Assembly: GCA_003222195.1 (NCBI GenBank)
Contig: QHVB01000024.1
Span: 248,001-312,000, forward strand
DNA from: Gemmatimonadota bacterium
GTDB taxonomy: Bacteria > Gemmatimonadota > Gemmatimonadetes > Gemmatimonadales > GWC2-71-9
Direction: 5' to 3'
DNA: 64,000 nt
Shown here: positions 1 through 64,000 of the stretch, one piece after another
Position numbering within the stretch: the first letter of the stretch is position 1
Layout of the letters: every line of letters starts with the position of its first letter
Made by a program: the position numbers and the translations under genes
Notes under the pieces: generated by a model
Database searches by the model: none
What the model was told of the DNA's origin: nothing
What the model saw: the letters and a program-made list of their open reading frames with translations, nothing else

Positions 1-30
1 GGAGACGGGCTGCTGACCGTGCGCAGCTGA
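1..30 (+). CDS. possible C-terminal end of an upstream gene (partial)
   Basis: Frame 1 reads GDGLLTVRS and then TGA at 28-30, which could be the last residues of a gene whose body lies left of the window. Nine residues are too few to name a family. From 31 to 229 I see no convincing gene. A 64-residue open frame at 39-233 has no recognisable motif and runs into the signal region of the next gene, so I did not call it. Confidence 0.2.
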   Translation, partial: GDGLLTVRS

Positions 31-229
31 AGGTTCGCATGCGCGGCGGGATGCCCGAAGACGCCCCGTCCTGGCTCCAGCCGGCAGGCGATACACCCGA
101 TGCCACGGTGTTGCTAATCGATGAGGCTCACCTCGTGATCACGTCGGGCGATGGCGATGCGGTCACAGGCTTATGGACCTCCCATCCGCTCATTCTCTTG
201 CTCGCGCGACGCGCGTTACAGACACCCTC

Positions 230-1204
230 GTGAGTCCCCGGCGATTCGTTTGCTGCAGCATCATTCTGGTGTCTGCCTGCCGCGCGGCGGCGATTCCAGA
301 AGCGCAACGCTATCCCGCGGGGACCCCGTTCCGCGCCCACTACCGGACAGTGGATGGAACGCGACTCCGGCTGATTGACTCCGGAAACGGGACACCGGTC
401 GTGTTCATTCACGGCATCGGCGCTTCGATGTATGGCTGGCGCTATCAGCTCGCCCCACTCGTGGCCGCGGGGTACCGCGTCGTCGCATTTGATAATCGCG
501 GCTTTGGATTCTCTGATAAGCCGGCGCACGGATACCACAATGCCGAGTACGCCCACCTGGTTGTGTCGCTGCTCGACTCGCTGGGGATCGCGAGTGCGGT
601 GCTGGTCGGTCACTCGATGGGGGGTGCGATTGCCGCCGAAGTCGCCCTGGTGCATCCCGACCGGGTGCGGGGTCTCGTCTTGATCGACGCCGCCGGCTTC
701 GGCGTGAGCTGGCCGGGAGTGCTGAAGATCGCGCGCTGGCCGTTCGTGGGCGCGATCGTCACCTCGTTTCGAGCCCGCTGGGTCACCGGCCGCATCCTGC
801 GTTCGACCTTCGCCGATCCGAACAAAGTCACCGAAGCCGATGTCGATCAGTACTACGCACCGGTCCCCGACCCGAACTTTGGGCGCGCGTTGCGAGGTGT
901 GCTTCGGGAATTCAGCTTCGACACGCTCGGTGGACGTCTTGCCAGCGTGCAGACACCCACGCTGATTTTGTGGGGTGATGCGGATCGGTTGATTTCGGTC
1001 CGGGACGGTAGCCGCTTCGGGCGCGAGCTGCCGCGCAGTGAGTTCGTTTTGCTCGAGCACGCCGGCCATAACGCACAAGAAGAAGCCGCCGACAAGGTGA
1101 ATCGTTTGCTGTTGGGTTTTCTCAAGGAAGGTCTGTCCCGCATTCCGGAGAACGTCGCATGGTCCACGCCGCCCTCGCGCTCCTCGCGCTCCAGCAACCC
1201 GTAG
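230..1204 (+). CDS. alpha/beta-hydrolase lipoprotein
   Basis: Predicted serine hydrolase of the alpha/beta-fold family, probably anchored to a membrane facing the periplasm; substrate unknown. About 324 residues. I chose the GTG at 230 because it gives a short basic start (SPRRF), a hydrophobic stretch and a lipobox VSAC; a longer reading from 173 would bury this signal. The fold is shown by the oxyanion segment HGIGAS, the nucleophile elbow GHSMGG (Ser), the acid in WGDADRL and the His in HAGHN, in the normal order. The 3' end overlaps the next gene by 46 nt, so the two are probably co-transcribed. The family is secure; the lipoprotein assignment is likely. Confidence 0.8.
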   Translation: MSPRRFVCCSIILVSACRAAAIPEAQRYPAGTPFRAHYRTVDGTRLRLIDSGNGTPVVFIHGIGASMYGWRYQLAPLVAAGYRVVAFDNRGFGFSDKPAHGYHNAEYAHLVVSLLDSLGIASAVLVGHSMGGAIAAEVALVHPDRVRGLVLIDAAGFGVSWPGVLKIARWPFVGAIVTSFRARWVTGRILRSTFADPNKVTEADVDQYYAPVPDPNFGRALRGVLREFSFDTLGGRLASVQTPTLILWGDADRLISVRDGSRFGRELPRSEFVLLEHAGHNAQEEAADKVNRLLLGFLKEGLSRIPENVAWSTPPSRSSRSSNP

Positions 1205-3906
1205 ACACGGCTTACACCGCAAGGATTCGTGAACTGACGACCGAGCTGCGGTTCAACACCGAGCTCACCGACCACCTCCCGGCCGACGCCCGCGTCCCGA
1301 CGCCCCTGAAAGTGCTCGGGTATGTGCCCGGGACGGTCGGGCATCTCTCCTATGTCGCCGACATCACGCGCTACTTCCACGCGCTCGACGATGCGTCGCC
1401 GCGGGTCAAGGTCTTCGACCTCGGCAAGAGCGATGGGGGACGGCCGATGATCGTCGCAGCGATCGCCGATTCGGCCACCATCGCGCAGCTCGATCACTAT
1501 CGCGACATCACCGCCGCACTGGCCGACCCGAGACGCCTGACCGCCGACTCCGCGCAGCGGCTGATCACGGCCGGGAAACCGATTTACTACGCGACCGGTT
1601 CGATCCACTCCCCGGAGACAGGCTCGCCGGAAATGCTGATGGAGCTGGCCTACCGGCTGGCCGTCGAGGAGACGCCGTTCATCCGGCAGATCCGCGACAG
1701 CGTCATAACACTCATCACGCCAGTCACCGAGGTGGATGGGCGGGACCGCATGGTCGACATCTATCGCTACCGGAAGGCGAACAAGAACGTCGGTCCTGGA
1801 TTGATTTACTGGGGCAAGTACACCGCGCACGACAACAACCGCGATGGCATCGTCATGTCGCAGGTGCTGACTCAGACCATGATGAAGGCGTTTTTCGCCT
1901 GGCACCCCACGGTGCTCCACGATCTCCACGAGTCTGTCCCCTTCCTCTATACATCGACCGGGACCGGGCCATACAACCGGGAGCTCGACCCCATCGTCAT
2001 CAGCGAGTGGAACGAGCTCGCGTTCCAGGAGATCACGGCGCTGACGAGTCGCGGGCTCCCCGGCGTGTGGACCCATGATTTCTACGACGGCTGGACTCCC
2101 AACTACATGTTCTGGGTGGCAAACGGGCACAACTCGATCGGCCGATTCTACGAGACGTACACCTCGCGCGGAGCCGACTGTCACACCGTGAAGCTTCCCG
2201 ATCGTCAGACCTCGGTCGAATGGTTCCGGCCCAACCCGCCGCTCAACGGCGTGCGGTGGTGCATTCGCAACAACATCAATTACCAGCAATCGGCTTTGCT
2301 CATCGCGCTGAACTACATGGCGCGCAATGGGCATCGCTATCTGGACCAGTTCTATCGCAAGGGTGTGCGGGCTGTGGAGCGGGGGCACGCCAAGGACGGA
2401 CCGAACGCGTTCGTCATTCCCGCGAGCCAAGCGCGGCCGGTCGAGACGGCGAATCTCGTGAACCTGCTCCGCTTTCACGGAATCGAGGTGCGACGCGCGG
2501 ATCAGCCGTTCAAGGCCGGCGGTGCGGACATCGCGGCGGGTGACTACATCGTGCCGCTCGATCAACCGTATGGGCCGCTCGCGAAGAGCTACTTCAGCAA
2601 ACAGGACTACGGGGCGAACGATCCACCGCCGTACGACGATACCGGGTGGACGCTGCAGTACGTTCGCAATGTCGCGCTGCGTCCGATCAACGACACAACG
2701 GTGCTGCACGCACCCGCGACTCCCATGACGGCGGACGCGCGGGTCAAAGGTCAGCTATCGGGTGCCAGCGGGGCCGCGGCATATCTGATCGCTCCGACCA
2801 CCGAGAGCGGGCTGATCCAATTCCGGTTCGCCTTGCGCGACGTCCGCATGTGGGCGAGCGAAGACTCATTCAGCATGGATCGACGCTCATTTGGAAGGGG
2901 CACGACCATCGTTGATGGAATCGCACAAGCGCGGATCAGGCAGGCCGCTGAGTCACTTGGCTTGAACGTCGTCGGCGTGGCCACAATGCCACAAGTCGCC
3001 AAGCACGAGCTCGACCTGCCGAAGATCGCCCTCGTCCACTCCTGGTTGAACACGCAGAACGAGGGGTGGGTGCGCTACGCGTTCGACGTGCTGGGAATCC
3101 CGTATCGGTATCTCAGTGTCCAACAGCTCAAGAATCGTGAACTGCTGAAGCAGTTCAACGTGCTGGTGCTCCCGTACGTGTCGAACAACGCTCAGCAAAT
3201 CGTCAACGGACTGCCGATGAACGGGCCGCCGATACCGTGGCGGCGCAGCGCGCTGACGCCGAACCTCGGCGGAGTCGATTCCACAGACGACGTCCGACCT
3301 GGCATCGGTCTTGAAGGCATGGCCGCGCTCAGTCAGTGGATTGCCGCCGGTGGAGTCGTGATTACCGAGGGTGGCACGTCGGCGGTGTTCACGGATTACG
3401 GCGTGACCCGCGGCGTGGACATCACGCCCGCGCGCCAGCTGCGCGCGTCCGGGGCCATCTACAGGGCGGTGATGAAGGACGCCAGCAGTCCGATCGCGTA
3501 CGGATACGCGGACACGCTGGCCGTCTACTTCAACCAATCGCCGCTCTTCCAGGTTGATACCAGCACCGACATTCCGGAGGATCAGGATCCCGACCTCACG
3601 GCCGCGCAGGCCCGGATGCGCCCGCGGGTCGTGCTAGCCTTCCATCAGAAGCGGGATTCCCTGCGGCTGTCGGGACTACTCGTGAGCGGCGAGGAGTTGA
3701 CCGGTCGGCCGGCGGTGCTCGATGCCCCCGTCGGTCAGGGGCATGTCGTGTTGTTCGCGATCCGGCCGTTCTGGCGGTGGGAGACGCAGGGGAGCTTTGC
3801 GCTCGTGTTCAACACGATCCTGAACTGGAACGATTTGGGGGTGCAGTGGCCGGCCGCTCCCAAGCCAACGGCGCGGCCAGTGGCGGCGCCGAGCGATGGA
3901 CCATAG
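1159..3906 (+). CDS. secreted M14-like zinc carboxypeptidase, 915 aa
   Basis: Large exported metallopeptidase related to the M14 carboxypeptidase family. ATG 1159 has GGAG 8 nt upstream and is followed by a short hydrophobic leader (AALALLAL). The N-terminal third carries the zinc-site pattern HSPE (HxxE, residues about 153-156) and a later His in VLHDLHES. The C-terminal half resembles the glutamine-amidotransferase-like beta domain found in many long M14-type proteins of soil bacteria. It probably trims peptides outside the cytoplasm for nutrition. It overlaps the upstream hydrolase gene by 46 nt, and a TetR operator follows 1 nt after its stop. Specificity cannot be read from the sequence. 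Confidence 0.75.
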   Translation: MVHAALALLALQQPVDTAYTARIRELTTELRFNTELTDHLPADARVPTPLKVLGYVPGTVGHLSYVADITRYFHALDDASPRVKVFDLGKSDGGRPMIVAAIADSATIAQLDHYRDITAALADPRRLTADSAQRLITAGKPIYYATGSIHSPETGSPEMLMELAYRLAVEETPFIRQIRDSVITLITPVTEVDGRDRMVDIYRYRKANKNVGPGLIYWGKYTAHDNNRDGIVMSQVLTQTMMKAFFAWHPTVLHDLHESVPFLYTSTGTGPYNRELDPIVISEWNELAFQEITALTSRGLPGVWTHDFYDGWTPNYMFWVANGHNSIGRFYETYTSRGADCHTVKLPDRQTSVEWFRPNPPLNGVRWCIRNNINYQQSALLIALNYMARNGHRYLDQFYRKGVRAVERGHAKDGPNAFVIPASQARPVETANLVNLLRFHGIEVRRADQPFKAGGADIAAGDYIVPLDQPYGPLAKSYFSKQDYGANDPPPYDDTGWTLQYVRNVALRPINDTTVLHAPATPMTADARVKGQLSGASGAAAYLIAPTTESGLIQFRFALRDVRMWASEDSFSMDRRSFGRGTTIVDGIAQARIRQAAESLGLNVVGVATMPQVAKHELDLPKIALVHSWLNTQNEGWVRYAFDVLGIPYRYLSVQQLKNRELLKQFNVLVLPYVSNNAQQIVNGLPMNGPPIPWRRSALTPNLGGVDSTDDVRPGIGLEGMAALSQWIAAGGVVITEGGTSAVFTDYGVTRGVDITPARQLRASGAIYRAVMKDASSPIAYGYADTLAVYFNQSPLFQVDTSTDIPEDQDPDLTAAQARMRPRVVLAFHQKRDSLRLSGLLVSGEELTGRPAVLDAPVGQGHVVLFAIRPFWRWETQGSFALVFNTILNWNDLGVQWPAAPKPTARPVAAPSDGP

Positions 3907-3934
3907 ATTTCATCAACCAAACGGTTGACGAAAT
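3907..3934. promoter_or_regulatory. 28-bp palindrome, probable TetR-family operator
   Basis: The arms ATTTC-n-TCAACC and GGTTGA-n-GAAAT are exact reverse complements around a 4-nt centre (AAAC). It sits 6 nt before the GTG of the TetR gene and directly after the stop of the M14 gene. Size, symmetry and position are those of a TetR-family autoregulatory operator. A role as a terminator for the M14 gene is possible but there is no T run. Confidence 0.65.
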
Positions 3935-3940
3935 CGCACT

Positions 3941-4531
3941 GTGCCACCTAAGCTCAGCAACGATAGAGCATTACGCATCGTCGCGGCGGCCCGCGAAGAG
4001 TTCGCCAAGCGCGGCTTCGCGGGCGCGCGCGTAGAGCAGATCGCGCGCCGGGCGGGGGTCAACAAGCAGCTGCTGTTTTACTACTACCACTCCAAGCGCG
4101 GCCTCTTCCAAGCGGTGCTCACCCAATCCGCCGGCGAGTTAGAAAAGGCACTGGCAGAGCTAGCGCTCCCGCTGGGTGGGCCGTTGGAGCGCTTGCGGCT
4201 GACCCTGTCCACGCAATTCGACTTTCTGGCCCAGGATCCACAGATGGTCGCACTGATAGGGCAGGGCACGCGCTCGGGGGCCGCCTTCGCGCCTGCCATC
4301 AATCGACTCGTCGTATTGCTTGCGGAAGGACAAGGGTTAGGCCAGGTGCGAGATGATCTTGATCCGCACCTGGCCGCTGCCCAAGCCCTGATTCTGATGG
4401 TCGGCTATCTCCATATGGAAGCGGTGGTCGCCGCCAGCGCCCCCCCCCTCGGCGCGGATGAACCCTCGCTCCGGGAGCGCTGGCGCGAGGCGGCTGTCGA
4501 CTTAGTGGTGGCCGGAGTGAGCGCCAGCTAG
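3941..4531 (+). CDS. TetR-family transcriptional regulator
   Basis: DNA-binding repressor of 196 residues. The N-terminal helix-turn-helix region is typical ([19 protein letters not shown], then [17 protein letters not shown]). The C-terminal ligand domain is variable and gives no ligand. The GTG at 3941 is only 6 nt after the palindromic operator and there is no separate Shine-Dalgarno site, so the mRNA may be nearly leaderless and the repressor may block its own promoter. The 3' end overlaps the convergent lon gene by 30 nt. No exporter is adjacent, so the target beyond autoregulation is unknown. Confidence 0.85.
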
Positions 4532-6934
4532 GCCAATCGGCGCTTCCGTCTCGAAGATCAGGTGCCCCGATTCGAATCGCGCCCCGCGCAATGCCAAGCT
4601 GAGGACGTCGCCCAGCTCCTCGACGAGATGCACGTCGAGCGTCTTCCGCACTTCCTCCGGCAGGTCCTCCAGGTCGCGCTCGTTTTCCTTCGGTAGAATC
4701 ACCGTTCTAATCCCCGCGCGAACCGCGCCAAGGACCTTTTCCTTCACTCCGCCGATCGGGAGCACGCGGCCCCGCAGCGTGATCTCACCGGTCATGGCGA
4801 TGTCGTGCCGAGCCGGTCGCCGGGACAGGGCCGACACGAGGGCACTGGCCATGGTGATTCCGGCGGACGGACCATCCTTGGGAATCGCGCCGGCCGGGAC
4901 GTGGACGTGGATGTCCGTGTCGATAAACGCCCCTTCCGGGATGCCCAACAGATCGGCATGCGACTTGGCGTAGGTCAGCGCGGCCCGCGCCGATTCCTTC
5001 ATGACGTCGCCGAGTTGCCCCGTCAGGACCAGCTCTCCCTTGCCGCGCATCACGCTGGCCTCGACGAACATGATGTCGCCGCCCACCGGCGTGTAGTACA
5101 TCCCGGTGGCGACGCCGACTTGATCCTCGCCCGCCATGCGCTCGGGGTGTACCTTCGGCCGCCCGATGAGATCGGGGATGTCCTTCGGCCCGACGGTGAC
5201 TTGTTGTGAGGCGCCATCGGCGATCTTGCGGGCGATCTTCCGTCCCAGCTTGCCGATCTCGCGCTCGAGCTGACGGACACCGGCCTCGCGCGTGTAGCTC
5301 GCGATGATCTCGCTCAGTGCACCGTCACTCAGCGTCAGTTGATCAGCACGCAGTCCGTTTTCTCTGAGCTGCCGCGGCACGAGATAGCGCTTGGCGATCT
5401 CGAGTTTCTCACGCTCGGTGTACCCGGCGAAATTGACCGTTTCGAGGCGGTCGAGCAGTGGTCCAGGAATGTTCTGGATGAAGTTCGCGGTCGCGATGAA
5501 CAGGACCTCAGACAGATCGAACGGCACGCCGAGATAGTGGTCCGTAAACGTGTCATTCTGCGCCGGGTCCAGCACTTCGAGCAGCGCCGCGGCGGGATCT
5601 CCCTGGAAGGAGATACCGAGCTTATCGACCTCATCGAGCAGGAAGATCGGGTTTTTTGCGCCCGCCTGCTTCATGCCCTGGATGATGCGGCCCGGCATCG
5701 CCCCCACGTACGTGCGCCGGTGGCCGCGAATATCGGCCTCGTCACGCGCGCCGCCGAGTGAGATGCGGACGTAAGGGCGCCCCATCGCCCGGGCGATGGA
5801 CTTGGCGATCGACGTCTTGCCGACGCCCGGCGGCCCGACAAACAGCAAGGTCGGCGCGCGCGAGGCACGATCATCCTCGTTGCCCGGAGCCTCCGTCTTG
5901 GGCTGCTGCTGCCGCAGCTGCCTCACGGCGAGGAACTCGAGCACCTGATCCTTGACGTCTTGAAGCCCGTAGTGGTCTTCCTCGAGGATTTCCTCGGCCC
6001 GCTTGAGATCGAGCGACTCCTCGGCGCGCTTGTTCCACGGCAGCTCGGCGACGGTCTCGAGATAGGTCCGAATGACCTGCGCTTCCATCGATTCCCGGCC
6101 GGCGCGCTCGAGGCGCGCGAGCTCGCGATCGACTTCTGTTCGGGCGGCCTCGGGCAAGTCCAGGGCGTCGAGCCGCTTTTTGAGATCGTCGGCCTCCGCC
6201 GCCTCTTCCTCCTCACCGAGCTCTTTGCGAATGGCCTTCATCTGCTCGCGCAGCAACATCTCCCGCTGGCGCTCGCCAAGCTCTTCCTGCACCTGCGACT
6301 TGATGTCTTCCTGGGCGTCCAAAACGGCGATCTGGCGCTGGACGTGGACGAGCACCCGGCGCAGCCGGTCTTCCACAGCGAGCGTTTCGAGCAGCTGCTG
6401 GCGTTCGAGCGACTGAATGTCGAGATGTCCGGCGACGAGGTCGGCGAGTGCGCCGGGGTCCGCGACTCCCTGCAGGACCTGCTGTACGACCTCGGTCGGC
6501 AGGCCGGACTTCTGCCCCAGCTCGGCCGCGCGCTCGCGGACTTCGCGATGCAACGCTACGAACGCCGGATCTTTCTCATTGAGGGGAGGGAGATCCGCCG
6601 CCTCTCGGACGGTCGCCTCGAAATAGCCGCTGGTCTCGGTATAGTGGACTGCGGTACCGCGGGCGTCGCCGTGGAGGATCAGCTGAACGCCACCGAGATT
6701 GCGCTGGACCTGGCTGATCCGCGCGATCGTGCCGGTGGTATAGAGCACCCCAGGGGTAACCTGATCGACGTTCTCTTTCTGGCTGACTGCAAAGACCTTG
6801 CGGTCGGGTTGCTTCAGGGCGGCTTCTATGGCCCGCAATGTCGCTGGACGGCCCGCGCCAATCGGCGTCGCAACGCCCGGAAACAACACGGCATCGCGCA
6901 GCGGCAGGACGGGCAAAGTCATCCGGTCTGACAT
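4502..6934 (-). CDS. lon: ATP-dependent protease Lon
   Basis: Cytoplasmic AAA+ protease that degrades misfolded and regulatory proteins. 810 residues, the normal Lon length. It has the N-terminal substrate domain ([14 protein letters not shown]), a coiled middle, Walker A GPPGVGKT (about 367-374), Walker B FLLDEVDK, and the C-terminal protease domain with catalytic Ser690 in PKDGPSAG and the Lys of the GGVKEK motif. ATG 6934 is preceded by GGAG with good spacing. A GC-rich 20-bp palindrome lies in the leader. Nothing suggests lost activity. Confidence 0.97.
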
Positions 6935-6971
6935 GGATTCTCCGATCTTGGGTTACAGGGACAACATTCCG

Positions 6972-6991
6972 GGACGGTGAATGCACCGTCC
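6972..6991. promoter_or_regulatory. 20-bp palindrome in the lon / kinase divergent region
   Basis: GGACGGTG and CACCGTCC form perfect 8-bp arms around AATG. The site lies 38-57 nt upstream of the lon ATG and about 120 nt upstream of the divergent kinase start. It could be an operator or a hairpin in the lon leader. No CIRCE-type element was seen. Two shorter inverted repeats (GCCGC-CAAA-GCGGC and CTTGG-CTG-CCAAG) follow at about 7038-7064. Confidence 0.4.
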
Positions 6992-7113
6992 ATGCCACGA
7001 AAAAACACCTTAGACGGCAGGTCCGTTCCGAATTACGCCGCCAAAGCGGCGCTTGGCTGCCAAGTAGACGCTTGACGAGTATCTTTTTGGCCTCGAATGG
7101 ATTGCAGAGACGC

Positions 7114-9006
7114 ATGAGCGACCTGCTGGCGCAGCGGCTGAGTCAGGCTCTCGGCTCCTCGTTTACGCTCGAAGGCGAGATCGGCCGGGGCGGCATGGGC
7201 GTGGTCTATCACGCCCGCGACGAGCGGCTCAAGCGGAAGGTCGCCGTCAAGGTGCTGCCGCCGGACCTCGCGTTTCGCGAGGAGATCCGCATACGGTTTC
7301 TGCGGGAAGCCGAAACGGCCGCCCGCCTTTCACACCCGCACATCGTTCCGATTCACTCCGTCGGCGAGGGCCCCGACGGGCTCGTCTACTTCGTCATGGC
7401 TTACGTGGATGGTGAATCGCTCGCGGCGCGCCTCAAACGCCGCGAGCGGCTGCCACCTGAAGAAGCCCGACGCATCATGATGGAAACGGCGGACGCCCTC
7501 GGCGCCGGACACGCCCTCGGCATCATCCATCGCGACGTCAAGCCCGACAACATCCTGCTTGAGGGAAGCCGCGGCCGAACGATCCTCACCGACTTCGGGA
7601 TCGCCAAGGCGCTGACGTCCACGACCGGGCCCGGGACGCTGACGGCGACCGGGGTTGCCATCGGGACCCCCCATTACATGAGCCCCGAGCAGGCGGCCGG
7701 CGATCGGGAGATCGACGGACGGTCGGACATCTACAGCCTCGGGGTAGTCGGCTATCAGATGCTCGCGGGGGAGTTGCCGTTCTCGGCTCCAACCGTGCCC
7801 GGCATTCTGCTCAAGCAGATCACGGAGCAGGCGCCGAACCTGCAGGATAGGTCTCCGACCTGTCCAGACGATCTCGCTTCGTGTGTGATGCGCTCGCTCG
7901 AAAAAGAACCCGAGGCGCGCTGGCCGACTGCGGACGCGCTGCGGCGGGCACTCGAATCGCGCAGTGCGCCGCCGTATCGTCCTTCGCGTCGCACGAGCGG
8001 CGGAGGGCTTGGCCTGGGTGCGGGCGCGCTCGCGCGACCCGAGTCGCGTTTGGGTGGCGGTCCCCCGGCCCGACAGTCGGGTGGTGGCCGGCCCGAGCGG
8101 CGCCGGGCTACTCGACCCACCCCGAAACGCGATCCCAAGAGCGACCTCACGCCGAGTGGGGAACCCCGCATGGTCGCGAGGTTCAGGGATTCGTTCGTCT
8201 CGTGGGCGTCGGTCTGCGGCGGCCTGATGCTGATCGATCTGATTCAAGGCGGCGGGCTGGGGTGGTCGCTCTTCGTCACCGTCCCGTGGGGCGCGTTTGG
8301 ATTGCTCCCGCAGTACATGAAGCTGTGGCAAAACGGATACTCGTGGCGCGACGTCCTCAATCGCCCCGCGGCACCCGATGCGCGGGAAGCCCTGCTCGGC
8401 CCGCGCCGCGCGTTGGCGCCGCCCAAAGCGGATGAATTCGGACGCCACGTGGATACGATCCGGCTGGTTCGCAACGACCGCGAGGCCATTCTCAAGATCA
8501 TGGAGCGAGTGCCCACGTCAGAGCGCAAGCTGCTGCCGGACGTGGTCGTGACCGTCGACGCGCTGCTGAAACGAGCCGAGGACCTCGCGCGCATGTTGTA
8601 CGGAATGAGCGCGGATATGGACGATGGCGCCCTCGCGCGGATCGAAGTGCGGATCGAGGCGGTGAAGCATCACGAGGAGGGCGCGGAGCGCGAGCGGCAA
8701 CTCAGCCTACTCGATCGCCAGCGGCAGGCGTTGAGCGATCTGCTGGCGCGTCGCAAGAACGTCGAAGAGCAGATCGAGTCGTGCGTGCTGGCCATGCAAA
8801 ACGTCCGGTTCGACCTGCTGCGTCTGAGATCCGCGGGTGTGGCGGCGGTGCTCAGTGATCTGACGCATGCCACACAACAGGCTCGGGCGCTGTCGCGAGA
8901 CGTCGATCATGTCATCGCGGCCGCGGGTGAGATCCGCGACGTGCTCAGTTCGAGCCCTTCCCCCTCCTCCGTTCGACAACCCCCGGGGCCGGCCTCGCCT
9001 CGCTAG
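7114..9006 (+). CDS. membrane Ser/Thr protein kinase with coiled-coil tail
   Basis: Hanks-type (Pkn) kinase of 630 residues. The kinase domain has the glycine loop GRGGMG (24-29), ATP Lys46 in VAVK, the catalytic loop HRDVKPDN (139-146, Asp141), DFG (160-162) and the APE-like MSPEQ. A Pro/Arg/Gly-rich linker (about 290-350) follows, then a paired hydrophobic segment (about 362-395) that looks like a two-helix membrane hairpin, and then a long charged coiled-coil region. With a hairpin anchor both kinase and tail would stay in the cytoplasm. A possible TTGACG -35 element is at 7072. The 3' end overlaps the convergent downstream gene by 62 nt. Substrates are unknown. Confidence 0.9.
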   Translation: MSDLLAQRLSQALGSSFTLEGEIGRGGMGVVYHARDERLKRKVAVKVLPPDLAFREEIRIRFLREAETAARLSHPHIVPIHSVGEGPDGLVYFVMAYVDGESLAARLKRRERLPPEEARRIMMETADALGAGHALGIIHRDVKPDNILLEGSRGRTILTDFGIAKALTSTTGPGTLTATGVAIGTPHYMSPEQAAGDREIDGRSDIYSLGVVGYQMLAGELPFSAPTVPGILLKQITEQAPNLQDRSPTCPDDLASCVMRSLEKEPEARWPTADALRRALESRSAPPYRPSRRTSGGGLGLGAGALARPESRLGGGPPARQSGGGRPERRRATRPTPKRDPKSDLTPSGEPRMVARFRDSFVSWASVCGGLMLIDLIQGGGLGWSLFVTVPWGAFGLLPQYMKLWQNGYSWRDVLNRPAAPDAREALLGPRRALAPPKADEFGRHVDTIRLVRNDREAILKIMERVPTSERKLLPDVVVTVDALLKRAEDLARMLYGMSADMDDGALARIEVRIEAVKHHEEGAERERQLSLLDRQRQALSDLLARRKNVEEQIESCVLAMQNVRFDLLRLRSAGVAAVLSDLTHATQQARALSRDVDHVIAAAGEIRDVLSSSPSPSSVRQPPGPASPR

Positions 9007-12000
9007 CCTGTCCCATTGCCCGGCATTGTCGCACTAACGCCGGGCCATCCTGCCGCTCGATCCCGAACTGCAGCATCTCGATGAACTCGGACACTGCGAC
9101 GTCGCACGACCCTGCGCGCACGGCGGCTAAAGCGCGCAACTCGCGATACCGAGCCATGCCCGGGCGACTCGCCACCGCAACCGCCATCACACTGTCTGCA
9201 AGCGATGGCGGCCCATCCAGCGTGAGGTGCCCCAGAGCTTCGCTCAGGAAGTAGGCGGCATACGGATGGCGGAAACTGCCTCTGCCCGCGCGGAGCGCGC
9301 CGAGGGCCTCGGTCGCCGCTCGTTTCCAGGAGGAGTCTCGCACCGCGAGCAACGCGAGGGCGGCCCGCGCTTGCGCGGTATCCGCACCAGCGGCGAGGGC
9401 CGCGTCGAGGAATGCCAGCACGCGTGACGCCGGCTCCTGCCGTGCCGTCGCGATCAGCCCCTTGAGTAGTTGCGCGTCCGCCCACGCTTTCCCGTCCCGC
9501 CGTCCGCGTGAATACACGTCGGCAAGCATCACCTCCGCGCTGACCGTGTCGCGCAGGGCAAGCCGAATGCGGGCCTCGCGCACCGCATACTCACCGGGGA
9601 CCGGCTCGGCGCGCCGAAGAGCCTGGAGGTACGGCAAGACGGCGGCATCGCCCCGGCGCATCGCGAGGGTCCGAGCGAGCAGCAGGGCGGGAGCTCCATC
9701 ACCACTTGCCGCGCCGATCTGCGCGAGCGAATCAAACACGGCCGCCACGCTATTCCCGGGAGCCAGAAAACTTCGTGCCGCAGCAAACTCGAGGCGGGGA
9801 TGGTCGTCGGTATGAGCGAAGCTGGCGCGGGTGAGGAGATCGCTGACGCCGCGCTCGCCAAGCAGCCGGTGGCCTAGGTGCTCCGCTGGTGTGTCGATGT
9901 TGAGCCACTCGCGCGCGAGGTCACCCAAGGCGCCGGTAGGTCCCACCAGGCGGCGAACCCACGTCGAGTCATACGACAACGGGCGTGCCGAGCCAAGTAC
10001 CAGCAGGTCGGGATACTCGCCAAACCAGACCTCAACATGCGGGTACACCGCGCGCACGTTGCGTACGATTCCGGCAACGATGGGCAATGGGAGCTGATAG
10101 AGCTGGACCCATTGACAGAAGACGCCGTCCTCCGCGAGGTGCCGGCGCACAATCGTAAAGAACTCCGGCGTGTACAGCGTGGCGATTCCCGCGACCCACG
10201 GATTCGAAGGTTCCGAAACGATCACGTCGAAGCGGTCCCGCTGCAGCTGCAGGGCGCTTCGCGCATCGTCCGTCACACGCGACACGCCGGGCTGGTCGAG
10301 CACCCGGCCGTTGACGTGATGGAACAGACTATCCATCGCGAGCACGGCGGGTTCGATTTCAATCACGCGCACTTGCCGCATTCCGGGCGTCGCGGCGAGG
10401 ACGTGAGTCGTGACGCCGCTGCCATATCCGATGACCAGAGCCTTGGATGCCCCGGGGCGGGCGGTAATCGGCGCGAGCCCCATCATGATCTCGGTGCCCA
10501 TGTCGCCGCGATCAGATGCGTCGACTTTGCCGTTGACGCGCAGCGAGCGGCCCACATCGCTCTCCCAGACGCTGACCGTCGCGTTGCGGCCTTCGACAAA
10601 CGCGAGCTGCCGGGCGCCCTCGTGCTCGAGAAAGGCCCGGCGGGTCCCGGCATCCATATGCTGGCGCGCGTAGATCGTGGGTCCGAGATCGATGAGGCGC
10701 GTGCTCCAATCCCGGGCAGCCACGGCGACAACGAGTGCGATCATCCCCAGGATCGCCGCACCCAGGACGCGAGCCTGCATCCGCCGGTGCTCAGTCGAGT
10801 GCTCCGCGATCCCCCGCGCGCTCGCCCATGCCAACGCGAGCGCCGCCAATCCGTTGATCACTAATCCGATGCGAAGCGTCGCCTGGGTGCCAATCGTGGC
10901 CACCAGCACAAAGCCGGCGAGCACGGCACCGAGAATGCTACCGGCGGTGTTGAGCGCGTAGGCCATCCCGACGTCCGCTCCGCGCGCCTCGCGCTGGCGC
11001 GCGGTGAGCTCGACGAGCAGCGGGAAGGTCATGCCCATGCCGAGCGCGGGCACGAGGAGCGCGGACCCGATGGCCGCGCCGAGGAACAGCAGGCGGCCCG
11101 CGGCCCCAAGGTTGGGGATTTGAAAAACAGCGATGACATAACCCGGCAAGAGGGCCAGGAACAGGAAAAACGCTGCCGCGCCGACCCCGGCGAGACCCTG
11201 CGCCAACCCCGCTGCCGCCGCGGTGTCGGCGCGCGGGATGCTTTCCCGCGCGACGACCACACTGCCAAGACCGATGCCCATCAGGAACACCAGCAGGATG
11301 AGCGTAAACGCGTACGTGGATCCCCCCACGACCATGACCAGCACGCGCGTCCATGCAATCTCGTCGAGCAGCGAGGCAAAGGCGGTCAGCGCCAGAAGAA
11401 CCAGGGCGAGAGTACGAAGATGATCACGCGGAAAGTCGGGGTTCTCCCCCGGTTCGCGACTCGGCTCAACGACGGCGTCTCGTCGACCGAGTGAGATCGC
11501 CGCCGCCCCAATCGCGAGGTTGATCGCCGCGGTTATCCAGAGCGAAGTACGCACTCCGAGAAACTCGATCAGCAAGAACCCGGCGAACGCGGTGCCCGTC
11601 ATCGCGCCGAGCGTGTTCAAACCGTAGAGACGGCCCAGTGACTGCTTGAGCAACCCACGATCTTGGCCCATCAACGCGCGGGTCAATACGGGCAGCGTCC
11701 CGCCCATGAGCGTGGTGGGGATCATGAGAACGAGCGCGGCCAGTCCAAATCGGAGTGCGACGCTCGCGCCGCCGCCGAGCGATAGTGCCCCGGCCGTGCC
11801 GATGTAGATCCAGTGCGCGAGACCGAGCACCAAGGGGGACACGATGCCGAACACGCCGATCGCGATCTCGAGCCAACCGTACAACACGGCCGGGCGCGGC
11901 GAGCGGTCCGCGACACGCCCAAGCAACCAGGCGCCAAGGCCGAGGCCGCCCATGTAGGCGGCGACGACGGTAGTCACGGACTGGATGGTCGAGCCGAACG

Positions 12001-12100
12001 ACTGATAGAGAATGCGGACCCAGAGGAGCTCGTAGATGAGCCCTGTGGCACCCGACAAGAAGAAAAGGAGAGTGTAGGCGAGCGCCGGCTTAGAACGCAT
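8945..12100 (-). CDS. fused MFS-like membrane / spermidine-synthase-like / TPR protein
   Basis: 1051 residues in three parts. The N-terminal half holds about a dozen hydrophobic helices starting with [19 protein letters not shown], the hallmark of the spermidine-synthase-like membrane fusion family. Around residues 550-690 is a Rossmann methyltransferase-like fold ([36 protein letters not shown]). The C-terminal 250 residues are helical and TPR-like. Whether such fusions make polyamines is not established. It starts inside the end of the upstream E1 gene (11-nt overlap, ATGCGTTCTAA), so the two form one transcription unit. Confidence 0.85.
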
Positions 12101-14213
12101 GCAACTCGCGCATCGCCTTCGCGAGATCCTCCACCTGTGGCAGGATGTATTCCTCGAGGTCGGGCGCGTACCCGACGAACGTGTCGGTCGACGCGACCCG
12201 CTTGATCGGGGCGTCGAGCCACGGGAAACACTGGTCGGCGATGCGCGCGGCTATCTCGGCGCCGTACCCCCAGGAGTAGGCGTCTTCGTAGGCAACGATC
12301 ACCTTGTTGGTCTTCTTGATCGAGGCCTCGATCGTCTCCCAGTCTACCGGAGAGAGCGACCGGAGGTCGATGACTTCGACACTGACGCCTTCCTTTTCCT
12401 CGAGCTCCTTTGCCGCAACCAGGGTGCGTTGCACCACGGCGCCGTACGTCACGACGGTAACCGCGGTCCCCTCCCGCACCACCTTCGCCTTGCCGAATGG
12501 AATCATGAAGTTCGGGCCGGGATTCGGGGCTTTGTTGTACGTCTGGCGGTAGAGGTGCTTGTGTTCGAGGAAAAGGACGGGATCATCACTGCGAATCGCG
12601 GTGCGCAACAGACCGTTGGCATCCAGCGCCGTGGACGGGCAAATGACCCGCAGCCCGGGCACCGATGTGAAGACGACGGCGCCGGTCTGTGAGTGATAGA
12701 CCGAGCCGCCCTTGAGATACCCGCCGTACGTCACGCGGATCACGGCCGGGGCGCTGAACGCGTTGCTCGAACGCCAGCGCAGGGTCGCCAGCTCATTGCG
12801 GATCTGATGATAGGCCGGCCAGATGTAATCGAAGAACTGGATCTCGACGACCGGTTTGAGCCCGCGCGTGGCGAGTCCGATCGCGCGCCCGACGATATTG
12901 GCTTCGGCGAGCGGTGAATTGTACACGCGGTCGCTGCCGAACTGGCGCTGCAGGCCCCACGTGACTTTGAAGACGCCGCCCTTGCCCTTCACTTCCTTCA
13001 GATACTGCTCGCGGCTCACGTCCGCGACGTCTTCGCCAAACACGAGGATGCGCGGATCGCGCGTCATCTCGTCTTTCATGCAGGCGTTGAGCAGATCCAC
13101 CATGGTGGTCGGCTCGCCCGTGAAATGCGGATCGTCCTCGGTGTCGAACTGCTCGGACGTCGGATCGACGTCGGGCGAGTACACCCAGAGCAGGGCGGTC
13201 TCGGGCTTGGGCTGTGGCGAGGCTAGCGCCATGTCGGCGGTAACCTGGATCTCTTCCTCAACCTGCGCCTTGATCGCCTCGAGCTCCGACGCCGTCGCCA
13301 CGCCGTCGTCCAACAGACGCTTGGGGAAGATCGCCACCGGGTCGCGCTTGGCTTCGTCCTCACGCTCGCGCGGGGGCTTGTAGAGGATCTCGTCGTCGGA
13401 GAGGGAGTGTGAGTAAGGCCTGGTGACGTGCGCATGCACGAGCGCTGGGCCCTTGCGTTGGCGGCACCAATCGACCGCGTGGGTCAGGGCCTCGTAAGAG
13501 GCGATCGGGTCGCAGCCATCGACTTCTTCGATGCGGAGGTTGGGGAAATTGCTCACCAGCTTGGAAACCGATCCACCGGCGGTCTGCACCTCGATCGGCA
13601 CGGAGATGGCGTACTTGTTGTCTTCGATAAGGAAGAGCACCGGCAGCTTGAGATTACTGGCGGTATTCAACGCCTCCCACCATTCGCCTTCACTCGTAGT
13701 GCCGTCGCCGGCGGAGCAGTACACGACCTCGTCGCCGTGGATCGGCTTCTCCTTGAGGTCGTCGATTCTGTGATAGCGCAGCCACGCCTCGGCGCAGCCG
13801 ACCGCCTGGAGGAACTGCGTCCCGGTCGGACTCGATTGGCTGACGATGTTCAGCTGTTTGTGACCCCAGTGGGAGGGCATCTGCCGCCCGCCGGAATTGG
13901 GATCGTCCGCGGCGCCGACGGCCGAGAGGAACATCTCGGTGGGCGTCATGCCAAGCGTCAGGGCGAGCGCACGGTCGCGATAGTATGGATAGAACCAGTC
14001 GTAGGATGGGCGCAAGGCTTTTCCAGCCGCGACCAACACCCCTTCGTGCCCAGCCCCCGAAATCTGGAAGAAGATCTTGTTTTGACGCTTGAGCTGAATT
14101 TCCCGGTCGTCGATGCGCCGGGACAGCAGCATCAGCCGATACATGTCGAGCAGATCGCTCTTGGAGAGCGTGCGCTTGGCTTGCGACGTAGCCGTGCGGG
14201 GACGTGTCGCCAT
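12090..14213 (-). CDS. fused alpha-beta E1 component of a 2-oxoacid dehydrogenase (branched-chain type)
   Basis: Thiamine-diphosphate enzyme that decarboxylates a 2-oxoacid and passes the acyl group to a lipoyl E2. The alpha part has the ThDP motif [14 protein letters not shown] ending in the DNKYAI segment. The beta part (from about residue 375) begins [14 protein letters not shown] and carries FGEDVAD. Alpha and beta are usually separate genes; here they form one chain of 707 residues, an arrangement known for some oxoisovalerate dehydrogenases. ATG 14213 is preferred; a TTG three codons earlier is possible. No E2 or E3 gene lies nearby. The exact substrate is inferred. Confidence 0.88.
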
Positions 14214-14249
14214 ATTGCTCAAAAATAGCCTGATCTCTTACTTCAAGAC

Positions 14250-14729
14250 ATGGACGAGGCCGCGAAGAAAGCGATTCTCCGCCACTTCCCCTACGGCCTG
14301 TACGTTGTGACCGTGGCGCACAACGGCGAAGACCACGGGATGACGGCCAACTGGATCACGCAGGCGGCGTTCGAGCCGCCGATGGTCGTAGTCGCAATCG
14401 AGAACACCTCCAAGACGATCGGCATGGTCCGCAATTCGCATCACTTTGCGGTCAACCTGCTGTTGACCGGCCAGCGGGACCTCGCCGGCAAGCTGGGACG
14501 CAACTCCAATCAGGCGCCACAGAAGCTCAAGGGACTCAAGACCAAGCCGGCGCCCGTATCCGGAGTCCCGGTTCTGGCGGACAGCTTGGGATGGGTCGAG
14601 TGCCGCGTCCTCGCGACGCTACCGGCAGGCGACCACACGCTCGTGCTCGGCGAGGTGGTGGGAGCGGGTGTGGAGCATGAGGGAGAGCCCCTTACCCTCG
14701 CCGAGGCTGGATTCAAATACTCGGGCTAG
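14250..14729 (+). CDS. flavin reductase-like FMN-binding protein
   Basis: 159 residues of the flavin reductase split-barrel family, which bind FMN and reduce flavin or an acceptor with NAD(P)H. The pattern is clear: FPYGLYVVT near the start, MTANWITQAAFEPPMVVVAI, then FAVNLL and the C-terminal HTLVLGEVV. There is no extra rubredoxin or flavodoxin domain. It diverges from the E1 gene with only about 36 nt between start codons, so the promoters must overlap. Partner and substrate are unknown. Confidence 0.85.
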   Translation: MDEAAKKAILRHFPYGLYVVTVAHNGEDHGMTANWITQAAFEPPMVVVAIENTSKTIGMVRNSHHFAVNLLLTGQRDLAGKLGRNSNQAPQKLKGLKTKPAPVSGVPVLADSLGWVECRVLATLPAGDHTLVLGEVVGAGVEHEGEPLTLAEAGFKYSG

Positions 14730-14736
14730 GCCCGCG

Positions 14737-16386
14737 CTACTGTTTTCGGTAGACCACCTTCCCGCCAACGATCGTAAAGCGCGGCTGGATTGTGCCGAGC
14801 GATTCCGGCGCCACGGCGAACGGATCGCGATCCAGTACTACGACATCCGCGAATCTTCCCGCGGCCAGCGTGCCCCACTTCTGCTCATTGAACGTCGCCC
14901 AGGCGTTGCCGTAGGTGTAGGCGCGGAGCGCCTCGCCGACGGTGATCTTTTGGTCGGGCACCCAGCCGCCGGGGTTCTTGCCGTCCAGGGTGCGGCGGGT
15001 CACCGCCGCGTACACACCGAGCATCGGATCGAGGGGAGCGACGGTCCAGTCCGACCCAAACGCCAGCGGCGCATCGGTGTCGAGCAGCGTGCGGAAGGCG
15101 TACGTCGTCTTGATGCGCTCCGGTCCGATGCGTTGCTCGACCCAGCGGCCATCGTCGATGGCGTGGTAGGGCTGCATCGAAGGCACGACACGCCGGGCAC
15201 CAAACAGTGGAATCTCCTGAGACCGCAGATGCTGCGCGTGTTCGACGCGGAACCGCCGGTCGCGCGCGCCGTGTGCGTGTGTAACGCTGTCGTAGATGGA
15301 CAGAATGATCGCGTTGGCGCGATCGCCGATGGCGTGCACGGCGATTTGCAGGCCCGCGGAGTCGGCCGCCCCAACCCAGGCACGCATATCCGATTCCGGC
15401 TGCCGCATCAAGCCGCGGTAACCCGCGGAGTCGGAGAACGGCTCGAAGAAGAATGCCGTCCGCGATCCCGCCGAGCCGTCCATGTATCCCTTCACTCCAC
15501 CGATGCGGACCCAATCGTCGCCGGCGCCGTTGCGTCGGACGCTATCGGCGACGGTATGCCAGTCCTCGATCGGGAGATAGAGCGACACGCGGATGGTCAT
15601 CCGGTTGGCTCGCTCCATGCGCTTGTAGGCCGCCAGATTGGCCCACGAGGCCGACATGTTCCCCGTCGCGGTGACGCCGAGCGATGCCGCACGGGCCAGA
15701 GCGCGCGCCAGGGCGGAGTCCTGTTGCTCCGGAGCAGGAGTCGGGATCGCGGCTCCGATCAAGCCTTCCGCGTTGTCCTTGAATATTCCGATCGGCTCAC
15801 CACGCGTGTCGCGTGGTAACTCGCCGCCCACCGGGTCGCGTGTGTCTTTCGTGACCTTCGCCGCGCGCATCGCGGCCGCGTTGGCGAGCGCCATGTGCCC
15901 GTCTAGGCGATCTACGAAAACCGGGTTGTTCGGCGTGACCGAGTCGATCCAATCGTGACGGGGCAATGGCGCCCCGCGCCACAACGTGTGATCCCAGTCG
16001 CCGCCAAGAATCCATTCGCCCGGCTTGAGATGGGCGGCGTACTCCTTCAGGCGACGCACGAACTCTTGCGGCGTCGCTGCGTTACGCAGATCCACCGACG
16101 CGAGCTGGAAGCCGCCACTGATGAAATGCGTGTGGCCGTCGGCAAAGCCGGGCATGATGAGGCCGCCCTCGGCATGCACGACCTGAGTTCCGGAACCGAT
16201 GTAGCGGGCGATTTCCGCAGAGTCTCCCACGGCGAGGATCTTGCCGTCGGCGATGGCCACCGCACCCGCCCGGCCGCGGCCCGTCGAGAGGCCCGTCCAG
16301 ACGGGGCCACCTTGGATCACGAGATCGGCTGTGGAACCGCAGGCGGTGAGTAACGCGAGCGCAACGACGCGCGACGCACGACGCAC
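14737..16386 (-). CDS. amidohydrolase-family lipoprotein (YtcJ-like)
   Basis: Metal-dependent hydrolase of the amidohydrolase-3 group, about 549 residues. I chose the GTG at 16386 because a strong AGGAGG lies 6 nt before it and the protein then begins with a lipoprotein signal ending LLTACG. The N-terminal metal site DGHTHF and the later HAIGDRAN and FGSDW motifs are present. It follows a small gene by 10 nt, and its Shine-Dalgarno site overlaps that gene's stop, which points to coupling. Probably an exported amide or imide hydrolase; substrate unknown. Confidence 0.88.
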   Translation of the reverse strand: MRRASRVVALALLTACGSTADLVIQGGPVWTGLSTGRGRAGAVAIADGKILAVGDSAEIARYIGSGTQVVHAEGGLIMPGFADGHTHFISGGFQLASVDLRNAATPQEFVRRLKEYAAHLKPGEWILGGDWDHTLWRGAPLPRHDWIDSVTPNNPVFVDRLDGHMALANAAAMRAAKVTKDTRDPVGGELPRDTRGEPIGIFKDNAEGLIGAAIPTPAPEQQDSALARALARAASLGVTATGNMSASWANLAAYKRMERANRMTIRVSLYLPIEDWHTVADSVRRNGAGDDWVRIGGVKGYMDGSAGSRTAFFFEPFSDSAGYRGLMRQPESDMRAWVGAADSAGLQIAVHAIGDRANAIILSIYDSVTHAHGARDRRFRVEHAQHLRSQEIPLFGARRVVPSMQPYHAIDDGRWVEQRIGPERIKTTYAFRTLLDTDAPLAFGSDWTVAPLDPMLGVYAAVTRRTLDGKNPGGWVPDQKITVGEALRAYTYGNAWATFNEQKWGTLAAGRFADVVVLDRDPFAVAPESLGTIQPRFTIVGGKVVYRKQ

Positions 16387-16396
16387 GAGGTACCTC

Positions 16397-16654
16397 CTAA
16401 CGGAGCTTGGTGATTCGGCGGATGGTATCGATGGTCGCGAGCGGATTGGCTCCCGCATCGGACGGCGGCTTTGGCTTGGCGGGAGCGCTCAGCCCGTCGC
16501 GGATATCGAGCAGCACTTCGAGCAGCAGCTGTTCGCGTTGATAGGCCGCGTCGAGATCGGCCATACGGCGATCATCCTTTGCCGTCTTGGCTCGCTCGTA
16601 CGCTTCACGGTACACCGTGTCCAGATTGTCGAGAATTTGCTGGCGTGGCCTCAC
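16397..16654 (-). CDS. small helical protein of unknown function
   Basis: About 85 residues, charged and predicted almost entirely helical (ILDNLDTVYREAYERAKTAK, AYQREQLLLEVLLDIRDGL), with a Pro/Lys-rich linker near the end. I do not recognise the family. The GTG at 16654 gives the natural start; a GTG at 16687 is also open and would overlap the divergent PfpI gene. It sits 10 nt upstream of the amidohydrolase lipoprotein and is probably co-expressed with it. Confidence 0.6.
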   Translation of the reverse strand: MRPRQQILDNLDTVYREAYERAKTAKDDRRMADLDAAYQREQLLLEVLLDIRDGLSAPAKPKPPSDAGANPLATIDTIRRITKLR

Positions 16655-16680
16655 GACTGCCAAAGATATAGGTTCCTCGC

Positions 16681-17211
16681 ATGACACTCAAAGGCATGCG
16701 CGTTCTGTTTTTTGCGGGCCCTTTGTACGAAGACCTCGAGCTGTGGTATCCCAAGATCCGACTCGAGGAAGAAGGAGCCAGCACGACAGTCGCTGGAATG
16801 GGTGAGAAGACCTATCCGGGAAAGCGCGGCTATCCCGTCACCGTCGACACCAATGTGGAACAGGTCGACGCTGCCGATTTCGACGCGCTCGTGATTCCGG
16901 GCGGATTCGCGCCCGATCAGCTGCGGCGTTCCGACAAGGTCCTACGGCTCACGCGTGAGATCTATCAGGCAGGGAAGCCGGTTGCGTTCATCTGTCATGC
17001 AGGCTGGGTCCCTATTTCGGCGAAGATTCTGAAAGGCAAACGCGCAACGAGTGTCCGTGCCATCAAAGACGACATGGAGAATGCGGGCGTGATCTGGGAA
17101 GACAGCGCGGTCGTGGTCGATGGCAATCTCATTTCGTCGCGGACGCCAGCCGACCTGCCACAGTTCTGCAAAGCGCTGATCGCGGCCTTACGACACGGGC
17201 CGCAAGACTAA
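16681..17211 (+). CDS. DJ-1/PfpI family protein
   Basis: 176 residues of the DJ-1/PfpI class I glutamine-amidotransferase-like superfamily. The conserved elbow FICHAGW holds the nucleophilic Cys and adjacent His, and the acidic position before it is in LVIPGGFAPD. Members act as glyoxalases, deglycases or chaperone-like stress proteins; which applies here cannot be told. It diverges from the small helical gene, and its last 24 nt overlap the convergent DUF1015 gene. Confidence 0.88.
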   Translation: MTLKGMRVLFFAGPLYEDLELWYPKIRLEEEGASTTVAGMGEKTYPGKRGYPVTVDTNVEQVDAADFDALVIPGGFAPDQLRRSDKVLRLTREIYQAGKPVAFICHAGWVPISAKILKGKRATSVRAIKDDMENAGVIWEDSAVVVDGNLISSRTPADLPQFCKALIAALRHGPQD

Positions 17212-18423
17212 GCCGCTCGACACCTTCGGCACGAAGTACGTGGACTTCGGCGGCATCACGTCTCCCGCATCCGCCACGGCAAACACCTGTTCCACCTTCA
17301 TGGGATTGAGCAGCACCGCCACGGCCGCGCCACCGCGCTGGACCATGCCAAGTGCCTCGTTGCCGTCGGCAACGTAGCGGATGATCGGCGTCGACGTCCC
17401 GGCCGAAAGAATCTCCTTGACGACCAGCGATTCGATCCGCGCGACGTCGAGATCGCGAACCGCGGTGCTTTGCGCCAGACTCGGCAGTCGATCAGGAAGC
17501 CCGCCGGGTTTGAGCAGCAGTGCGAGAACCCGCGAGCGATCAGCGACGAGACAGGCGGTGCGGTCTCGCCCCACGGAGGCGAGCGTCGTCAACGGGTCCC
17601 GGCCGCCGGTGATCGCCTGAACATCGAACCATTCTCTCCAGCGCGGCAACAAGCGCTCCAACTCGCGGCCGGGCCCGAAGATCACGCGGTGCGTGGGCAG
17701 AACCGCGAGCCCCGGATCCTGCGCTGATACGATCAGCGCGAGCACGCGGTCGGCGGCGGGGTTCTCCTGCGCGTAGGCGCTCGCCGTTTCGTACCGATGG
17801 TGCCCGTCGGCGATGTACAACGGGGCCGGGGGAAGGGGGAGGCGGGACGGGTCACCCACGATCCAGAGGCGGATCCCCACGCCGTTGAGCTCCGCGGTGG
17901 CATCGGGCTTGTCATCAGTGACAGCTACGAGTGACGTGGCAAGCGCACGATCGCGATCGGGCGCGAGCAAAAAGATCGATTCGATGTTGGTCCCCGTCGC
18001 GCGCATGAGCGCCAGCCGATCGGCCTTTGGTCCGGCGTGGGTGCGCTCGTGGGGCCGAATCCGGCGCGGTTCGTACCCTTCCGCGGCGACGGCCGCGAAC
18101 ACGCCGCGTCTGGTCCGGCGTTCGCCCGTCGGCAATGTGAAGTCCTGCGCGAGAACGTAGAGTGCGGGCTCCGGATCGCGCCGCAGCACAGCGGCGCGGC
18201 GCCAGGCGGCCAGCTGTTCCCCGGCGACGCGGTAGCGCGCGTCGTCGGCCGCTCCCGGCGGCGCTTCCGGGAGCATGATGTGGACGATATTGTCCCGGTC
18301 CAATGCCGCATAACGCGCGCGCTCTGCCGGATCGATCACATCATAGGGCGGCGCGATCAAGGAGCTGAGCCGATCGACGGCGGCGTATCGCTCACCCCGA
18401 AAGGGCGCGACGAGGTCAGCCAT
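17188..18423 (-). CDS. DUF1015 family protein
   Basis: 411 residues matching the DUF1015 family of unknown function, recognised from the opening APFRGERYA..APPYDVI, the central HERTHAGPKADRL and the signature IADGHHRYETA. The enzymatic role is not established. Its start codon shares the palindrome CATG (18421-18424) with the divergent MazG-like gene, so each promoter must lie in or beyond the other gene. Confidence 0.85.
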   Translation of the reverse strand: MADLVAPFRGERYAAVDRLSSLIAPPYDVIDPAERARYAALDRDNIVHIMLPEAPPGAADDARYRVAGEQLAAWRRAAVLRRDPEPALYVLAQDFTLPTGERRTRRGVFAAVAAEGYEPRRIRPHERTHAGPKADRLALMRATGTNIESIFLLAPDRDRALATSLVAVTDDKPDATAELNGVGIRLWIVGDPSRLPLPPAPLYIADGHHRYETASAYAQENPAADRVLALIVSAQDPGLAVLPTHRVIFGPGRELERLLPRWREWFDVQAITGGRDPLTTLASVGRDRTACLVADRSRVLALLLKPGGLPDRLPSLAQSTAVRDLDVARIESLVVKEILSAGTSTPIIRYVADGNEALGMVQRGGAAVAVLLNPMKVEQVFAVADAGDVMPPKSTYFVPKVSSGLVLRPVS

Positions 18424-18742
18424 GAGCTTCCGTGAACCGCAGCAACGCGTGGATGAGTGGGTGAGTCAGTTCGAGGCGGGCTATTTCCCGCCGCTCGCCA
18501 ACGTGGCGCGGCTCGCCGAGGAAGTCGGTGAGCTCGCTCGCGAGATCAATCACCAGTTCGGTCCGAAGCAAAAGAAAGCCGATGAGCCGGCCGGCTCGCT
18601 GGCCATGGAGCTCGCCGACATTCTCTTTGTCGTGATCTGCATCGCCAACTCGCAGCGCATCGACCTCGACGACGCGTTCGCCCAGATGATGGCCAAGGTC
18701 ACCTCCCGCGACGCCGGCCGCTGGACCAAGAAGGCTCGCTGA
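18422..18742 (+). CDS. MazG-like nucleotide pyrophosphohydrolase
   Basis: 106 residues of the all-alpha NTP pyrophosphohydrolase (MazG-like) superfamily, which cleave NTPs or modified nucleotides to NMP and pyrophosphate. The metal-binding acidic pattern is visible: LAEEVGELAREI in one helix and ELADILFVV in the next. The short single-domain length fits house-cleaning enzymes. The ATG overlaps that of the divergent DUF1015 gene, and the 3' end overlaps rsgA by 44 nt on the other strand. Confidence 0.85.
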   Translation: MSFREPQQRVDEWVSQFEAGYFPPLANVARLAEEVGELAREINHQFGPKQKKADEPAGSLAMELADILFVVICIANSQRIDLDDAFAQMMAKVTSRDAGRWTKKAR

Positions 18743-19625
18743 TCTCCTCATAGATCCGCTCGTACGAGACCAGCCGGTCGGGATCGATCGCGCCCGCCGG
18801 TGCGGCACGCACCGCACAGCCGGGCTCGGCGAGGTGGCGGCAATTGTCGAAGCGGCACTGATCGAGGTATGGACGGAATTCCGGAAAGCAGGCGCCCAGC
18901 TCGTTGGGATCGATGCCCCAGGCGCCGATCTCGCGGAGGCCCGGCGTATCGACGACGTAACCGACGCCGGCAACGGGCACCAGCTCTGCGGCAGTGGTGG
19001 TGTGCTTGCCGGTCCGCCACTTTTCGCTGATCACGCCGACACGCAGCTTGAGCCCCGGCTCGAGGGCATTGAGCAGACTCGACTTGCCCGCGCCCGACGC
19101 GCCCGTAAACACCGAGTGCCGGCCCCGCAGCAAGTCGCGCAGCGCGGGGAGGCCTTCATCGGCCTTCACCGACGTTCCGAGCAGTTGATAGCCGGCGGTC
19201 TTGAAGCGGCGCGCCAGGGTCTCCTCGATCGCGCGGTCGAGCTCGATCTTGTTGAGCACCACCGCCGCCGGAAGGCCGTTCGCTTCCGCAATGATGAGGA
19301 AGCGGTCGATCATTCTGGGGCTCGGCTCCGGATCACGGGCGGAGGTCACGACGATCACCTGATCCACATTGGCCGCCACCGGCTGCGCGCGCCGCGGACC
19401 GGCTCCGCTGCTGCCTTGTGCCGCGCGCCGCGCCAGCACCGAGCGGCGCGGCCGGATCTCGCTAATTGTCGAGCCCTCGAGGACGACGACGTCGCCCGGG
19501 ACGACGCGGTCGGAGTCCTGGTACTTGAGTTTGCCCCGCAGCGTGGCGGTGATCTCGCCGGCGTCGGTGTGAACCCGGTACCCGCCGGCGGTGCGCGCGA
19601 GCACCACACCGTTCGTGAGGGTCAC
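18699..19625 (-). CDS. rsgA: ribosome small subunit-dependent GTPase RsgA
   Basis: Circularly permuted GTPase that checks the decoding centre during 30S maturation. An N-terminal OB domain precedes the GTPase with G4 (NKIE), G1 GASGAGKSS and G3 DTPG, and a C-terminal zinc finger of Cys and His (CRFDNCRHLAEPGC). I chose the GTG at 19625 (308 residues) because its GTGA overlaps the upstream stop and GGAG lies 6 nt before it. An ATG seven codons earlier has no ribosome-binding site. It is the last gene of the thiolase operon. Confidence 0.95.
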   Translation of the reverse strand: MTLTNGVVLARTAGGYRVHTDAGEITATLRGKLKYQDSDRVVPGDVVVLEGSTISEIRPRRSVLARRAAQGSSGAGPRRAQPVAANVDQVIVVTSARDPEPSPRMIDRFLIIAEANGLPAAVVLNKIELDRAIEETLARRFKTAGYQLLGTSVKADEGLPALRDLLRGRHSVFTGASGAGKSSLLNALEPGLKLRVGVISEKWRTGKHTTTAAELVPVAGVGYVVDTPGLREIGAWGIDPNELGACFPEFRPYLDQCRFDNCRHLAEPGCAVRAAPAGAIDPDRLVSYERIYEEISEPSWSSGRRRGR

Positions 19626-19924
19626 GCGTTGCTCCGGGCGACGCATTGGTCGAGGTGCGCCTTCACCTGCTCCAGGGTCAACGCCAGCACCGGCGCCAGC
19701 GCTTCGTCGGGCGTCGCGCCAAAGGCCAGGTAATCGGTCTCGAGGTGTCCAACCGGGCGCTCTCCTTCGCCCCAGCGCACGAACAAGAGCGCTGCGCCGT
19801 ATCGGCCGTCGGATCCCGTATCGTCGGCGAATGTCGCGACGGAGTAGGCCTGGCCATCCGGCGCACCAAACGCCGGAGGACGCCCGTGCACTTGCTGGTA
19901 ACCGCCTAGCGTCGTGTCGTCCAC
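19622..19924 (-). CDS. small conserved-looking protein between ProDH and RsgA
   Basis: 100 residues with a GTG start 19 nt inside the end of the proline dehydrogenase gene and a stop that forms GTGA with rsgA. The sequence looks like a folded acidic domain with strands around AYSVATFADDT and ALLFVRW, ending in a helix with EALAPVLALTLEQV. I do not recognise the family. Coupling on both sides is the main support that it is real. Confidence 0.6.
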   Translation of the reverse strand: MDDTTLGGYQQVHGRPPAFGAPDGQAYSVATFADDTGSDGRYGAALLFVRWGEGERPVGHLETDYLAFGATPDEALAPVLALTLEQVKAHLDQCVARSNA

Positions 19925-20838
19925 TCTTTGAGGATGCTCGACGTGATGAAAGCGATGTTGGCGGGACGCTCGGCGAGACGGCGCATCAAATACGGGTACC
20001 AATGCGTTCCAAACGGCACGTAGACGCGCAGGTTGTAGCCGTCGCGCCGCAGCCGGTACTGGAGGTCGCGTCTCACACCGTACAGCATCTGGAACTCGAA
20101 TCGCTCGAGGGGAAGCTTCTTTTGCTTCGCGAACGCCTTGGCATGGTCGATGATTCTCTGATCGTGCGTCGCGATGCCCGGATAGTTGCCGCGCTCCATC
20201 AACTGTTCCATGCAATCGATGAAGTTGGCATCGACGTCCCGTTTTTGCGGGAAGGCGACGTCCTCCGGCTCCTGGTACGCTCCCTTGCAGAGGCGCACGC
20301 GCGCACCCAAACCGATCATCGTGCGCACGTCGGCCGTTGTCCGCCGCAGGTACGACTGGAGCACCACGCCCACGGCATTCCCGAACTCCGGATAGAAGAT
20401 GTCTTTGAAGAGCGCGATCGCTTTGGCGGTATAGCTGGACTGCTCCATGTCGATGCGCACGAAGGAGTCGAACTGCTTTGCCTTCCCGATGATCGCGCGC
20501 ATGTTGGCGATGCACAGCTGCTCGTCGATGTCGAGCCCCATCTGCGTGAGCTTGACCGAGACGTTCGCGTTGGCGTTGGTGGCTCGGATGCGGTCGAGGA
20601 CATCGAGGTACGTCCGGCAGGCGCGCTGCGCTTCATCGGCGTGGAGCACCGATTCGCCGAGCAAGTCGAGCGACGCGGACAGATTGCTGTTGTTGAGGTC
20701 GCGCAGCGTCGTGATGGCTGCGTCGATCGTTTCGCCCGCGACGAACCGCGACGCTAGCTTGTGCGCGAGTCGATTCTTGCGAACGAACCGAAAGATGCGA
20801 GGCTGCTCGCTCAACCAGAGAAAAGCGGCGCGGAGCAT
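19906..20838 (-). CDS. proline dehydrogenase (monofunctional)
   Basis: 310 residues, FAD-dependent oxidation of proline to pyrroline-5-carboxylate at the inner membrane. The TIM-barrel signatures are present: VSVKLTQMGLDID, RIDMEQSSY, RLCKGAYQEP, the IATHD segment and EFQMLYGVRRDLQ. The length is that of the single-function enzyme rather than PutA; no P5C dehydrogenase is in the window. The start ATG shares one base with the fadJ stop (TGATG), placing it in the fatty-acid oxidation operon. Confidence 0.94.
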   Translation of the reverse strand: MLRAAFLWLSEQPRIFRFVRKNRLAHKLASRFVAGETIDAAITTLRDLNNSNLSASLDLLGESVLHADEAQRACRTYLDVLDRIRATNANANVSVKLTQMGLDIDEQLCIANMRAIIGKAKQFDSFVRIDMEQSSYTAKAIALFKDIFYPEFGNAVGVVLQSYLRRTTADVRTMIGLGARVRLCKGAYQEPEDVAFPQKRDVDANFIDCMEQLMERGNYPGIATHDQRIIDHAKAFAKQKKLPLERFEFQMLYGVRRDLQYRLRRDGYNLRVYVPFGTHWYPYLMRRLAERPANIAFITSSILKEWTTRR

Positions 20839-22997
20839 CAGCCGTAGAACTTTGTTCCCTGGCGGGCATGCTCCTGCAGCACCTCCGATGGCGCGAAGCG
20901 GACACCATGGCGTTCGGCGAGGCGCTCGAGATCGCTGACCATGCGCTCCGCGCCGAGGTCATCCGCGTAGCGGAGCGGGCCACCGCGGAATGGCGGAAAG
21001 CCGAATCCGAAGATCGCGCCGATGTCGCCGTCACGCGCGCTGTGGGCGACGCCCTCGCCAAGTGCTCGCGCCGCTTCGTTCACGATGCCCAGCACGAGGC
21101 GCTGCAGAATCTCCGCCGGGCGCGGACCGCCGTTGGGGTGGACGCCGAGCAGGCCGTACACGCTGTCATCGACGCCCCGCTTCTTGCCGCCCTTGTAAAG
21201 GTAAAAGCCCCGTCCCGATTTTCGGCCCAACCGTCCTGCTTTCACCAAGGCCGCAACGCCCGCGCCTGGTGCCGGCACGATGTGATCGCCGTACGCTTCC
21301 TGCATCACTGCCGCGACTTTGACCGCGACGTCGAGCCCGACCTCATCGAGCAGTGTGACCGGCCCGACCGGGAATCCGAAGCGCACCGCCATACTGTCGA
21401 TGTCTTCGATCGACGCGCCTTCCGCCAGGAGATGCCCGACTTCGTTCGGGTAGGGAGCAAGGATTCGGTTCACCCAGAATCCCGGGCTGTCCTTCACGAC
21501 GATCACGGTCTTGCCCATCCGCCGACCGAATGCGACCGCGGTACTCACGGTCTGCGGCTCCGTGCGCGCGCCCGGGATGACTTCGACCAACGGCATCTTC
21601 GCGACGGGCGAAAAGAAATGCATCCCGATGACGCGCTCGGGCGAGTGAGCCGCTTCCGCGATGCGCGTGATCGGGATCGTCGACGTATTGGACGCAAAGA
21701 CGCCGTTCGACGGCAGGGCGGCCTCGACTTCGCGCAGCACCTGTTGTTTCACTCCCAGCTCTTCGAACACCGCCTCGATCGTCAACTCGGCGCGCCCAAA
21801 GCCGGCGTACGTGTCGCCACCCGAGAGCAACGCGACAAGCCGCGCGTATTCGAATTTCGTGATCCGCCGCCGTTTCAGCCGGTCATCGAGAATCGCACGC
21901 GCGGCAAGAATCCCCTGGCCCACGCGCGCCAGATCGGCGTCCTTCATCCGCACGTCGACTTCGGCCTGCGCCACGGCGGTGCCGGCGATACCGGAGCCCA
22001 TGAAGCCCGACCCGATGATGCCGAGCCGCTCGACGCGCACCGGAGGCGGCGCGTTGGCGACGCCGGGATCTTTCTTGAGCTGATTGGTCGCGAAAAAGAT
22101 CTGGACGAGCTTGCGGGAGACGTCGGTCACGGCCAGCTGGCCGAACAGCTGCGCTTCGCGTTTCAACCCCTCCTGGATGCCGTGCCTCAGGCCGTACTCG
22201 ACCGCGTCGAGCGCGGCGAGCGGCGCGGGATAGTGTCCCCCGGTTCGCTCGAGCACCTGCTTGCGCGCACTGCGATACACGAGGCGCCGGCCAAGGGGAT
22301 TGCCATCGAGCAGAAATCCCAGAAAGCCGCCGGGGCGTTTGCGCTTGGGGCGCCAGCCGCTGGCCATCCGCTTCGCCGCGGCAAGCGTGATATCGGCGAG
22401 AATGGCTGGGGGCACCAGCTCATCAACCATCCCGACCCGGAACGCCTTCGCGGCGCGCTCGGTCTTGCCGTTGAGAATCATGTCGAGCGCGGCACGCGCG
22501 CCGACGAGCCGGGGGAGCCGCTGGCAGCCACCGGCGGCAGGCAGGATGCCGAGCTGCACCTCGGGCAATCCGATCTGCGTCTTGGGATGGTCGGTCGCGA
22601 CGCGATAATGGCAGGCGAGCGCGAACTCGAATCCGCCGCCAAGACAGGCGCCGTGAATGCCAACCGCGATCGGCTTGGGAAAGCGGGCCAAACGGTCCAG
22701 CATGTCCTGCCCGTCGGCCGAGAGTCGCTCGGCTTCAGCGGCCGAGCTGAGCGTGAGGAACTCCTCGATATCGGCGCCGGCGATGAAGTTTTCAGCCTTG
22801 CCGGAGAAGAACGCCACGGCTTTCACGCTCGGATCGCCGGCCAGCGCCGCGAAGCAAGCGAGGAATTCATCCTTCACGGCGCGCGAGATGACGTTGACGG
22901 GTTGGCTTTTGAGATCGAGCACGACGGTCGCGATACCATCCGCGATGCCCCAAGTGACGGCAGGCGCGGTCCGGGCGGGCGGGGCGATCGTCGCCAT
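20838..22997 (-). CDS. fadJ: 3-hydroxyacyl-CoA dehydrogenase / enoyl-CoA hydratase (FadJ/FadB-like)
   Basis: 719-residue bifunctional beta-oxidation enzyme. The N-terminal crotonase domain shows FIAGADIEEF and GACLGGGFEFALAC with the oxyanion glycines. The C-terminal dehydrogenase has the NAD motif GIIGSGFMGSGIA, the conserved MHFFSPV and the DSPGFWVNR segment. The ATG at 22997 overlaps the thiolase stop (TGATG), which argues against the longer reading from 23045. With the upstream thiolase it completes the hydratase, dehydrogenase and thiolase steps. Confidence 0.95.
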   Translation of the reverse strand: MATIAPPARTAPAVTWGIADGIATVVLDLKSQPVNVISRAVKDEFLACFAALAGDPSVKAVAFFSGKAENFIAGADIEEFLTLSSAAEAERLSADGQDMLDRLARFPKPIAVGIHGACLGGGFEFALACHYRVATDHPKTQIGLPEVQLGILPAAGGCQRLPRLVGARAALDMILNGKTERAAKAFRVGMVDELVPPAILADITLAAAKRMASGWRPKRKRPGGFLGFLLDGNPLGRRLVYRSARKQVLERTGGHYPAPLAALDAVEYGLRHGIQEGLKREAQLFGQLAVTDVSRKLVQIFFATNQLKKDPGVANAPPPVRVERLGIIGSGFMGSGIAGTAVAQAEVDVRMKDADLARVGQGILAARAILDDRLKRRRITKFEYARLVALLSGGDTYAGFGRAELTIEAVFEELGVKQQVLREVEAALPSNGVFASNTSTIPITRIAEAAHSPERVIGMHFFSPVAKMPLVEVIPGARTEPQTVSTAVAFGRRMGKTVIVVKDSPGFWVNRILAPYPNEVGHLLAEGASIEDIDSMAVRFGFPVGPVTLLDEVGLDVAVKVAAVMQEAYGDHIVPAPGAGVAALVKAGRLGRKSGRGFYLYKGGKKRGVDDSVYGLLGVHPNGGPRPAEILQRLVLGIVNEAARALGEGVAHSARDGDIGAIFGFGFPPFRGGPLRYADDLGAERMVSDLERLAERHGVRFAPSEVLQEHARQGTKFYG

Positions 22998-24256
22998 CAG
23001 CGCCGCTCCAGCACCATGGCGAATCCCATGCCGCCCTGCGCGCACACGGAGATCAAGCCGAACTGCACGTCACGGCGCCGCATCTCGTTGGACAGCGTGA
23101 TCACGATCCGGCCGCCGGTGGCGCCGAACGGATGACCGATCGCGATCGAGCCGCCCATGACATTGATGATGTCCTCGTTGATCTCCCACCCCTTTGCCGC
23201 GAATCCCTGAAGGTTCGAGAGCACCTGCGACGCGAACGCCTCGTGCAGCTCGATCAGGCCGAGGTCCTTCCACTGGATGCCCGCGCGCTCGAGGGCGGTC
23301 GGGACGGCAAAGATGGGCGCCTGCAAGAGCTGCCAGCCCGGGTCTACAGCCGCAACGGCATACGAGCGAATGTAGGTCAGTGGCTCGTATCCGAGCGCGC
23401 GCGCCTTCGCCTCGCTCATCAGCAGCACCGCCGAGGCGCCATCGGTAAGCGGAGAGGAATTGGCAGCCGTGACGCTGCCGTAGCGGCGATCGAACACGGG
23501 CTTGAGCTTCGCCATCTGCTCGAGCGACGTGTCGGTTCGGATGCCGTTGTCCTGCCGCACGATGGTCTCGCCGGGACGGGTGGGCAGCCACGGCACGATT
23601 TCCGCCGTCAGCCGGCCGTCGGCAGTACCTTGCGCGGCGAGCTGGTGGCTGCGCAGCGCCCACCGGTCCTGCGCCTCGCGCGAGATGTGATTTTCCTTCG
23701 CCATCTTCTCCGCGGACTGACCCATCGACTCACCGGTCGATGGCTCCGCGATTGCGGGCGACACTGGCACGAGATCCTTCGGGCGGATCTTGGCAAAGGT
23801 CTTGATGCGGCCACCGAGGGACTTGGCCTTGCTCGCTTCCACGAGGATATCGGCAAGCCGGCGGGAGGCGAGAATCGGGATATCCGACAATGCTTCGGCA
23901 CCACCCGCGATTATGACGTCCGCGTTGCCGAGCGCGATCTGATCCTGCCCGGCGCTAATCGCCTGATTTGCCGAGGCGCAGGCCCGGTTCAATGAGTAGG
24001 CCGGTATTTCCTTGGGGAACTGCGGGAGCAGGCTCACTTCGCGCCCCACATTCGGCACCAGCGCCGAGGGCACGACCTGGCCAAAGATGACTTCGTTGAC
24101 CTCGTGGCCGTCCAAATTGGTGCGCTCGAGCAACTCGCGGGCTGCGTAGCGCGCGAGATCGACGGCGCGCGCGTTTTTCAGCACCGTGCCGGCTTTCGCG
24201 AACGGTGTCCGGACGCCGGCGATGACTGCCACGCGACGACCGTTGAGACCTGGCAT
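22997..24256 (-). CDS. fadI: acetyl-CoA acyltransferase (thiolase, FadI-like)
   Basis: 419-residue thiolase that cleaves 3-ketoacyl-CoA to acetyl-CoA and a shorter acyl-CoA. The catalytic Cys is in NRACASANQA, the His in GHPFGATGGR, and the second Cys in CAQGGMG. ATG 24256 has AGGGGAAG about 7 nt upstream. It is the first gene of a five-gene minus-strand operon (thiolase, fadJ, proline dehydrogenase, small protein, rsgA) and diverges from glpD across 59 nt. Confidence 0.94.
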   Translation of the reverse strand: MPGLNGRRVAVIAGVRTPFAKAGTVLKNARAVDLARYAARELLERTNLDGHEVNEVIFGQVVPSALVPNVGREVSLLPQFPKEIPAYSLNRACASANQAISAGQDQIALGNADVIIAGGAEALSDIPILASRRLADILVEASKAKSLGGRIKTFAKIRPKDLVPVSPAIAEPSTGESMGQSAEKMAKENHISREAQDRWALRSHQLAAQGTADGRLTAEIVPWLPTRPGETIVRQDNGIRTDTSLEQMAKLKPVFDRRYGSVTAANSSPLTDGASAVLLMSEAKARALGYEPLTYIRSYAVAAVDPGWQLLQAPIFAVPTALERAGIQWKDLGLIELHEAFASQVLSNLQGFAAKGWEINEDIINVMGGSIAIGHPFGATGGRIVITLSNEMRRRDVQFGLISVCAQGGMGFAMVLERR

Positions 24257-24315
24257 TAGATTCTTCCCCTCTTCCTGGGAATCGAAACCTACCACCAGCC
24301 CCAAGTGGAGGGGAG

Positions 24316-25947
24316 TTGGAGCAAACCCGAGCCGCAGCCCTGGCGTCGATGGTGGAGACACCAGTGGACGTGCTGATCATCGGTGGCGGCATCACGGGAG
24401 CGGGAATTGCGCGAGACGCCGCGTTGCGTGGTTTCCGGACGGCACTGGTCGACAAGGCCGATTTCGGCGCGGGGACGTCATCACATTCCTCGCGGCTGAT
24501 CCACGGCGGCATTCGCTACCTCGAACAGGGCGCGTTTCGCCTGGTGTTCGAAGCGAGTCACGAACGGCGGGTGCTGCTCAGGATCGCGCCGCACCTCGTG
24601 CACCCGCTGGCGTTTCTGTTCCCTCTGTATCACGGCGGACGACTTCCCGCGTGGAAGCTGCGCGCGGGAATGTGGCTCTACGATCTGCTCTCTTCGTTTC
24701 GAAACGTGCGGTGGCATCGCTGGCTGCGCGCCAAGCAGGTGCGGCGCGTCGAACCCGGCCTCAGGGATCGCGGCCTGATCGGCGCGGCGCTGTATTACGA
24801 CGCCCAGACCGACGACGCACGCCTCGTGATTGCGACCGTGCGCAGTGCGATGCAAGCCGGGGCGCTTGCCGCGAATTACGTAGAGACGACCGCTCTCCTC
24901 AAGCCCGATGGACGCGTGCGTGGCGCGGTCGTGCGCGACGTGCTCACCGGCCAAACGGCGACCATTCGCGCGAATGTCGTGGTGAACGCGACAGGCCCCT
25001 GGTCCGATCAGCTGCGGCGGCTCGACGACCCGCAGGCCGCGCCGATCTTGCGGCTCACCAAGGGTGCGCACGTCACCGTGCCCCGCCGCCGTCTCGCCAA
25101 CGAGTACGCCGTGACGTTGCTGTCGCCGGTCGACGGTCGGGTCATGTTCGTCCTGCCCTGGGGTGACCTATCCTACATCGGCACGACGGACACGGACGCG
25201 GATGCTTCGCCTGATGGGTTGCGCGTCTCGGCCGCCGACGTCACGTACCTGCTCCGCTCCGCCAATGCGGCGTTTCCCCATGCTCACCTCGCACCCAACG
25301 ACGTGGTCTCGGCATGGGTGGGTCTGCGGCCGCTGCTCCGCGCGGACCACGCCAATCCCTCGCAGGTTTCGCGCGAGCATAAGGTGTTTGCGAGCGAGCA
25401 AGGCCTCATCACGATCGCCGGCGGCAAGCTGACGACGTATCGGGTGATGGCCCGCGATGTGGTCGATCGGGTGGCGGCACGACTGCACGAGCTGGACGGG
25501 CGCCCGCTCCCGCCGCGCGCCGAAACCGACAAGCTGCCGTTACCGGGCGGGGAAGCGGCGGAGCTCGAGGTCCTCGGCGAGGCGGCGCGCGCGCGCGCCG
25601 CCTCCGAAGCCACGGCTCGACACCTGGTCGCGAGCTACGGCAGCGAAGCCGCCGCAGTGCTCAATCTGGTCGACCGCGACCGCCGGCTGGGCGACGCGAT
25701 CATCGCAGGCCGTCCCGAGATCTGGGCCGAGATCGCCTACGCCGTAGACCGTGAGCTGGCGGTTCGCGTGCAGGACGTGCTCGTGCGGCGGCTTCACCTG
25801 TTTTACGAAGTCCCGGACCATGCGCAGTCCGTGGTCACCAAGGTTGCCGCGCGCATGAAACAGCTCCTCGGCTGGGACGATCTGCGGGAAGCCGAGGAGC
25901 TGCGGGACTACTTTCAGGTGGTCGAACGAGGCCGGATCAAGGCTTGA
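24316..25947 (+). CDS. glpD: FAD-dependent glycerol-3-phosphate dehydrogenase
   Basis: Membrane-associated flavoenzyme oxidising glycerol-3-phosphate to dihydroxyacetone phosphate and passing electrons to quinones. 543 residues with the FAD motif IIGGGITGAGIARDAALRG, then SSHSSRLIHGGIRYLE, and IAGGKLTTYRVMA near the C-terminal third. The TTG at 24316 is preferred because GGAGG lies just before it; an ATG at 24349 has no ribosome-binding site. No glpF or glpK is near. The 3' end overlaps the convergent HEAT-repeat gene by 11 nt. Confidence 0.94.
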   Translation: MEQTRAAALASMVETPVDVLIIGGGITGAGIARDAALRGFRTALVDKADFGAGTSSHSSRLIHGGIRYLEQGAFRLVFEASHERRVLLRIAPHLVHPLAFLFPLYHGGRLPAWKLRAGMWLYDLLSSFRNVRWHRWLRAKQVRRVEPGLRDRGLIGAALYYDAQTDDARLVIATVRSAMQAGALAANYVETTALLKPDGRVRGAVVRDVLTGQTATIRANVVVNATGPWSDQLRRLDDPQAAPILRLTKGAHVTVPRRRLANEYAVTLLSPVDGRVMFVLPWGDLSYIGTTDTDADASPDGLRVSAADVTYLLRSANAAFPHAHLAPNDVVSAWVGLRPLLRADHANPSQVSREHKVFASEQGLITIAGGKLTTYRVMARDVVDRVAARLHELDGRPLPPRAETDKLPLPGGEAAELEVLGEAARARAASEATARHLVASYGSEAAAVLNLVDRDRRLGDAIIAGRPEIWAEIAYAVDRELAVRVQDVLVRRLHLFYEVPDHAQSVVTKVAARMKQLLGWDDLREAEELRDYFQVVERGRIKA

Positions 25948-27208
25948 CCTTGACGCGCGGCCGCACGCGCACGTGGACGTCGTGGTCGTCGTCGTTGTCG
26001 TCGATCTGCCGCAGCGCCCACGTCGCTGCGCGGCGCACGGAGCCGACCTCATCTCGCTGAGCCGCCCTCAGTCCGTCTCGGGCACGCGGGCTTTCGATCT
26101 CGCCGAGCGCCCACGCCGCCGTCGCGCGCACCTCCTCATCGCTGTCCTTCAACGCCGCCACGAGCGGCTCGACCGCCTGGCCGTCCTCGATTTCGCCCAA
26201 CGCCCAGGCACTCAGCACCCGCACTTCGGGATCGGAGTCCTTGAGCGCGCCGGCGAGAGCCGGCACGGCGCCGCCGTCCTCTATTTCTCCGAGCGCCCAG
26301 ATCGCCGTCCTCCGCACGTCGGCGACAGGATCCCGCATCAATGCTTCGAGCGGCGCGATCCCCTCGGCCTTCTCGATTTCGCCCAGTGCCCAGGCAGCCT
26401 GCTGGCGAACGCGCGGATCACGGTCTTTGGTCGCGGTGCTCAAGAGCGGTACGGCGGAAGCGTCTTGGATCTCTCCCAGCGCCCACACCGCGACGAGCCG
26501 GACCTCCACCACCGGATCGCTGAGTGCGACGCTGAGCGGGCGCACGGCCCGCGCGTCTTCGATTTCGCCCAGAGCCCACGCCGCGGTGCGACGCACGTCG
26601 GGGGCGCGATCACCCAGCGCTCGGGTCAGCGGATCGATGGCGACCTTGTCTTCGATTTCACCGAGCGCCCAGGCAGCCGTCATACGCACGGCAGGACTCT
26701 CGTCGCGGCCCAGCGCATCGCTGAGCGGGCCGATGGCGCGCGAATCCTCGACCTCGCCCAGGCCGAGTGCCCCGGTCTCACGCAGATCCGCGCGCGTGTC
26801 GCGGAGGAGCCCGAGAAACAGGTCGTACATCTCGCTGCCCCCGCGGTTGCCGAGGACGCGGGCGGCGATGTTGCGGACGCAGCGATTATCGTCACGTATT
26901 ACGGCGCGGAAGGCGCGCAGCACCGCCGGATCCAAGTCATGGCTCCTTCCGTGCATGTTCACGTGAAAGCCACCGCCGCCACCGGGCATCGGCATGGGTG
27001 TCGGCATCGGCTGCGGCATCGCCATGCCCGGATCGGCAAAGGCGTGTCCCCAGAATCCCCCGTAGTTGGTCAGCGCTTCACCGGCGAGTGCACAGACGGT
27101 CGAGTCGCTGGTGCGCAGCTGGTTCAGCACGCGGGTCACGGTAGCGGAATCGAGGACGGGGCGGTTTTGGACAACGAGCAACAGGGAAACAAGGAGCGGC
27201 GCAATCAT
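25937..27208 (-). CDS. exported HEAT-repeat protein with near-identical repeats
   Basis: 423 residues. After a hydrophobic leader (MIAPLLVSLLLVVQ) comes a Met/Pro/Gly-rich stretch (about residues 65-85) and then nine or so 31-residue HEAT/PBS-lyase-type repeats, each around the core WALGEIED. The repeats show as a 93-bp periodicity at DNA level. The tail is acidic (DDNDDDHD) then basic. Such solenoids bind other proteins; no catalytic motif is seen. The start ATG 27208 has AGGA 6 nt upstream. Partner unknown. Confidence 0.85.
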   Translation of the reverse strand: MIAPLLVSLLLVVQNRPVLDSATVTRVLNQLRTSDSTVCALAGEALTNYGGFWGHAFADPGMAMPQPMPTPMPMPGGGGGFHVNMHGRSHDLDPAVLRAFRAVIRDDNRCVRNIAARVLGNRGGSEMYDLFLGLLRDTRADLRETGALGLGEVEDSRAIGPLSDALGRDESPAVRMTAAWALGEIEDKVAIDPLTRALGDRAPDVRRTAAWALGEIEDARAVRPLSVALSDPVVEVRLVAVWALGEIQDASAVPLLSTATKDRDPRVRQQAAWALGEIEKAEGIAPLEALMRDPVADVRRTAIWALGEIEDGGAVPALAGALKDSDPEVRVLSAWALGEIEDGQAVEPLVAALKDSDEEVRATAAWALGEIESPRARDGLRAAQRDEVGSVRRAATWALRQIDDNDDDHDVHVRVRPRVKVKP

Positions 27209-27276
27209 AGCAATCCTGGGTGGAGGATACGCCCGTTTGGATATGCTCACCGCCCGAAAGGTTGCCGCCTTGGGAA

Positions 27277-28119
27277 ATGCCGGTATTATCTCGCCCAGTG
27301 CGCCCCCGTACGTGCGTTCTCATCTGGATCATCTGCACGACCGGATGTCGTCGAACGGACTCCTCGCGTCCCGCGCAAGCAAGCGGCTCGACGGGAGCCG
27401 CCGACTCGGTCATTCCGTCAGGTCCCTACGGCGACGCGGTGCGGCGCGGTCGCGCGCTGCTCACCGCGACACGTGACAGCTTGCCGAGCCACGTGGGCAA
27501 CAAGCTGCGGTGCACGACCTGTCACCTCGACGAAGGGCGCCGCGAGACCGGCACGTGGGTCGGGGTGTTCGCGCGGTATCCGCAGTATCGGCCCCGCAGT
27601 GGCGTGGTCGAGACGCTCGAGTACCGCGTCAATGATTGCTTCCGCCGCAGCATGAATGGGACGGCGCTCGATCCGGCCGGACCGGACATGCGGGATATCG
27701 TCGCCTATTTCGCGTTTCTCTCGCGCGGTGTGACGGTATCGCCGCCGGCCGGTGCAAGCGCCCGGCTCCAGAAGTGGGCGACCTTCACCGCCGACACCGC
27801 GGCCGGCGCGCGCGTATTCGCGGTGTCGTGCGCCAAATGTCATGGCGCCCTGGGCGAGGGAACGGCAGGCGCGGCGCCGTTGTGGGGGCCCGAATCCTAC
27901 AACGTCGGAGCCGGTATGACGCGCGTTCGTACCGCCGCCGAGTTCATCAGTCGCAACATGCCGTTCGACGCGCCCGGCACGCTCACGGACAGCCAGGCGT
28001 TTCACGTCGCGGCCTACGTGAACGCGCACCCCCGGCCGGACTACCGGGGCAAGGAAAACGATTGGCCCAACGGCGATCCACCACCCGATGTCGCATATCC
28101 CACACGGTCACATCACTGA
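27277..28119 (+). CDS. tsdA: thiosulfate dehydrogenase TsdA (dihaem cytochrome c)
   Basis: Periplasmic enzyme joining two thiosulfates to tetrathionate. The mature part begins with the TsdA pattern PYGDAVRRGRALL and holds two haem sites, CTTCH (about 79-83) and CAKCH (about 185-189). The Cys in NDCFRRSMNG matches the unusual axial Cys of haem 1 in TsdA, and LWGPESYNVGAGM with a Met in SRNMPF fits haem 2. The start is uncertain: ATG 27277 gives a leader with ILIWII-like hydrophobicity and a Cys at TTGC that could be lipidated. A DsrE-like gene follows after 11 nt. Confidence 0.83.
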   Translation: MPVLSRPVRPRTCVLIWIICTTGCRRTDSSRPAQASGSTGAADSVIPSGPYGDAVRRGRALLTATRDSLPSHVGNKLRCTTCHLDEGRRETGTWVGVFARYPQYRPRSGVVETLEYRVNDCFRRSMNGTALDPAGPDMRDIVAYFAFLSRGVTVSPPAGASARLQKWATFTADTAAGARVFAVSCAKCHGALGEGTAGAAPLWGPESYNVGAGMTRVRTAAEFISRNMPFDAPGTLTDSQAFHVAAYVNAHPRPDYRGKENDWPNGDPPPDVAYPTRSHH

Positions 28120-28130
28120 GGAGGCTTCGC

Positions 28131-28787
28131 ATGTACAGACGTGGATTTCTTGGTCGTCTCGCCGCCACGGCGGCCGCTGGAGTCGCAGGGCTGACCCCGC
28201 TTCGCCTCGAGGCGCAGCCGACGCGCCACGAGCCGATCGTGGGAGGCGCAGATCCGTCGTTCGAGACTTGGCTCAATCGCATCACCGGGAAGCACAAGAT
28301 GATTTTCGACGCACCTGAGCCGAACAGCGGGATGCCGGTGGTCTGGCCGCGCGTCTGGCTCAACGGCAACAACGAGAATTACGCCACGAAGGACGGCGAT
28401 AACTCGGCGGTCATCGTGCTCCGCCACTCGGCGATTCCGATCGCGATGCAGGATGCGCTGTGGGCGAAGTACAAACTGGGTGAGGTGTTCAGTATCAAGG
28501 ACGGTGAAACGCCAGCGGTGCGGAATGTCTTCGCGAAGGTGCTGCCGCTGCCGCTGCCGGGCACGGGCCTCGAGGCATTGCTCGCGAGCGGCGCCCAGGT
28601 CGGATGCTGCAACGTCGCACTCACGCTGTACAGCGGCATGGTCGCGCAGAAGATGGGGATGGATGCGGCTGCGGTGAAGGCTGAGTGGGTCGCGGGACTA
28701 CTTCCCGGCGTGCAAGTGGTGCCGTCGGGAGTCCTCGCCGTGGCACGGTCGCAAGAGAAAGGTTGCGCCTACTGCTTCGCCGGCTGA
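28131..28787 (+). CDS. Tat-exported DsrE-like protein
   Basis: 218 residues. The start has a strong GGAGG, then a twin-arginine leader (YRRGFLGRLAATAAAGVAG). The rest fits the DsrE/DsrF-like fold, where an exposed Cys carries sulfur or interacts with a haem partner; candidate residues are the Cys pair in QVGCCNVAL and the two Cys at the end (CAYC). It is 11 nt after tsdA, so it probably works with it in periplasmic sulfur oxidation. The fold call is by resemblance; the Cys roles are inference. Confidence 0.7.
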   Translation: MYRRGFLGRLAATAAAGVAGLTPLRLEAQPTRHEPIVGGADPSFETWLNRITGKHKMIFDAPEPNSGMPVVWPRVWLNGNNENYATKDGDNSAVIVLRHSAIPIAMQDALWAKYKLGEVFSIKDGETPAVRNVFAKVLPLPLPGTGLEALLASGAQVGCCNVALTLYSGMVAQKMGMDAAAVKAEWVAGLLPGVQVVPSGVLAVARSQEKGCAYCFAG

Positions 28788-28815
28788 CGCAGCACGCAGA
28801 GTGACACGGCTCACC

Positions 28816-28858
28816 GGTACACGGGGCGCGGGGCCGGAACCCGCGAACCCGTGTCCGG
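28816..28858. terminator. strong GC hairpin between convergent genes
   Basis: ACACGGG (28819-28825) pairs with CCCGTGT (28848-28854), and inside it GCGGG (28828-28832) pairs with CCCGC (28840-28844). It lies between the DsrE-like gene and the convergent metallopeptidase gene. No T run follows on either strand, so termination would be non-canonical; the position is the main support. Confidence 0.45.
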
Positions 28859-28894
28859 TCCCCGGTCTGAACGTGACGCTGTACTGAAGCAGAT

Positions 28895-29887
28895 TTATTT
28901 CCAGCCTCGCAAGCTTCTCACAAAGTCGTGTAACACGAGAAACTTCTCGTAGACGCGAACGCCTTTGCGCTTCCGGCCGAACTCGCTGAACAATTCTCGA
29001 AGCCGGCCGCGGCGCGCGACGTAAAAACGAAACGTCTCGGCGAAGTCCTCCTGTGGATGCGTGGCCGCATACGCGCTCACGTAATCGGTCAGCGTCGTCG
29101 CAATCCGGCGCCGCTCGAAATCCACCCAGTGCTCGTCCGCGACGCGGTAGGCTTTGCGCACTTCGCCGAAGGCGCGGCGGAACCGGCCGCTCCGCGTCCA
29201 GGACCAGTGGTGATAGAGAAACGAATGCCCCAGCTCGTGGAGCAGCAGGCCGGTCAGCATGTTCCACGAGATCTCGTCGCGGCGGCGCTTGCCCGTGACG
29301 TAGCGGCGGTCGAGCTCGATCACCTTCGGCGCGCGCGGCGCCACGCCGGAGACCCCGGGGCGCAGCGCCACTCGATAATGCCAGTCGCGGATGCGGGAGA
29401 CGACCAGCAGGCGGCGCGCGCGCCGCAGCGCCCGCGGGATGAGATCCCCCCCGGTCGCGTCCTCGCCGCACCAGGGGCAGGTCGCCATCCAGTCGTCGAC
29501 CCCACGGTCGCAGTGGGGGCAGACGTTCTGAAAATCATCGTAGCGCCACGTTTGCGCGCGGCCGCACCAGGGACAGAACCGCATCGGATACATCACGCCG
29601 CCGCCGCAGCCCCAGTCGCAGCGCGCGTGGAACTTGAATCCTTTCGGGGCTTTGAGCGGCTCGTCGCTCGAGTCTTCGTCCTTGATGTTGCGCCCGCACC
29701 ACGGGCAGAACGATGACGCGTCCGAGACCATCCAGCCGCAATACGCGCACTCGGCGTTGGTTTCGCGCTGCGTGTCGCGCCACTCGAGCCGCCGGCTGCA
29801 GCTCGGGCAGTAGCCCCAGAACCGCTCCACCTCGGTGTGGCAGCGGGGGCAGCGCAGCTCGGGAGTGGGGACCTCGCGACGGCTCAC
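28895..29887 (-). CDS. multi-zinc-ribbon putative metallopeptidase
   Basis: 330 residues. The first 145 carry a run of Cys knuckles (CPRC, CPSC, CAYC, CPWC, CDWGC, CPWC, CPHC, CPWC), enough for about four zinc ribbons. The C-terminal half is a predicted zinc peptidase with the HELGH motif followed by EDFAE, resembling the putative zinc-binding metallopeptidase family. No signal peptide, so it should be cytoplasmic. The GTG start overlaps the stop of the ATP-grasp gene (GTGA), so both are made together. Substrate unknown. Confidence 0.75.
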   Translation of the reverse strand: MSRREVPTPELRCPRCHTEVERFWGYCPSCSRRLEWRDTQRETNAECAYCGWMVSDASSFCPWCGRNIKDEDSSDEPLKAPKGFKFHARCDWGCGGGVMYPMRFCPWCGRAQTWRYDDFQNVCPHCDRGVDDWMATCPWCGEDATGGDLIPRALRRARRLLVVSRIRDWHYRVALRPGVSGVAPRAPKVIELDRRYVTGKRRRDEISWNMLTGLLLHELGHSFLYHHWSWTRSGRFRRAFGEVRKAYRVADEHWVDFERRRIATTLTDYVSAYAATHPQEDFAETFRFYVARRGRLRELFSEFGRKRKGVRVYEKFLVLHDFVRSLRGWK

Positions 29888-30882
29888 CGCGCCATCGCCT
29901 CATCCACGATGCGTTGGATGAACGCGTTGTACTTGAGGCCAGACTTCTCGGCCGCCTCGGCCAGTTCGTGCTCGGCGGCGATGAACGGGTTGGGATTCAC
30001 TTCAAGGACGTACACCTCGTTGTCGTGCGCGAGGCGCACGTCCACACGACCGTAGTCCTGCAGCCACAGCGCGTGGAATGCGGTGCTGCAGATCTCGCCG
30101 ATCCGGCGCGTCAGCTCCTCCGAGACGCCTTTGGCGAAAACGTTCTTGATCTTCTTTTTCTTCCGATACTCCTCATCCCACTTGGCTTTGTAGGTGGCGA
30201 TTCGGTGCTCGCCGATCTCGGGCTCGCCGAATGTCATCTCGGTCAGCGGCAACACCTCCAGATTGTCATTGCCGATCAGGCCCACGTACACCTCGCGTCC
30301 CTCGACCAGCTCTTCGACGATCGCCGCCTGATGGTACTTCTCGTGTATGAACTCCACCCGCTGGCCGAGACTCGCGTCGTCTTCCACCACGGACGCCTGC
30401 GCGATTCCGATCGACGCGTCCTCGAGCAACGGCTTGACGATCAATGGAAAGCGCAGCTCCGACGGCCGCACGAGCTTGTCGCCGTCGTGGAACTCGGCGA
30501 ATGCGGGCACGCGGATACCGTGGTACGCGAGGATTTTCTTGGTGAGCGACTTGTTGCGCGCGACGAGCAGCGCCGTCGGGGGCGATCCCGTATAGCGGTA
30601 CCCGTACATGTCGAGCAAGGCGGCGACCGCGTACTCGTGCCGCGCGTTCTTGCGAAAGCCCTCGCAGCCGTTGAACACCAGTTTCGGCTGGAACGCGGCG
30701 AGTTTCGTGAGCAGCGGCGCGACATCATCCCCGATCCCGATCATGAGCACATCGTGGCCACCCGCCAGCAGCGCGCGCGCGACGTCGTACTCGGCTTCTT
30801 CAGCCTTGGCCTCGACTTCGCGCTTGAAGGCGTCATCCTCCCACTCGGGGTGCAATGAATCAAAAATGACGGCGATCTTCAC
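29884..30882 (-). CDS. ATP-grasp ligase (D-Ala-D-Ala ligase-like)
   Basis: 332 residues with the D-Ala-D-Ala-ligase/ATP-grasp fold: N-terminal FNGCEGFRKNARHEYAVAA, the ATP-binding FPLIVKPLLEDASIGI, VEELVEGREVYVGLIGN and the metal-site end EVNPNPFIAA. These enzymes join a carboxylate to an amine with ATP. It is not next to cell-wall genes but coupled to a metallopeptidase, so a role other than peptidoglycan synthesis is plausible. It follows the MFS gene by 9 nt. Confidence 0.85.
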   Translation of the reverse strand: MKIAVIFDSLHPEWEDDAFKREVEAKAEEAEYDVARALLAGGHDVLMIGIGDDVAPLLTKLAAFQPKLVFNGCEGFRKNARHEYAVAALLDMYGYRYTGSPPTALLVARNKSLTKKILAYHGIRVPAFAEFHDGDKLVRPSELRFPLIVKPLLEDASIGIAQASVVEDDASLGQRVEFIHEKYHQAAIVEELVEGREVYVGLIGNDNLEVLPLTEMTFGEPEIGEHRIATYKAKWDEEYRKKKKIKNVFAKGVSEELTRRIGEICSTAFHALWLQDYGRVDVRLAHDNEVYVLEVNPNPFIAAEHELAEAAEKSGLKYNAFIQRIVDEAMAR

Positions 30883-30891
30883 GACCCAACC

Positions 30892-32310
30892 TCAGCCTTG
30901 GCCGGACACATGGATGTCGAGCGCGGTCACACGCCGCATGTCGCGCGCCACCGTCTGCAACGCAATGAGTATCACCAGTCCTCCGAGCAGGCCGACGGCC
31001 GGCAGTAGCAGCATCGCCGTGCGCAGATCGCCGGTGCGGTCGGACAGGTAGCCGATCAGCGGCGGCGCCAGCGCGTCACCGGCGAGATGCGAGAACAGCA
31101 CGAAGGCGCCGAGCACCGACGCCTGGACGGCGGGCGGCACGACGTCGAGAATGACGGCCGCGAGCGGTCCGTTGTACCACGTATAGAGGAAATACGTCGC
31201 GAGGATGAGCGGCGCGAACCAACGGAGATCGTGAACGAGGAGCAGCGCGGCGCACACGGGAGCGCCGAGCACGAAACCAGCGCCGGAGGCGAGCACGCGG
31301 CCGCCGCGCCAGCGCTGCTGCAACCGGTCGGCCAGGCGGCCACCGACGAGCGCACCTAGCACGCCGCCCGCCAGCGCCCATAGCCCGAACTCCCCGCCGA
31401 CCCGCGCCACCGAAAGCCCGTGCATTCGCTGCATGAACGCCGCGGCCCAGGCGATGAGCCCATTCACCGCGAACGTCACCATCGCACCGCCGAGAAACAC
31501 CCAGATCAATGTCGGGGTGCGGAGCACTAGGATCGCAGCGTTCTGAAAGTCGTCGAACGCGCCCGCCGCGACAGCGCCCGCCTCCGTAGTGCGCCGGACG
31601 GCGAGCGGGACCAGCCGCCACACGGTCCAGGCGATTCCCACACTCATGCCGACACCGAACACGGCGGTGCCGAACTGTGAGGGAATCCCCTCGAACAAGG
31701 AGAGGAATCCCGCGAGCAATGCGCCGATTCCTGCACAGGTCGCCAGCGGCCTGACATAGTACATCACGCCGCGCATGCCGTGCTGCCACCACCGCTGCAG
31801 CGTCTCGAGGATCGGCGGCGGCGGGCGGCGATCGAGCTCACGCAGACGCGAGGCGAGCACCGCGAGAATCAGCCCCGGGAATCCCATCCAGATGAATGCC
31901 CAGCGCCATCCGTACCGCTCGGCTATGACACCGCCGAACCAGATTCCCAGCACGCCGCCGAGCGCCATGCCGACGGAGTACACGCCGATCGCGAACGCGC
32001 GGCGCCGGCCCCGGTAGTACTGCGCGATAATGGCCTGGGCGGCGGGCGCGTACCCTGCCTCCCCGAATCCGACCAGGGCACGGCAGGTGAACAGCTGCCA
32101 GAAACGCCGCACGAACCCGCCCGCGGCGGTCGATGCCGTCCAGATGGCGACGCCAAACGTGATGACGCTGCGGCGCGACCGGAGATCCCCGATCACCCCG
32201 AGCGGCAGCGCCGCGAGCGACAGCACCACGATGTACGCCGAGCCCAGCCAGCCGAGCTGCGCGTCCGACAAGTGGAGGTCGCGCTTCACCGGCTCAAACA
32301 CCGCATACAC
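30892..32310 (-). CDS. MFS transporter (spinster-like), start codon unclear
   Basis: At least 472 residues with about 12 membrane helices and an MFS loop at LGVIGDLRSRR. The first standard start codon is the GTG at 32310. The same frame stays open upstream and encodes LGLLTLVNLFNYLDRN, a typical first helix and NYLDR motif of this family, with no ATG, GTG or TTG before it. A CTG at 32427, inside the end of the deoxyhypusine synthase-like gene, is the best candidate for a longer start. Cargo unknown. Confidence 0.82.
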   Translation of the reverse strand: MYAVFEPVKRDLHLSDAQLGWLGSAYIVVLSLAALPLGVIGDLRSRRSVITFGVAIWTASTAAGGFVRRFWQLFTCRALVGFGEAGYAPAAQAIIAQYYRGRRRAFAIGVYSVGMALGGVLGIWFGGVIAERYGWRWAFIWMGFPGLILAVLASRLRELDRRPPPPILETLQRWWQHGMRGVMYYVRPLATCAGIGALLAGFLSLFEGIPSQFGTAVFGVGMSVGIAWTVWRLVPLAVRRTTEAGAVAAGAFDDFQNAAILVLRTPTLIWVFLGGAMVTFAVNGLIAWAAAFMQRMHGLSVARVGGEFGLWALAGGVLGALVGGRLADRLQQRWRGGRVLASGAGFVLGAPVCAALLLVHDLRWFAPLILATYFLYTWYNGPLAAVILDVVPPAVQASVLGAFVLFSHLAGDALAPPLIGYLSDRTGDLRTAMLLLPAVGLLGGLVILIALQTVARDMRRVTALDIHVSGQG

Positions 32311-32407
32311 GACGTTGCGATCGAGATAATTGAAGAGATTGACCAGGGTCAGCAGACCCAGGACGTAAGCAGCGTACGCCCTGGTGGGAGTTGGTGCCTT
32401 GTGCGTC

Positions 32408-33544
32408 TCAGGTCGCTCGGCCGCCAGTTGCCGCCTCGGCGCGCGCGTCGCGATCGGCTTTCGCCTCGAGATACGAGTCGGTCAGCTCACGCATCATGTC
32501 TCCGCGCCGGTCGTACAGGCGCTTTAGTTTGCGGGGCTTGCGGCGGGCCAACGCGTAGGCGGCCAGCACGGGGAAGGCCACGGTGTTGTCGAGATACGCC
32601 ACAACGGTCCCCGGGAGCTTGTCGGGATCCACCTTGCCCCAGCTCACGGCTTCCGATGGCGTCGCGCCCGACAGTCCGCCCGTGTCCGGGCGCGCGTCCG
32701 TGAGCTGCAGGTAGTAGTCGTGACCCTTCTCGCTGATACCCAGCACTTCCTGAATCTGCGGCTCGGTCTGCAGCACGAAGTTCTTGGGACTGCCGCCACC
32801 GATGATGAGAACGCCGCTCTTGCCGCCGTGCACCTTGGCGGAGAACACGATTGCGGACGTCTCGTTGACGTCAGCGCTGACGTCGAAGCGCAGCTTGCTG
32901 CCCGAGAGCGCCTGCTCGGCCACGTTCATGCCGATCGAAGAGTCGCCTGGTGACGAGGTGTAAATCGGGACCGCGTTGGCGTGGGCGGAGCCGAGCACCG
33001 ATTTGCGGGACAAGCCGAGCGCGCGCTCGCGCTCCAGCACGTAGCCGCCAAGCAGGTAGTGGTACTCCGCGGTGCTCATCGGCCGCTGGAACTCGTCGCG
33101 GGCGGAGACTTCGCGCACGAAACGATCGGTTGAGAGGAGCACGTCGTAGTCGAAGAAGATGTCGTAGATCCGAACGACCCCTTCCTCGCGCAGCACCACA
33201 TCGTCGGCAAACGGCGTGCCCCGATGCATCGCCATGCCGAGGCCGAAGTGCGCGTCATGATAGAGATTCGCGCCGGTCGATACGATCCAGTCCACAAACC
33301 CCGCTTCGATGAGCGGGATGATCGTCGACATGCCGAGCCCGGCCGGCGTCATGGCTCCCGTGAGACTCATCCCTACAGTCACATCGTCTTCCAGCATCCG
33401 TTCGGCAAACAGGCGGCAGCCTTCGGCGAGCCGGCCGGCGTTGTAGGCGAGGAAGGCGTTGTCGACGAGATCGGCGACCGTTTCTTTGCCGGTGACCGGC
33501 TTGGGATTGATGCGCTGCCCGCGCAGAAACTCGTTTTGCGTCAT
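32408..33544 (-). CDS. deoxyhypusine synthase-like enzyme
   Basis: 378 residues clearly related to deoxyhypusine synthase: the NAD-binding [21 protein letters not shown], and the active-site segment PSEAVSWGK with Lys304 matching the lysine that carries the butylamine intermediate. Bacteria have no eIF5A, so members in bacteria probably work on a small polyamine instead; homospermidine or spermidine formation has been proposed for relatives. The ATG overlaps the LOG gene stop (ATGA). Confidence 0.88.
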
Positions 33545-34311
33545 CGCGTGGACTGGCTGATCGGTTGCATGGCACGGAACGCCCGGGTGCGGCGCTCGCG
33601 CGCATCAATGATCCAGCCGAGGGCTTCCTTCGGATCGTCGGTGAGCAGAAAGAGATTCAGATCTTCAGGCGAGATCTTTCCTTCACCCGCGACGCGCTCG
33701 CTGAGCCAATCGGCAAGCCCGCGCCAGTAGTCCCGCCCGAACAGGACCACCGGGAATTGCTTTACTTTGCCCGTCTGCACGAGGGTCAGTGCCTCGAACA
33801 GCTCGTCCATCGTGCCATAGCCCCCCGGAAAGGCGATGAAGGCCGTCGAATACTTCACGAACATCGTCTTGCGGACGAAGAAGTAGCGAAAGTTGATGGA
33901 GCGCTCCACCCACTTGTTCGTACCCTGCTCGAACGGCAGCTCGATGTTGCAGCCGATCGACAGTCCGCCTCCCTCTTTCCCACCGCGGTTCGCCGCTTCC
34001 ATGATTCCCGGCCCACCGCCGGTGATGATCGCAAAGCCTTCCTTGGCGAGCAGGCGCGAGGTCTCGCGTGCCGCCGCGTAGTAGCGATCGCCTTCGAGCG
34101 TGCGTGCCGAGCCGAAGATCGTGACGGCGTTCCGCACGTCGGACAGCGTGTCGAAGCCCTCGACGAACTCGCCCATGATGCGCAACACGCGCCACGGATC
34201 GGTACTCGTGAACGACGCCCGCCGCTCGACCGGAACGACCTGCGGCGGGGTGAGAAGCTGTTCGTCTTCAGTGAGCGGGCTGCGAGGCGAGGCGCTCGGT
34301 TGCTCGGACAT
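33541..34311 (-). CDS. LOG family protein (TIGR00730-like)
   Basis: About 256 residues of the lysine-decarboxylase-like LOG family, which in characterised cases releases a base from nucleoside monophosphates (cytokinin riboside phosphoribohydrolase). The signatures [13 protein letters not shown] and [14 protein letters not shown] are present. ATG 34311 has AGGA 5 nt before it; an ATG two codons earlier lacks this. The 5' end overlaps the aminotransferase gene by 44 nt, and the stop overlaps the next gene by 4 nt. Confidence 0.9.
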
Positions 34312-35437
34312 GGTCATCCTGCACGTTATAGAAGAAAGGCGAGAACCGGACGTGCCCGGGCCGGCTGTCGGCGATAATGCCGCCAGCCGCCAGATGCCGC
34401 ACGCTCGCCGCCGGGTCCGGCATGGGAATCATCACGATGGCGGAGCGCCGCTCGGGTTCAGCGGCGACCTTCGGCTTGAAGCCCGCCGCGCGCACGCTGG
34501 CAATCAGGTCCTCGGTCAACGCCGCGGTCGCTTCCCGAATGGCGGGCACCCCGATCTCCTCGATGTACTCCAGCCCGCCGAGCTGCGCGTAGACCGCGGC
34601 GAGGGCCGGGGTGCCCAGCTCGAAGCGGCGCGCGTCGTCGTGAAACGTCAGGGCTCGGGGATCGAACGCGAACTGCTCGCGCTGGCCAAACCATCCGGCG
34701 ATGCCTGGCTGGAGGCGGCGCGCCACCTCCGCGCGCACGTAGAGAAAGACGATGCCGGGTCCCCCGAGCAACCACTTGAGGCCGCCCGCGACGAGGGCAT
34801 CGACGCCGGCATCCTGCACGTCAACGGGAATCTGACCCACCGATTGGTAGGCATCGATCAGGCAGAGCGCGCCGTGCACGTGCGCCACCTGGGCAACCCG
34901 TTTGATGTCCTGAATCGCGCCAGTCGTGAAGTAGACGTGGGAGGTGACGACCAGGGCGGTCCGGTCATCGACAGCTCGCGCAATCGCCTCGACCGGCACG
35001 CTGATGCGATCGGGACTTTCCACGATGACGAGCTCGACCCCGCTCCGCACCTTGGCCAACCACTGATATGCGACCGTCGGGAAGTCGAGCGAGGTGATGA
35101 CGACTTTGGGGCGCTTCTTGTAGTCCAGCGACTCAGCGACCGCGCTCAGCGCGACCGAAATGCTTGGAGCGAGCCCGATCTCGCCGGCGGACGCGTTCAC
35201 GATCCGACCGTAGCGCGCGCGCAGATCGGTCAGGGCCTCCCACCACACGTCGTACCACGCGGAGGCGCCGCGGCTCTGCCATAGATCCAGGAATTCCGCT
35301 ACTTTGCGGCGAGACCGCTCGCCCAACGCTCCGAGCGAGCAGGTGTTGAGGTAGACGCTCGACTGAAAGATGGGAAACTCGCCGCGGTATCTGGCGAGTC
35401 CAAGCGCGCGCGGTTGTACGCTGCTTGCGAGCGTCAT
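34268..35437 (-). CDS. class V aminotransferase-like PLP enzyme
   Basis: 389-residue fold-type I PLP enzyme of the class V group (cysteine desulfurase/kynureninase-like). The PLP-binding Lys is in AGGLKWLLGGPG, with the upstream TSHVYFTTGAIQDI and the DAYQSVGQ aspartate. There is no desulfurase-type Cys loop, so the substrate is more likely an amino acid derivative than cysteine. It heads the minus-strand run of aminotransferase, LOG, deoxyhypusine synthase-like and MFS genes. Confidence 0.85.
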   Translation of the reverse strand: MTLASSVQPRALGLARYRGEFPIFQSSVYLNTCSLGALGERSRRKVAEFLDLWQSRGASAWYDVWWEALTDLRARYGRIVNASAGEIGLAPSISVALSAVAESLDYKKRPKVVITSLDFPTVAYQWLAKVRSGVELVIVESPDRISVPVEAIARAVDDRTALVVTSHVYFTTGAIQDIKRVAQVAHVHGALCLIDAYQSVGQIPVDVQDAGVDALVAGGLKWLLGGPGIVFLYVRAEVARRLQPGIAGWFGQREQFAFDPRALTFHDDARRFELGTPALAAVYAQLGGLEYIEEIGVPAIREATAALTEDLIASVRAAGFKPKVAAEPERRSAIVMIPMPDPAASVRHLAAGGIIADSRPGHVRFSPFFYNVQDDHVRATERLASQPAH

Positions 35438-35459
35438 AGGCCGGGAATATACAGAAGGA

Positions 35460-35726
35460 ATGCAGCGTATCGCGAGTTGGTCGGCACTCTATCTGCGTTT
35501 GGCGCTGCGGGCGCTGGTGCGTCCGCGACTCGCCGTCGACTTGTTGCGCCTCGCGTGGAGTTTTCGCGCTCGCGACTGGTATCGGCGCCCGCCCTTCCTA
35601 CCCATCCCGCCGCGCGACTACATGCAGTGGCGGATGTTCACCGCGTACGGCGATGAGCACGCCATCCCGCCCGTTGCTGATGTCGTGAACTTCGCGCGCT
35701 GGCGACGGGAGACGATGGGTCTGTGA
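35460..35726 (+). CDS. small basic protein upstream of queG
   Basis: 88 residues. The N-terminal half is helical and amphipathic with many Arg (LYLRLALRALVRPRLAVDLL), possibly membrane-surface bound; the second half holds YMQWRMFTAYGDEHAIPP. I do not recognise the family. Its TGA overlaps the queG GTG (GTGA), so translation is coupled and a link to QueG is plausible. The only SD-like AAGGA touches the ATG, so the start is uncertain. Confidence 0.6.
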   Translation: MQRIASWSALYLRLALRALVRPRLAVDLLRLAWSFRARDWYRRPPFLPIPPRDYMQWRMFTAYGDEHAIPPVADVVNFARWRRETMGL

Positions 35727-36643
35727 TCGAGATCAAGCGCCAAGCGGCAGCGCTCGGTTTTGCCGCGACCGGCGTCGCGCGACTCGATCCCAATCCGCAC
35801 GCGACCGAACTCGACCGCTGGCTCGCGGACGGGCACGCCGGCACTATGGCGTACTTGCATCGGCAAGCGGAGAAGCGGAAGGATCCGCGCACCATCTTTC
35901 CGGGCGCGCGCAGTGCCGTCGTGACTTTGACCAACTATTTCCACGGCTCTGCTGACCCCGGGCCCGCGGCGTCGGATTCAGGCAAAGTTGCTCAGTACGC
36001 CTGGTCGTCGGACTACCACGAGGTCCTCGGGAAACGCCTCGAGCAACTGGCGGCCGCAATCCGGGAGCTGATCCCCGCGGCGACAACGCGCTGCTACGTC
36101 GATGCCGGTCCCGTGCCCGAGCGAGAGCTGGCACAGCTCGCGGGACTCGGCTGGATCGGCAAGAACATGATGCTCATCCATCCCGAGATCGGCTCGTTCA
36201 CGTTCATCGGCGTCATTCTGACGGACGCCGACCTCGAGCCGGACTTGCCGTTCGAAGCGGACCGCTGCGGCACCTGCCGGCGCTGTCTCGATGCCTGCCC
36301 CACACAGGCTTTCGTCGGGCCGCGCGATCTCGATGCGCGGGCGTGCATCTCGTATCTCACGATCGAGCACCGCGGAGAGTTTACCGAGACGCAAAGCGAG
36401 CAGGTGGGCGATTGGCTTTTCGGCTGTGACGTCTGCCAGGACGTCTGTCCCTGGAATGTGAGCTTTGCGGGGGCGACGCACGATCCGGAGCTCGCGCCGC
36501 GCCCCGACGTCGCGCGACCGGATCTCTACGCCCTCGCACACATGGACGAGAGCGACTTCGAGCGCCGATTTACAGGGACGCCCTTCACGCGACCGGGACA
36601 TCGCGGCATGCGGCGCAACGCCGCCGCGGTACTCGACGCATGA
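35723..36643 (+). CDS. queG: epoxyqueuosine reductase QueG
   Basis: Cobalamin-dependent iron-sulfur enzyme that makes the last step of queuosine in tRNA. 306 residues, with the catalytic Asp about 127 in VDAGPVPERE and two [4Fe-4S] motifs, CGTCRRCLDACP (about 182-193) and CDVCQDVCPWN (about 235-245). It starts with GTG overlapping the small gene before it, and its stop overlaps the small gene after it (ATGA). Other queuosine genes are not in the window. Confidence 0.95.
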   Translation: MIEIKRQAAALGFAATGVARLDPNPHATELDRWLADGHAGTMAYLHRQAEKRKDPRTIFPGARSAVVTLTNYFHGSADPGPAASDSGKVAQYAWSSDYHEVLGKRLEQLAAAIRELIPAATTRCYVDAGPVPERELAQLAGLGWIGKNMMLIHPEIGSFTFIGVILTDADLEPDLPFEADRCGTCRRCLDACPTQAFVGPRDLDARACISYLTIEHRGEFTETQSEQVGDWLFGCDVCQDVCPWNVSFAGATHDPELAPRPDVARPDLYALAHMDESDFERRFTGTPFTRPGHRGMRRNAAAVLDA

Positions 36644-36909
36644 CCGCCACCGAGGCCATCACCGAGCTGCAACGCCGGCTCACGGAGGGCCTCGCGAAGA
36701 TCGACCCGCACCACCGCCTGTTGGGCCGGCCCGTGAGCTATCGCGTGATCGACGGCCAGATGCTGGAAATCACCTATCGCGACGTTGCCGGAATCGCCGA
36801 TGCCGAGCTCCTCGGCGTCAAGCGAATCATCGGGCGGGACTGCTTTTGCAGCGTGAGTCCACAGACCGCCGAACAGCTCACGGTGCGGTTCGTCGTTCCA
36901 CTCAAGTAG
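36640..36909 (+). CDS. small protein downstream of queG
   Basis: 89 residues starting at ATG 36640, which overlaps the queG TGA. A helical N-terminus (ITELQRRLTEGLAKI) is followed by a strand-rich half with two Cys (RDCFCSV) and a LTVRFVVPL end. I do not recognise the family and see no signal peptide. The tight coupling suggests it is co-made with QueG. It ends 3 nt before the convergent M20 gene. Confidence 0.6.
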   Translation: MTATEAITELQRRLTEGLAKIDPHHRLLGRPVSYRVIDGQMLEITYRDVAGIADAELLGVKRIIGRDCFCSVSPQTAEQLTVRFVVPLK

Positions 36910-36912
36910 CGC

Positions 36913-38385
36913 CTATTTCGCCGCGACGCGCGCGACAACGTCGTAGTAAAAGCGAACTCCAAAGCGCAGTGCTTGGATGCTGACCCGTTCGTCGTTGCCA
37001 TGCACGCCGCGGGAATCGCCCTGCGTGAGCGGGAACGGCCCCAAGCCGTAGCTCGCGATCCCCATGCGCCGGAAGTAGTGGCTGTCGGTGAATCCCGGCA
37101 GCATCAGCGTGGTGACGAGCGCATTCGGATGTCGCGCGTGTGCCACCGCCGCAATCGCGCGGAACATCTCGGTCTCGGTCGAGCTTTCGGTCGCCGGCCA
37201 GTTCGGCCCCTGCGGCCGAATCGACACCGCGCTGTCTCCCATCACGCGCATCAGGTCCGGGAGAAAGGCGGCCGGATCCTGGCCCGGCAACAGTCTCACG
37301 TCGATCGCCGCCGTCGCCACGGGTGGAATGACGTTGGTCTTGTCGCTGCCCTTCAGGCCGGTGATCGAAATGGTGTTGCGCAGCAGGGCATTATAGGTCA
37401 GGTCGGCGGTGATGTATCGCGCCGCGACCGAATCGCGTAGCGCGGCGCGAATGTCGCTCAGCCAGCGGCGCACCGTCGTGTCGCGCTCGATGGTCGCGAG
37501 ATCGCGAAAGGAACGCTCCGCCGCGGGCGTCACCGTGAGCGGCGTCTGCCACGCGGCGATGCGATTCAGGGCGCGAACCAGGCGGTGGACGGGATTGTCC
37601 GGGGTGGGGCGAGAGCCATGCCCCGCCGTCCCGTGCGCTGTGACATCGAGCCAGAACGGCGACTTCTCGGTCGTGCCGATGCCGTAGAATTCGACCCCCC
37701 CGTGACCATCGGCGCGCGTCAGCCCGCCTTCATTCAAGAGAAACTCAGCGTCTTTGACGAGCGGCGCTTGCTGCTCGGCGATCCAAGCGGCGCCGACGCC
37801 GGCGCCGATCTCTTCGTCCGACGTCGCGAGGAAGATGATGTCGCGCCGCAGCGGAACGTGCGCGCGCTTCAGGATCAGCATCGTCATGAGCTGAGCGATC
37901 GCTTCGCCCTTCATGTCGAGGGAGCCCCGGCCCCAGATGTAGCCGTCCTTTGTCAACCCACTGAACGGATCGACGCTCCAGTAGTCGGGCGAGGCCAGCA
38001 CGACGTCCATGTGGTTCAAGAGAATGATGGGACGGCTGCTGCCGTCGCCCGCGAGCCGCGCGTAGAGGTTGGCTTTCCCGGGCGCCGGCTCGAAGATTCG
38101 CGCCTCGATGCCGTCGCGCCGCAGCACCTGCGCGAGCCAGCGCGCCGCCACGATTTCGTTGCCCGGCGGATTGGTGGTGTTGATGCGGAGGTACTGCGAC
38201 AGCAGAGCCGTCGCTTCATCGCCGAGGGCCGCCCAGTCCGCCTCGGTGGGCGCCGCGAGGAGGGCCGCGGCGGCGGGAGTCACGTAGACCGGCGCCGACG
38301 ACGGACCGGCAAGGGGTGGCGCGGGACGACGTGCCGCGCAGCCGGCGACGAGCACCACCAGAGGGATCAGCTTGAAACCATGCAT
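36913..38385 (-). CDS. M20-family metallopeptidase lipoprotein
   Basis: 490 residues, predicted lipoprotein (VVLVAGC) of the M20 di-zinc peptidase family. The metal ligands are recognisable: LLNHMDVVLA (His, Asp), GRGSLDMKG (Asp), ATSDEEIGAG (Glu pair) and the late GVHGNDERVS. The dimerisation insert is present. Probably a periplasmic dipeptidase or aminoacylase used for peptide nutrition. It is followed at 16 nt upstream by the MBL gene, so both may share a transcript. Confidence 0.9.
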   Translation of the reverse strand: MHGFKLIPLVVLVAGCAARRPAPPLAGPSSAPVYVTPAAAALLAAPTEADWAALGDEATALLSQYLRINTTNPPGNEIVAARWLAQVLRRDGIEARIFEPAPGKANLYARLAGDGSSRPIILLNHMDVVLASPDYWSVDPFSGLTKDGYIWGRGSLDMKGEAIAQLMTMLILKRAHVPLRRDIIFLATSDEEIGAGVGAAWIAEQQAPLVKDAEFLLNEGGLTRADGHGGVEFYGIGTTEKSPFWLDVTAHGTAGHGSRPTPDNPVHRLVRALNRIAAWQTPLTVTPAAERSFRDLATIERDTTVRRWLSDIRAALRDSVAARYITADLTYNALLRNTISITGLKGSDKTNVIPPVATAAIDVRLLPGQDPAAFLPDLMRVMGDSAVSIRPQGPNWPATESSTETEMFRAIAAVAHARHPNALVTTLMLPGFTDSHYFRRMGIASYGLGPFPLTQGDSRGVHGNDERVSIQALRFGVRFYYDVVARVAAK

Positions 38386-38400
38386 GGTCGATGTCCCGTG

Positions 38401-39390
38401 CTAGAGGGTGAGCGTCTCACCGTGCGCGAGCTGGCGATACCCGCTGGGTGGCAATCCGGCCGCGTCCCATGCGGCGCGCGCGCGGATCGGCGGTTCGTCC
38501 ATCGCTTCATCGGTGAGCTTGAAGGTCCCCCAGTGAATCGGCACCAGCATGCGCGCGTTCAGCGCGCGGAACGCAGCGACGGCTTCTTCAGGATTCATGT
38601 GCAGGTAACGCATGAACCAACGCGGCTCATACGCCCCGATCGGCAACAGGGCGACATCGAACGGACCGTACCGCTCGCCGATCGTTCTGAACTCGGGATG
38701 ATAGCCCGTATCACCCGCGAAATACACGCGACGGCCGTTGGCGCCGGAGAGTGAAAAGCCGCACCAGAGCGTGTCGCCGCGGTCGCCGATCCCGCGGCTG
38801 CTGAAATGCTGCGCCGGCGTCGCCGCGATCCGGACCGCCTTGATGCTCGACTCCTGCCACCAATCCAGCTCGACGACCGCGCCGGGAGCACCGCGTTTCT
38901 GGACAAACGAGGCGAGCCCAAGCGGGACGATCCACGTCGCCTGCGGATGCGTCCGTGCCAGACGTCGCACCGTCTGGTCGTCGAGATGATCGTAGTGATT
39001 GTGCGAGAGCAAGACGACGTCCAGCGGCGGCACGTCCTCGAACGCGATCCCCGGCGCCACCCAGCGGCGCGGACCGGCCCACGAGACCGGCGATGCCCGC
39101 TCGCTCCAGATCGGGTCGGTGAGAAGGTTGAGGCCGTTGAGCTGGATGAGCAGGCTCGCGTGTCCCGCCCACGTCACCGTGAGTTGCGACAGCGGTGCCC
39201 GCGGCGGGACAAAATCGGGCGGCACGCGCGTAAACACTGATGGATCGGGATCCTTCGGTCGCGGCCGCGTCGTGCGGTGCACGAGCATCCATTTCAGGAG
39301 ACTGCCGAAACCTGGGACCGCCTGGTCGACCCACGGATTGCGAAACCCGCCGCCGGGCCGGTGATGCGATGGGAGTGGATCGGGGCTCAC
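38401..39390 (-). CDS. metallo-beta-lactamase-fold hydrolase (NAPE-PLD-like)
   Basis: 329 residues of the MBL superfamily with the di-metal motif SHNHYDHLD, the later GDTGYHPEF and the C-terminal HWGTF. The order and the opening TVTWAGHASLLIQ resemble the NAPE-hydrolysing phospholipase D/UlaG-like branch. No signal peptide is seen, so it is probably cytoplasmic. The lipid substrate is inferred from resemblance only. Confidence 0.85.
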   Translation of the reverse strand: MSPDPLPSHHRPGGGFRNPWVDQAVPGFGSLLKWMLVHRTTRPRPKDPDPSVFTRVPPDFVPPRAPLSQLTVTWAGHASLLIQLNGLNLLTDPIWSERASPVSWAGPRRWVAPGIAFEDVPPLDVVLLSHNHYDHLDDQTVRRLARTHPQATWIVPLGLASFVQKRGAPGAVVELDWWQESSIKAVRIAATPAQHFSSRGIGDRGDTLWCGFSLSGANGRRVYFAGDTGYHPEFRTIGERYGPFDVALLPIGAYEPRWFMRYLHMNPEEAVAAFRALNARMLVPIHWGTFKLTDEAMDEPPIRARAAWDAAGLPPSGYRQLAHGETLTL

Positions 39391-39429
39391 GGCCGGGCAA
39401 TATAGCCCGACCGTGAGTCGACGTTTTGC

Positions 39430-40305
39430 CTAGGGATGTAACGTCACGTTGTGCGTCGTCTCGAAGCCCTGGTTCACGGCGACGCTCGAATCGACTGCCG
39501 ACGCGTAGCTGTTGGTCCCAAACGGAGGATCGACGCTGATCATGTAACTGCCGGGCAGCAAATATGCGATCCGATAGTGACCCGCCGCGTCCGTCTTGCC
39601 CGTCGACAGGACAAACCAGTTGGCGGGACCTCCGGTCCAGGCGCTGACCGTCGCGTCCGCCACGGGACCGATGGAGCCTCCGACGCTCGCATCGTGCTGC
39701 ACGGTGCCGGCGATGCTCCCCGTGGCCGCGCGGTTTACGGCGCGCATCGATGCGAAGAAATCGAACGCGCCGTCACCCCGGTTGTTGAACGGGAAGCTCC
39801 GAGCCACGTCGAAGTCGACCACGATGGCGGCGCCGGTGTCCGGAACGTTGATAGGAGCCTCGACGAACGAGCCGTACGACTCGAGCCCGGATCCGTTCCA
39901 CTGCACGACGGCTTGCGATCCGTTCTTGAAACGAATGCCCGCGGAAGAATCGACGTTGAGCGTGACGAGCACGGCCTTGTATTGGTCCGCCGTCACCTGT
40001 CCGATCCCCAGCGAGTCGGTCAGTCCCTGCTGGAGCGTCAGTAAATCGATTTGCCGGTGCGGCGCGGCGACCGTGACCCAGTGCATGCTGTCCGCCGACG
40101 TACCGGTATCCGGGTGCGTCGAGAGCGCGATGCTCACGACGTAGACCTGCACGCTCTGCACCGAGTCAAACGGGAACGGGGCGTCGGTGAGGAAGACCTT
40201 GGCCTTCGCTCCGGCGGTCATGGGGCTGGCTGGGAGGGCTTCGTCCTGATAGCAGGCTGCGGCGATGGTGGCGGCGGCGAACACGGCGAAGCTCAGTCTC
40301 GACAT
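39430..40305 (-). CDS. DUF4382-like exported protein with a carboxypeptidase-regulatory-like domain
   Basis: 291 residues. The start ATG 40305 has GGAGGG 8 nt upstream and a hydrophobic leader ending near AAAC, a possible lipobox. The N-terminal part fits DUF4382 (KVFLTDAPFPFDSVQSVQVY); the C-terminal 90 residues form a Gly/Ala beta-domain typical of carboxypeptidase-regulatory-like folds (GKTDAAGHYRIAYLLPGSY). Probably a surface or periplasmic protein; no enzyme motif. It diverges from the ECF sigma gene. Confidence 0.75.
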   Translation of the reverse strand: MSRLSFAVFAAATIAAACYQDEALPASPMTAGAKAKVFLTDAPFPFDSVQSVQVYVVSIALSTHPDTGTSADSMHWVTVAAPHRQIDLLTLQQGLTDSLGIGQVTADQYKAVLVTLNVDSSAGIRFKNGSQAVVQWNGSGLESYGSFVEAPINVPDTGAAIVVDFDVARSFPFNNRGDGAFDFFASMRAVNRAATGSIAGTVQHDASVGGSIGPVADATVSAWTGGPANWFVLSTGKTDAAGHYRIAYLLPGSYMISVDPPFGTNSYASAVDSSVAVNQGFETTHNVTLHP

Positions 40306-40373
40306 CGCGAGAGCCCTCCGGGGGAGTTGCGCGGACGGCACAGTTGCATTGAATACCCATGAGGCCCCGCGCG

Positions 40374-40409
40374 GCGTCACAGCGGCAGGCGCGGTTACCC
40401 TTGTGACGC
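40374..40409. promoter_or_regulatory. spaced inverted repeat upstream of the ECF sigma gene
   Basis: GCGTCACA (40374-40381) and TGTGACGC (40402-40409) are exact reverse complements separated by 20 nt, ending 13 nt before the sigma ATG. It lies between the divergent DUF4382 and sigma genes, so it could be a regulator site serving both. A GGAAC-like -35 word at 40411 is too close to the start to act on this gene, so the promoter is not assigned. Confidence 0.4.
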
Positions 40410-40422
40410 GGGAACGTACTCG

Positions 40423-40980
40423 ATGGGTATAGAGAAAGTGGAATCAAGCGACGCAGAGCTGGTGCGCCGGATCCGGGCCGGCGACATCGGCGCCTACGGC
40501 GGGCTGGTTTCGCGCTACCGCGATCGCCTGGGCCGTTATGCGATCCACATGATTGGTGATCGCGAGGACGCGGAGGAAGCGCTGCAGGACAGCTTCGTGC
40601 GCGCGTATCGCTCGCTCGCGCGCTGCGACGATCCCGCACGGTTTGGCGCCTGGCTCTATGGAATCCTGGTCAACCGCTGCCGGACGACAGGCGCCCGCGC
40701 CGCACGCCGCCGCCGGATGTTCGTCCGGGACGCGGATGCCCTGCACGGCGCCGCCCACGCCGATCAGAGCGAACGCCTGGAATGGACCGACGCAGTGGAT
40801 CGCGCCCTGGCACGCCTCGCGCCCCAGTACCGCGAGGCGTTCTTGTTGAAGCACGTGGAGGACCTGGAGTACGAGGAAATCGCGGAGGTGACCGGTGCCG
40901 GTGTCTCGGCGCTCAAGATGCGCGTGAAGCGGGCTCGCGAGCAGCTCCAGCGATACCTCAGAGAGGCGGAGCATGTTTGA
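40423..40980 (+). CDS. ECF RNA polymerase sigma factor
   Basis: 185-residue sigma-70 of the ECF type with region 2 (YRDRLGRYAIHMIGDREDAE, EALQDSFVRAYRSL) and region 4 (LAPQYREAFLLKHVEDLEYE, ISVALKMRVKRAREQL-like end). It directs RNA polymerase to stress or envelope promoters. Its last 8 nt overlap the next gene, whose membrane protein is the likely partner. It leads a four-gene operon. Confidence 0.93.
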   Translation: MGIEKVESSDAELVRRIRAGDIGAYGGLVSRYRDRLGRYAIHMIGDREDAEEALQDSFVRAYRSLARCDDPARFGAWLYGILVNRCRTTGARAARRRRMFVRDADALHGAAHADQSERLEWTDAVDRALARLAPQYREAFLLKHVEDLEYEEIAEVTGAGVSALKMRVKRAREQLQRYLREAEHV

Positions 40981-41455
40981 GCAAGAAGACGATATCGTCG
41001 AACGGATGATCCAGCAGCTGCGGCGGCCGGTGGCTGTCGATCCGGCCCTGGATGCGCGCGTGCTGCAGGCGATCACCGCGCCTCGCCCTTCGCAGCGACG
41101 CGTCTGGCCATGGCTCGCCGCAGCGGCGATGCTCGGGGCAGTGATGATTTGGAGGCCCTGGTCGCGAGGTTCTGGTGCCGATCGACCCGATACCCTGCAG
41201 TTTGTGCTCGTCGCACCGCAGGCGAATTCGGTATCGCTGGTCGGTGACTTCAACGACTGGGACCCGAAGCGCTCCCCCATGCGCACGGCCAATGGGATTT
41301 GGGCGGCCGTCGTTCAGCTTGCGCCCGGGCGGTATCGCTACGCATTTCTCGTCAATGGCGTCGAGTGGCGCGCCGATCCCGGCGCGCCGGCAGCGAGAGA
41401 CGACGAGTTTGGGACGCCGAGCTCCGTGGTTACTGTTGGAGGAAGGGGATCATGA
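40973..41455 (+). CDS. membrane protein with E-set/CBM48-like domain, candidate anti-sigma factor
   Basis: 160 residues. The first 40 residues are acidic and helical (DDIVERMIQQLRRP), the usual sigma-binding end. One membrane helix follows (VWPWLAAAAMLGAVMIW), so the rest is outside the cytoplasm. The outer part is a glycogen-binding/E-set domain (VSLVGDFNDWDPK.., RYRYAFLVNGVEW). No zinc-binding anti-sigma motif is seen. The anti-sigma role is inference from its position and layout. Confidence 0.7.
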   Translation: MFEQEDDIVERMIQQLRRPVAVDPALDARVLQAITAPRPSQRRVWPWLAAAAMLGAVMIWRPWSRGSGADRPDTLQFVLVAPQANSVSLVGDFNDWDPKRSPMRTANGIWAAVVQLAPGRYRYAFLVNGVEWRADPGAPAARDDEFGTPSSVVTVGGRGS

Positions 41456-42060
41456 TTCTCGCCGTGCTGCTCATCGCCGTACAGGTCGCCGCCCAGGATC
41501 CGCGACTCGACCGCCTCGATCCCGACACGCGCGCGCAGGTTACGGCCGTGGTGGATTCGGCTCGTCTCGCGGGTCTGCCCGCCGAGCCGCTCATTCAGCG
41601 CGCCCTGGAAGGTGCGACGAAGGGCGCGCCCGGTCCCCGCATCGTGACCGCGGTCCGCAGGCTGTCGGTGGACCTCGGCACAGCACGTGCTGCGCTCGGC
41701 GATGGCGCCTCGGTGCCTGAGCTCGAGGCAGGGGTGGCAGCGTTACGCGCCGGCGCGACCCCACAAGTCCTCGCCAATCTTCACAGCGTGCGTCGCCCGC
41801 CGCTGACGATGGCGCTCTCCGTGCTCGCCGACCTGGTCGCGAGCGGCGTCCCGGCTGACAGCGCCGCCGTGGCCGTACTGGCGCTGGCGCCGAAGGCGCG
41901 CGACGCCGATCTGGTGGAATTCCGGCGCGCCGTGGAGCGCGACATCGCGCTCGGCGCACCGCCGGCTGCCGCAACCTCGATTCGTGTGAATGCCGGCGCC
42001 GACGTGCTCAATGCCGCCGGTCCTCCTCCTCCCGGTCCCGCCCTCCCCCGCCGGCCGTAG
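41452..42060 (+). CDS. exported Ala-rich protein of the ECF operon
   Basis: 202 residues with a short signal peptide (MILAVLLIAVQVAAQ, cleavage near QVAAQ) and GGAGG upstream. The mature part is helical and Ala/Arg-rich without a recognisable domain and ends in a Pro-rich tail. The ATG overlaps the preceding TGA (ATGA). I do not recognise the family. Its place suggests a periplasmic part of the same envelope-signalling operon. Confidence 0.65.
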   Translation: MILAVLLIAVQVAAQDPRLDRLDPDTRAQVTAVVDSARLAGLPAEPLIQRALEGATKGAPGPRIVTAVRRLSVDLGTARAALGDGASVPELEAGVAALRAGATPQVLANLHSVRRPPLTMALSVLADLVASGVPADSAAVAVLALAPKARDADLVEFRRAVERDIALGAPPAAATSIRVNAGADVLNAAGPPPPGPALPRRP

Positions 42061-42072
42061 ATCCGTCGCCTC

Positions 42073-43215
42073 GTGCGGACCCTCGCACTCATCGCATTGG
42101 CGTGCGGGGCCCCCGCCGACGTCCATCGGTTAGTCGCGCAGGTCGCAGCCAACATCGAAGCCGGGATTTCAGACGTCCGCTACGACGGGTTTTTAGCGTC
42201 CGGTGCCGCTTCCGTCTCGCCGACGATACGATGGGAGCACCCCGGAGGCCGGGGCTTGCTGAGCGCACGCGGCACGTATCTGCGATTCGAGAGCGGGCGC
42301 CACAGTCTCGATGGCTCGGCGAACGGTTCCTGGTTCAGGCCGCTGGCTCGGCAATGGCGCGGCGAACTCGGCGTCTCCGCCGGCTCGAGTCAGTACGCCA
42401 ACATCGCGAGCTTCAGTCACAGCGAAGCAGGCGCGCGTCTCCACCTGATGGACGACGAGCGCGGCGGTTGGGTCGGGGCGACCGTCGGACGCTCCATCTT
42501 CAGCGGCGCACCACGACGCGTGATCGTGGTCGCAGCCGGCGTGTGGTTGTTGCGTCGAGACAGGACCATGTTCGTCTCGTTCGACCGCTCATTCGTCGGC
42601 GAGACCGTGTACACCGATGTGCGGTCGTCGGGCCGCTGGCAGAGAGCCGGCATCATGCTCGAGGGGATTGTGGGTGCGCGGATCTGGAGCCGAGGCGGCG
42701 GGCGTGGCGTGTTCGGAGAGGGCAGCGCCACAGTGCCCCTCGGCTCCGACGCCGCCCTCGTCCTGTCTGCAGGCCGTTACCCCACCGATGCCGTCAGTGG
42801 CAGCATCGCGGGCCGATATGTCACCGCGGCGGTGCGCGTCGGCACGATCCGCGTTCGTAAGCCGGACACGCATGGACAACCGAGCGATTCGCCGGTCCGC
42901 CGCAGATCAGATTCAGCGCCCGTCGCTCCGGAGACTCGCCTGGCGATTCAAGTCCGCCGGGATGACGTGCTGCTCACGGTGCACGCCCCCGGGGCGACCG
43001 CAGTCGAGATCAGTGGCGACTTCACCGATTGGCAGCCCGTCCCGTTGAGCAGGAATACCGCAGATGATGAATCCTGGGCCAGAACGTTCCGGATCTCGAG
43101 TGGCATTCACCGCATCAACGTCCGTCGTGACGGAGGAGCCTGGCTGGTGCCCGGAGGTACGAGACGGAGCGCCGACGACTACGACGGAGAAGTCGGGATC
43201 TTCGTCGTCCCTTAA
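42073..43215 (+). CDS. envelope protein: beta-rich domain plus C-terminal E-set/CBM48-like domain
   Basis: 380 residues from GTG 42073. After a possible short leader (RTLALIALACGAP) comes about 230 residues of alternating Gly/aromatic beta-strands (for example GELGVSAGSSQYANIAS) that resemble an outer-membrane barrel. The last 90 residues are an E-set domain with VEISGDFTDWQPV, the same core as in the candidate anti-sigma protein two genes upstream. The stop shares TTAA with the convergent MFS gene. Barrel and function are inference. Confidence 0.65.
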   Translation: MRTLALIALACGAPADVHRLVAQVAANIEAGISDVRYDGFLASGAASVSPTIRWEHPGGRGLLSARGTYLRFESGRHSLDGSANGSWFRPLARQWRGELGVSAGSSQYANIASFSHSEAGARLHLMDDERGGWVGATVGRSIFSGAPRRVIVVAAGVWLLRRDRTMFVSFDRSFVGETVYTDVRSSGRWQRAGIMLEGIVGARIWSRGGGRGVFGEGSATVPLGSDAALVLSAGRYPTDAVSGSIAGRYVTAAVRVGTIRVRKPDTHGQPSDSPVRRRSDSAPVAPETRLAIQVRRDDVLLTVHAPGATAVEISGDFTDWQPVPLSRNTADDESWARTFRISSGIHRINVRRDGGAWLVPGGTRRSADDYDGEVGIFVVP

Positions 43216-44420
43216 CGCGCCCCACCTGCCAACTGGCGGGCCTCGGGACGCCCGCGCAGCACCAGCATTGCCCAGACGCCGATCGCCGGCCCGATCGCCA
43301 GGACACTCATGCTCCAACGCCAGCCGATGGCGCCCGCGACGTTCGGGAGCAAGTAGATCGTCGCGCAGGTGAGGAGGAATCCCAAGCTGGTTTGCAGCGT
43401 CAACGCGGTCCCGACGTAATCGCGCGGAGCCAGCTCGCTCACCGCCGCGGAAAACTGCGCTGAGTCGGCCACGACGGTGATCCCCCAGAGCAGGAGCAAT
43501 GGGAGTAGCGCCGCCAGCGGAGCGCCGAACAGCAATCCGACAGCGACTGCACAGCTGCCCGACACCACCATCGCCGCGCTGGTCACCAACGTGCGGCCGC
43601 AGCGGTCGGCGTACTTTCCGCCGAGCCAGCATCCGATCGCTCCGCTGCCCACGACGGCGAATGTGACCAGGGCGGCGAGCCCGGTGACATCGGCCTGCGC
43701 GCCCCGGCGCGCGTGTTCGCTCGCCGCGACGAACACCGCGATCCATGTCCACATCGCGTACAGCTCCCACATGTGGCCAAGGTATCCGAGGTTGGCGAGC
43801 GCGACGGCGCGGTCTCTGAGGATCCGTGGAGCGGCGGAGAGAGAAAACGGCGGCGAAGGGGCGGCGAACGGTCCATCGTTTGGCACGAGGAGGACCAACA
43901 GTCCGCCCGCCAGCGCGCTGACGGCAGCAATCACGAGCACTATGCGCCAAGCCGTTGGCGAAACCGCCCACCGCACGAGATGCGGACTTGCAGAGCCGAG
44001 TGTGAGCGCCCCCACAAGAATGCCGATCGCCAGCCCTCTTCCTTCTTTAAACCAGCCCGCGGCGATCTTCATACCTGGCGGATAGACGCCAGCGAGCGCG
44101 GCGCCAGTCAGGAGCCGACACCCGATCCCCAGCCTGATGCCGCCCGCTGCCGCGACTCCCAACGTCGCGAGGGCAGCGAGCAGCGCAGAGCCGGCAACGA
44201 GGCGCCGGGCCGAGAGCCGGTCCGCGAGTGTGAAGATCGCGCTTATCAGGGCGCCGGCCACGAACCCCAACTGCACGGAAATCGTGAGCCAGGCACTGCC
44301 TGCGGGCGAGAGCTGCCAAACACGCGCGAGTGTGGGGGCGACGGCGGACGCGCTGAACCACGGGGCCATTGCCAAGAGGTCGGCGATGGCTAGCACTGCC
44401 AACACCCGCCGCGGCTTCAC
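43212..44420 (-). CDS. MFS transporter
   Basis: 402 residues with about 12 membrane helices, opening with VLAVLAIADLLAMAPWFSAS and the loop LADRLSARR between helices 2 and 3. Pro/Gly-rich GVYPPGMKIAAGWF is typical for anion/cyanate-like MFS proteins, but cargo is not identifiable. The GTG start overlaps the nif3-like stop (GTGA). The 3' end shares the TTAA stop palindrome with the ECF operon. Confidence 0.85.
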   Translation of the reverse strand: MKPRRVLAVLAIADLLAMAPWFSASAVAPTLARVWQLSPAGSAWLTISVQLGFVAGALISAIFTLADRLSARRLVAGSALLAALATLGVAAAGGIRLGIGCRLLTGAALAGVYPPGMKIAAGWFKEGRGLAIGILVGALTLGSASPHLVRWAVSPTAWRIVLVIAAVSALAGGLLVLLVPNDGPFAAPSPPFSLSAAPRILRDRAVALANLGYLGHMWELYAMWTWIAVFVAASEHARRGAQADVTGLAALVTFAVVGSGAIGCWLGGKYADRCGRTLVTSAAMVVSGSCAVAVGLLFGAPLAALLPLLLLWGITVVADSAQFSAAVSELAPRDYVGTALTLQTSLGFLLTCATIYLLPNVAGAIGWRWSMSVLAIGPAIGVWAMLVLRGRPEARQLAGGAR

Positions 44421-45172
44421 AAGCCAGTAGGATGATCCAGAAAGCCCCAGGGCAAATCGAACTTCTTGGACACGTGCGCCGCGAGCGCTTTGACACCCAC
44501 AGTCTCCGTGGCGTAATGGCCCGCGTAGAACACGTTGAGCCCCAGCTCTTCAGCGTCGAAGAACGTCCAGTGCTGGCCTTCACCGGTGACGAATGTGTCG
44601 AGTCCGGCGGCAGCCGCCTGCGGGATCAGCGAGCCGCCCGAACCGGTGACGATCCCGACTCGTTGGACGCGCTCTGGTCCGAACGCAAAAAGTCGCGGCG
44701 CGGACCCCAATGTTCTCGTCAACACCCAGGTGAGCTCGTCGCGCGTGCCTCGATACTCGCCCCACACGCCGGCCGGCGCTCCGCGGTATGATCCGAAATC
44801 GCCGCGGACCTTGACGTCGAGCAGTCGGGCCAAGACGTGGTTGTTGCCGACGTCGGGATGACGATCCAGTGGAAGGTGAGCGGCGTAAAGCGCGATGTTG
44901 GCGTGGATGAGACCGGCAACACGACGATAGGCGGGACCCACCAGTGGCCTGAGACCACCCCAGAAAACCCCGTGGTGCACCAAGAGGCAGTCGGCGTGCT
45001 GCTCTGCTGCCTGACGAACAGTGGCCTCGCACAGATCGACGGCTGCAGCCAGACGATTGACCTCGCCTGAGTTGCTGACCTGGAGGCCGTTGAGCGCCTC
45101 GGGGGCGTCAGCGACCTCTTCTGCTATGCGGAGATACTCATCGAGAAAACGGACCAAAGTGTCTAGGCGCAC
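44417..45172 (-). CDS. Nif3-like dinuclear metal centre protein
   Basis: 251 residues of the Nif3/YbgI family, hexameric proteins with a two-metal site and a still-debated hydrolase role. The ligands are visible in DCLLVHHGVFWGG, AHLPLDRHPDVGNN and the C-terminal GEGQHWTFFDAEE and YAGHYATE. GTG 45172 is the start. The 123-bp gap upstream separates it from the bactofilin gene and holds repeats and DnaA-box-like words. Confidence 0.88.
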   Translation of the reverse strand: MRLDTLVRFLDEYLRIAEEVADAPEALNGLQVSNSGEVNRLAAAVDLCEATVRQAAEQHADCLLVHHGVFWGGLRPLVGPAYRRVAGLIHANIALYAAHLPLDRHPDVGNNHVLARLLDVKVRGDFGSYRGAPAGVWGEYRGTRDELTWVLTRTLGSAPRLFAFGPERVQRVGIVTGSGGSLIPQAAAAGLDTFVTGEGQHWTFFDAEELGLNVFYAGHYATETVGVKALAAHVSKKFDLPWGFLDHPTGL

Positions 45173-45295
45173 TTAAGACACCGTAGGCACACTATCGTGG
45201 CAGTTGGCGAACTTTCCACACGGCGTAGTTCCGTAACTGATAGTTACGTAAGAAGTTAGAGAATCCACATCCGGCAAGGCCCGCCGTGTGGATAT
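45173..45295. other. low-GC intergenic gap with nested inverted repeats and DnaA-box-like words
   Basis: About half AT, against roughly two-thirds GC nearby. CCACACGGCG (45216-45225) and CGCCGTGTGG (45282-45291) are perfect 10-bp arms. Inside lies CGTAACT-GAT-AGTTACG (45232-45248). Three words resemble the DnaA box TTATCCACA: CTTTCCACA (45212), GAATCCACA (45261) and, on the minus strand, ATATCCACA (45287-45295, one mismatch). It could be a terminator for the bactofilin operon, the Nif3 promoter, or part of a replication origin. Confidence 0.45.
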
Positions 45296-45721
45296 CTAGG
45301 CACGGGCTAAAGCTTGGCCGCTGCGCTCATTCACCTGCGGGGCCTGACCGGCGTCCTCGCCCATCCTCAGCACGCCGTTCATCTCTCCACCTTCTTGGAT
45401 GAGCAGTTTCTTCGTGTGCACGTCGCCGTGGACGACGCTCGTGGCTTGCAGCTCGACACGCTCCTCGGCGTAGATCGCACCGCGCACGTCGCCGCCGATG
45501 ATGGCTTCGCGGCTGATGACGTCGCCTTCCACTTCCCCGCCCCGTGCGACAAGAACTTGCTTCGCGGCGCGAACCGTGCCGTTCACCGAGCCCTCGATCT
45601 TCACGACGCCATCTGCCGAGATGTCGCCAACGACGCGCATGCCTGCGCCGATGATCGACAGACCGGGAACGCCTTCACGACCTGCGCCGGATCCTGTGGT
45701 TTTTTCCGAAAACACCGCCAT
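45296..45721 (-). CDS. bactofilin
   Basis: 141-residue polymer-forming cytoskeletal protein. The central domain shows the repetitive beta-helix of bactofilins (GDISADGVVKIEGSVNGTV, GEVEGDVISREAIIGGDVRG) with disordered ends. It assembles filaments without nucleotide and often guides cell-wall enzymes. It is the last gene of the parA-parB-M23-bactofilin operon and overlaps the peptidase by one base (TGATG). Confidence 0.93.
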   Translation of the reverse strand: MAVFSEKTTGSGAGREGVPGLSIIGAGMRVVGDISADGVVKIEGSVNGTVRAAKQVLVARGGEVEGDVISREAIIGGDVRGAIYAEERVELQATSVVHGDVHTKKLLIQEGGEMNGVLRMGEDAGQAPQVNERSGQALARA

Positions 45722-46548
45722 CAGCGCGTCTCCTTCACGAGGTCAAGCGGATCGACGGATTTGCCGTCGTGACGAATCTCGAAATGCAGGTGCGGGGCTG
45801 TCGACCGCCCGGAGTTGCCGGACAGACCGATCACTTGTCCGGCCTGAACATCATCACCCTCTACGGCCAACAGCCGTGACGTGTGACCATACATCGTCTC
45901 ATACCCGGACGGATGTCGCAAGAGGACGAACAACCCGTAATCGGGATCGTAGCCGGCGGCCGTGACCGTCCCGCCCCCGGAGGCGCGGATCGGCGTGCCG
46001 ACCGGAACGGCAATATCGATTCCCGGATGGGACTCGTCCACAACGCCTGGGCGGACCTGCCCGCGCGTCACGAAACCCGCGACGTCGAGTGGCCAATGCG
46101 ACGGAATCGACGCCGCGGTCTCGTAGCGATTCGTCACTCCGGGCAGCCCGGCCCGGATCGGGACCGCGCGCATGGCGGACGTCAGATCGGCATTCCGAGC
46201 GACCGACCCGCCCTTGCCCTGCGCGGGAGGCGCTTTGACGCCAAGCATCTGCCGCAGCTCCTGATAATTCGCTTCGGCGCGATTCAACGCGGACGCGAGC
46301 TGCTGCACGCGACTGTTTTCGACGCGCAGCCGCGACACCTCGCGCTCGAGTCCGGGGACCCGGGCCGCGTTGCGGAAGATCGGTCCCGCGAACGCGAAGA
46401 ACAGGACGACAGAGACGGCAATCGCGCCGGCGCCCCACTTCCCCGTCTCGACTGCCCAGCGCGGGAAGCGGTACTGTTTGGATTCAAGATCGCCGTCGGC
46501 GTGGACGACGATCGTGACGCCGCGAGTGCCCCTCTTTCCCTTCTTCAT
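45721..46548 (-). CDS. M23 (LytM-type) peptidase with membrane anchor and coiled coil
   Basis: 275 residues: one N-terminal membrane helix (GAGAIAVSVVLFFAFAGPIF), a coiled coil (about 70-105), then the LytM domain with the zinc ligands in HPGIDIAVP, and HLHFEIRH at the end, all present, so probably active on peptidoglycan cross-links. The bactofilin gene follows directly, a pairing known from bacteria where bactofilin positions LytM enzymes. Confidence 0.9.
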   Translation of the reverse strand: MKKGKRGTRGVTIVVHADGDLESKQYRFPRWAVETGKWGAGAIAVSVVLFFAFAGPIFRNAARVPGLEREVSRLRVENSRVQQLASALNRAEANYQELRQMLGVKAPPAQGKGGSVARNADLTSAMRAVPIRAGLPGVTNRYETAASIPSHWPLDVAGFVTRGQVRPGVVDESHPGIDIAVPVGTPIRASGGGTVTAAGYDPDYGLFVLLRHPSGYETMYGHTSRLLAVEGDDVQAGQVIGLSGNSGRSTAPHLHFEIRHDGKSVDPLDLVKETR

Positions 46549-47429
46549 CCTTCGAACGGCGCGCCGAGGATGACCTCGAGGAGCCGGGCGAGGTCGTCGT
46601 TCGAGTAGAACGACAGTTGGATCTGGCCTTTGCCTTTGGCGCGCAACGTCACGCGCACGTCCGTGCCGAGGCGGCGGCGTAGCGCATCCTCGACGCGGCG
46701 CACCTCGGGCGCGACGCCAAGCCCGCGTTTCATCCGCGGCCGCCGCTCCGGCGCGCGACCGCCTCGCACGCGATCCTCCACCTCCCGCACCGAGAGCCCC
46801 TGCGCGACGGCTTCGCGCGCGAGGTTCGTGACGATGCGCTGATCTTCCAACCCGAGCAGCGCGCGCGCGTGCCCCACCGACAACTGCCCCTCATGCAGCA
46901 TCTGCAACACGACTTCCGGCAGCTTGAGAAGGCGGAGGGCATTCGCGACGGTTGAGCGGTCACGACCGACGGCGTCCGCAACATCCTGCTGCGCGAGCTT
47001 GAACTCGGCGATCAATCGCTCGTAGCCGCGCGCCTCGTCTACAGGGGAGAGATCGTCGCGCTGCAGATTCTCGATCAGGGCCAGCGTGAGCAGCGTGCGG
47101 TCATCGGCGTCGCGTTGTACCGCGGGAATGCGCTCCCAGCCAAGTTGCTGGCAGGCCCGCAGTCGCCGCTCACCAGCAATCAACTCGTAGCCTCCATTCG
47201 CGCGCCGCACGACAACCGGCTGCAGCAGACCGGCTTGTTTGATGGAGGACACCAACTCCTCGAGGGCGCCCGGGTCAACCGTCTTGCGGGGTTGGAACGG
47301 GTTCGGCTTGATGTCCTGGATGGGGAGTTCGACGAGGCTGCCTTCTCGCTCTGCCTCCTCGCGAGTCGGCCCAAGCAGCGCCTCGAGACCACGGCCGAGG
47401 CGGCGTCTTCCTGCGGCGGTTTCCGTCAT
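46545..47429 (-). CDS. parB: chromosome partition protein ParB
   Basis: 294 residues, CTPase clamp that loads at parS and spreads. It has the N-terminal RRLGRGLEALLG, the nuclease-like CTP domain (PNPFQPRK, GERRLRA), the helix-turn-helix (DVADAVGRDRSTVANALRLL) and a C-terminal dimer domain. It overlaps parA and the M23 gene by 4 nt each (ATGA). Its sites are the two parS copies 5' of parA. Confidence 0.96.
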   Translation of the reverse strand: MTETAAGRRRLGRGLEALLGPTREEAEREGSLVELPIQDIKPNPFQPRKTVDPGALEELVSSIKQAGLLQPVVVRRANGGYELIAGERRLRACQQLGWERIPAVQRDADDRTLLTLALIENLQRDDLSPVDEARGYERLIAEFKLAQQDVADAVGRDRSTVANALRLLKLPEVVLQMLHEGQLSVGHARALLGLEDQRIVTNLAREAVAQGLSVREVEDRVRGGRAPERRPRMKRGLGVAPEVRRVEDALRRRLGTDVRVTLRAKGKGQIQLSFYSNDDLARLLEVILGAPFEG

Positions 47430-48277
47430 GCTGGCACCTCCGGGGGGGGCAGCGGGGGCATCGGGGGCAGCTGTTCAATTGCGGGGAGGCTTGGCGAAGG
47501 CGGAGCGTCCTGCTCGACTCGCCGAATCAACTCCTGGGCGACCGCCAAGTAGCTCTTCGCGCCAACCGACTGCACGTCGTACAGGATGATCGGCTTTCCG
47601 AAGCTTGGCGCCTCCGCCAAACGCACGTTGCGAGGGATCGTGACGTTGAACATGCGGCCGCCGAAATATTCCTTCGCTTCCTCGGCGACCTGCTTGCACA
47701 GATTGAGGCGCGCATCATACATCGTCAGCAGCACGCCTTCGATCGCGAGCGTCGGATTGAAATTGCGCTGCACGAGCTTCACGGTGTTCAGCAGCTGGGA
47801 CAACCCTTCGAGCGCATAGTACTCGCACTGAATCGGGATGATCACGCTGTCGGCGGCCGTCAGCATGTTGAGGGTGAGGAGGCCGAGCGACGGCGGGCAG
47901 TCGATGATTACGTAGCCGTACTCGTCGCGCAGATCCCCCAAGGCCTCGCGCATGCGCGTCTCGCGGGCGCTTTGATTGACGAGCTCGAGCTCGGCGCCGA
48001 CCAGGTCCTGTGTCGCGGGCACGACGTCGAGATACGGGAAATGCACGTGGGGGAAGCGCGACTGTGCGAGCGACGCGCCATCGATGAGCGACTCGTAGAG
48101 CGACTTTCGAATACGATCGCGCTCGATGCCGACGCCGCTCGTCGAGTTGCCCTGTGGATCCGCGTCGACGAGGAGCGTCTTGCGCTCGGCAGTGGCGAGC
48201 GAGGCCGCGAGGTTCACGGCCGTCGTCGTCTTCCCCACGCCGCCCTTTTGGTTAGCTATCGCGATTACGCGTGACAT
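47426..48277 (-). CDS. parA: chromosome partition ATPase ParA
   Basis: 283 residues, Walker-type partition ATPase that moves the ParB-parS complex. The deviant Walker A KGGVGKTTTA (about 11-20) and DADPQGN and VIIDCPPSLG are present. The C-terminus carries an added Pro-rich tail (PPMPPLPPPEVPA). The ATG has no clear ribosome-binding site; the mRNA may be nearly leaderless. First gene of the partition/cytoskeleton operon. Confidence 0.96.
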   Translation of the reverse strand: MSRVIAIANQKGGVGKTTTAVNLAASLATAERKTLLVDADPQGNSTSGVGIERDRIRKSLYESLIDGASLAQSRFPHVHFPYLDVVPATQDLVGAELELVNQSARETRMREALGDLRDEYGYVIIDCPPSLGLLTLNMLTAADSVIIPIQCEYYALEGLSQLLNTVKLVQRNFNPTLAIEGVLLTMYDARLNLCKQVAEEAKEYFGGRMFNVTIPRNVRLAEAPSFGKPIILYDVQSVGAKSYLAVAQELIRRVEQDAPPSPSLPAIEQLPPMPPLPPPEVPA

Positions 48278-48288
48278 GGCAAGTCGTT

Positions 48289-48316
48289 GATATACAATGA
48301 GTTATGTAGTGCGCAA
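48289..48316 (-). promoter_or_regulatory. possible parA promoter
   Basis: On the minus strand TTGCGC (48311-48316) and TATATC (48289-48294) are 16 nt apart. Transcription would begin about 5 nt before the parA ATG, which fits the lack of a ribosome-binding site. The match to consensus is moderate. Confidence 0.35.
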
Positions 48317-48340
48317 ATGGATGCGGATTCCAATATATGC

Positions 48341-48358
48341 TCGTTTCACGTGAAACGA
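48341..48358. other. parS site 1
   Basis: The core GTTTCACGTGAAAC (48343-48356) is the perfect 14-bp parS palindrome bound by ParB. It is flanked by TC and GA, so the palindrome is 18 bp here. It lies between mnmG and parA. Confidence 0.92.
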
Positions 48359-48368
48359 AAGAGCGTAC

Positions 48369-48382
48369 GTTTCACGTGAAAC
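48369..48382. other. parS site 2
   Basis: A second perfect GTTTCACGTGAAAC core, centre to centre 26 bp from the first, about two and a half helical turns away. Two adjacent copies make a strong ParB loading site. Confidence 0.92.
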
Positions 48383-48397
48383 TGCAACCTTCTGGGT

Positions 48398-50272
48398 CTA
48401 GGCGACCCTCCGCCGCCAGCGCGTCGCCTCGAGGACGAGGTTGTGGAGATCGCTGGGCGTTACACCGGGGACGCGGGCGGCCTGCGCGAGCGAGCTGGGA
48501 CGCACGCGATCGAGCTTCTGTCGTGCCTCCGTCGCGAGTGTGCGCAGCTCGAGATAGGGCAGGTCAGGGGGCAGGATAAACGCCGCGAGCTCGGCGAGTC
48601 GCGCCGCTGCCTCACGCTCTCGCGCCAGATAGCCGTCGTACTTGATCTCGATTTCCGCAGCCACGATCGCCTCGGCCGCAGCGCCGGTCCCAACTCCGGC
48701 CGCAGCGAACAACGCGGCCAACGACACGCCAGGCCGCTTGGCAATCACGGCAATCCGATCGCTCTCCGTGAGCGTCGTACCGCTCTCGGCGAGTGGGCCC
48801 GCCGCCTCTTCCGGAGTGATCGTCGTCTCGCGCGCGAGCCGCAGCGCTGACTCTTCCTCCTCGAGCCGTCGCTCCGCAGCGCGCAGCTCGTCGTCGGTCA
48901 ACAGACCGAGCCGCTCCGCGAGGGGCACCAGTCGACGCAGCGCATTGTCCTGGCGGAGCAGCAGGCGGAACTCGGACCGCGACGTGAACAGGCGGTACGG
49001 CTCGTCGACCCCGCGGGTCACCAGATCGTCGACGAGCACACCGATGTACGCGTCATTGCGGCCGAGGACCACTGGCTCCGCGCCGCGGATGCGGCGAACG
49101 GCGTTGATGCCCGCTACCACACCTTGTCCCGCGGCTTCCTCATAACCCGTCGTCCCGTTGATCTGACCGGCGAAGAAGAGATGCTCGACGTTCTTCACCT
49201 CCAGCCACGGCGTGAGCTGTGTCGGTGGATAGTAGTCGTACTCGATCGCATAGCCGGGGCGCGTCATCCGCGCGCGCTCGAGCCCGGGGACGGCGTGCAA
49301 GAATTCGAGCTGCACGGCCACGGGGAGGGAAGTGGACAGCCCGTTCACGTACAGCTCGGTCGTGTCGAGGCCTTCGGGCTCGAGGAAGATCTGGTGACGC
49401 TTCGCGGTGGGGAACTTCACGATCTTGTCCTCGACCGACGGACAATAGCGTGGCCCGCGACCGCTGATCGCGCCGCCGTACAACGCGGACTCCTTCAAGT
49501 GTCGCTGGATGATGTCCTTCACCTCCTCGCCGGCCCACGTGATCCAGCAGGGCACCTGACGCGGCCGCTCGACGCGCTGGTGGAAAGAGAAGCGAAAGTC
49601 CTCGTTGTCGCCGTCCTGCCGCTCGACCTGGCTCCAATTCACGGAGCGGCCATCCACGCGCGGCGGCGTCCCGGTCTTGAAGCGCGAGACTATAAGTCCT
49701 GCATTTTCAATGACTTGAGCCATCTCCATCGATGGCTGATCGCCAGCGCGGCCGGCGGGAATTTGCGTGTCGGTGCCGAGGTGAATCCGACCGCGCAGAA
49801 AAGTGCCGGCGGTGATGATCACGGCCCGGGCCGTGAACCGCCGTCCGTCGCCCGTCTCGACGCCGGTGATCCGGGTGTCGCCCTGATCGAAAAGCAGATT
49901 GGTGACCATGCCCTGGGAGAGCTCGAGGGCAGGGAATTGCTCGAGCAGGAAGCGCACGGCGCGACGGTAGAGCGTACGGTCGGCTTGGGCGCGAGGAGCC
50001 CAGACTGCCGGGCCTTTGGAGCGATTCAGCATCCGGAACTGAATCGTGGCGCGATCGGCAGCGCGGCCCATCAGCCCGCCGAGGACGTCGACCTCGCGGA
50101 CGACGGTACCCTTCGCGATACCACCGATGGCGGGATTGCAGGACATCTGCCCGATCGTGTCGAGGACGGAAGTGAGCAACAAAGTCCTGGCGCCTAGCCT
50201 GGCCGCCATCGCTGCTGCCTCTGTTCCAGCGTGGCCACCCCCGACAATTATGACGTCATAATCGACTGGCAT
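48398..50272 (-). CDS. mnmG: tRNA uridine modification enzyme MnmG (GidA)
   Basis: 624 residues, FAD enzyme that with MnmE makes the carboxymethylaminomethyl group on wobble U34. It has [13 protein letters not shown] at the start, [23 protein letters not shown]-type MnmG core and the C-terminal helical domain that binds MnmE. Often mnmG stands with rsmG, parA and parB; here rsmG is missing. The native upstream region is replaced: an inverted-repeat element begins 14 nt before the ATG, and no Shine-Dalgarno site is obvious. Confidence 0.96.
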   Translation of the reverse strand: [624 protein letters not shown]

Positions 50273-50286
50273 TCGGAGAAACTACT

Positions 50287-50329
50287 AAGCGAGGACATGC
50301 AAAGGCTAGACGCACCGACGCACCGCGGT
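50287..50329 (+). repeat. left inverted repeat of the element
   Basis: The inner 29 bp (50300-50328) are a perfect reverse complement of 50787-50815; the pairing continues to 50287 with a few mismatches. The arm contains GACGCACC twice in tandem (GACGCACCGACGCACCG). Confidence 0.9.
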
Positions 50330-50335
50330 AAGCCG

Positions 50336-50713
50336 TTAACGGGTTTTAGGACGATCTGCCGCCTGACTGATTTTGCGGAGCAAGCCAAACAGCGTCTTGC
50401 TAGTTTCGGTTGCAAGCGCCTCGAGCCGTCCGTACTCAGCTGGACGGAGATAGCCGATGTCACGAGCCATTGTCAGAGCGGTTTGGACTTCGGCGAGAGA
50501 GCCCCACGCCGTATCCAGAAACCTTCGATAATCCCTGGTGCCCTTCTTGGTCGAACCTTCCGCAATGTTGAGTGGGACGCTGTAGGACGCTCTACGCAGT
50601 TGATCTGCGAGTCTCTCCTGCTCGAAGTCCGGAAACCGCTGAGCCGCTTTCGAGCACTCGACTGCTAATCTTTCGGCGTATTGCCAAGCCCTGAGGGTAT
50701 GATGGAGCGGCAC
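50336..50713 (-). CDS. four-helix-bundle protein (23S rRNA intervening-sequence protein type)
   Basis: 125 residues from GTG 50713, the usual length. The family signatures are clear: LRAWQYAERLAVECSK, then LADQLRRASYSVPLNIAEGS, RRFLDTAWGSLAEVQ and a last helix ending LLRKIS. The family forms basic pentameric bundles, first known from insertions in 23S rRNA genes, and probably binds RNA or DNA. A TTG at 50746 would lengthen it by 11 residues without added homology. It is transcribed with the ABC genes and mnmG. Confidence 0.88.
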   Translation of the reverse strand: MPLHHTLRAWQYAERLAVECSKAAQRFPDFEQERLADQLRRASYSVPLNIAEGSTKKGTRDYRRFLDTAWGSLAEVQTALTMARDIGYLRPAEYGRLEALATETSKTLFGLLRKISQAADRPKTR

Positions 50714-50785
50714 GGAGCAAGGATAAGCCGGTCCTCTGTCAAGCACTGAATCATTTCAGCTCGTCCCGTACCCGGTTTACTCGAA

Positions 50786-50828
50786 ACCGCGGTGCGTCGG
50801 TGCGTCTAGCCTTTGCCTGTCCGCGTTT
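50786..50828 (-). repeat. right inverted repeat of the element
   Basis: Reverse complement of the left arm: 29 bp perfect at 50787-50815 and about 14 bp more with scattered mismatches outward to 50828. It contains the tandem GGTGCGTC words. It stops 5 bp before the end of the ABC permease gene. Confidence 0.9.
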
Positions 50829-50833
50829 GACAG

Positions 50834-52090
50834 TTACGCAGTTCGGACCCAGCGCACCAGCTCCTTCATCGTCGGTCTCTTCCCCGTCATCAGGATCCCC
50901 ACCCGATAAATCCGAGCTGCGATCCAGGTGACCGCCACGATGCCAATCGCCAGAATCACCAACGAGAGCACCAGCTCCCACGTTGGCATACTGCCCGCGG
51001 TCCACCGTACTGGCGTCGCGATCGGCGTCGTAAACGGCACGAGCGAGAGTGTCCTCGCGAACGTCGAGCTGGGATCATTCGTGAGCCCGAGAATCGACAG
51101 GTACGAAACCATCAGAAGGTAAGTAACCGGCTGCTGCGCCTGACGCGCCTCCTGCTCGTTGCTCGACATCGCACCCACCGCCGCGAACATCGCCGAGTAC
51201 AGCAGAAAGCCGCCGAGGAAGAACGCGATGAAGACCGCGAGGGTCGCGGCTGGGATGTGTGGCAACACCATCGTTTGGACCGAGGCGGGGTCGGCCCCCA
51301 GCGCCCGAGCGATCGGACCCCGGAGCGAGAGCAGCACACGCGCCGAGACGCCCCAGATCACGAATTGAAAGAAGGAAACGGAACCCGCTCCCAGAATCTT
51401 GCCGAGCATCAGCTGGAATGGACGAATCGACGAGACGAGCACCTCGATGATCCGGGTCGTCTTTTCCTCCAGCACCGAGCTCATGACGTTCACACCATAT
51501 AGCAGAATCGCCATGAACAGCAGGATCGCCATGAAATAGGCCATGAAGAACGATTGCGTCGCGCTGTCTGACACAGCCTTGCCGTGCGATATCTTCTTTT
51601 GGTCCAACGCGATACGTATCTGGGCCCAGTCGACGACTCCGGGGTTCACGCCCCTTTGCTCGAGGCGCGCCTTCACGACGAGTTTGCCCAGCGTCCGCTG
51701 CAACGACTCGATGGTCTGCATGCCGAGGTTGGATGCCTGATACTCGGCGCGACCCGTTTGGACCAAGTCGTCCGTGATGATCAGGAATCCATTCAACTGT
51801 TTCGACTCGACAAGATTACTGAGAGAATCGATCACGCCTGGACCTGCGGGCGCGAGCGTCGCCCGGAACGAGCCGCTGGCATCCAACGCGTCGACGACTT
51901 GCGGGCCCAGCTTGTCGGTCGTGCTGTCCACCACGGCGACGTTCCGGACGGCCCCGCCCATGGACTGGACGATCTGGAAGACGATGATCCCGGCGAAGAG
52001 CACGGGGCCCAGGATCGCCGATACCCAGAACCACCTGGTACGCACGCGTTCGACGAACTCGCGGCGAACGACCGCCCAGACCTTATGCAT
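50834..52090 (-). CDS. ABC-2 type transporter permease (NatB-like)
   Basis: 418 residues. After a basic N-terminus (VRREFVERVRTRWF) and a first membrane helix comes an extracytoplasmic domain of about 130 residues, then five or six helices with VLEEKTTRIIEVLVSSIRP. This layout is that of NatB-type sodium or lipid/drug exporters. ATG 52090 overlaps the ATPase gene stop by 8 nt. The gene ends just before the inverted-repeat element. Confidence 0.88.
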   Translation of the reverse strand: MHKVWAVVRREFVERVRTRWFWVSAILGPVLFAGIIVFQIVQSMGGAVRNVAVVDSTTDKLGPQVVDALDASGSFRATLAPAGPGVIDSLSNLVESKQLNGFLIITDDLVQTGRAEYQASNLGMQTIESLQRTLGKLVVKARLEQRGVNPGVVDWAQIRIALDQKKISHGKAVSDSATQSFFMAYFMAILLFMAILLYGVNVMSSVLEEKTTRIIEVLVSSIRPFQLMLGKILGAGSVSFFQFVIWGVSARVLLSLRGPIARALGADPASVQTMVLPHIPAATLAVFIAFFLGGFLLYSAMFAAVGAMSSNEQEARQAQQPVTYLLMVSYLSILGLTNDPSSTFARTLSLVPFTTPIATPVRWTAGSMPTWELVLSLVILAIGIVAVTWIAARIYRVGILMTGKRPTMKELVRWVRTA

Positions 52091-53054
52091 TGGCGCCGCC
52101 GTTTGCGCCGCCAGCGCCGCTCGCCGCCGCAGTGGCAGCCTCGGGACCAACCAGATCCACGAAGATTTTGTGCAGTGAAGGACTCGCTAGCTCGAAGCGG
52201 GCGAGCCGCGCTCCGGAGTTGACCAGGGCCTTGAGGATCGCCTGCGCATCGGCGCCAGGCGCGAGCTCCAGCTCCGCCTGCTGGCCGAAGTCCTGCAGCT
52301 TCGCCACGAGCTGTCGGTCCGCGAAGATCTGGCGCGCGTTCCCCTGGCTGCCATCGAACGCGACGATCACGTGCTTGCCCCCATGCGTGTGCTTGACTTC
52401 GGCGAGCGTGCCATCGATGAGCTTTTTGCCGCGCGCGATGATGCAGAGCCGGTCACAGAGCTTTTCCGCATGCTCCATGATGTGGGTGGAGAAGAGGACG
52501 GTCTTGCCGCGCCGCCGGTAGTCGACGACGGTATCGCGGAGCACCTGAGAGTTCACGGGATCGAGTCCCGAGAACGGTTCATCGAGAATGACGAGATCGG
52601 GATCGTGCAGGACGGTGGAAATGAACTGCACCTTCTGCTGCATGCCTTTGGAAAGATCGGAGACTTTGCGCAGTCGCCAGTCGGCGAGCCCGAGCCGCTC
52701 CAGCCATTCCAGTGCTTTGACGCGCGCGGCTCGGCGCGACACGCCTTTGGCCTCCGCGAGGAAGACGAGCACGTCGAGGACCCGCATGCGCGGGTACAGC
52801 CCGCGCTCTTCCGGCAAATAGCCGATGCGCGCCGAGTGTATCCGGCCGCCCCCGACCTGATCGAACAGCCGGATCGAGCCCCCATCCGGCTCGTAGATGT
52901 CCATAATCATGCGCAGCGTGGTCGTCTTGCCGGCGCCGTTCGGGCCGAGCAAGCCATAAATGAGGCCCGAGGGCACCGTCAGGGAGAGCCCATCGACTGC
53001 GGTGTGACCCGAGAAGCGCTTGGTGACGCGATCGACGACGACGGGTTCAGGCAT
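52083..53054 (-). CDS. ABC transporter ATP-binding protein (NatA-like)
   Basis: About 323 residues. Walker A GPNGAGKT, the signature LSKGMQQKVQFI, Walker B LVILDEPFSGLDP and the H-loop FSTHIM are intact. It pairs with the overlapping permease to form an exporter in the inner membrane. The C-terminal tail is Gly/Ala-rich. Upstream is a GGGGGAA-type short repeat of about 20 nt after the sufS stop. Confidence 0.93.
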   Translation of the reverse strand: MPEPVVVDRVTKRFSGHTAVDGLSLTVPSGLIYGLLGPNGAGKTTTLRMIMDIYEPDGGSIRLFDQVGGGRIHSARIGYLPEERGLYPRMRVLDVLVFLAEAKGVSRRAARVKALEWLERLGLADWRLRKVSDLSKGMQQKVQFISTVLHDPDLVILDEPFSGLDPVNSQVLRDTVVDYRRRGKTVLFSTHIMEHAEKLCDRLCIIARGKKLIDGTLAEVKHTHGGKHVIVAFDGSQGNARQIFADRQLVAKLQDFGQQAELELAPGADAQAILKALVNSGARLARFELASPSLHKIFVDLVGPEAATAAASGAGGANGGANA

Positions 53055-53106
53055 GGCCCCCACAAGCTAAAGGGGACGCGGGAAGGGGGAAGGGGGAAGC
53101 GTGGTC

Positions 53107-54333
53107 CTACGCAGGAACGCCGAAGAGCTCGCCTGCTTTCCGCACGGCGGTGACGAGGGCGTCGATGTCGTCGACGTCATTATAGATGTAGAAGGACGCG
53201 CGCGCGGTCGCGGCGACGCCGAGCCGCCGCATCAACGGCTGCGTACAATGGTGGCCCGCCCGAATACAGACACCGTCCTTGTCGAGGATCGTCGCGAGGT
53301 CGTGGGGATGAATGTCGCCGTAAGTGAACGGCACGACGCCGGCGCGGTGATCGGGCGGTCCGTAGACCGTAACGCCGTCGATCTGACTGAGCCGGTCGAC
53401 GGCGATCCGGGCCAGCTCCTGCTCGTGCGCGGCCACGCGTTCCATTCCCAGCTGTTCCAGGTATGCGATGGCGGCCCCCAGGCCGACAGCCGCCTCCACA
53501 TTCGGCGTCCCACCCTCGAACTTGTGCGGGATCTTGTTCCAGCTGGACCGGTCGTCCCACACCCGTTCGATCATTTCACCGCCGCCGTGATACGGCGGCA
53601 TCGCTTCGAGCAACGCCGGCTTAGCGATCAGCGCTCCGCTCCCCATCGGCGCGAGCATCTTGTGACCGGACAGCGCATAGAAGTCGCAGTCGAGCTCCTG
53701 CACGTCCACCTGCAGATGTGGACTGGACTGCGCTCCGTCCACGACGGTCACCGCGCCCGCCGAATGGGCGAGCTTGATCAGCTGCGCGGCCGGATTGACT
53801 GTCCCGAGTGAATTCGAGACATACGGGAAGGCGACAAGTTTCGGCTTCGCCTCGAGGGCGCGCCCAAAGTCAGCCAGATCGATGCGGCCGTCCCCGGTGA
53901 TCTCGACCATCCGGAGCGTGGCACCTTTTTCCTGACACAGGATCTGCCACGGAACGATGTTCGAGTGGTGATCCATCGCCGTCACGACCACGGTATCACC
54001 GCGGCGGACATTGGTCCGGCCCCACGACGCGGCGACGAGATTGATGGACTCGGTTGTGCCGCGCGTGAACACGACGCCCTCGCGCGCCCACGCGTTGACG
54101 AAGCGGGCGACGGCCGTGCGGGCGGCCTCGTAGGCATCGGTGGCTTCGACCGCGAGCGCATACGCGCCGCGGTGGACGTTGGCGTTGTGAAACGTGTAGT
54201 AGTGGACGATCGCCTCAATGACCTTCCGCGGCTTCTGACTGGTCGCCGCGTTGTCCAGATACACCAGGCGCTGCCCGTTTTCTTGCCGCGCGAGAAGGGG
54301 GAAGTCGGGGCGGATTCTGGCGGTGTCGAGCAT
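53107..54333 (-). CDS. sufS: cysteine desulfurase SufS
   Basis: 408 residues, PLP enzyme releasing sulfur from cysteine for Fe-S assembly. The PLP Lys is in YALSGHKMLAPMG and the sulfur-accepting Cys in IRAGHHCTQPLMRRLG. Group II SufS length. Its ATG shares a base with the sufU stop (TGATG), so SufS and its acceptor are translated together. Last gene of the suf operon. Confidence 0.96.
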   Translation of the reverse strand: MLDTARIRPDFPLLARQENGQRLVYLDNAATSQKPRKVIEAIVHYYTFHNANVHRGAYALAVEATDAYEAARTAVARFVNAWAREGVVFTRGTTESINLVAASWGRTNVRRGDTVVVTAMDHHSNIVPWQILCQEKGATLRMVEITGDGRIDLADFGRALEAKPKLVAFPYVSNSLGTVNPAAQLIKLAHSAGAVTVVDGAQSSPHLQVDVQELDCDFYALSGHKMLAPMGSGALIAKPALLEAMPPYHGGGEMIERVWDDRSSWNKIPHKFEGGTPNVEAAVGLGAAIAYLEQLGMERVAAHEQELARIAVDRLSQIDGVTVYGPPDHRAGVVPFTYGDIHPHDLATILDKDGVCIRAGHHCTQPLMRRLGVAATARASFYIYNDVDDIDALVTAVRKAGELFGVPA

Positions 54334-54803
54334 CAGAAATCCCTCGCCGATTCGGTCGTCACCGGCGCGGCGCTGCCCTGCAGCGCCGCATGCAGCGCGT
54401 GCCAGGCGAGGTTCGCGCATTTGATCCGGCTCGGAAACGCGCGCACACCAGAGAATGCCGCGAGCTTGCCGGGCGCGTTCGCCCCGCCCGCGAGCATGGT
54501 CCGAAACGCCTCGAACATTTCCTCGGCATCGCCGATCCGCTTGCCTTTGACCGCTTCCGTCATCAACGAGGCGGATGCCTTGGAGATCGCGCAGCCGGAG
54601 CCCTGGGGCATCTGAAAGCCGACGTCGCTGATTGTGTCGTCGTCGAGTTGCACGTACAGCTGAATACGGTCCCCGCACAGCGGATTGTTGCCTTCTGCTT
54701 TGCACTTCGCCGACTCGATGCGCTTGAAATTCCGCGGATTGCGGTTGTGGTCGAGGATGACCTGCTGATAGAGCTCGCTGAGATCGGGCGGGGGGCTGCT
54801 CAT
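54333..54803 (-). CDS. sufU: Fe-S assembly protein SufU
   Basis: 156 residues, zinc-bound sulfur acceptor that activates SufS. Conserved Cys are in NNPLCGDRIQ, GSGCAISKAS and IKCANLAW. It has the insert between the last two Cys typical for SufU rather than IscU. The ATG overlaps the sufD TGA (ATGA). Confidence 0.94.
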   Translation of the reverse strand: MSSPPPDLSELYQQVILDHNRNPRNFKRIESAKCKAEGNNPLCGDRIQLYVQLDDDTISDVGFQMPQGSGCAISKASASLMTEAVKGKRIGDAEEMFEAFRTMLAGGANAPGKLAAFSGVRAFPSRIKCANLAWHALHAALQGSAAPVTTESARDF

Positions 54804-56092
54804 TGCTCCGCCAGTCGACCGCGCACGATTGCGTCGAGCTGCAACCGGAGCGACGCGACGTCCATGCGACCGAGGATTTCGGCGGCAAACCCGTATGTGA
54901 GCAGGCGGCGCGCTTCGTGTTCGCCGATGCCGCGGCTGCGCAGGTAGAACAGCGCGCGCGGATCGAGCGGCCCGACCGTGGACCCATGCGTACACTTCAC
55001 GTCGTCGGCATAGATCTCGAGCTGCGGCTGGCTGTCGGCGTGGGCATCGGTCGAGAGCAGCAGATTGTTGTTGGTCTGCTTCGAGTCGGTCTTCTGTGCA
55101 CCCGGCCGGACGATGATGCGGCCGGTGAACACGCCGCGCGATTTGCCGTCCAGCACGCCATTGAAGTACTCGTGGCTCTCGCAGTGATCGGCCGCGTGAT
55201 CGATCGTCGTGTGGTGATCGGCGTGTTGTGCGCCCGCCAGCAGGTACAGCCCGTTCAAGATCAACGTTCCGCCGGGGCCGCTCAGCACTGCGCCGATGTC
55301 GTGCCGCGCGAGCGCGGCGCCGAACGCGACGAAGTGGAGATTGAGCGTGCTGTCGCGTCCCTGATGCGATTGGGTCGCCGCGACGTGGTAGGCGCGATCG
55401 CTCTCCCGCTGGACCCGGTGATAGTCCACGCGCGCGCCATCACCGACCACGATCTCGGTGACCGCGTTCGTCCAGTATCCGCTCGCGGCGAGCGACGCGT
55501 AGGTCTCGACGATCGAAGCGCGCGCCTCGCGCTCCACGACGACGAGATTGCGCGGATGAGTGACCACCTGTTTGTCGCCGCTCGCCAGGAACAACAGCTG
55601 GATCGGCTCGGCGACCGTCGCCTTGGCCGGCACGTGAATGAATGCTCCGTCGCTCACGAACGCGGTATTCAGCGCGGAGAACGGTCGGTCCTGCGTGGCG
55701 GCGTACTTGCCGAGATGCTGGCGAACGAGATCCTGCCGATGGGTGACGACGTGAGCGAGACTCTGGATATCGTCGAAGAACGGCGTGGACAGCAGGGGCT
55801 GGAAGAACCCGTCCACGAAGACGAGGCGGTAGCCCGCCTCAAAGAGCAAAAACGGCCGGATGTCCTCGAGGCGCAGAATCCGAGCTGGAGGCTTCGCCAG
55901 CTCGAACGATCCTTCGGCGATCGGCGCGACGCTGGTGAAGCGCCACGCCTCCTGCTTCATGTTCGGAAAACCGAGATCGTGAAAGCGGGCGATGCCGACT
56001 TCGCGCAGGTCGTGCAGCCAGGCTGGGGCGCGCGACGCGCCGTTCGAGGCCCAGGCCCGGTACGATCCTACCAGCTGCTCGACATGCGCCAT
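54800..56092 (-). CDS. sufD: Fe-S assembly protein SufD
   Basis: 430 residues, scaffold partner of SufB. The right-handed beta-helix region is recognisable (HHTTIDHAADHCESHEYFNG, VRPGAQKTDSKQTNNNLLLS) and ends with CTHGSTVGPLDPRALFYLRSRG. It starts 2 nt after the sufC stop and feeds the SufBCD complex. Confidence 0.95.
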   Translation of the reverse strand: MAHVEQLVGSYRAWASNGASRAPAWLHDLREVGIARFHDLGFPNMKQEAWRFTSVAPIAEGSFELAKPPARILRLEDIRPFLLFEAGYRLVFVDGFFQPLLSTPFFDDIQSLAHVVTHRQDLVRQHLGKYAATQDRPFSALNTAFVSDGAFIHVPAKATVAEPIQLLFLASGDKQVVTHPRNLVVVEREARASIVETYASLAASGYWTNAVTEIVVGDGARVDYHRVQRESDRAYHVAATQSHQGRDSTLNLHFVAFGAALARHDIGAVLSGPGGTLILNGLYLLAGAQHADHHTTIDHAADHCESHEYFNGVLDGKSRGVFTGRIIVRPGAQKTDSKQTNNNLLLSTDAHADSQPQLEIYADDVKCTHGSTVGPLDPRALFYLRSRGIGEHEARRLLTYGFAAEILGRMDVASLRLQLDAIVRGRLAEQ

Positions 56093-56094
56093 CG

Positions 56095-56868
56095 TTACGA
56101 CACCATGGCGGCATCACGAAGCCAGTCGTAGCCTTTTGCCTCGAGTTCGTGAGCCAATTCCGGGCCGCCGGACTTCACGATCCGGCCGTCCGCCAACACA
56201 TGGACGACGTCCGGCGTGATGTAGTTCAAGAGCCGCTGATAGTGGGTCACGATCAAGAACGCGCGATCGGGAGCGCGCAGCTTGTTCACGGTCTCGGCGA
56301 CGGTCTTCAGCGCGTCGATGTCGAGTCCTGAGTCCGTCTCATCGAGGATCGCCAGGCGCGGCTCGAGGACCGCGAGCTGCAGGATTTCGTTGCGCTTTTT
56401 CTCACCGCCCGAGAACCCTTCGTTTACCGGACGATTCATCATCGAGTCGTCCCAGCCGATCGCCTTGAGCTTCTGTTCGAGAAACTGCAGGAAATCGATT
56501 GGATCGAGCTCCGGCTCCCCCCGCTCTTTCCGAAGCGCATTCAGCGCCGAGCGCAGGAAGTAGGAATTCGTGATGCCGCGAATCTCGACAGGATATTGAA
56601 ACGCGAGGAACACGCCGGCACGCGCGCGGTCCTCTGGTTTCATCTCGAGCAGGTCCTTGCCGTCGTACCGCACTGTCCCGGCGAGCACCGTGTATGCCGG
56701 GTGGCCGGCGAGCACCTGCGCCAGCGTGCTCTTGCCCGAGCCATTCGGTCCCATGAGCGCGTGCACTTCGCCATCGCGAATCGCGAGATCGACACCCTTG
56801 AGGATCTCGTTGCCCGCAACGGCGACCCGAAGGCCTTGGACTTCGAGGAGCGCCCTCCCTTTCGTCAC
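56095..56868 (-). CDS. sufC: Fe-S assembly ATPase SufC
   Basis: 257 residues, ABC-type ATPase of the SufBCD complex. Walker [10 protein letters not shown], signature [14 protein letters not shown] and Walker [13 protein letters not shown] are intact. The GTG overlaps the sufB stop (GTGA). Confidence 0.96.
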
Positions 56869-58298
56869 CCGACACTCCCTTCCAAGCTGATTCCAAGCAG
56901 CCGAGTGGCTTCGACCGCGAATTCCATCGGCAGCTCCTTGAAGACTTCCTTACAGAACCCGTTCACGATCATGGACACCGCATCCTCGGACGACAGCCCC
57001 CGCTGGCGCAGGTAGAAGATCTGGTCCTCGCCGATCTTCGACGTGGATGCCTCGTGCTCCATGATCGCGGTGCTGTTGCGCACGTCGATATACGGGAACG
57101 TGTGGGCTCCACACTTATCGCCGATCAGCATCGAGTCACACTGCGAATAATTCCGCGCACCCTCGGCGCCCTTCATGATCTTCACTAACCCTCGATAGGT
57201 GTTCTGCCCGCGACCCGCCGAAATGCCCTTCGAGACGATCGTCGAGCGCGTGTTCTTGCCAAGGTGAATCATCTTGGTCCCGGTGTCGGCCTGCTGCCTG
57301 TGACTCGTTACCGCCACGGAGTAGAACTCGCCGATGGAGTTGTCACCCTGGAGGATGCAGCCTGGATACTTCCACGTGATCGCCGAGCCGGTCTCGACCT
57401 GTGTCCAGGAGATCTTTGAATTGCGACCGGCGCATTTGCCGCGCTTGGTGACAAAATTGTAGATGCCGCCCCGTCCCTCTTCATCCCCAGGGTACCAGTT
57501 CTGAATCGTCGAGTACTTGATCTGCGCGTTATCCAGCGCGATGAGCTCGACGACCGCCGCGTGCAGCTGATTCTCGTCGCGCATCGGCGCCGAGCAGCCC
57601 TCGAGGTAGCTGACATAGCTCCCCTCGTCGGCGATGATCAGCGTCCGCTCGAACTGGCCGGTGGATGACGCGTTGATGCGGAAGTACGTCGACAGCTCCA
57701 GCGGGCAGCGCACGCCCTTCGGCACATACACGAACGACCCGTCGGTGAAGACCGCCGAGTTGAGGGCCGCGAAGAAATTGTCATTATGCGGGACGACGGT
57801 GCCGACGTACCTCTGCACGAGATCGGCATGCTCGCGGATCGCCTGTGAAATCGGACAGAAGATCACGCCGTACTTCGCGAGCTCGGCCTGAAACGTGGTC
57901 GCCACGGAGACGCTGTCGAACACGGCGTCGACCGCGACGCCGGTCAGACGCTTCTGTTCTTCGATCGGGATCCCGAGCTTCTCGAAGGTCTGAACGAGCT
58001 TCGGATCGACCTGCTCGAGCGAGTCGAGCTTGGGGCGCTGCTTGGGCGCGGCGTAGTAGCTGATCGCCTGATAGTCGATCGGCCCGTACTTCACGTTGGG
58101 CCAGTGCGGCTCGGACATCTTCAGCCAGTTGCGATAGGCTTTGAGCCGCCACTCCAGCATCCACGCCGGCTCGCCTTTCTTGCCGGAAATCAGCCGGATC
58201 ACATCCTCGTTCAGGCCGGCCGGCACGACCTCGGATTCGATGTCGGTGACGAAGCCGTACTTGTACGGTTGCTGGACGTGGGCTTCAATACTCGTCAT
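56865..58298 (-). CDS. sufB: Fe-S assembly protein SufB
   Basis: 477 residues, the main scaffold on which the cluster forms. The family core is intact: [58 protein letters not shown] and the C-terminal [21 protein letters not shown]. It is first in sufBCDSU, with a promoter-like pair upstream and no adjacent Rrf2 regulator. Confidence 0.96.
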
Positions 58299-58360
58299 GC
58301 TGGCTCCGGAAGTCCTTAGCGGACATAAACTTGGCAGTCAAATCGACCGTCCAGTTGGGA

Positions 58361-58388
58361 ATCCTAATGGTTTTGTCGGGATTGTCAA
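58361..58388 (-). promoter_or_regulatory. probable suf operon promoter
   Basis: On the minus strand a perfect TTGACA (58383-58388) and TAGGAT (58361-58366) are 16 nt apart, about 60 nt upstream of the sufB ATG. No IscR- or SufR-like palindrome was recognised. Confidence 0.55.
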
Positions 58389-58393
58389 CCGAA

Positions 58394-59005
58394 CTAGTAA
58401 ATGTCTCGATTCCACTCCCGAACCAGCCGTTCATAGTCGTCCGGCGTATTCAGCTCATCGATGACCGCCGGATCGTCGACGCCGACGCTCACCACCTCCT
58501 TTTCATGCTTGTGCAGGACCACACGAGCCCCTTCACGTGTCGCCTCGGGGCTCTCCAATAGCTCCGCAAACAACGCCGCTCCCCAGATCACTGGATGACC
58601 GCGACGCTCCGCGAAGGTTGGAACGATGACTTTTGCACCGGTCCGACGATGTGTTTCGAGGATGCGCTCGACCGTCGCGACGCGCACGTGTGGCAGGTCG
58701 ACTGGCCAGACAAGCACGGCGCTCGGCTGGAGTGGCTGAAGGGCGCGCAGGGCGCCTCGGAGCGAGGCGATGGGGCCGGTCTCGGGATCCGGATTCTCCA
58801 CGATCATGCAGTCATGGTCGGCCAAAACCGGTTGGATGCGCGGGGCGTCCGGGCCAAGCACCACGACGCGAGTTTTCACCTCGAGCGCTTCCAAGGCTTG
58901 CAGGATCCGCACGACGAACGGAAGGCCGAGGAAGTCCAGGAGGGCCTTGGGGGACCCCATTCGGGCCGACCGGCCAGCCGCCAGCACGACGCCCGCCATG
59001 CTCAT
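58394..59005 (-). CDS. MobA-like NTP transferase
   Basis: 203 residues of the MobA-like nucleotidyltransferase fold, with GVVLAAGRSARMGSPKAL at the start, the ENPDPETGPIASLRGAL segment and VWPVDLPHV. Relatives make molybdopterin cytosine dinucleotide or activate sugars; no molybdenum gene is adjacent, so the substrate is open. It diverges from the peptide deformylase gene. Confidence 0.8.
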   Translation of the reverse strand: MSMAGVVLAAGRSARMGSPKALLDFLGLPFVVRILQALEALEVKTRVVVLGPDAPRIQPVLADHDCMIVENPDPETGPIASLRGALRALQPLQPSAVLVWPVDLPHVRVATVERILETHRRTGAKVIVPTFAERRGHPVIWGAALFAELLESPEATREGARVVLHKHEKEVVSVGVDDPAVIDELNTPDDYERLVREWNRDIY

Positions 59006-59010
59006 AGGGG

Positions 59011-59034
59011 CTAAGAGACTAAGCCACTAAGTGG
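59011..59034. repeat. short CTAAG repeat with a palindrome
   Basis: CTAAG appears three times in 24 nt, and CCACTAAGTGG is a palindrome, in the gap between the nucleotidyltransferase and deformylase genes. It may be a promoter or regulator element; there is no further evidence. Confidence 0.3.
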
Positions 59035-59091
59035 CGTTATGGCTAGAGGGTAGTTGCATGACGCGCCGAAAGGGGCAATTTTGGCGCGCCC

Positions 59092-59637
59092 ATGGCAGTG
59101 CGACGCATTCGCCAACTCGGTGACCCTATCCTGCGGGTCCGCGGCACCCCGGTTGAAGACCCCAAGTCGCCGGCGGTGCGGCTGCTTTCGGACGACCTCC
59201 GGGATACGCTCCGCGCCGCCCGCAAGAAGTACGACATGGGTCGCGCACTCGCCGCGCCGCAGATCGGCGCGCCGGTGCGGGTCGTCCTCGTGGAGGTCGG
59301 CAAGTTCCGCGCGACGATGATCAACCCCGAGATTACTGACGTGGGTGCCGAGGATTTCCATGTCTGGGACGACTGCTTCTCGTTTCCCAATCTCCTCGTA
59401 CGGGTCAATCGCGCCTTTCGCGCGACCCTGCGCTACACAGACATGAAGGGTAAGATCGTGATAATGGACCTCGAGGGACCGATGGCGGAGCTGTTGCAAC
59501 ATGAGCTGGACCATCTCGACGGTATTCTCGCGATTGACCAGCCCAGCGGGCTGGACCCATTCGCCTACCGGGCCGAATGGGAAAAAAATCACAAGCCGAC
59601 GGAGCGCTACGGACCGCCACGCCCGCGCGAAGTCTAA
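59092..59637 (+). CDS. def: peptide deformylase-like protein, divergent motifs
   Basis: 181 residues of the peptide deformylase fold, which removes formyl from new N-termini. The three motifs are recognisable but two differ from the norm: GRALAAPQ (50-57; usual GxGLAAPQ), WDDCFSFPN (Cys95; usual EGCLS) and the perfect HELDH (137-141). The metal ligands Cys and two His and the catalytic Glu are kept, so activity is likely. The ATG 59092 gives the family start. Confidence 0.85.
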   Translation: MAVRRIRQLGDPILRVRGTPVEDPKSPAVRLLSDDLRDTLRAARKKYDMGRALAAPQIGAPVRVVLVEVGKFRATMINPEITDVGAEDFHVWDDCFSFPNLLVRVNRAFRATLRYTDMKGKIVIMDLEGPMAELLQHELDHLDGILAIDQPSGLDPFAYRAEWEKNHKPTERYGPPRPREV

Positions 59638-59657
59638 AACCAGCTACATTCCCCAAA

Positions 59658-61542
<1,885 letters not shown>

Positions 61543-61634
61543 GTCTCTAACTCAATACCTACGGACCGGGTCGCCGCGTCACCACGCGAATCCGCAATTC
61601 TCCTCAACGAACAACGCGAGCCCGTGGGGGCTGA

Positions 61635-62711
61635 CTAGTTCCGCTCGCGCTCCAGGTCCGCGATCGCCCGATCGAGCGCCTGCTGGCGCTCGGGGTCTGT
61701 GGCATGCGCGCGCAGCCCGCGCAGCGCGGCGAGATGAGATGCGCGCAGTGCCTGATCAGACGGCACCGCGACATCCGGTCGCACGCCCACACGTTCCCAG
61801 TTGGTCTTGGTGATCGGATTGATCGCGCGGCCCGTCGGAAGCCACACGGCGAAGTGATCGGTCACCCGGCGCATGCCGCCCGGATGTGCGCCGCCACCAG
61901 TAGTATCACCGACAATCGTGGCGCGCTTCAGTGCCTGCAGATTGTACGCGAACTCCTCGGCTCCTGAAAACGTGTTGCGGCTCGTTAGCACATAGACGGG
62001 TTTGTCGGGACCGTAGCGCGTTCCCGGAACCTCGGCGCGCGTATAGAAGTCATCAGTGCGGTTCGCCGGACGCCAGTAGAGTGAGTTGAGGTGCACCGAG
62101 TCCGGTCCAAATAAGTAGCTCGACACTTGCGCGACCATAACTGGCGATCCACCGCCGTTGCGGCGGACGTCGATGATCAACGCCTCTGTGTGGCCGAGGA
62201 ATGTGAACGCGGCGGCCGCGACTTCCGAGACGTCGGCGGTGTCGAACCCGAAGCCGCGGATCTCCACATAGCCCACGTTGCCCGCCAACCGCTCTACGCG
62301 CTCAAACCCAAAGTTGACCTGCTGGCCGAACGCGCGCGCCCGGGCGCGATCCGCGGGACTCGGTTCGTCGTGCTCGGCCTCCACGGGAAAGGGCTCGGCG
62401 CGATGGCGAACCCGGAGATGCAGGTCGCGACTCACAGCCTGCAAATGGGCGGTGAGGGATTCCGCGAAGGCTCGGCCGCTCGTGATGTGATCGTACTCCC
62501 CGCGGCGCTGCCGCGCCCGCACGGCGCGCTCCATGGCGATCGCGGTATCTGGAAACACATAGGCCTGTTTGAGGCGGTCGAGCACGCCATCGATCACCGC
62601 GCGGCGCTCGGCAGCATCGATGGTGCGGTCAGGTTGGTCGCGATCCTGAGCTGCGAGCGGGGCGAGCGGCGTGACAAGGCACAGCGCGGCAAGTGCCAGA
62701 TTCAAGCGCAC
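61635..62711 (-). CDS. secreted S41-family peptidase
   Basis: 358 residues from GTG 62711, which has AGGAG 7 nt upstream and then a signal peptide (RLNLALAALCLVTPLAPLAAQ). The S41 (TSPc) core follows: GYVEIRGFGFDTADVSE, LIIDVRRNGGGSPVM, and YVLTSRNTFSGAEEFAY with the Ser of SGAEE. There is no PDZ domain. Probably a periplasmic peptidase; a longer reading from 62852 would bury the signal. Confidence 0.85.
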   Translation of the reverse strand: MRLNLALAALCLVTPLAPLAAQDRDQPDRTIDAAERRAVIDGVLDRLKQAYVFPDTAIAMERAVRARQRRGEYDHITSGRAFAESLTAHLQAVSRDLHLRVRHRAEPFPVEAEHDEPSPADRARARAFGQQVNFGFERVERLAGNVGYVEIRGFGFDTADVSEVAAAAFTFLGHTEALIIDVRRNGGGSPVMVAQVSSYLFGPDSVHLNSLYWRPANRTDDFYTRAEVPGTRYGPDKPVYVLTSRNTFSGAEEFAYNLQALKRATIVGDTTGGGAHPGGMRRVTDHFAVWLPTGRAINPITKTNWERVGVRPDVAVPSDQALRASHLAALRGLRAHATDPERQQALDRAIADLERERN

Positions 62712-62788
62712 GAGGAGTCTCCTGAGGGCGTGTACTGGTAGGGACGCACGAGTCGCTCCTTTGGTTGCGGCCTGTTTGGTCAGGAACG

Positions 62789-64000
62789 TCAATCCAACCG
62801 GCGCTCGGCCGACCGCGCGTGCGCTTCGAGCCCTTCGACCCGGCCGAACCACGCGGCGTCCTCGAGGAGCGGACGCGCGGCCGCGGAGTCGTCGATGCGT
62901 AGCCAGGTTCTGACGCGAAGAAACGTGTAGACCGACAGGCCGCCCTTCGACCGCGCGGTCCCTGCAGTCGGAAGCACGTGATTGGGGCCCGCACCGTAGT
63001 CCGCCAGCACCTCCGCCGATCCACTGCCGATGAAGAGCGCGCCGTAATTCCCAAGTCGCGGCGCGACGGCAGCCGAGTCCTGCAGGCAGAGCTCCAGGTG
63101 CTCGGGCGCGAGCGCATCACATGCCGAGATGCCTTCCTCCACATTCGCGACCACCACGACACCGCCATTCGCCAGTGCCGCGCGAGCGACTTCTGCGCTG
63201 GGCAAGTTGCCTAGCTGGCGAGCGAGCTCCTTCTCGACCCGATCGGGATGCGCAGGATCGAGCGTGACGAGCACAGGCAGCGCGTCGGGATCATGCTCCG
63301 CCTGCGCGAGCAGATCGGCCGCAATGACTGCAGGGGAGGCCGTGGAGTCGGCGAAAACGACCAGCTCCGACGGGCCCGCAAGCATGTCGATCGCAACGCG
63401 ACCCGCGACGAGCTGTTTCGCCGCCGTGACGTAGCGATTTCCGGGACCCGCAATCACGTCGCACGGAGGGACCGGGCCCGCGCCGAAAGCCAGCGCCGCA
63501 ATTGCCTGTGCGCCGCCCGCCGCGAGCAGACCGTCGGCGCCGGCGATGGCCGCGGCGGCGAGCGTCATCGCTCCCGGCTTGGGGCTCGCAACCCAGATCT
63601 CCTTCACGCCCGCCGCCCGCGCGGTCACCGCCGTCATCAGCACTGACGAGGGCAGCGGATAGCGCCCGCCGGGCGCGTAACAGCCGGCGCGCTCCAGCGG
63701 CGCGATCCAGTGACCCGCCGCTCCACCAGGCACCGTGACGGTCACCGCACTCAACCCGCGCTTCTGGGCCTCGGCGAACGTCAGGATCCGCGCGGCGACG
63801 CGCTCGAGGCGCGTGCGGTCGCCCGCGGCCAAGCCATTGAGCGCGCGAGCAAGCTCGGCTCGATCCAGAAACAACGGTCCGCCGACGGGCACGTCGCCGA
63901 GACGCTCAGCGTGCTCCCGTAGCGCGGTCTCGCCGCGCGCTCGCACTGCGTCGACGATTGGCGCAGCGACCGCCAAGGCCTCGGCTGGCACACCGGCCGC
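62789..64000 (-). CDS. hisD: histidinol dehydrogenase HisD (5' end beyond the window)
   Basis: Zinc-dependent NAD enzyme of the last two steps of histidine synthesis. At least 403 residues are inside, lacking the extreme N-terminus. Recognisable segments: GCYAPGGRYPLPSSVLMT, GPGNRYVTAAKQLV, DMLAGPSEL, AQAEHDPDA (metal His), EHLEL and AGPNHVLPTAGTAR. Other his genes may lie right of the window, upstream on this strand. Confidence 0.94.
   Translation of the reverse strand, partial: AAGVPAEALAVAAPIVDAVRARGETALREHAERLGDVPVGGPLFLDRAELARALNGLAAGDRTRLERVAARILTFAEAQKRGLSAVTVTVPGGAAGHWIAPLERAGCYAPGGRYPLPSSVLMTAVTARAAGVKEIWVASPKPGAMTLAAAAIAGADGLLAAGGAQAIAALAFGAGPVPPCDVIAGPGNRYVTAAKQLVAGRVAIDMLAGPSELVVFADSTASPAVIAADLLAQAEHDPDALPVLVTLDPAHPDRVEKELARQLGNLPSAEVARAALANGGVVVVANVEEGISACDALAPEHLELCLQDSAAVAPRLGNYGALFIGSGSAEVLADYGAGPNHVLPTAGTARSKGGLSVYTFLRVRTWLRIDDSAAARPLLEDAAWFGRVEGLEAHARSAERRLD

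Follow-up and report, generated by a model that had tools for sequence, protein, structure and literature searches.

A gene of the IVP (S23) four-helix-bundle family stands alone between an ABC permease gene and mnmG, enclosed by two long inverted arms, in the window, as we call the 64,000-nucleotide stretch of Gemmatimonadota DNA analyzed here. What kind of unit do the gene and its arms form? The initial annotation suggested a small mobile or self-excising element, acting at the RNA level, that has left rRNA. The arrangement that it described is correct: the gene lies between the permease (stop codon TAA at 50834-50836) and mnmG (start at 50272), and all three genes are on the minus strand (Table 1).

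Table 1. Features of the IVP unit and its neighbors, in positions of the window.
Feature	Position	Strand	Remarks
mnmG, neighbor	48398..50272	-	start 7 nt from the arm (50280); same neighbor in many relatives
mnmG-side arm	50280..50358		79 nt, 77% complementary to the partner arm (50757-50835); core 50287-50329
Perfectly complementary 31-bp core, mnmG side	50299..50329		partner 50786-50816
8-nt word GACGCACC, twice in tandem	50309..50324	+	inverted copy 50791-50806
IVP / S23 four-helix-bundle gene	50336..50746	-	136 aa, GTG start; PF05635 and TIGR02436
Permease-side arm	50757..50835		core 50786-50828
Partner of the 31-bp perfect core, permease side	50786..50816
ABC permease, neighbor	50834..52150	-	outer edge of the arm overlaps its stop codon; same neighbor in relatives

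The two arms are perfectly complementary over 31 bp, rather than the 29 bp first reported, and 40 of 43 positions pair between their cores, in agreement with the imperfect 43-bp extent given before. Each arm carries the tandem word GACGCACCGACGCACC already noticed in the initial annotation (50309-50324, inverted at 50791-50806). In a scan of the 64-kb window for inverted repeats of at least 24 nt whose partner lies no more than 800 nt away, these arms were the sole pair found. In the predicted fold of the minus-strand transcript, the arms form the outer stem, as had been expected, with an energy of -247.7 kcal/mol (z = -6.8; 0 of 100 shuffled sequences as good). The z-score and the window scan, together with the comparison with control flanks described below, rule out a chance inverted repeat.

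The translated ORF is indeed a protein of the 23S intervening-sequence type, matching PF05635 (23S_rRNA_IVP) with E = 2e-29 (102.4 bits vs. a cut-off of 33.8) and TIGR02436 with E = 4e-27 (94.5 bits vs. 24). Its start, a GTG at 50746, is uncertain, since homologs align only from about residue 4-15. The solved structural relative is XCC0516 (2gsc; E = 1e-16), a pentamer with five chains in its entry; a viral_contigs scan yielded only two relatives. IVP orthologs have a median dN/dS of 0.15, at a dS near saturation, and are thus under purifying selection. The IVP gene is the sole gene of the unit, which encodes neither a Y1 (HUH) domain nor a transposase. To our knowledge, no catalytic domain or activity is known in the IVP family. 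Nucleic-acid binding is a natural first guess because of the pentamer and of the family relationship to Avd discussed below. In the alignment, the residues corresponding to Q49, R52, S56, N60, E63, S83, and E86 of the window protein are nearly invariant across phyla, with the invariance of N60-G64 biased by the use of a peptide containing this stretch for locus finding. These near-invariant polar residues hint at a functional site.

The predicted fold is that of the intervening sequence of Coxiella burnetii, in which an S23p ORF lies within terminal inverted repeats forming a 28-bp stem, and which has been called selfish (PMC4990558). Intervening sequences in rRNA, of about 430-560 bp, share with the window unit a PF05635-type gene in a long stem of terminal inverted repeats. 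They differ in their location in 23S rRNA, whereas the window unit lies between permease and mnmG, and the IVP units described here also have arms of tandem words, gene-less copies, and several units per genome. The likeness in fold and the strong predicted stem would suit a reading in which RNase III cuts the stem in a permease–IVP–mnmG transcript and releases an RNA that acts as the working unit, as in rRNA. However, the arms also exist without the gene, and the insertions that we observe are in DNA, some of them read in frame as protein. Since units are also found between convergent genes and in both orientations (L039/L180, L179), excision from a through-transcript is not general. We consider this reading very improbable as the account of the unit; it and the element model favored below are not mutually exclusive.

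Copies of the arm alone bear directly on mobility. The window arm, which belongs to a family that we term F-type, is dispersed in its genome and recurs at seven to nine other places, so that the arm search proposed in the initial annotation did find further copies at unrelated sites. At least five of these copies (L118, L120, L123, and sites in L010 and L011) contain no gene and form hairpins of about 118-140 bp; gene-less hairpins are generally 70-145 bp long. The arms of at least five other IVP units of the host genome have gene-less hairpin relatives as well. In genomes from other groups or phyla, own-arm matches of one IVP gene number about 80 (G155), 60 (G156), and 22 (G158). Gene-less hairpins might instead be host terminators maintained by selection.

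The architecture of the window unit is general. A Pfam search of the 3.5-Mb host genome returned 12 IVP matches, and inverted arms flank all 8 IVP loci first found there, each pair with its own word family: besides the window type, these are GGCGGTC, GGCGGTTAAGCGGTT, AGGAGTC, GGGGCCT, GGTGTC, GGGGGAC, and GGCGTCAA. At several of these units the arm starts at the stop codon of the neighboring gene, on both sides if the neighbors converge. We extended the comparison to 82 IVP loci from Gemmatimonadota, Bacteroidota, Patescibacteria, Cyanobacteriota/Melainabacteria, Acidobacteriota, Chloroflexota, and others, using the flanks 750 nt further out as control. The median inverted-arm score is 23.5 at the IVP loci vs. 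11 in the controls, and the score exceeds the 95th percentile of the controls at 72 loci (50 of 58 outside Gemmatimonadota), with arms not above control at the other 10. Tandem periods of 7, 8, and 14 predominate, being found in 36 of 176 IVP flanks vs. 2 of 160 control flanks. Inverted arms of tandem words also frame IVP units on plasmids of Nostoc, Anabaena, Calothrix, Trichormus, and Pseudanabaena. An IVP gene between inverted repeats outside rRNA is therefore the common state across phyla, and the idea that the window unit descends from an rRNA copy is unsupported; the rRNA copies themselves look like a special case.

Comparison with sister species reveals both empty and filled hairpin sites. 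We searched six congeners with the joined flanks of eleven gene-less hairpins and found exact or near empty sites for L134 in G023, G069, and G121, for L118 in G117, for L139 in G069, and for L138 in G023 and G121. The empty-site comparison proposed at the outset thus succeeded for gene-less relatives of the unit. Further hairpin sites in the congeners held remnants or were filled, and the filled ones often hold another heptad family. No target-site duplication was evident at the empty sites, where the flanks are diverged.

Three hairpins (L138, L141, and L143, around locus position 1441-1573) lie within coding regions and are translated in frame, forming linkers or loops of the proteins. From their translations, we read the host genes as a ligD-like gene, a hydantoinase-like gene, and a two-domain aldehyde-dehydrogenase-like ORF. 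In the ligD linker, the words differ between genomes (GGGGAC in G000, GGGGCCT in G121, and GGGGAAT in G123).

At the permease–mnmG site itself, the picture is one of a conserved location with changing occupants. The initial annotation had named, as the mark of a fixed gene, a lack of arm copies elsewhere together with conservation of gene and arms at this locus in all relatives. Arm copies do exist elsewhere, although most of the relatives checked have the gene at the same site. Within one genus, this site is occupied by two IVP lineages, F and M, which are about 61% identical, while the mnmG genes of the same F- and M-bearing species are 84-91% identical. The IVP tree rejects the genus as one clade (p-AU 2e-5) and groups M with the IVPs of other genera, whereas the mnmG and permease trees hold the genus together with starred support; with mnmG alone, F and M are not shown to be non-monophyletic (p-AU 0.22 and 0.13). 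This conflict between the trees indicates that the unit has been exchanged between lineages at the same site. An immobile local gene with a terminator-like stem would agree with the shared site and the purifying selection. It is contradicted by the dispersed arms and the tree conflict, and the 12 IVP matches in the genome, the species without the unit (L160, L173), the inverted units (L039, L179), and the lineage replacement also speak against it; we regard it as extremely improbable.

The two species without the unit do not provide a clean empty site. In L160, 56 nt separate the aligned permease and mnmG, and the sequence is too diverged to place exact ends. L173 retains the outer ~10 bp of both arms and is thus a deletion remnant, not a virgin site. 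In L039/L180 and L179, the IVP gene is inverted with respect to its neighbors, an orientation that recombination between the arms of the unit might have produced.

The type of the gene-less hairpins varies with the resident IVP. We base this comparison on an arm-family match list that reaches E of about 5e-5 and whose counts are lower bounds. Among the matches listed, F hairpins are found in G000, G069, G089, and G121, all with F at mnmG, and none in G023, G123, and G117; M hairpins are found in G023 and G123, which have M at mnmG, and at two sites in G089, which has F. The same change is seen at individual loci, as three unrelated sites (L120, L010, and L011) hold F in G000 and G069 and M in G023. 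The GATGGAAT family is abundant in G069, whose IVP unit carries such arms. A strict one-to-one match between arm type and IVP fails in genus g17, where hairpins of types b and c are also found in G057 and G111, whose IVP is of type a. The L010 hairpin (2226-2343) and its orthologs (L201, L304-L306) lie behind a sigma-factor-like gene. Its loop contains an apparent conserved intrinsic terminator, kept while the arms were exchanged between species.

Natural losses of the gene show the same association. Permease and mnmG are adjacent, with no IVP between them, in G117, from the genus of the window, and in G079, from another genus. Neither has any match to the arm families of its congeners among the matches listed, whereas arm-family hairpins are present in 6 of 6 congeners of G117 and 5 of 5 of G079. 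Hairpins are thus found in 12 of 12 genomes with the IVP (including G043) vs. 0 of 2 without it, with a face-value p of about 0.011 that derives from only two independent losses. G061 and G067, two more distant genomes that lack the unit and are weak controls, have none of these hairpins either. G117 keeps other IVP genes, one of them with GTGCGTG arms, and has at least about 25 GTGCGTG matches.

Co-variation and co-loss would also be expected if the IVP were a host regulator that binds, as its regulon, hairpins at the 3' ends and junctions of many genes. The arms around its own gene would then serve autoregulation, and the sites would shift with its specificity and decay upon its loss. Such a regulator would be in keeping with the purifying selection, with hairpins at gene ends, including the apparent terminator enclosed in L010, and with sites that are partly conserved while the arm type tracks the IVP lineage. 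We treat it as the main rival and judge it unlikely. It explains less well the in-frame insertions within coding regions, the coexistence in one genome of several unrelated families that each have an IVP of their own, the copies on plasmids and in cas operons, and the replacement of the whole unit across genera. The empty sites, and neighbors without evident common function, point in the same direction.

The palindromes could also have spread by a transposase acting in trans, or by slippage and template switching, with the IVP as a passenger inside. Slippage does yield tandem words, template switching keeps arms alike, and the IVP may not be an enzyme. However, slippage neither seeds one word family at unrelated loci nor tracks the IVP lineage and vanishes with it. 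Y1_Tnp is absent from the hairpin-rich genomes G117, G156, and G158, which makes a Y1/IS200 transposase an unlikely mover; at least these three genomes do not depend on one for their hairpins. A passenger role of the IVP seems improbable to us.

We consider it moderately probable that the window unit is the gene-bearing ("master") copy of a widespread palindromic element with two components, in which the IVP acts on its own arms. The proposal of an element-like unit is in this respect supported by the arm copies, the empty sites of its gene-less relatives, and the lineage swap. The association of gene and hairpins and their turnover are observed; that the IVP protein drives the spread of the hairpins is an inference, as are the intermediate and the DNA-joining enzyme of this spread. 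In the proposed mechanism, each master would consist of an IVP/S23 gene between inverted arms of diverging tandem words of ~7-8 nt, and would form one system with the gene-less hairpins of the same arm sequence in its genome. The IVP would recognize its own arm in folded form, either RNA or single-stranded DNA, and would promote the copying of this arm to new places, preferably to existing hairpins or terminators and to gaps at gene ends. Such recognition and copying would explain why the hairpins of a genome match its resident IVP in arm type. They would be overwritten after a takeover by another IVP lineage and would decay after loss of the IVP gene. The rRNA intervening sequences would represent insertions of such copies into rRNA, tolerable because RNase III removes them. 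The preference for hairpin sites and the wholesale replacement of arms resemble homing or conversion more closely than random transposition.

A broader proposal, which we put forward tentatively and hold to be somewhat less than probable, is that IVPs are the trans-acting partners of tandem-heptad palindromes throughout the phyla. They may copy arms into hairpins or terminators, perhaps by RNA- or ssDNA-templated homing similar to that of diversity-generating retroelements, which would explain where Avd comes from as well as the rRNA intervening sequences and the heptamers of Xanthomonas and cyanobacteria.

Several known systems share parts of this behavior. Rickettsia palindromic elements are short and insert in frame into proteins, and MITEs are short palindromic elements with non-autonomous copies. 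Unlike both, the IVP hairpins have a protein-coding partner with the same arms and contain tandem-word arrays, and no target-site duplication was recognized. The closest parallel in organization is RAYT/REPIN, where a gene with palindromes and many gene-less palindromes persist and evolve together (PMC3116915, PMC8049555). The IVP differs in being a four-helix bundle and not a Y1 HUH transposase, and its hairpins differ in their length of ~70-145 bp and their long arms of heptad words. The IVP system would be a second, independent gene-plus-palindrome replicator.

Heptameric repeats of Xanthomonas (GGGAATC) and Nostoc (GGGGA(C/T)T) are intergenic and often form inverted pairs, with 70 such pairs in Xcc and 75 in Xac (PMC4692102). 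The same paper leaves their origin and agent open and does not mention S23/IVP (PMC4692102). IVP arms as a class are likewise intergenic, inverted pairs of tandem ~7-nt words, although the window copy has 8-nt words. IVP proteins are present in both groups, as XCC0516 (2gsc) in Xanthomonas and as the plasmid IVPs of Nostoc. The IVP is a plausible agent for heptameric repeats of open origin and may explain those of Xanthomonas and Nostoc. No paper linking the IVP to these repeats was found among open-licence PMC full texts. Nor did any report among these texts join intervening sequences, heptamers, and REPIN/RAYT, and we regard the gene-plus-hairpin unit as new as a system, one in which the protein would have the causal role.

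Avd, a subunit of diversity-generating retroelements that serves a reverse transcriptase, is a four-helix bundle that assists when the sequence of an RNA template is copied to a homologous target (PMC10053308). It belongs to the same four-helix-bundle superfamily as the IVP, a relation by family only, and the element proposed here suggests an ancestor for it. Under the proposal, a very common "hypothetical" family (four helix bundle / S23, PF05635) would also acquire both a role and a partner, and the origin of rRNA intervening sequences becomes a testable question.

The TAACTGA repeats of Beggiatoaceae are another family of 7-nt direct repeats, mostly not inverted (PMC4679880), and may or may not belong with the IVP palindromes. 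Two of the plasmid units lie in CRISPR loci, with the order cas6–IVP–cas4 and with inverted heptad arms: L246, from a plasmid of Anabaena sp. 90 (IVP at 1486-1854), where a type I-D cas1d is annotated, and L251, from a plasmid of Pseudanabaena galeata (1483-1842). These units may simply have inserted there or may serve a function within the cas operon.
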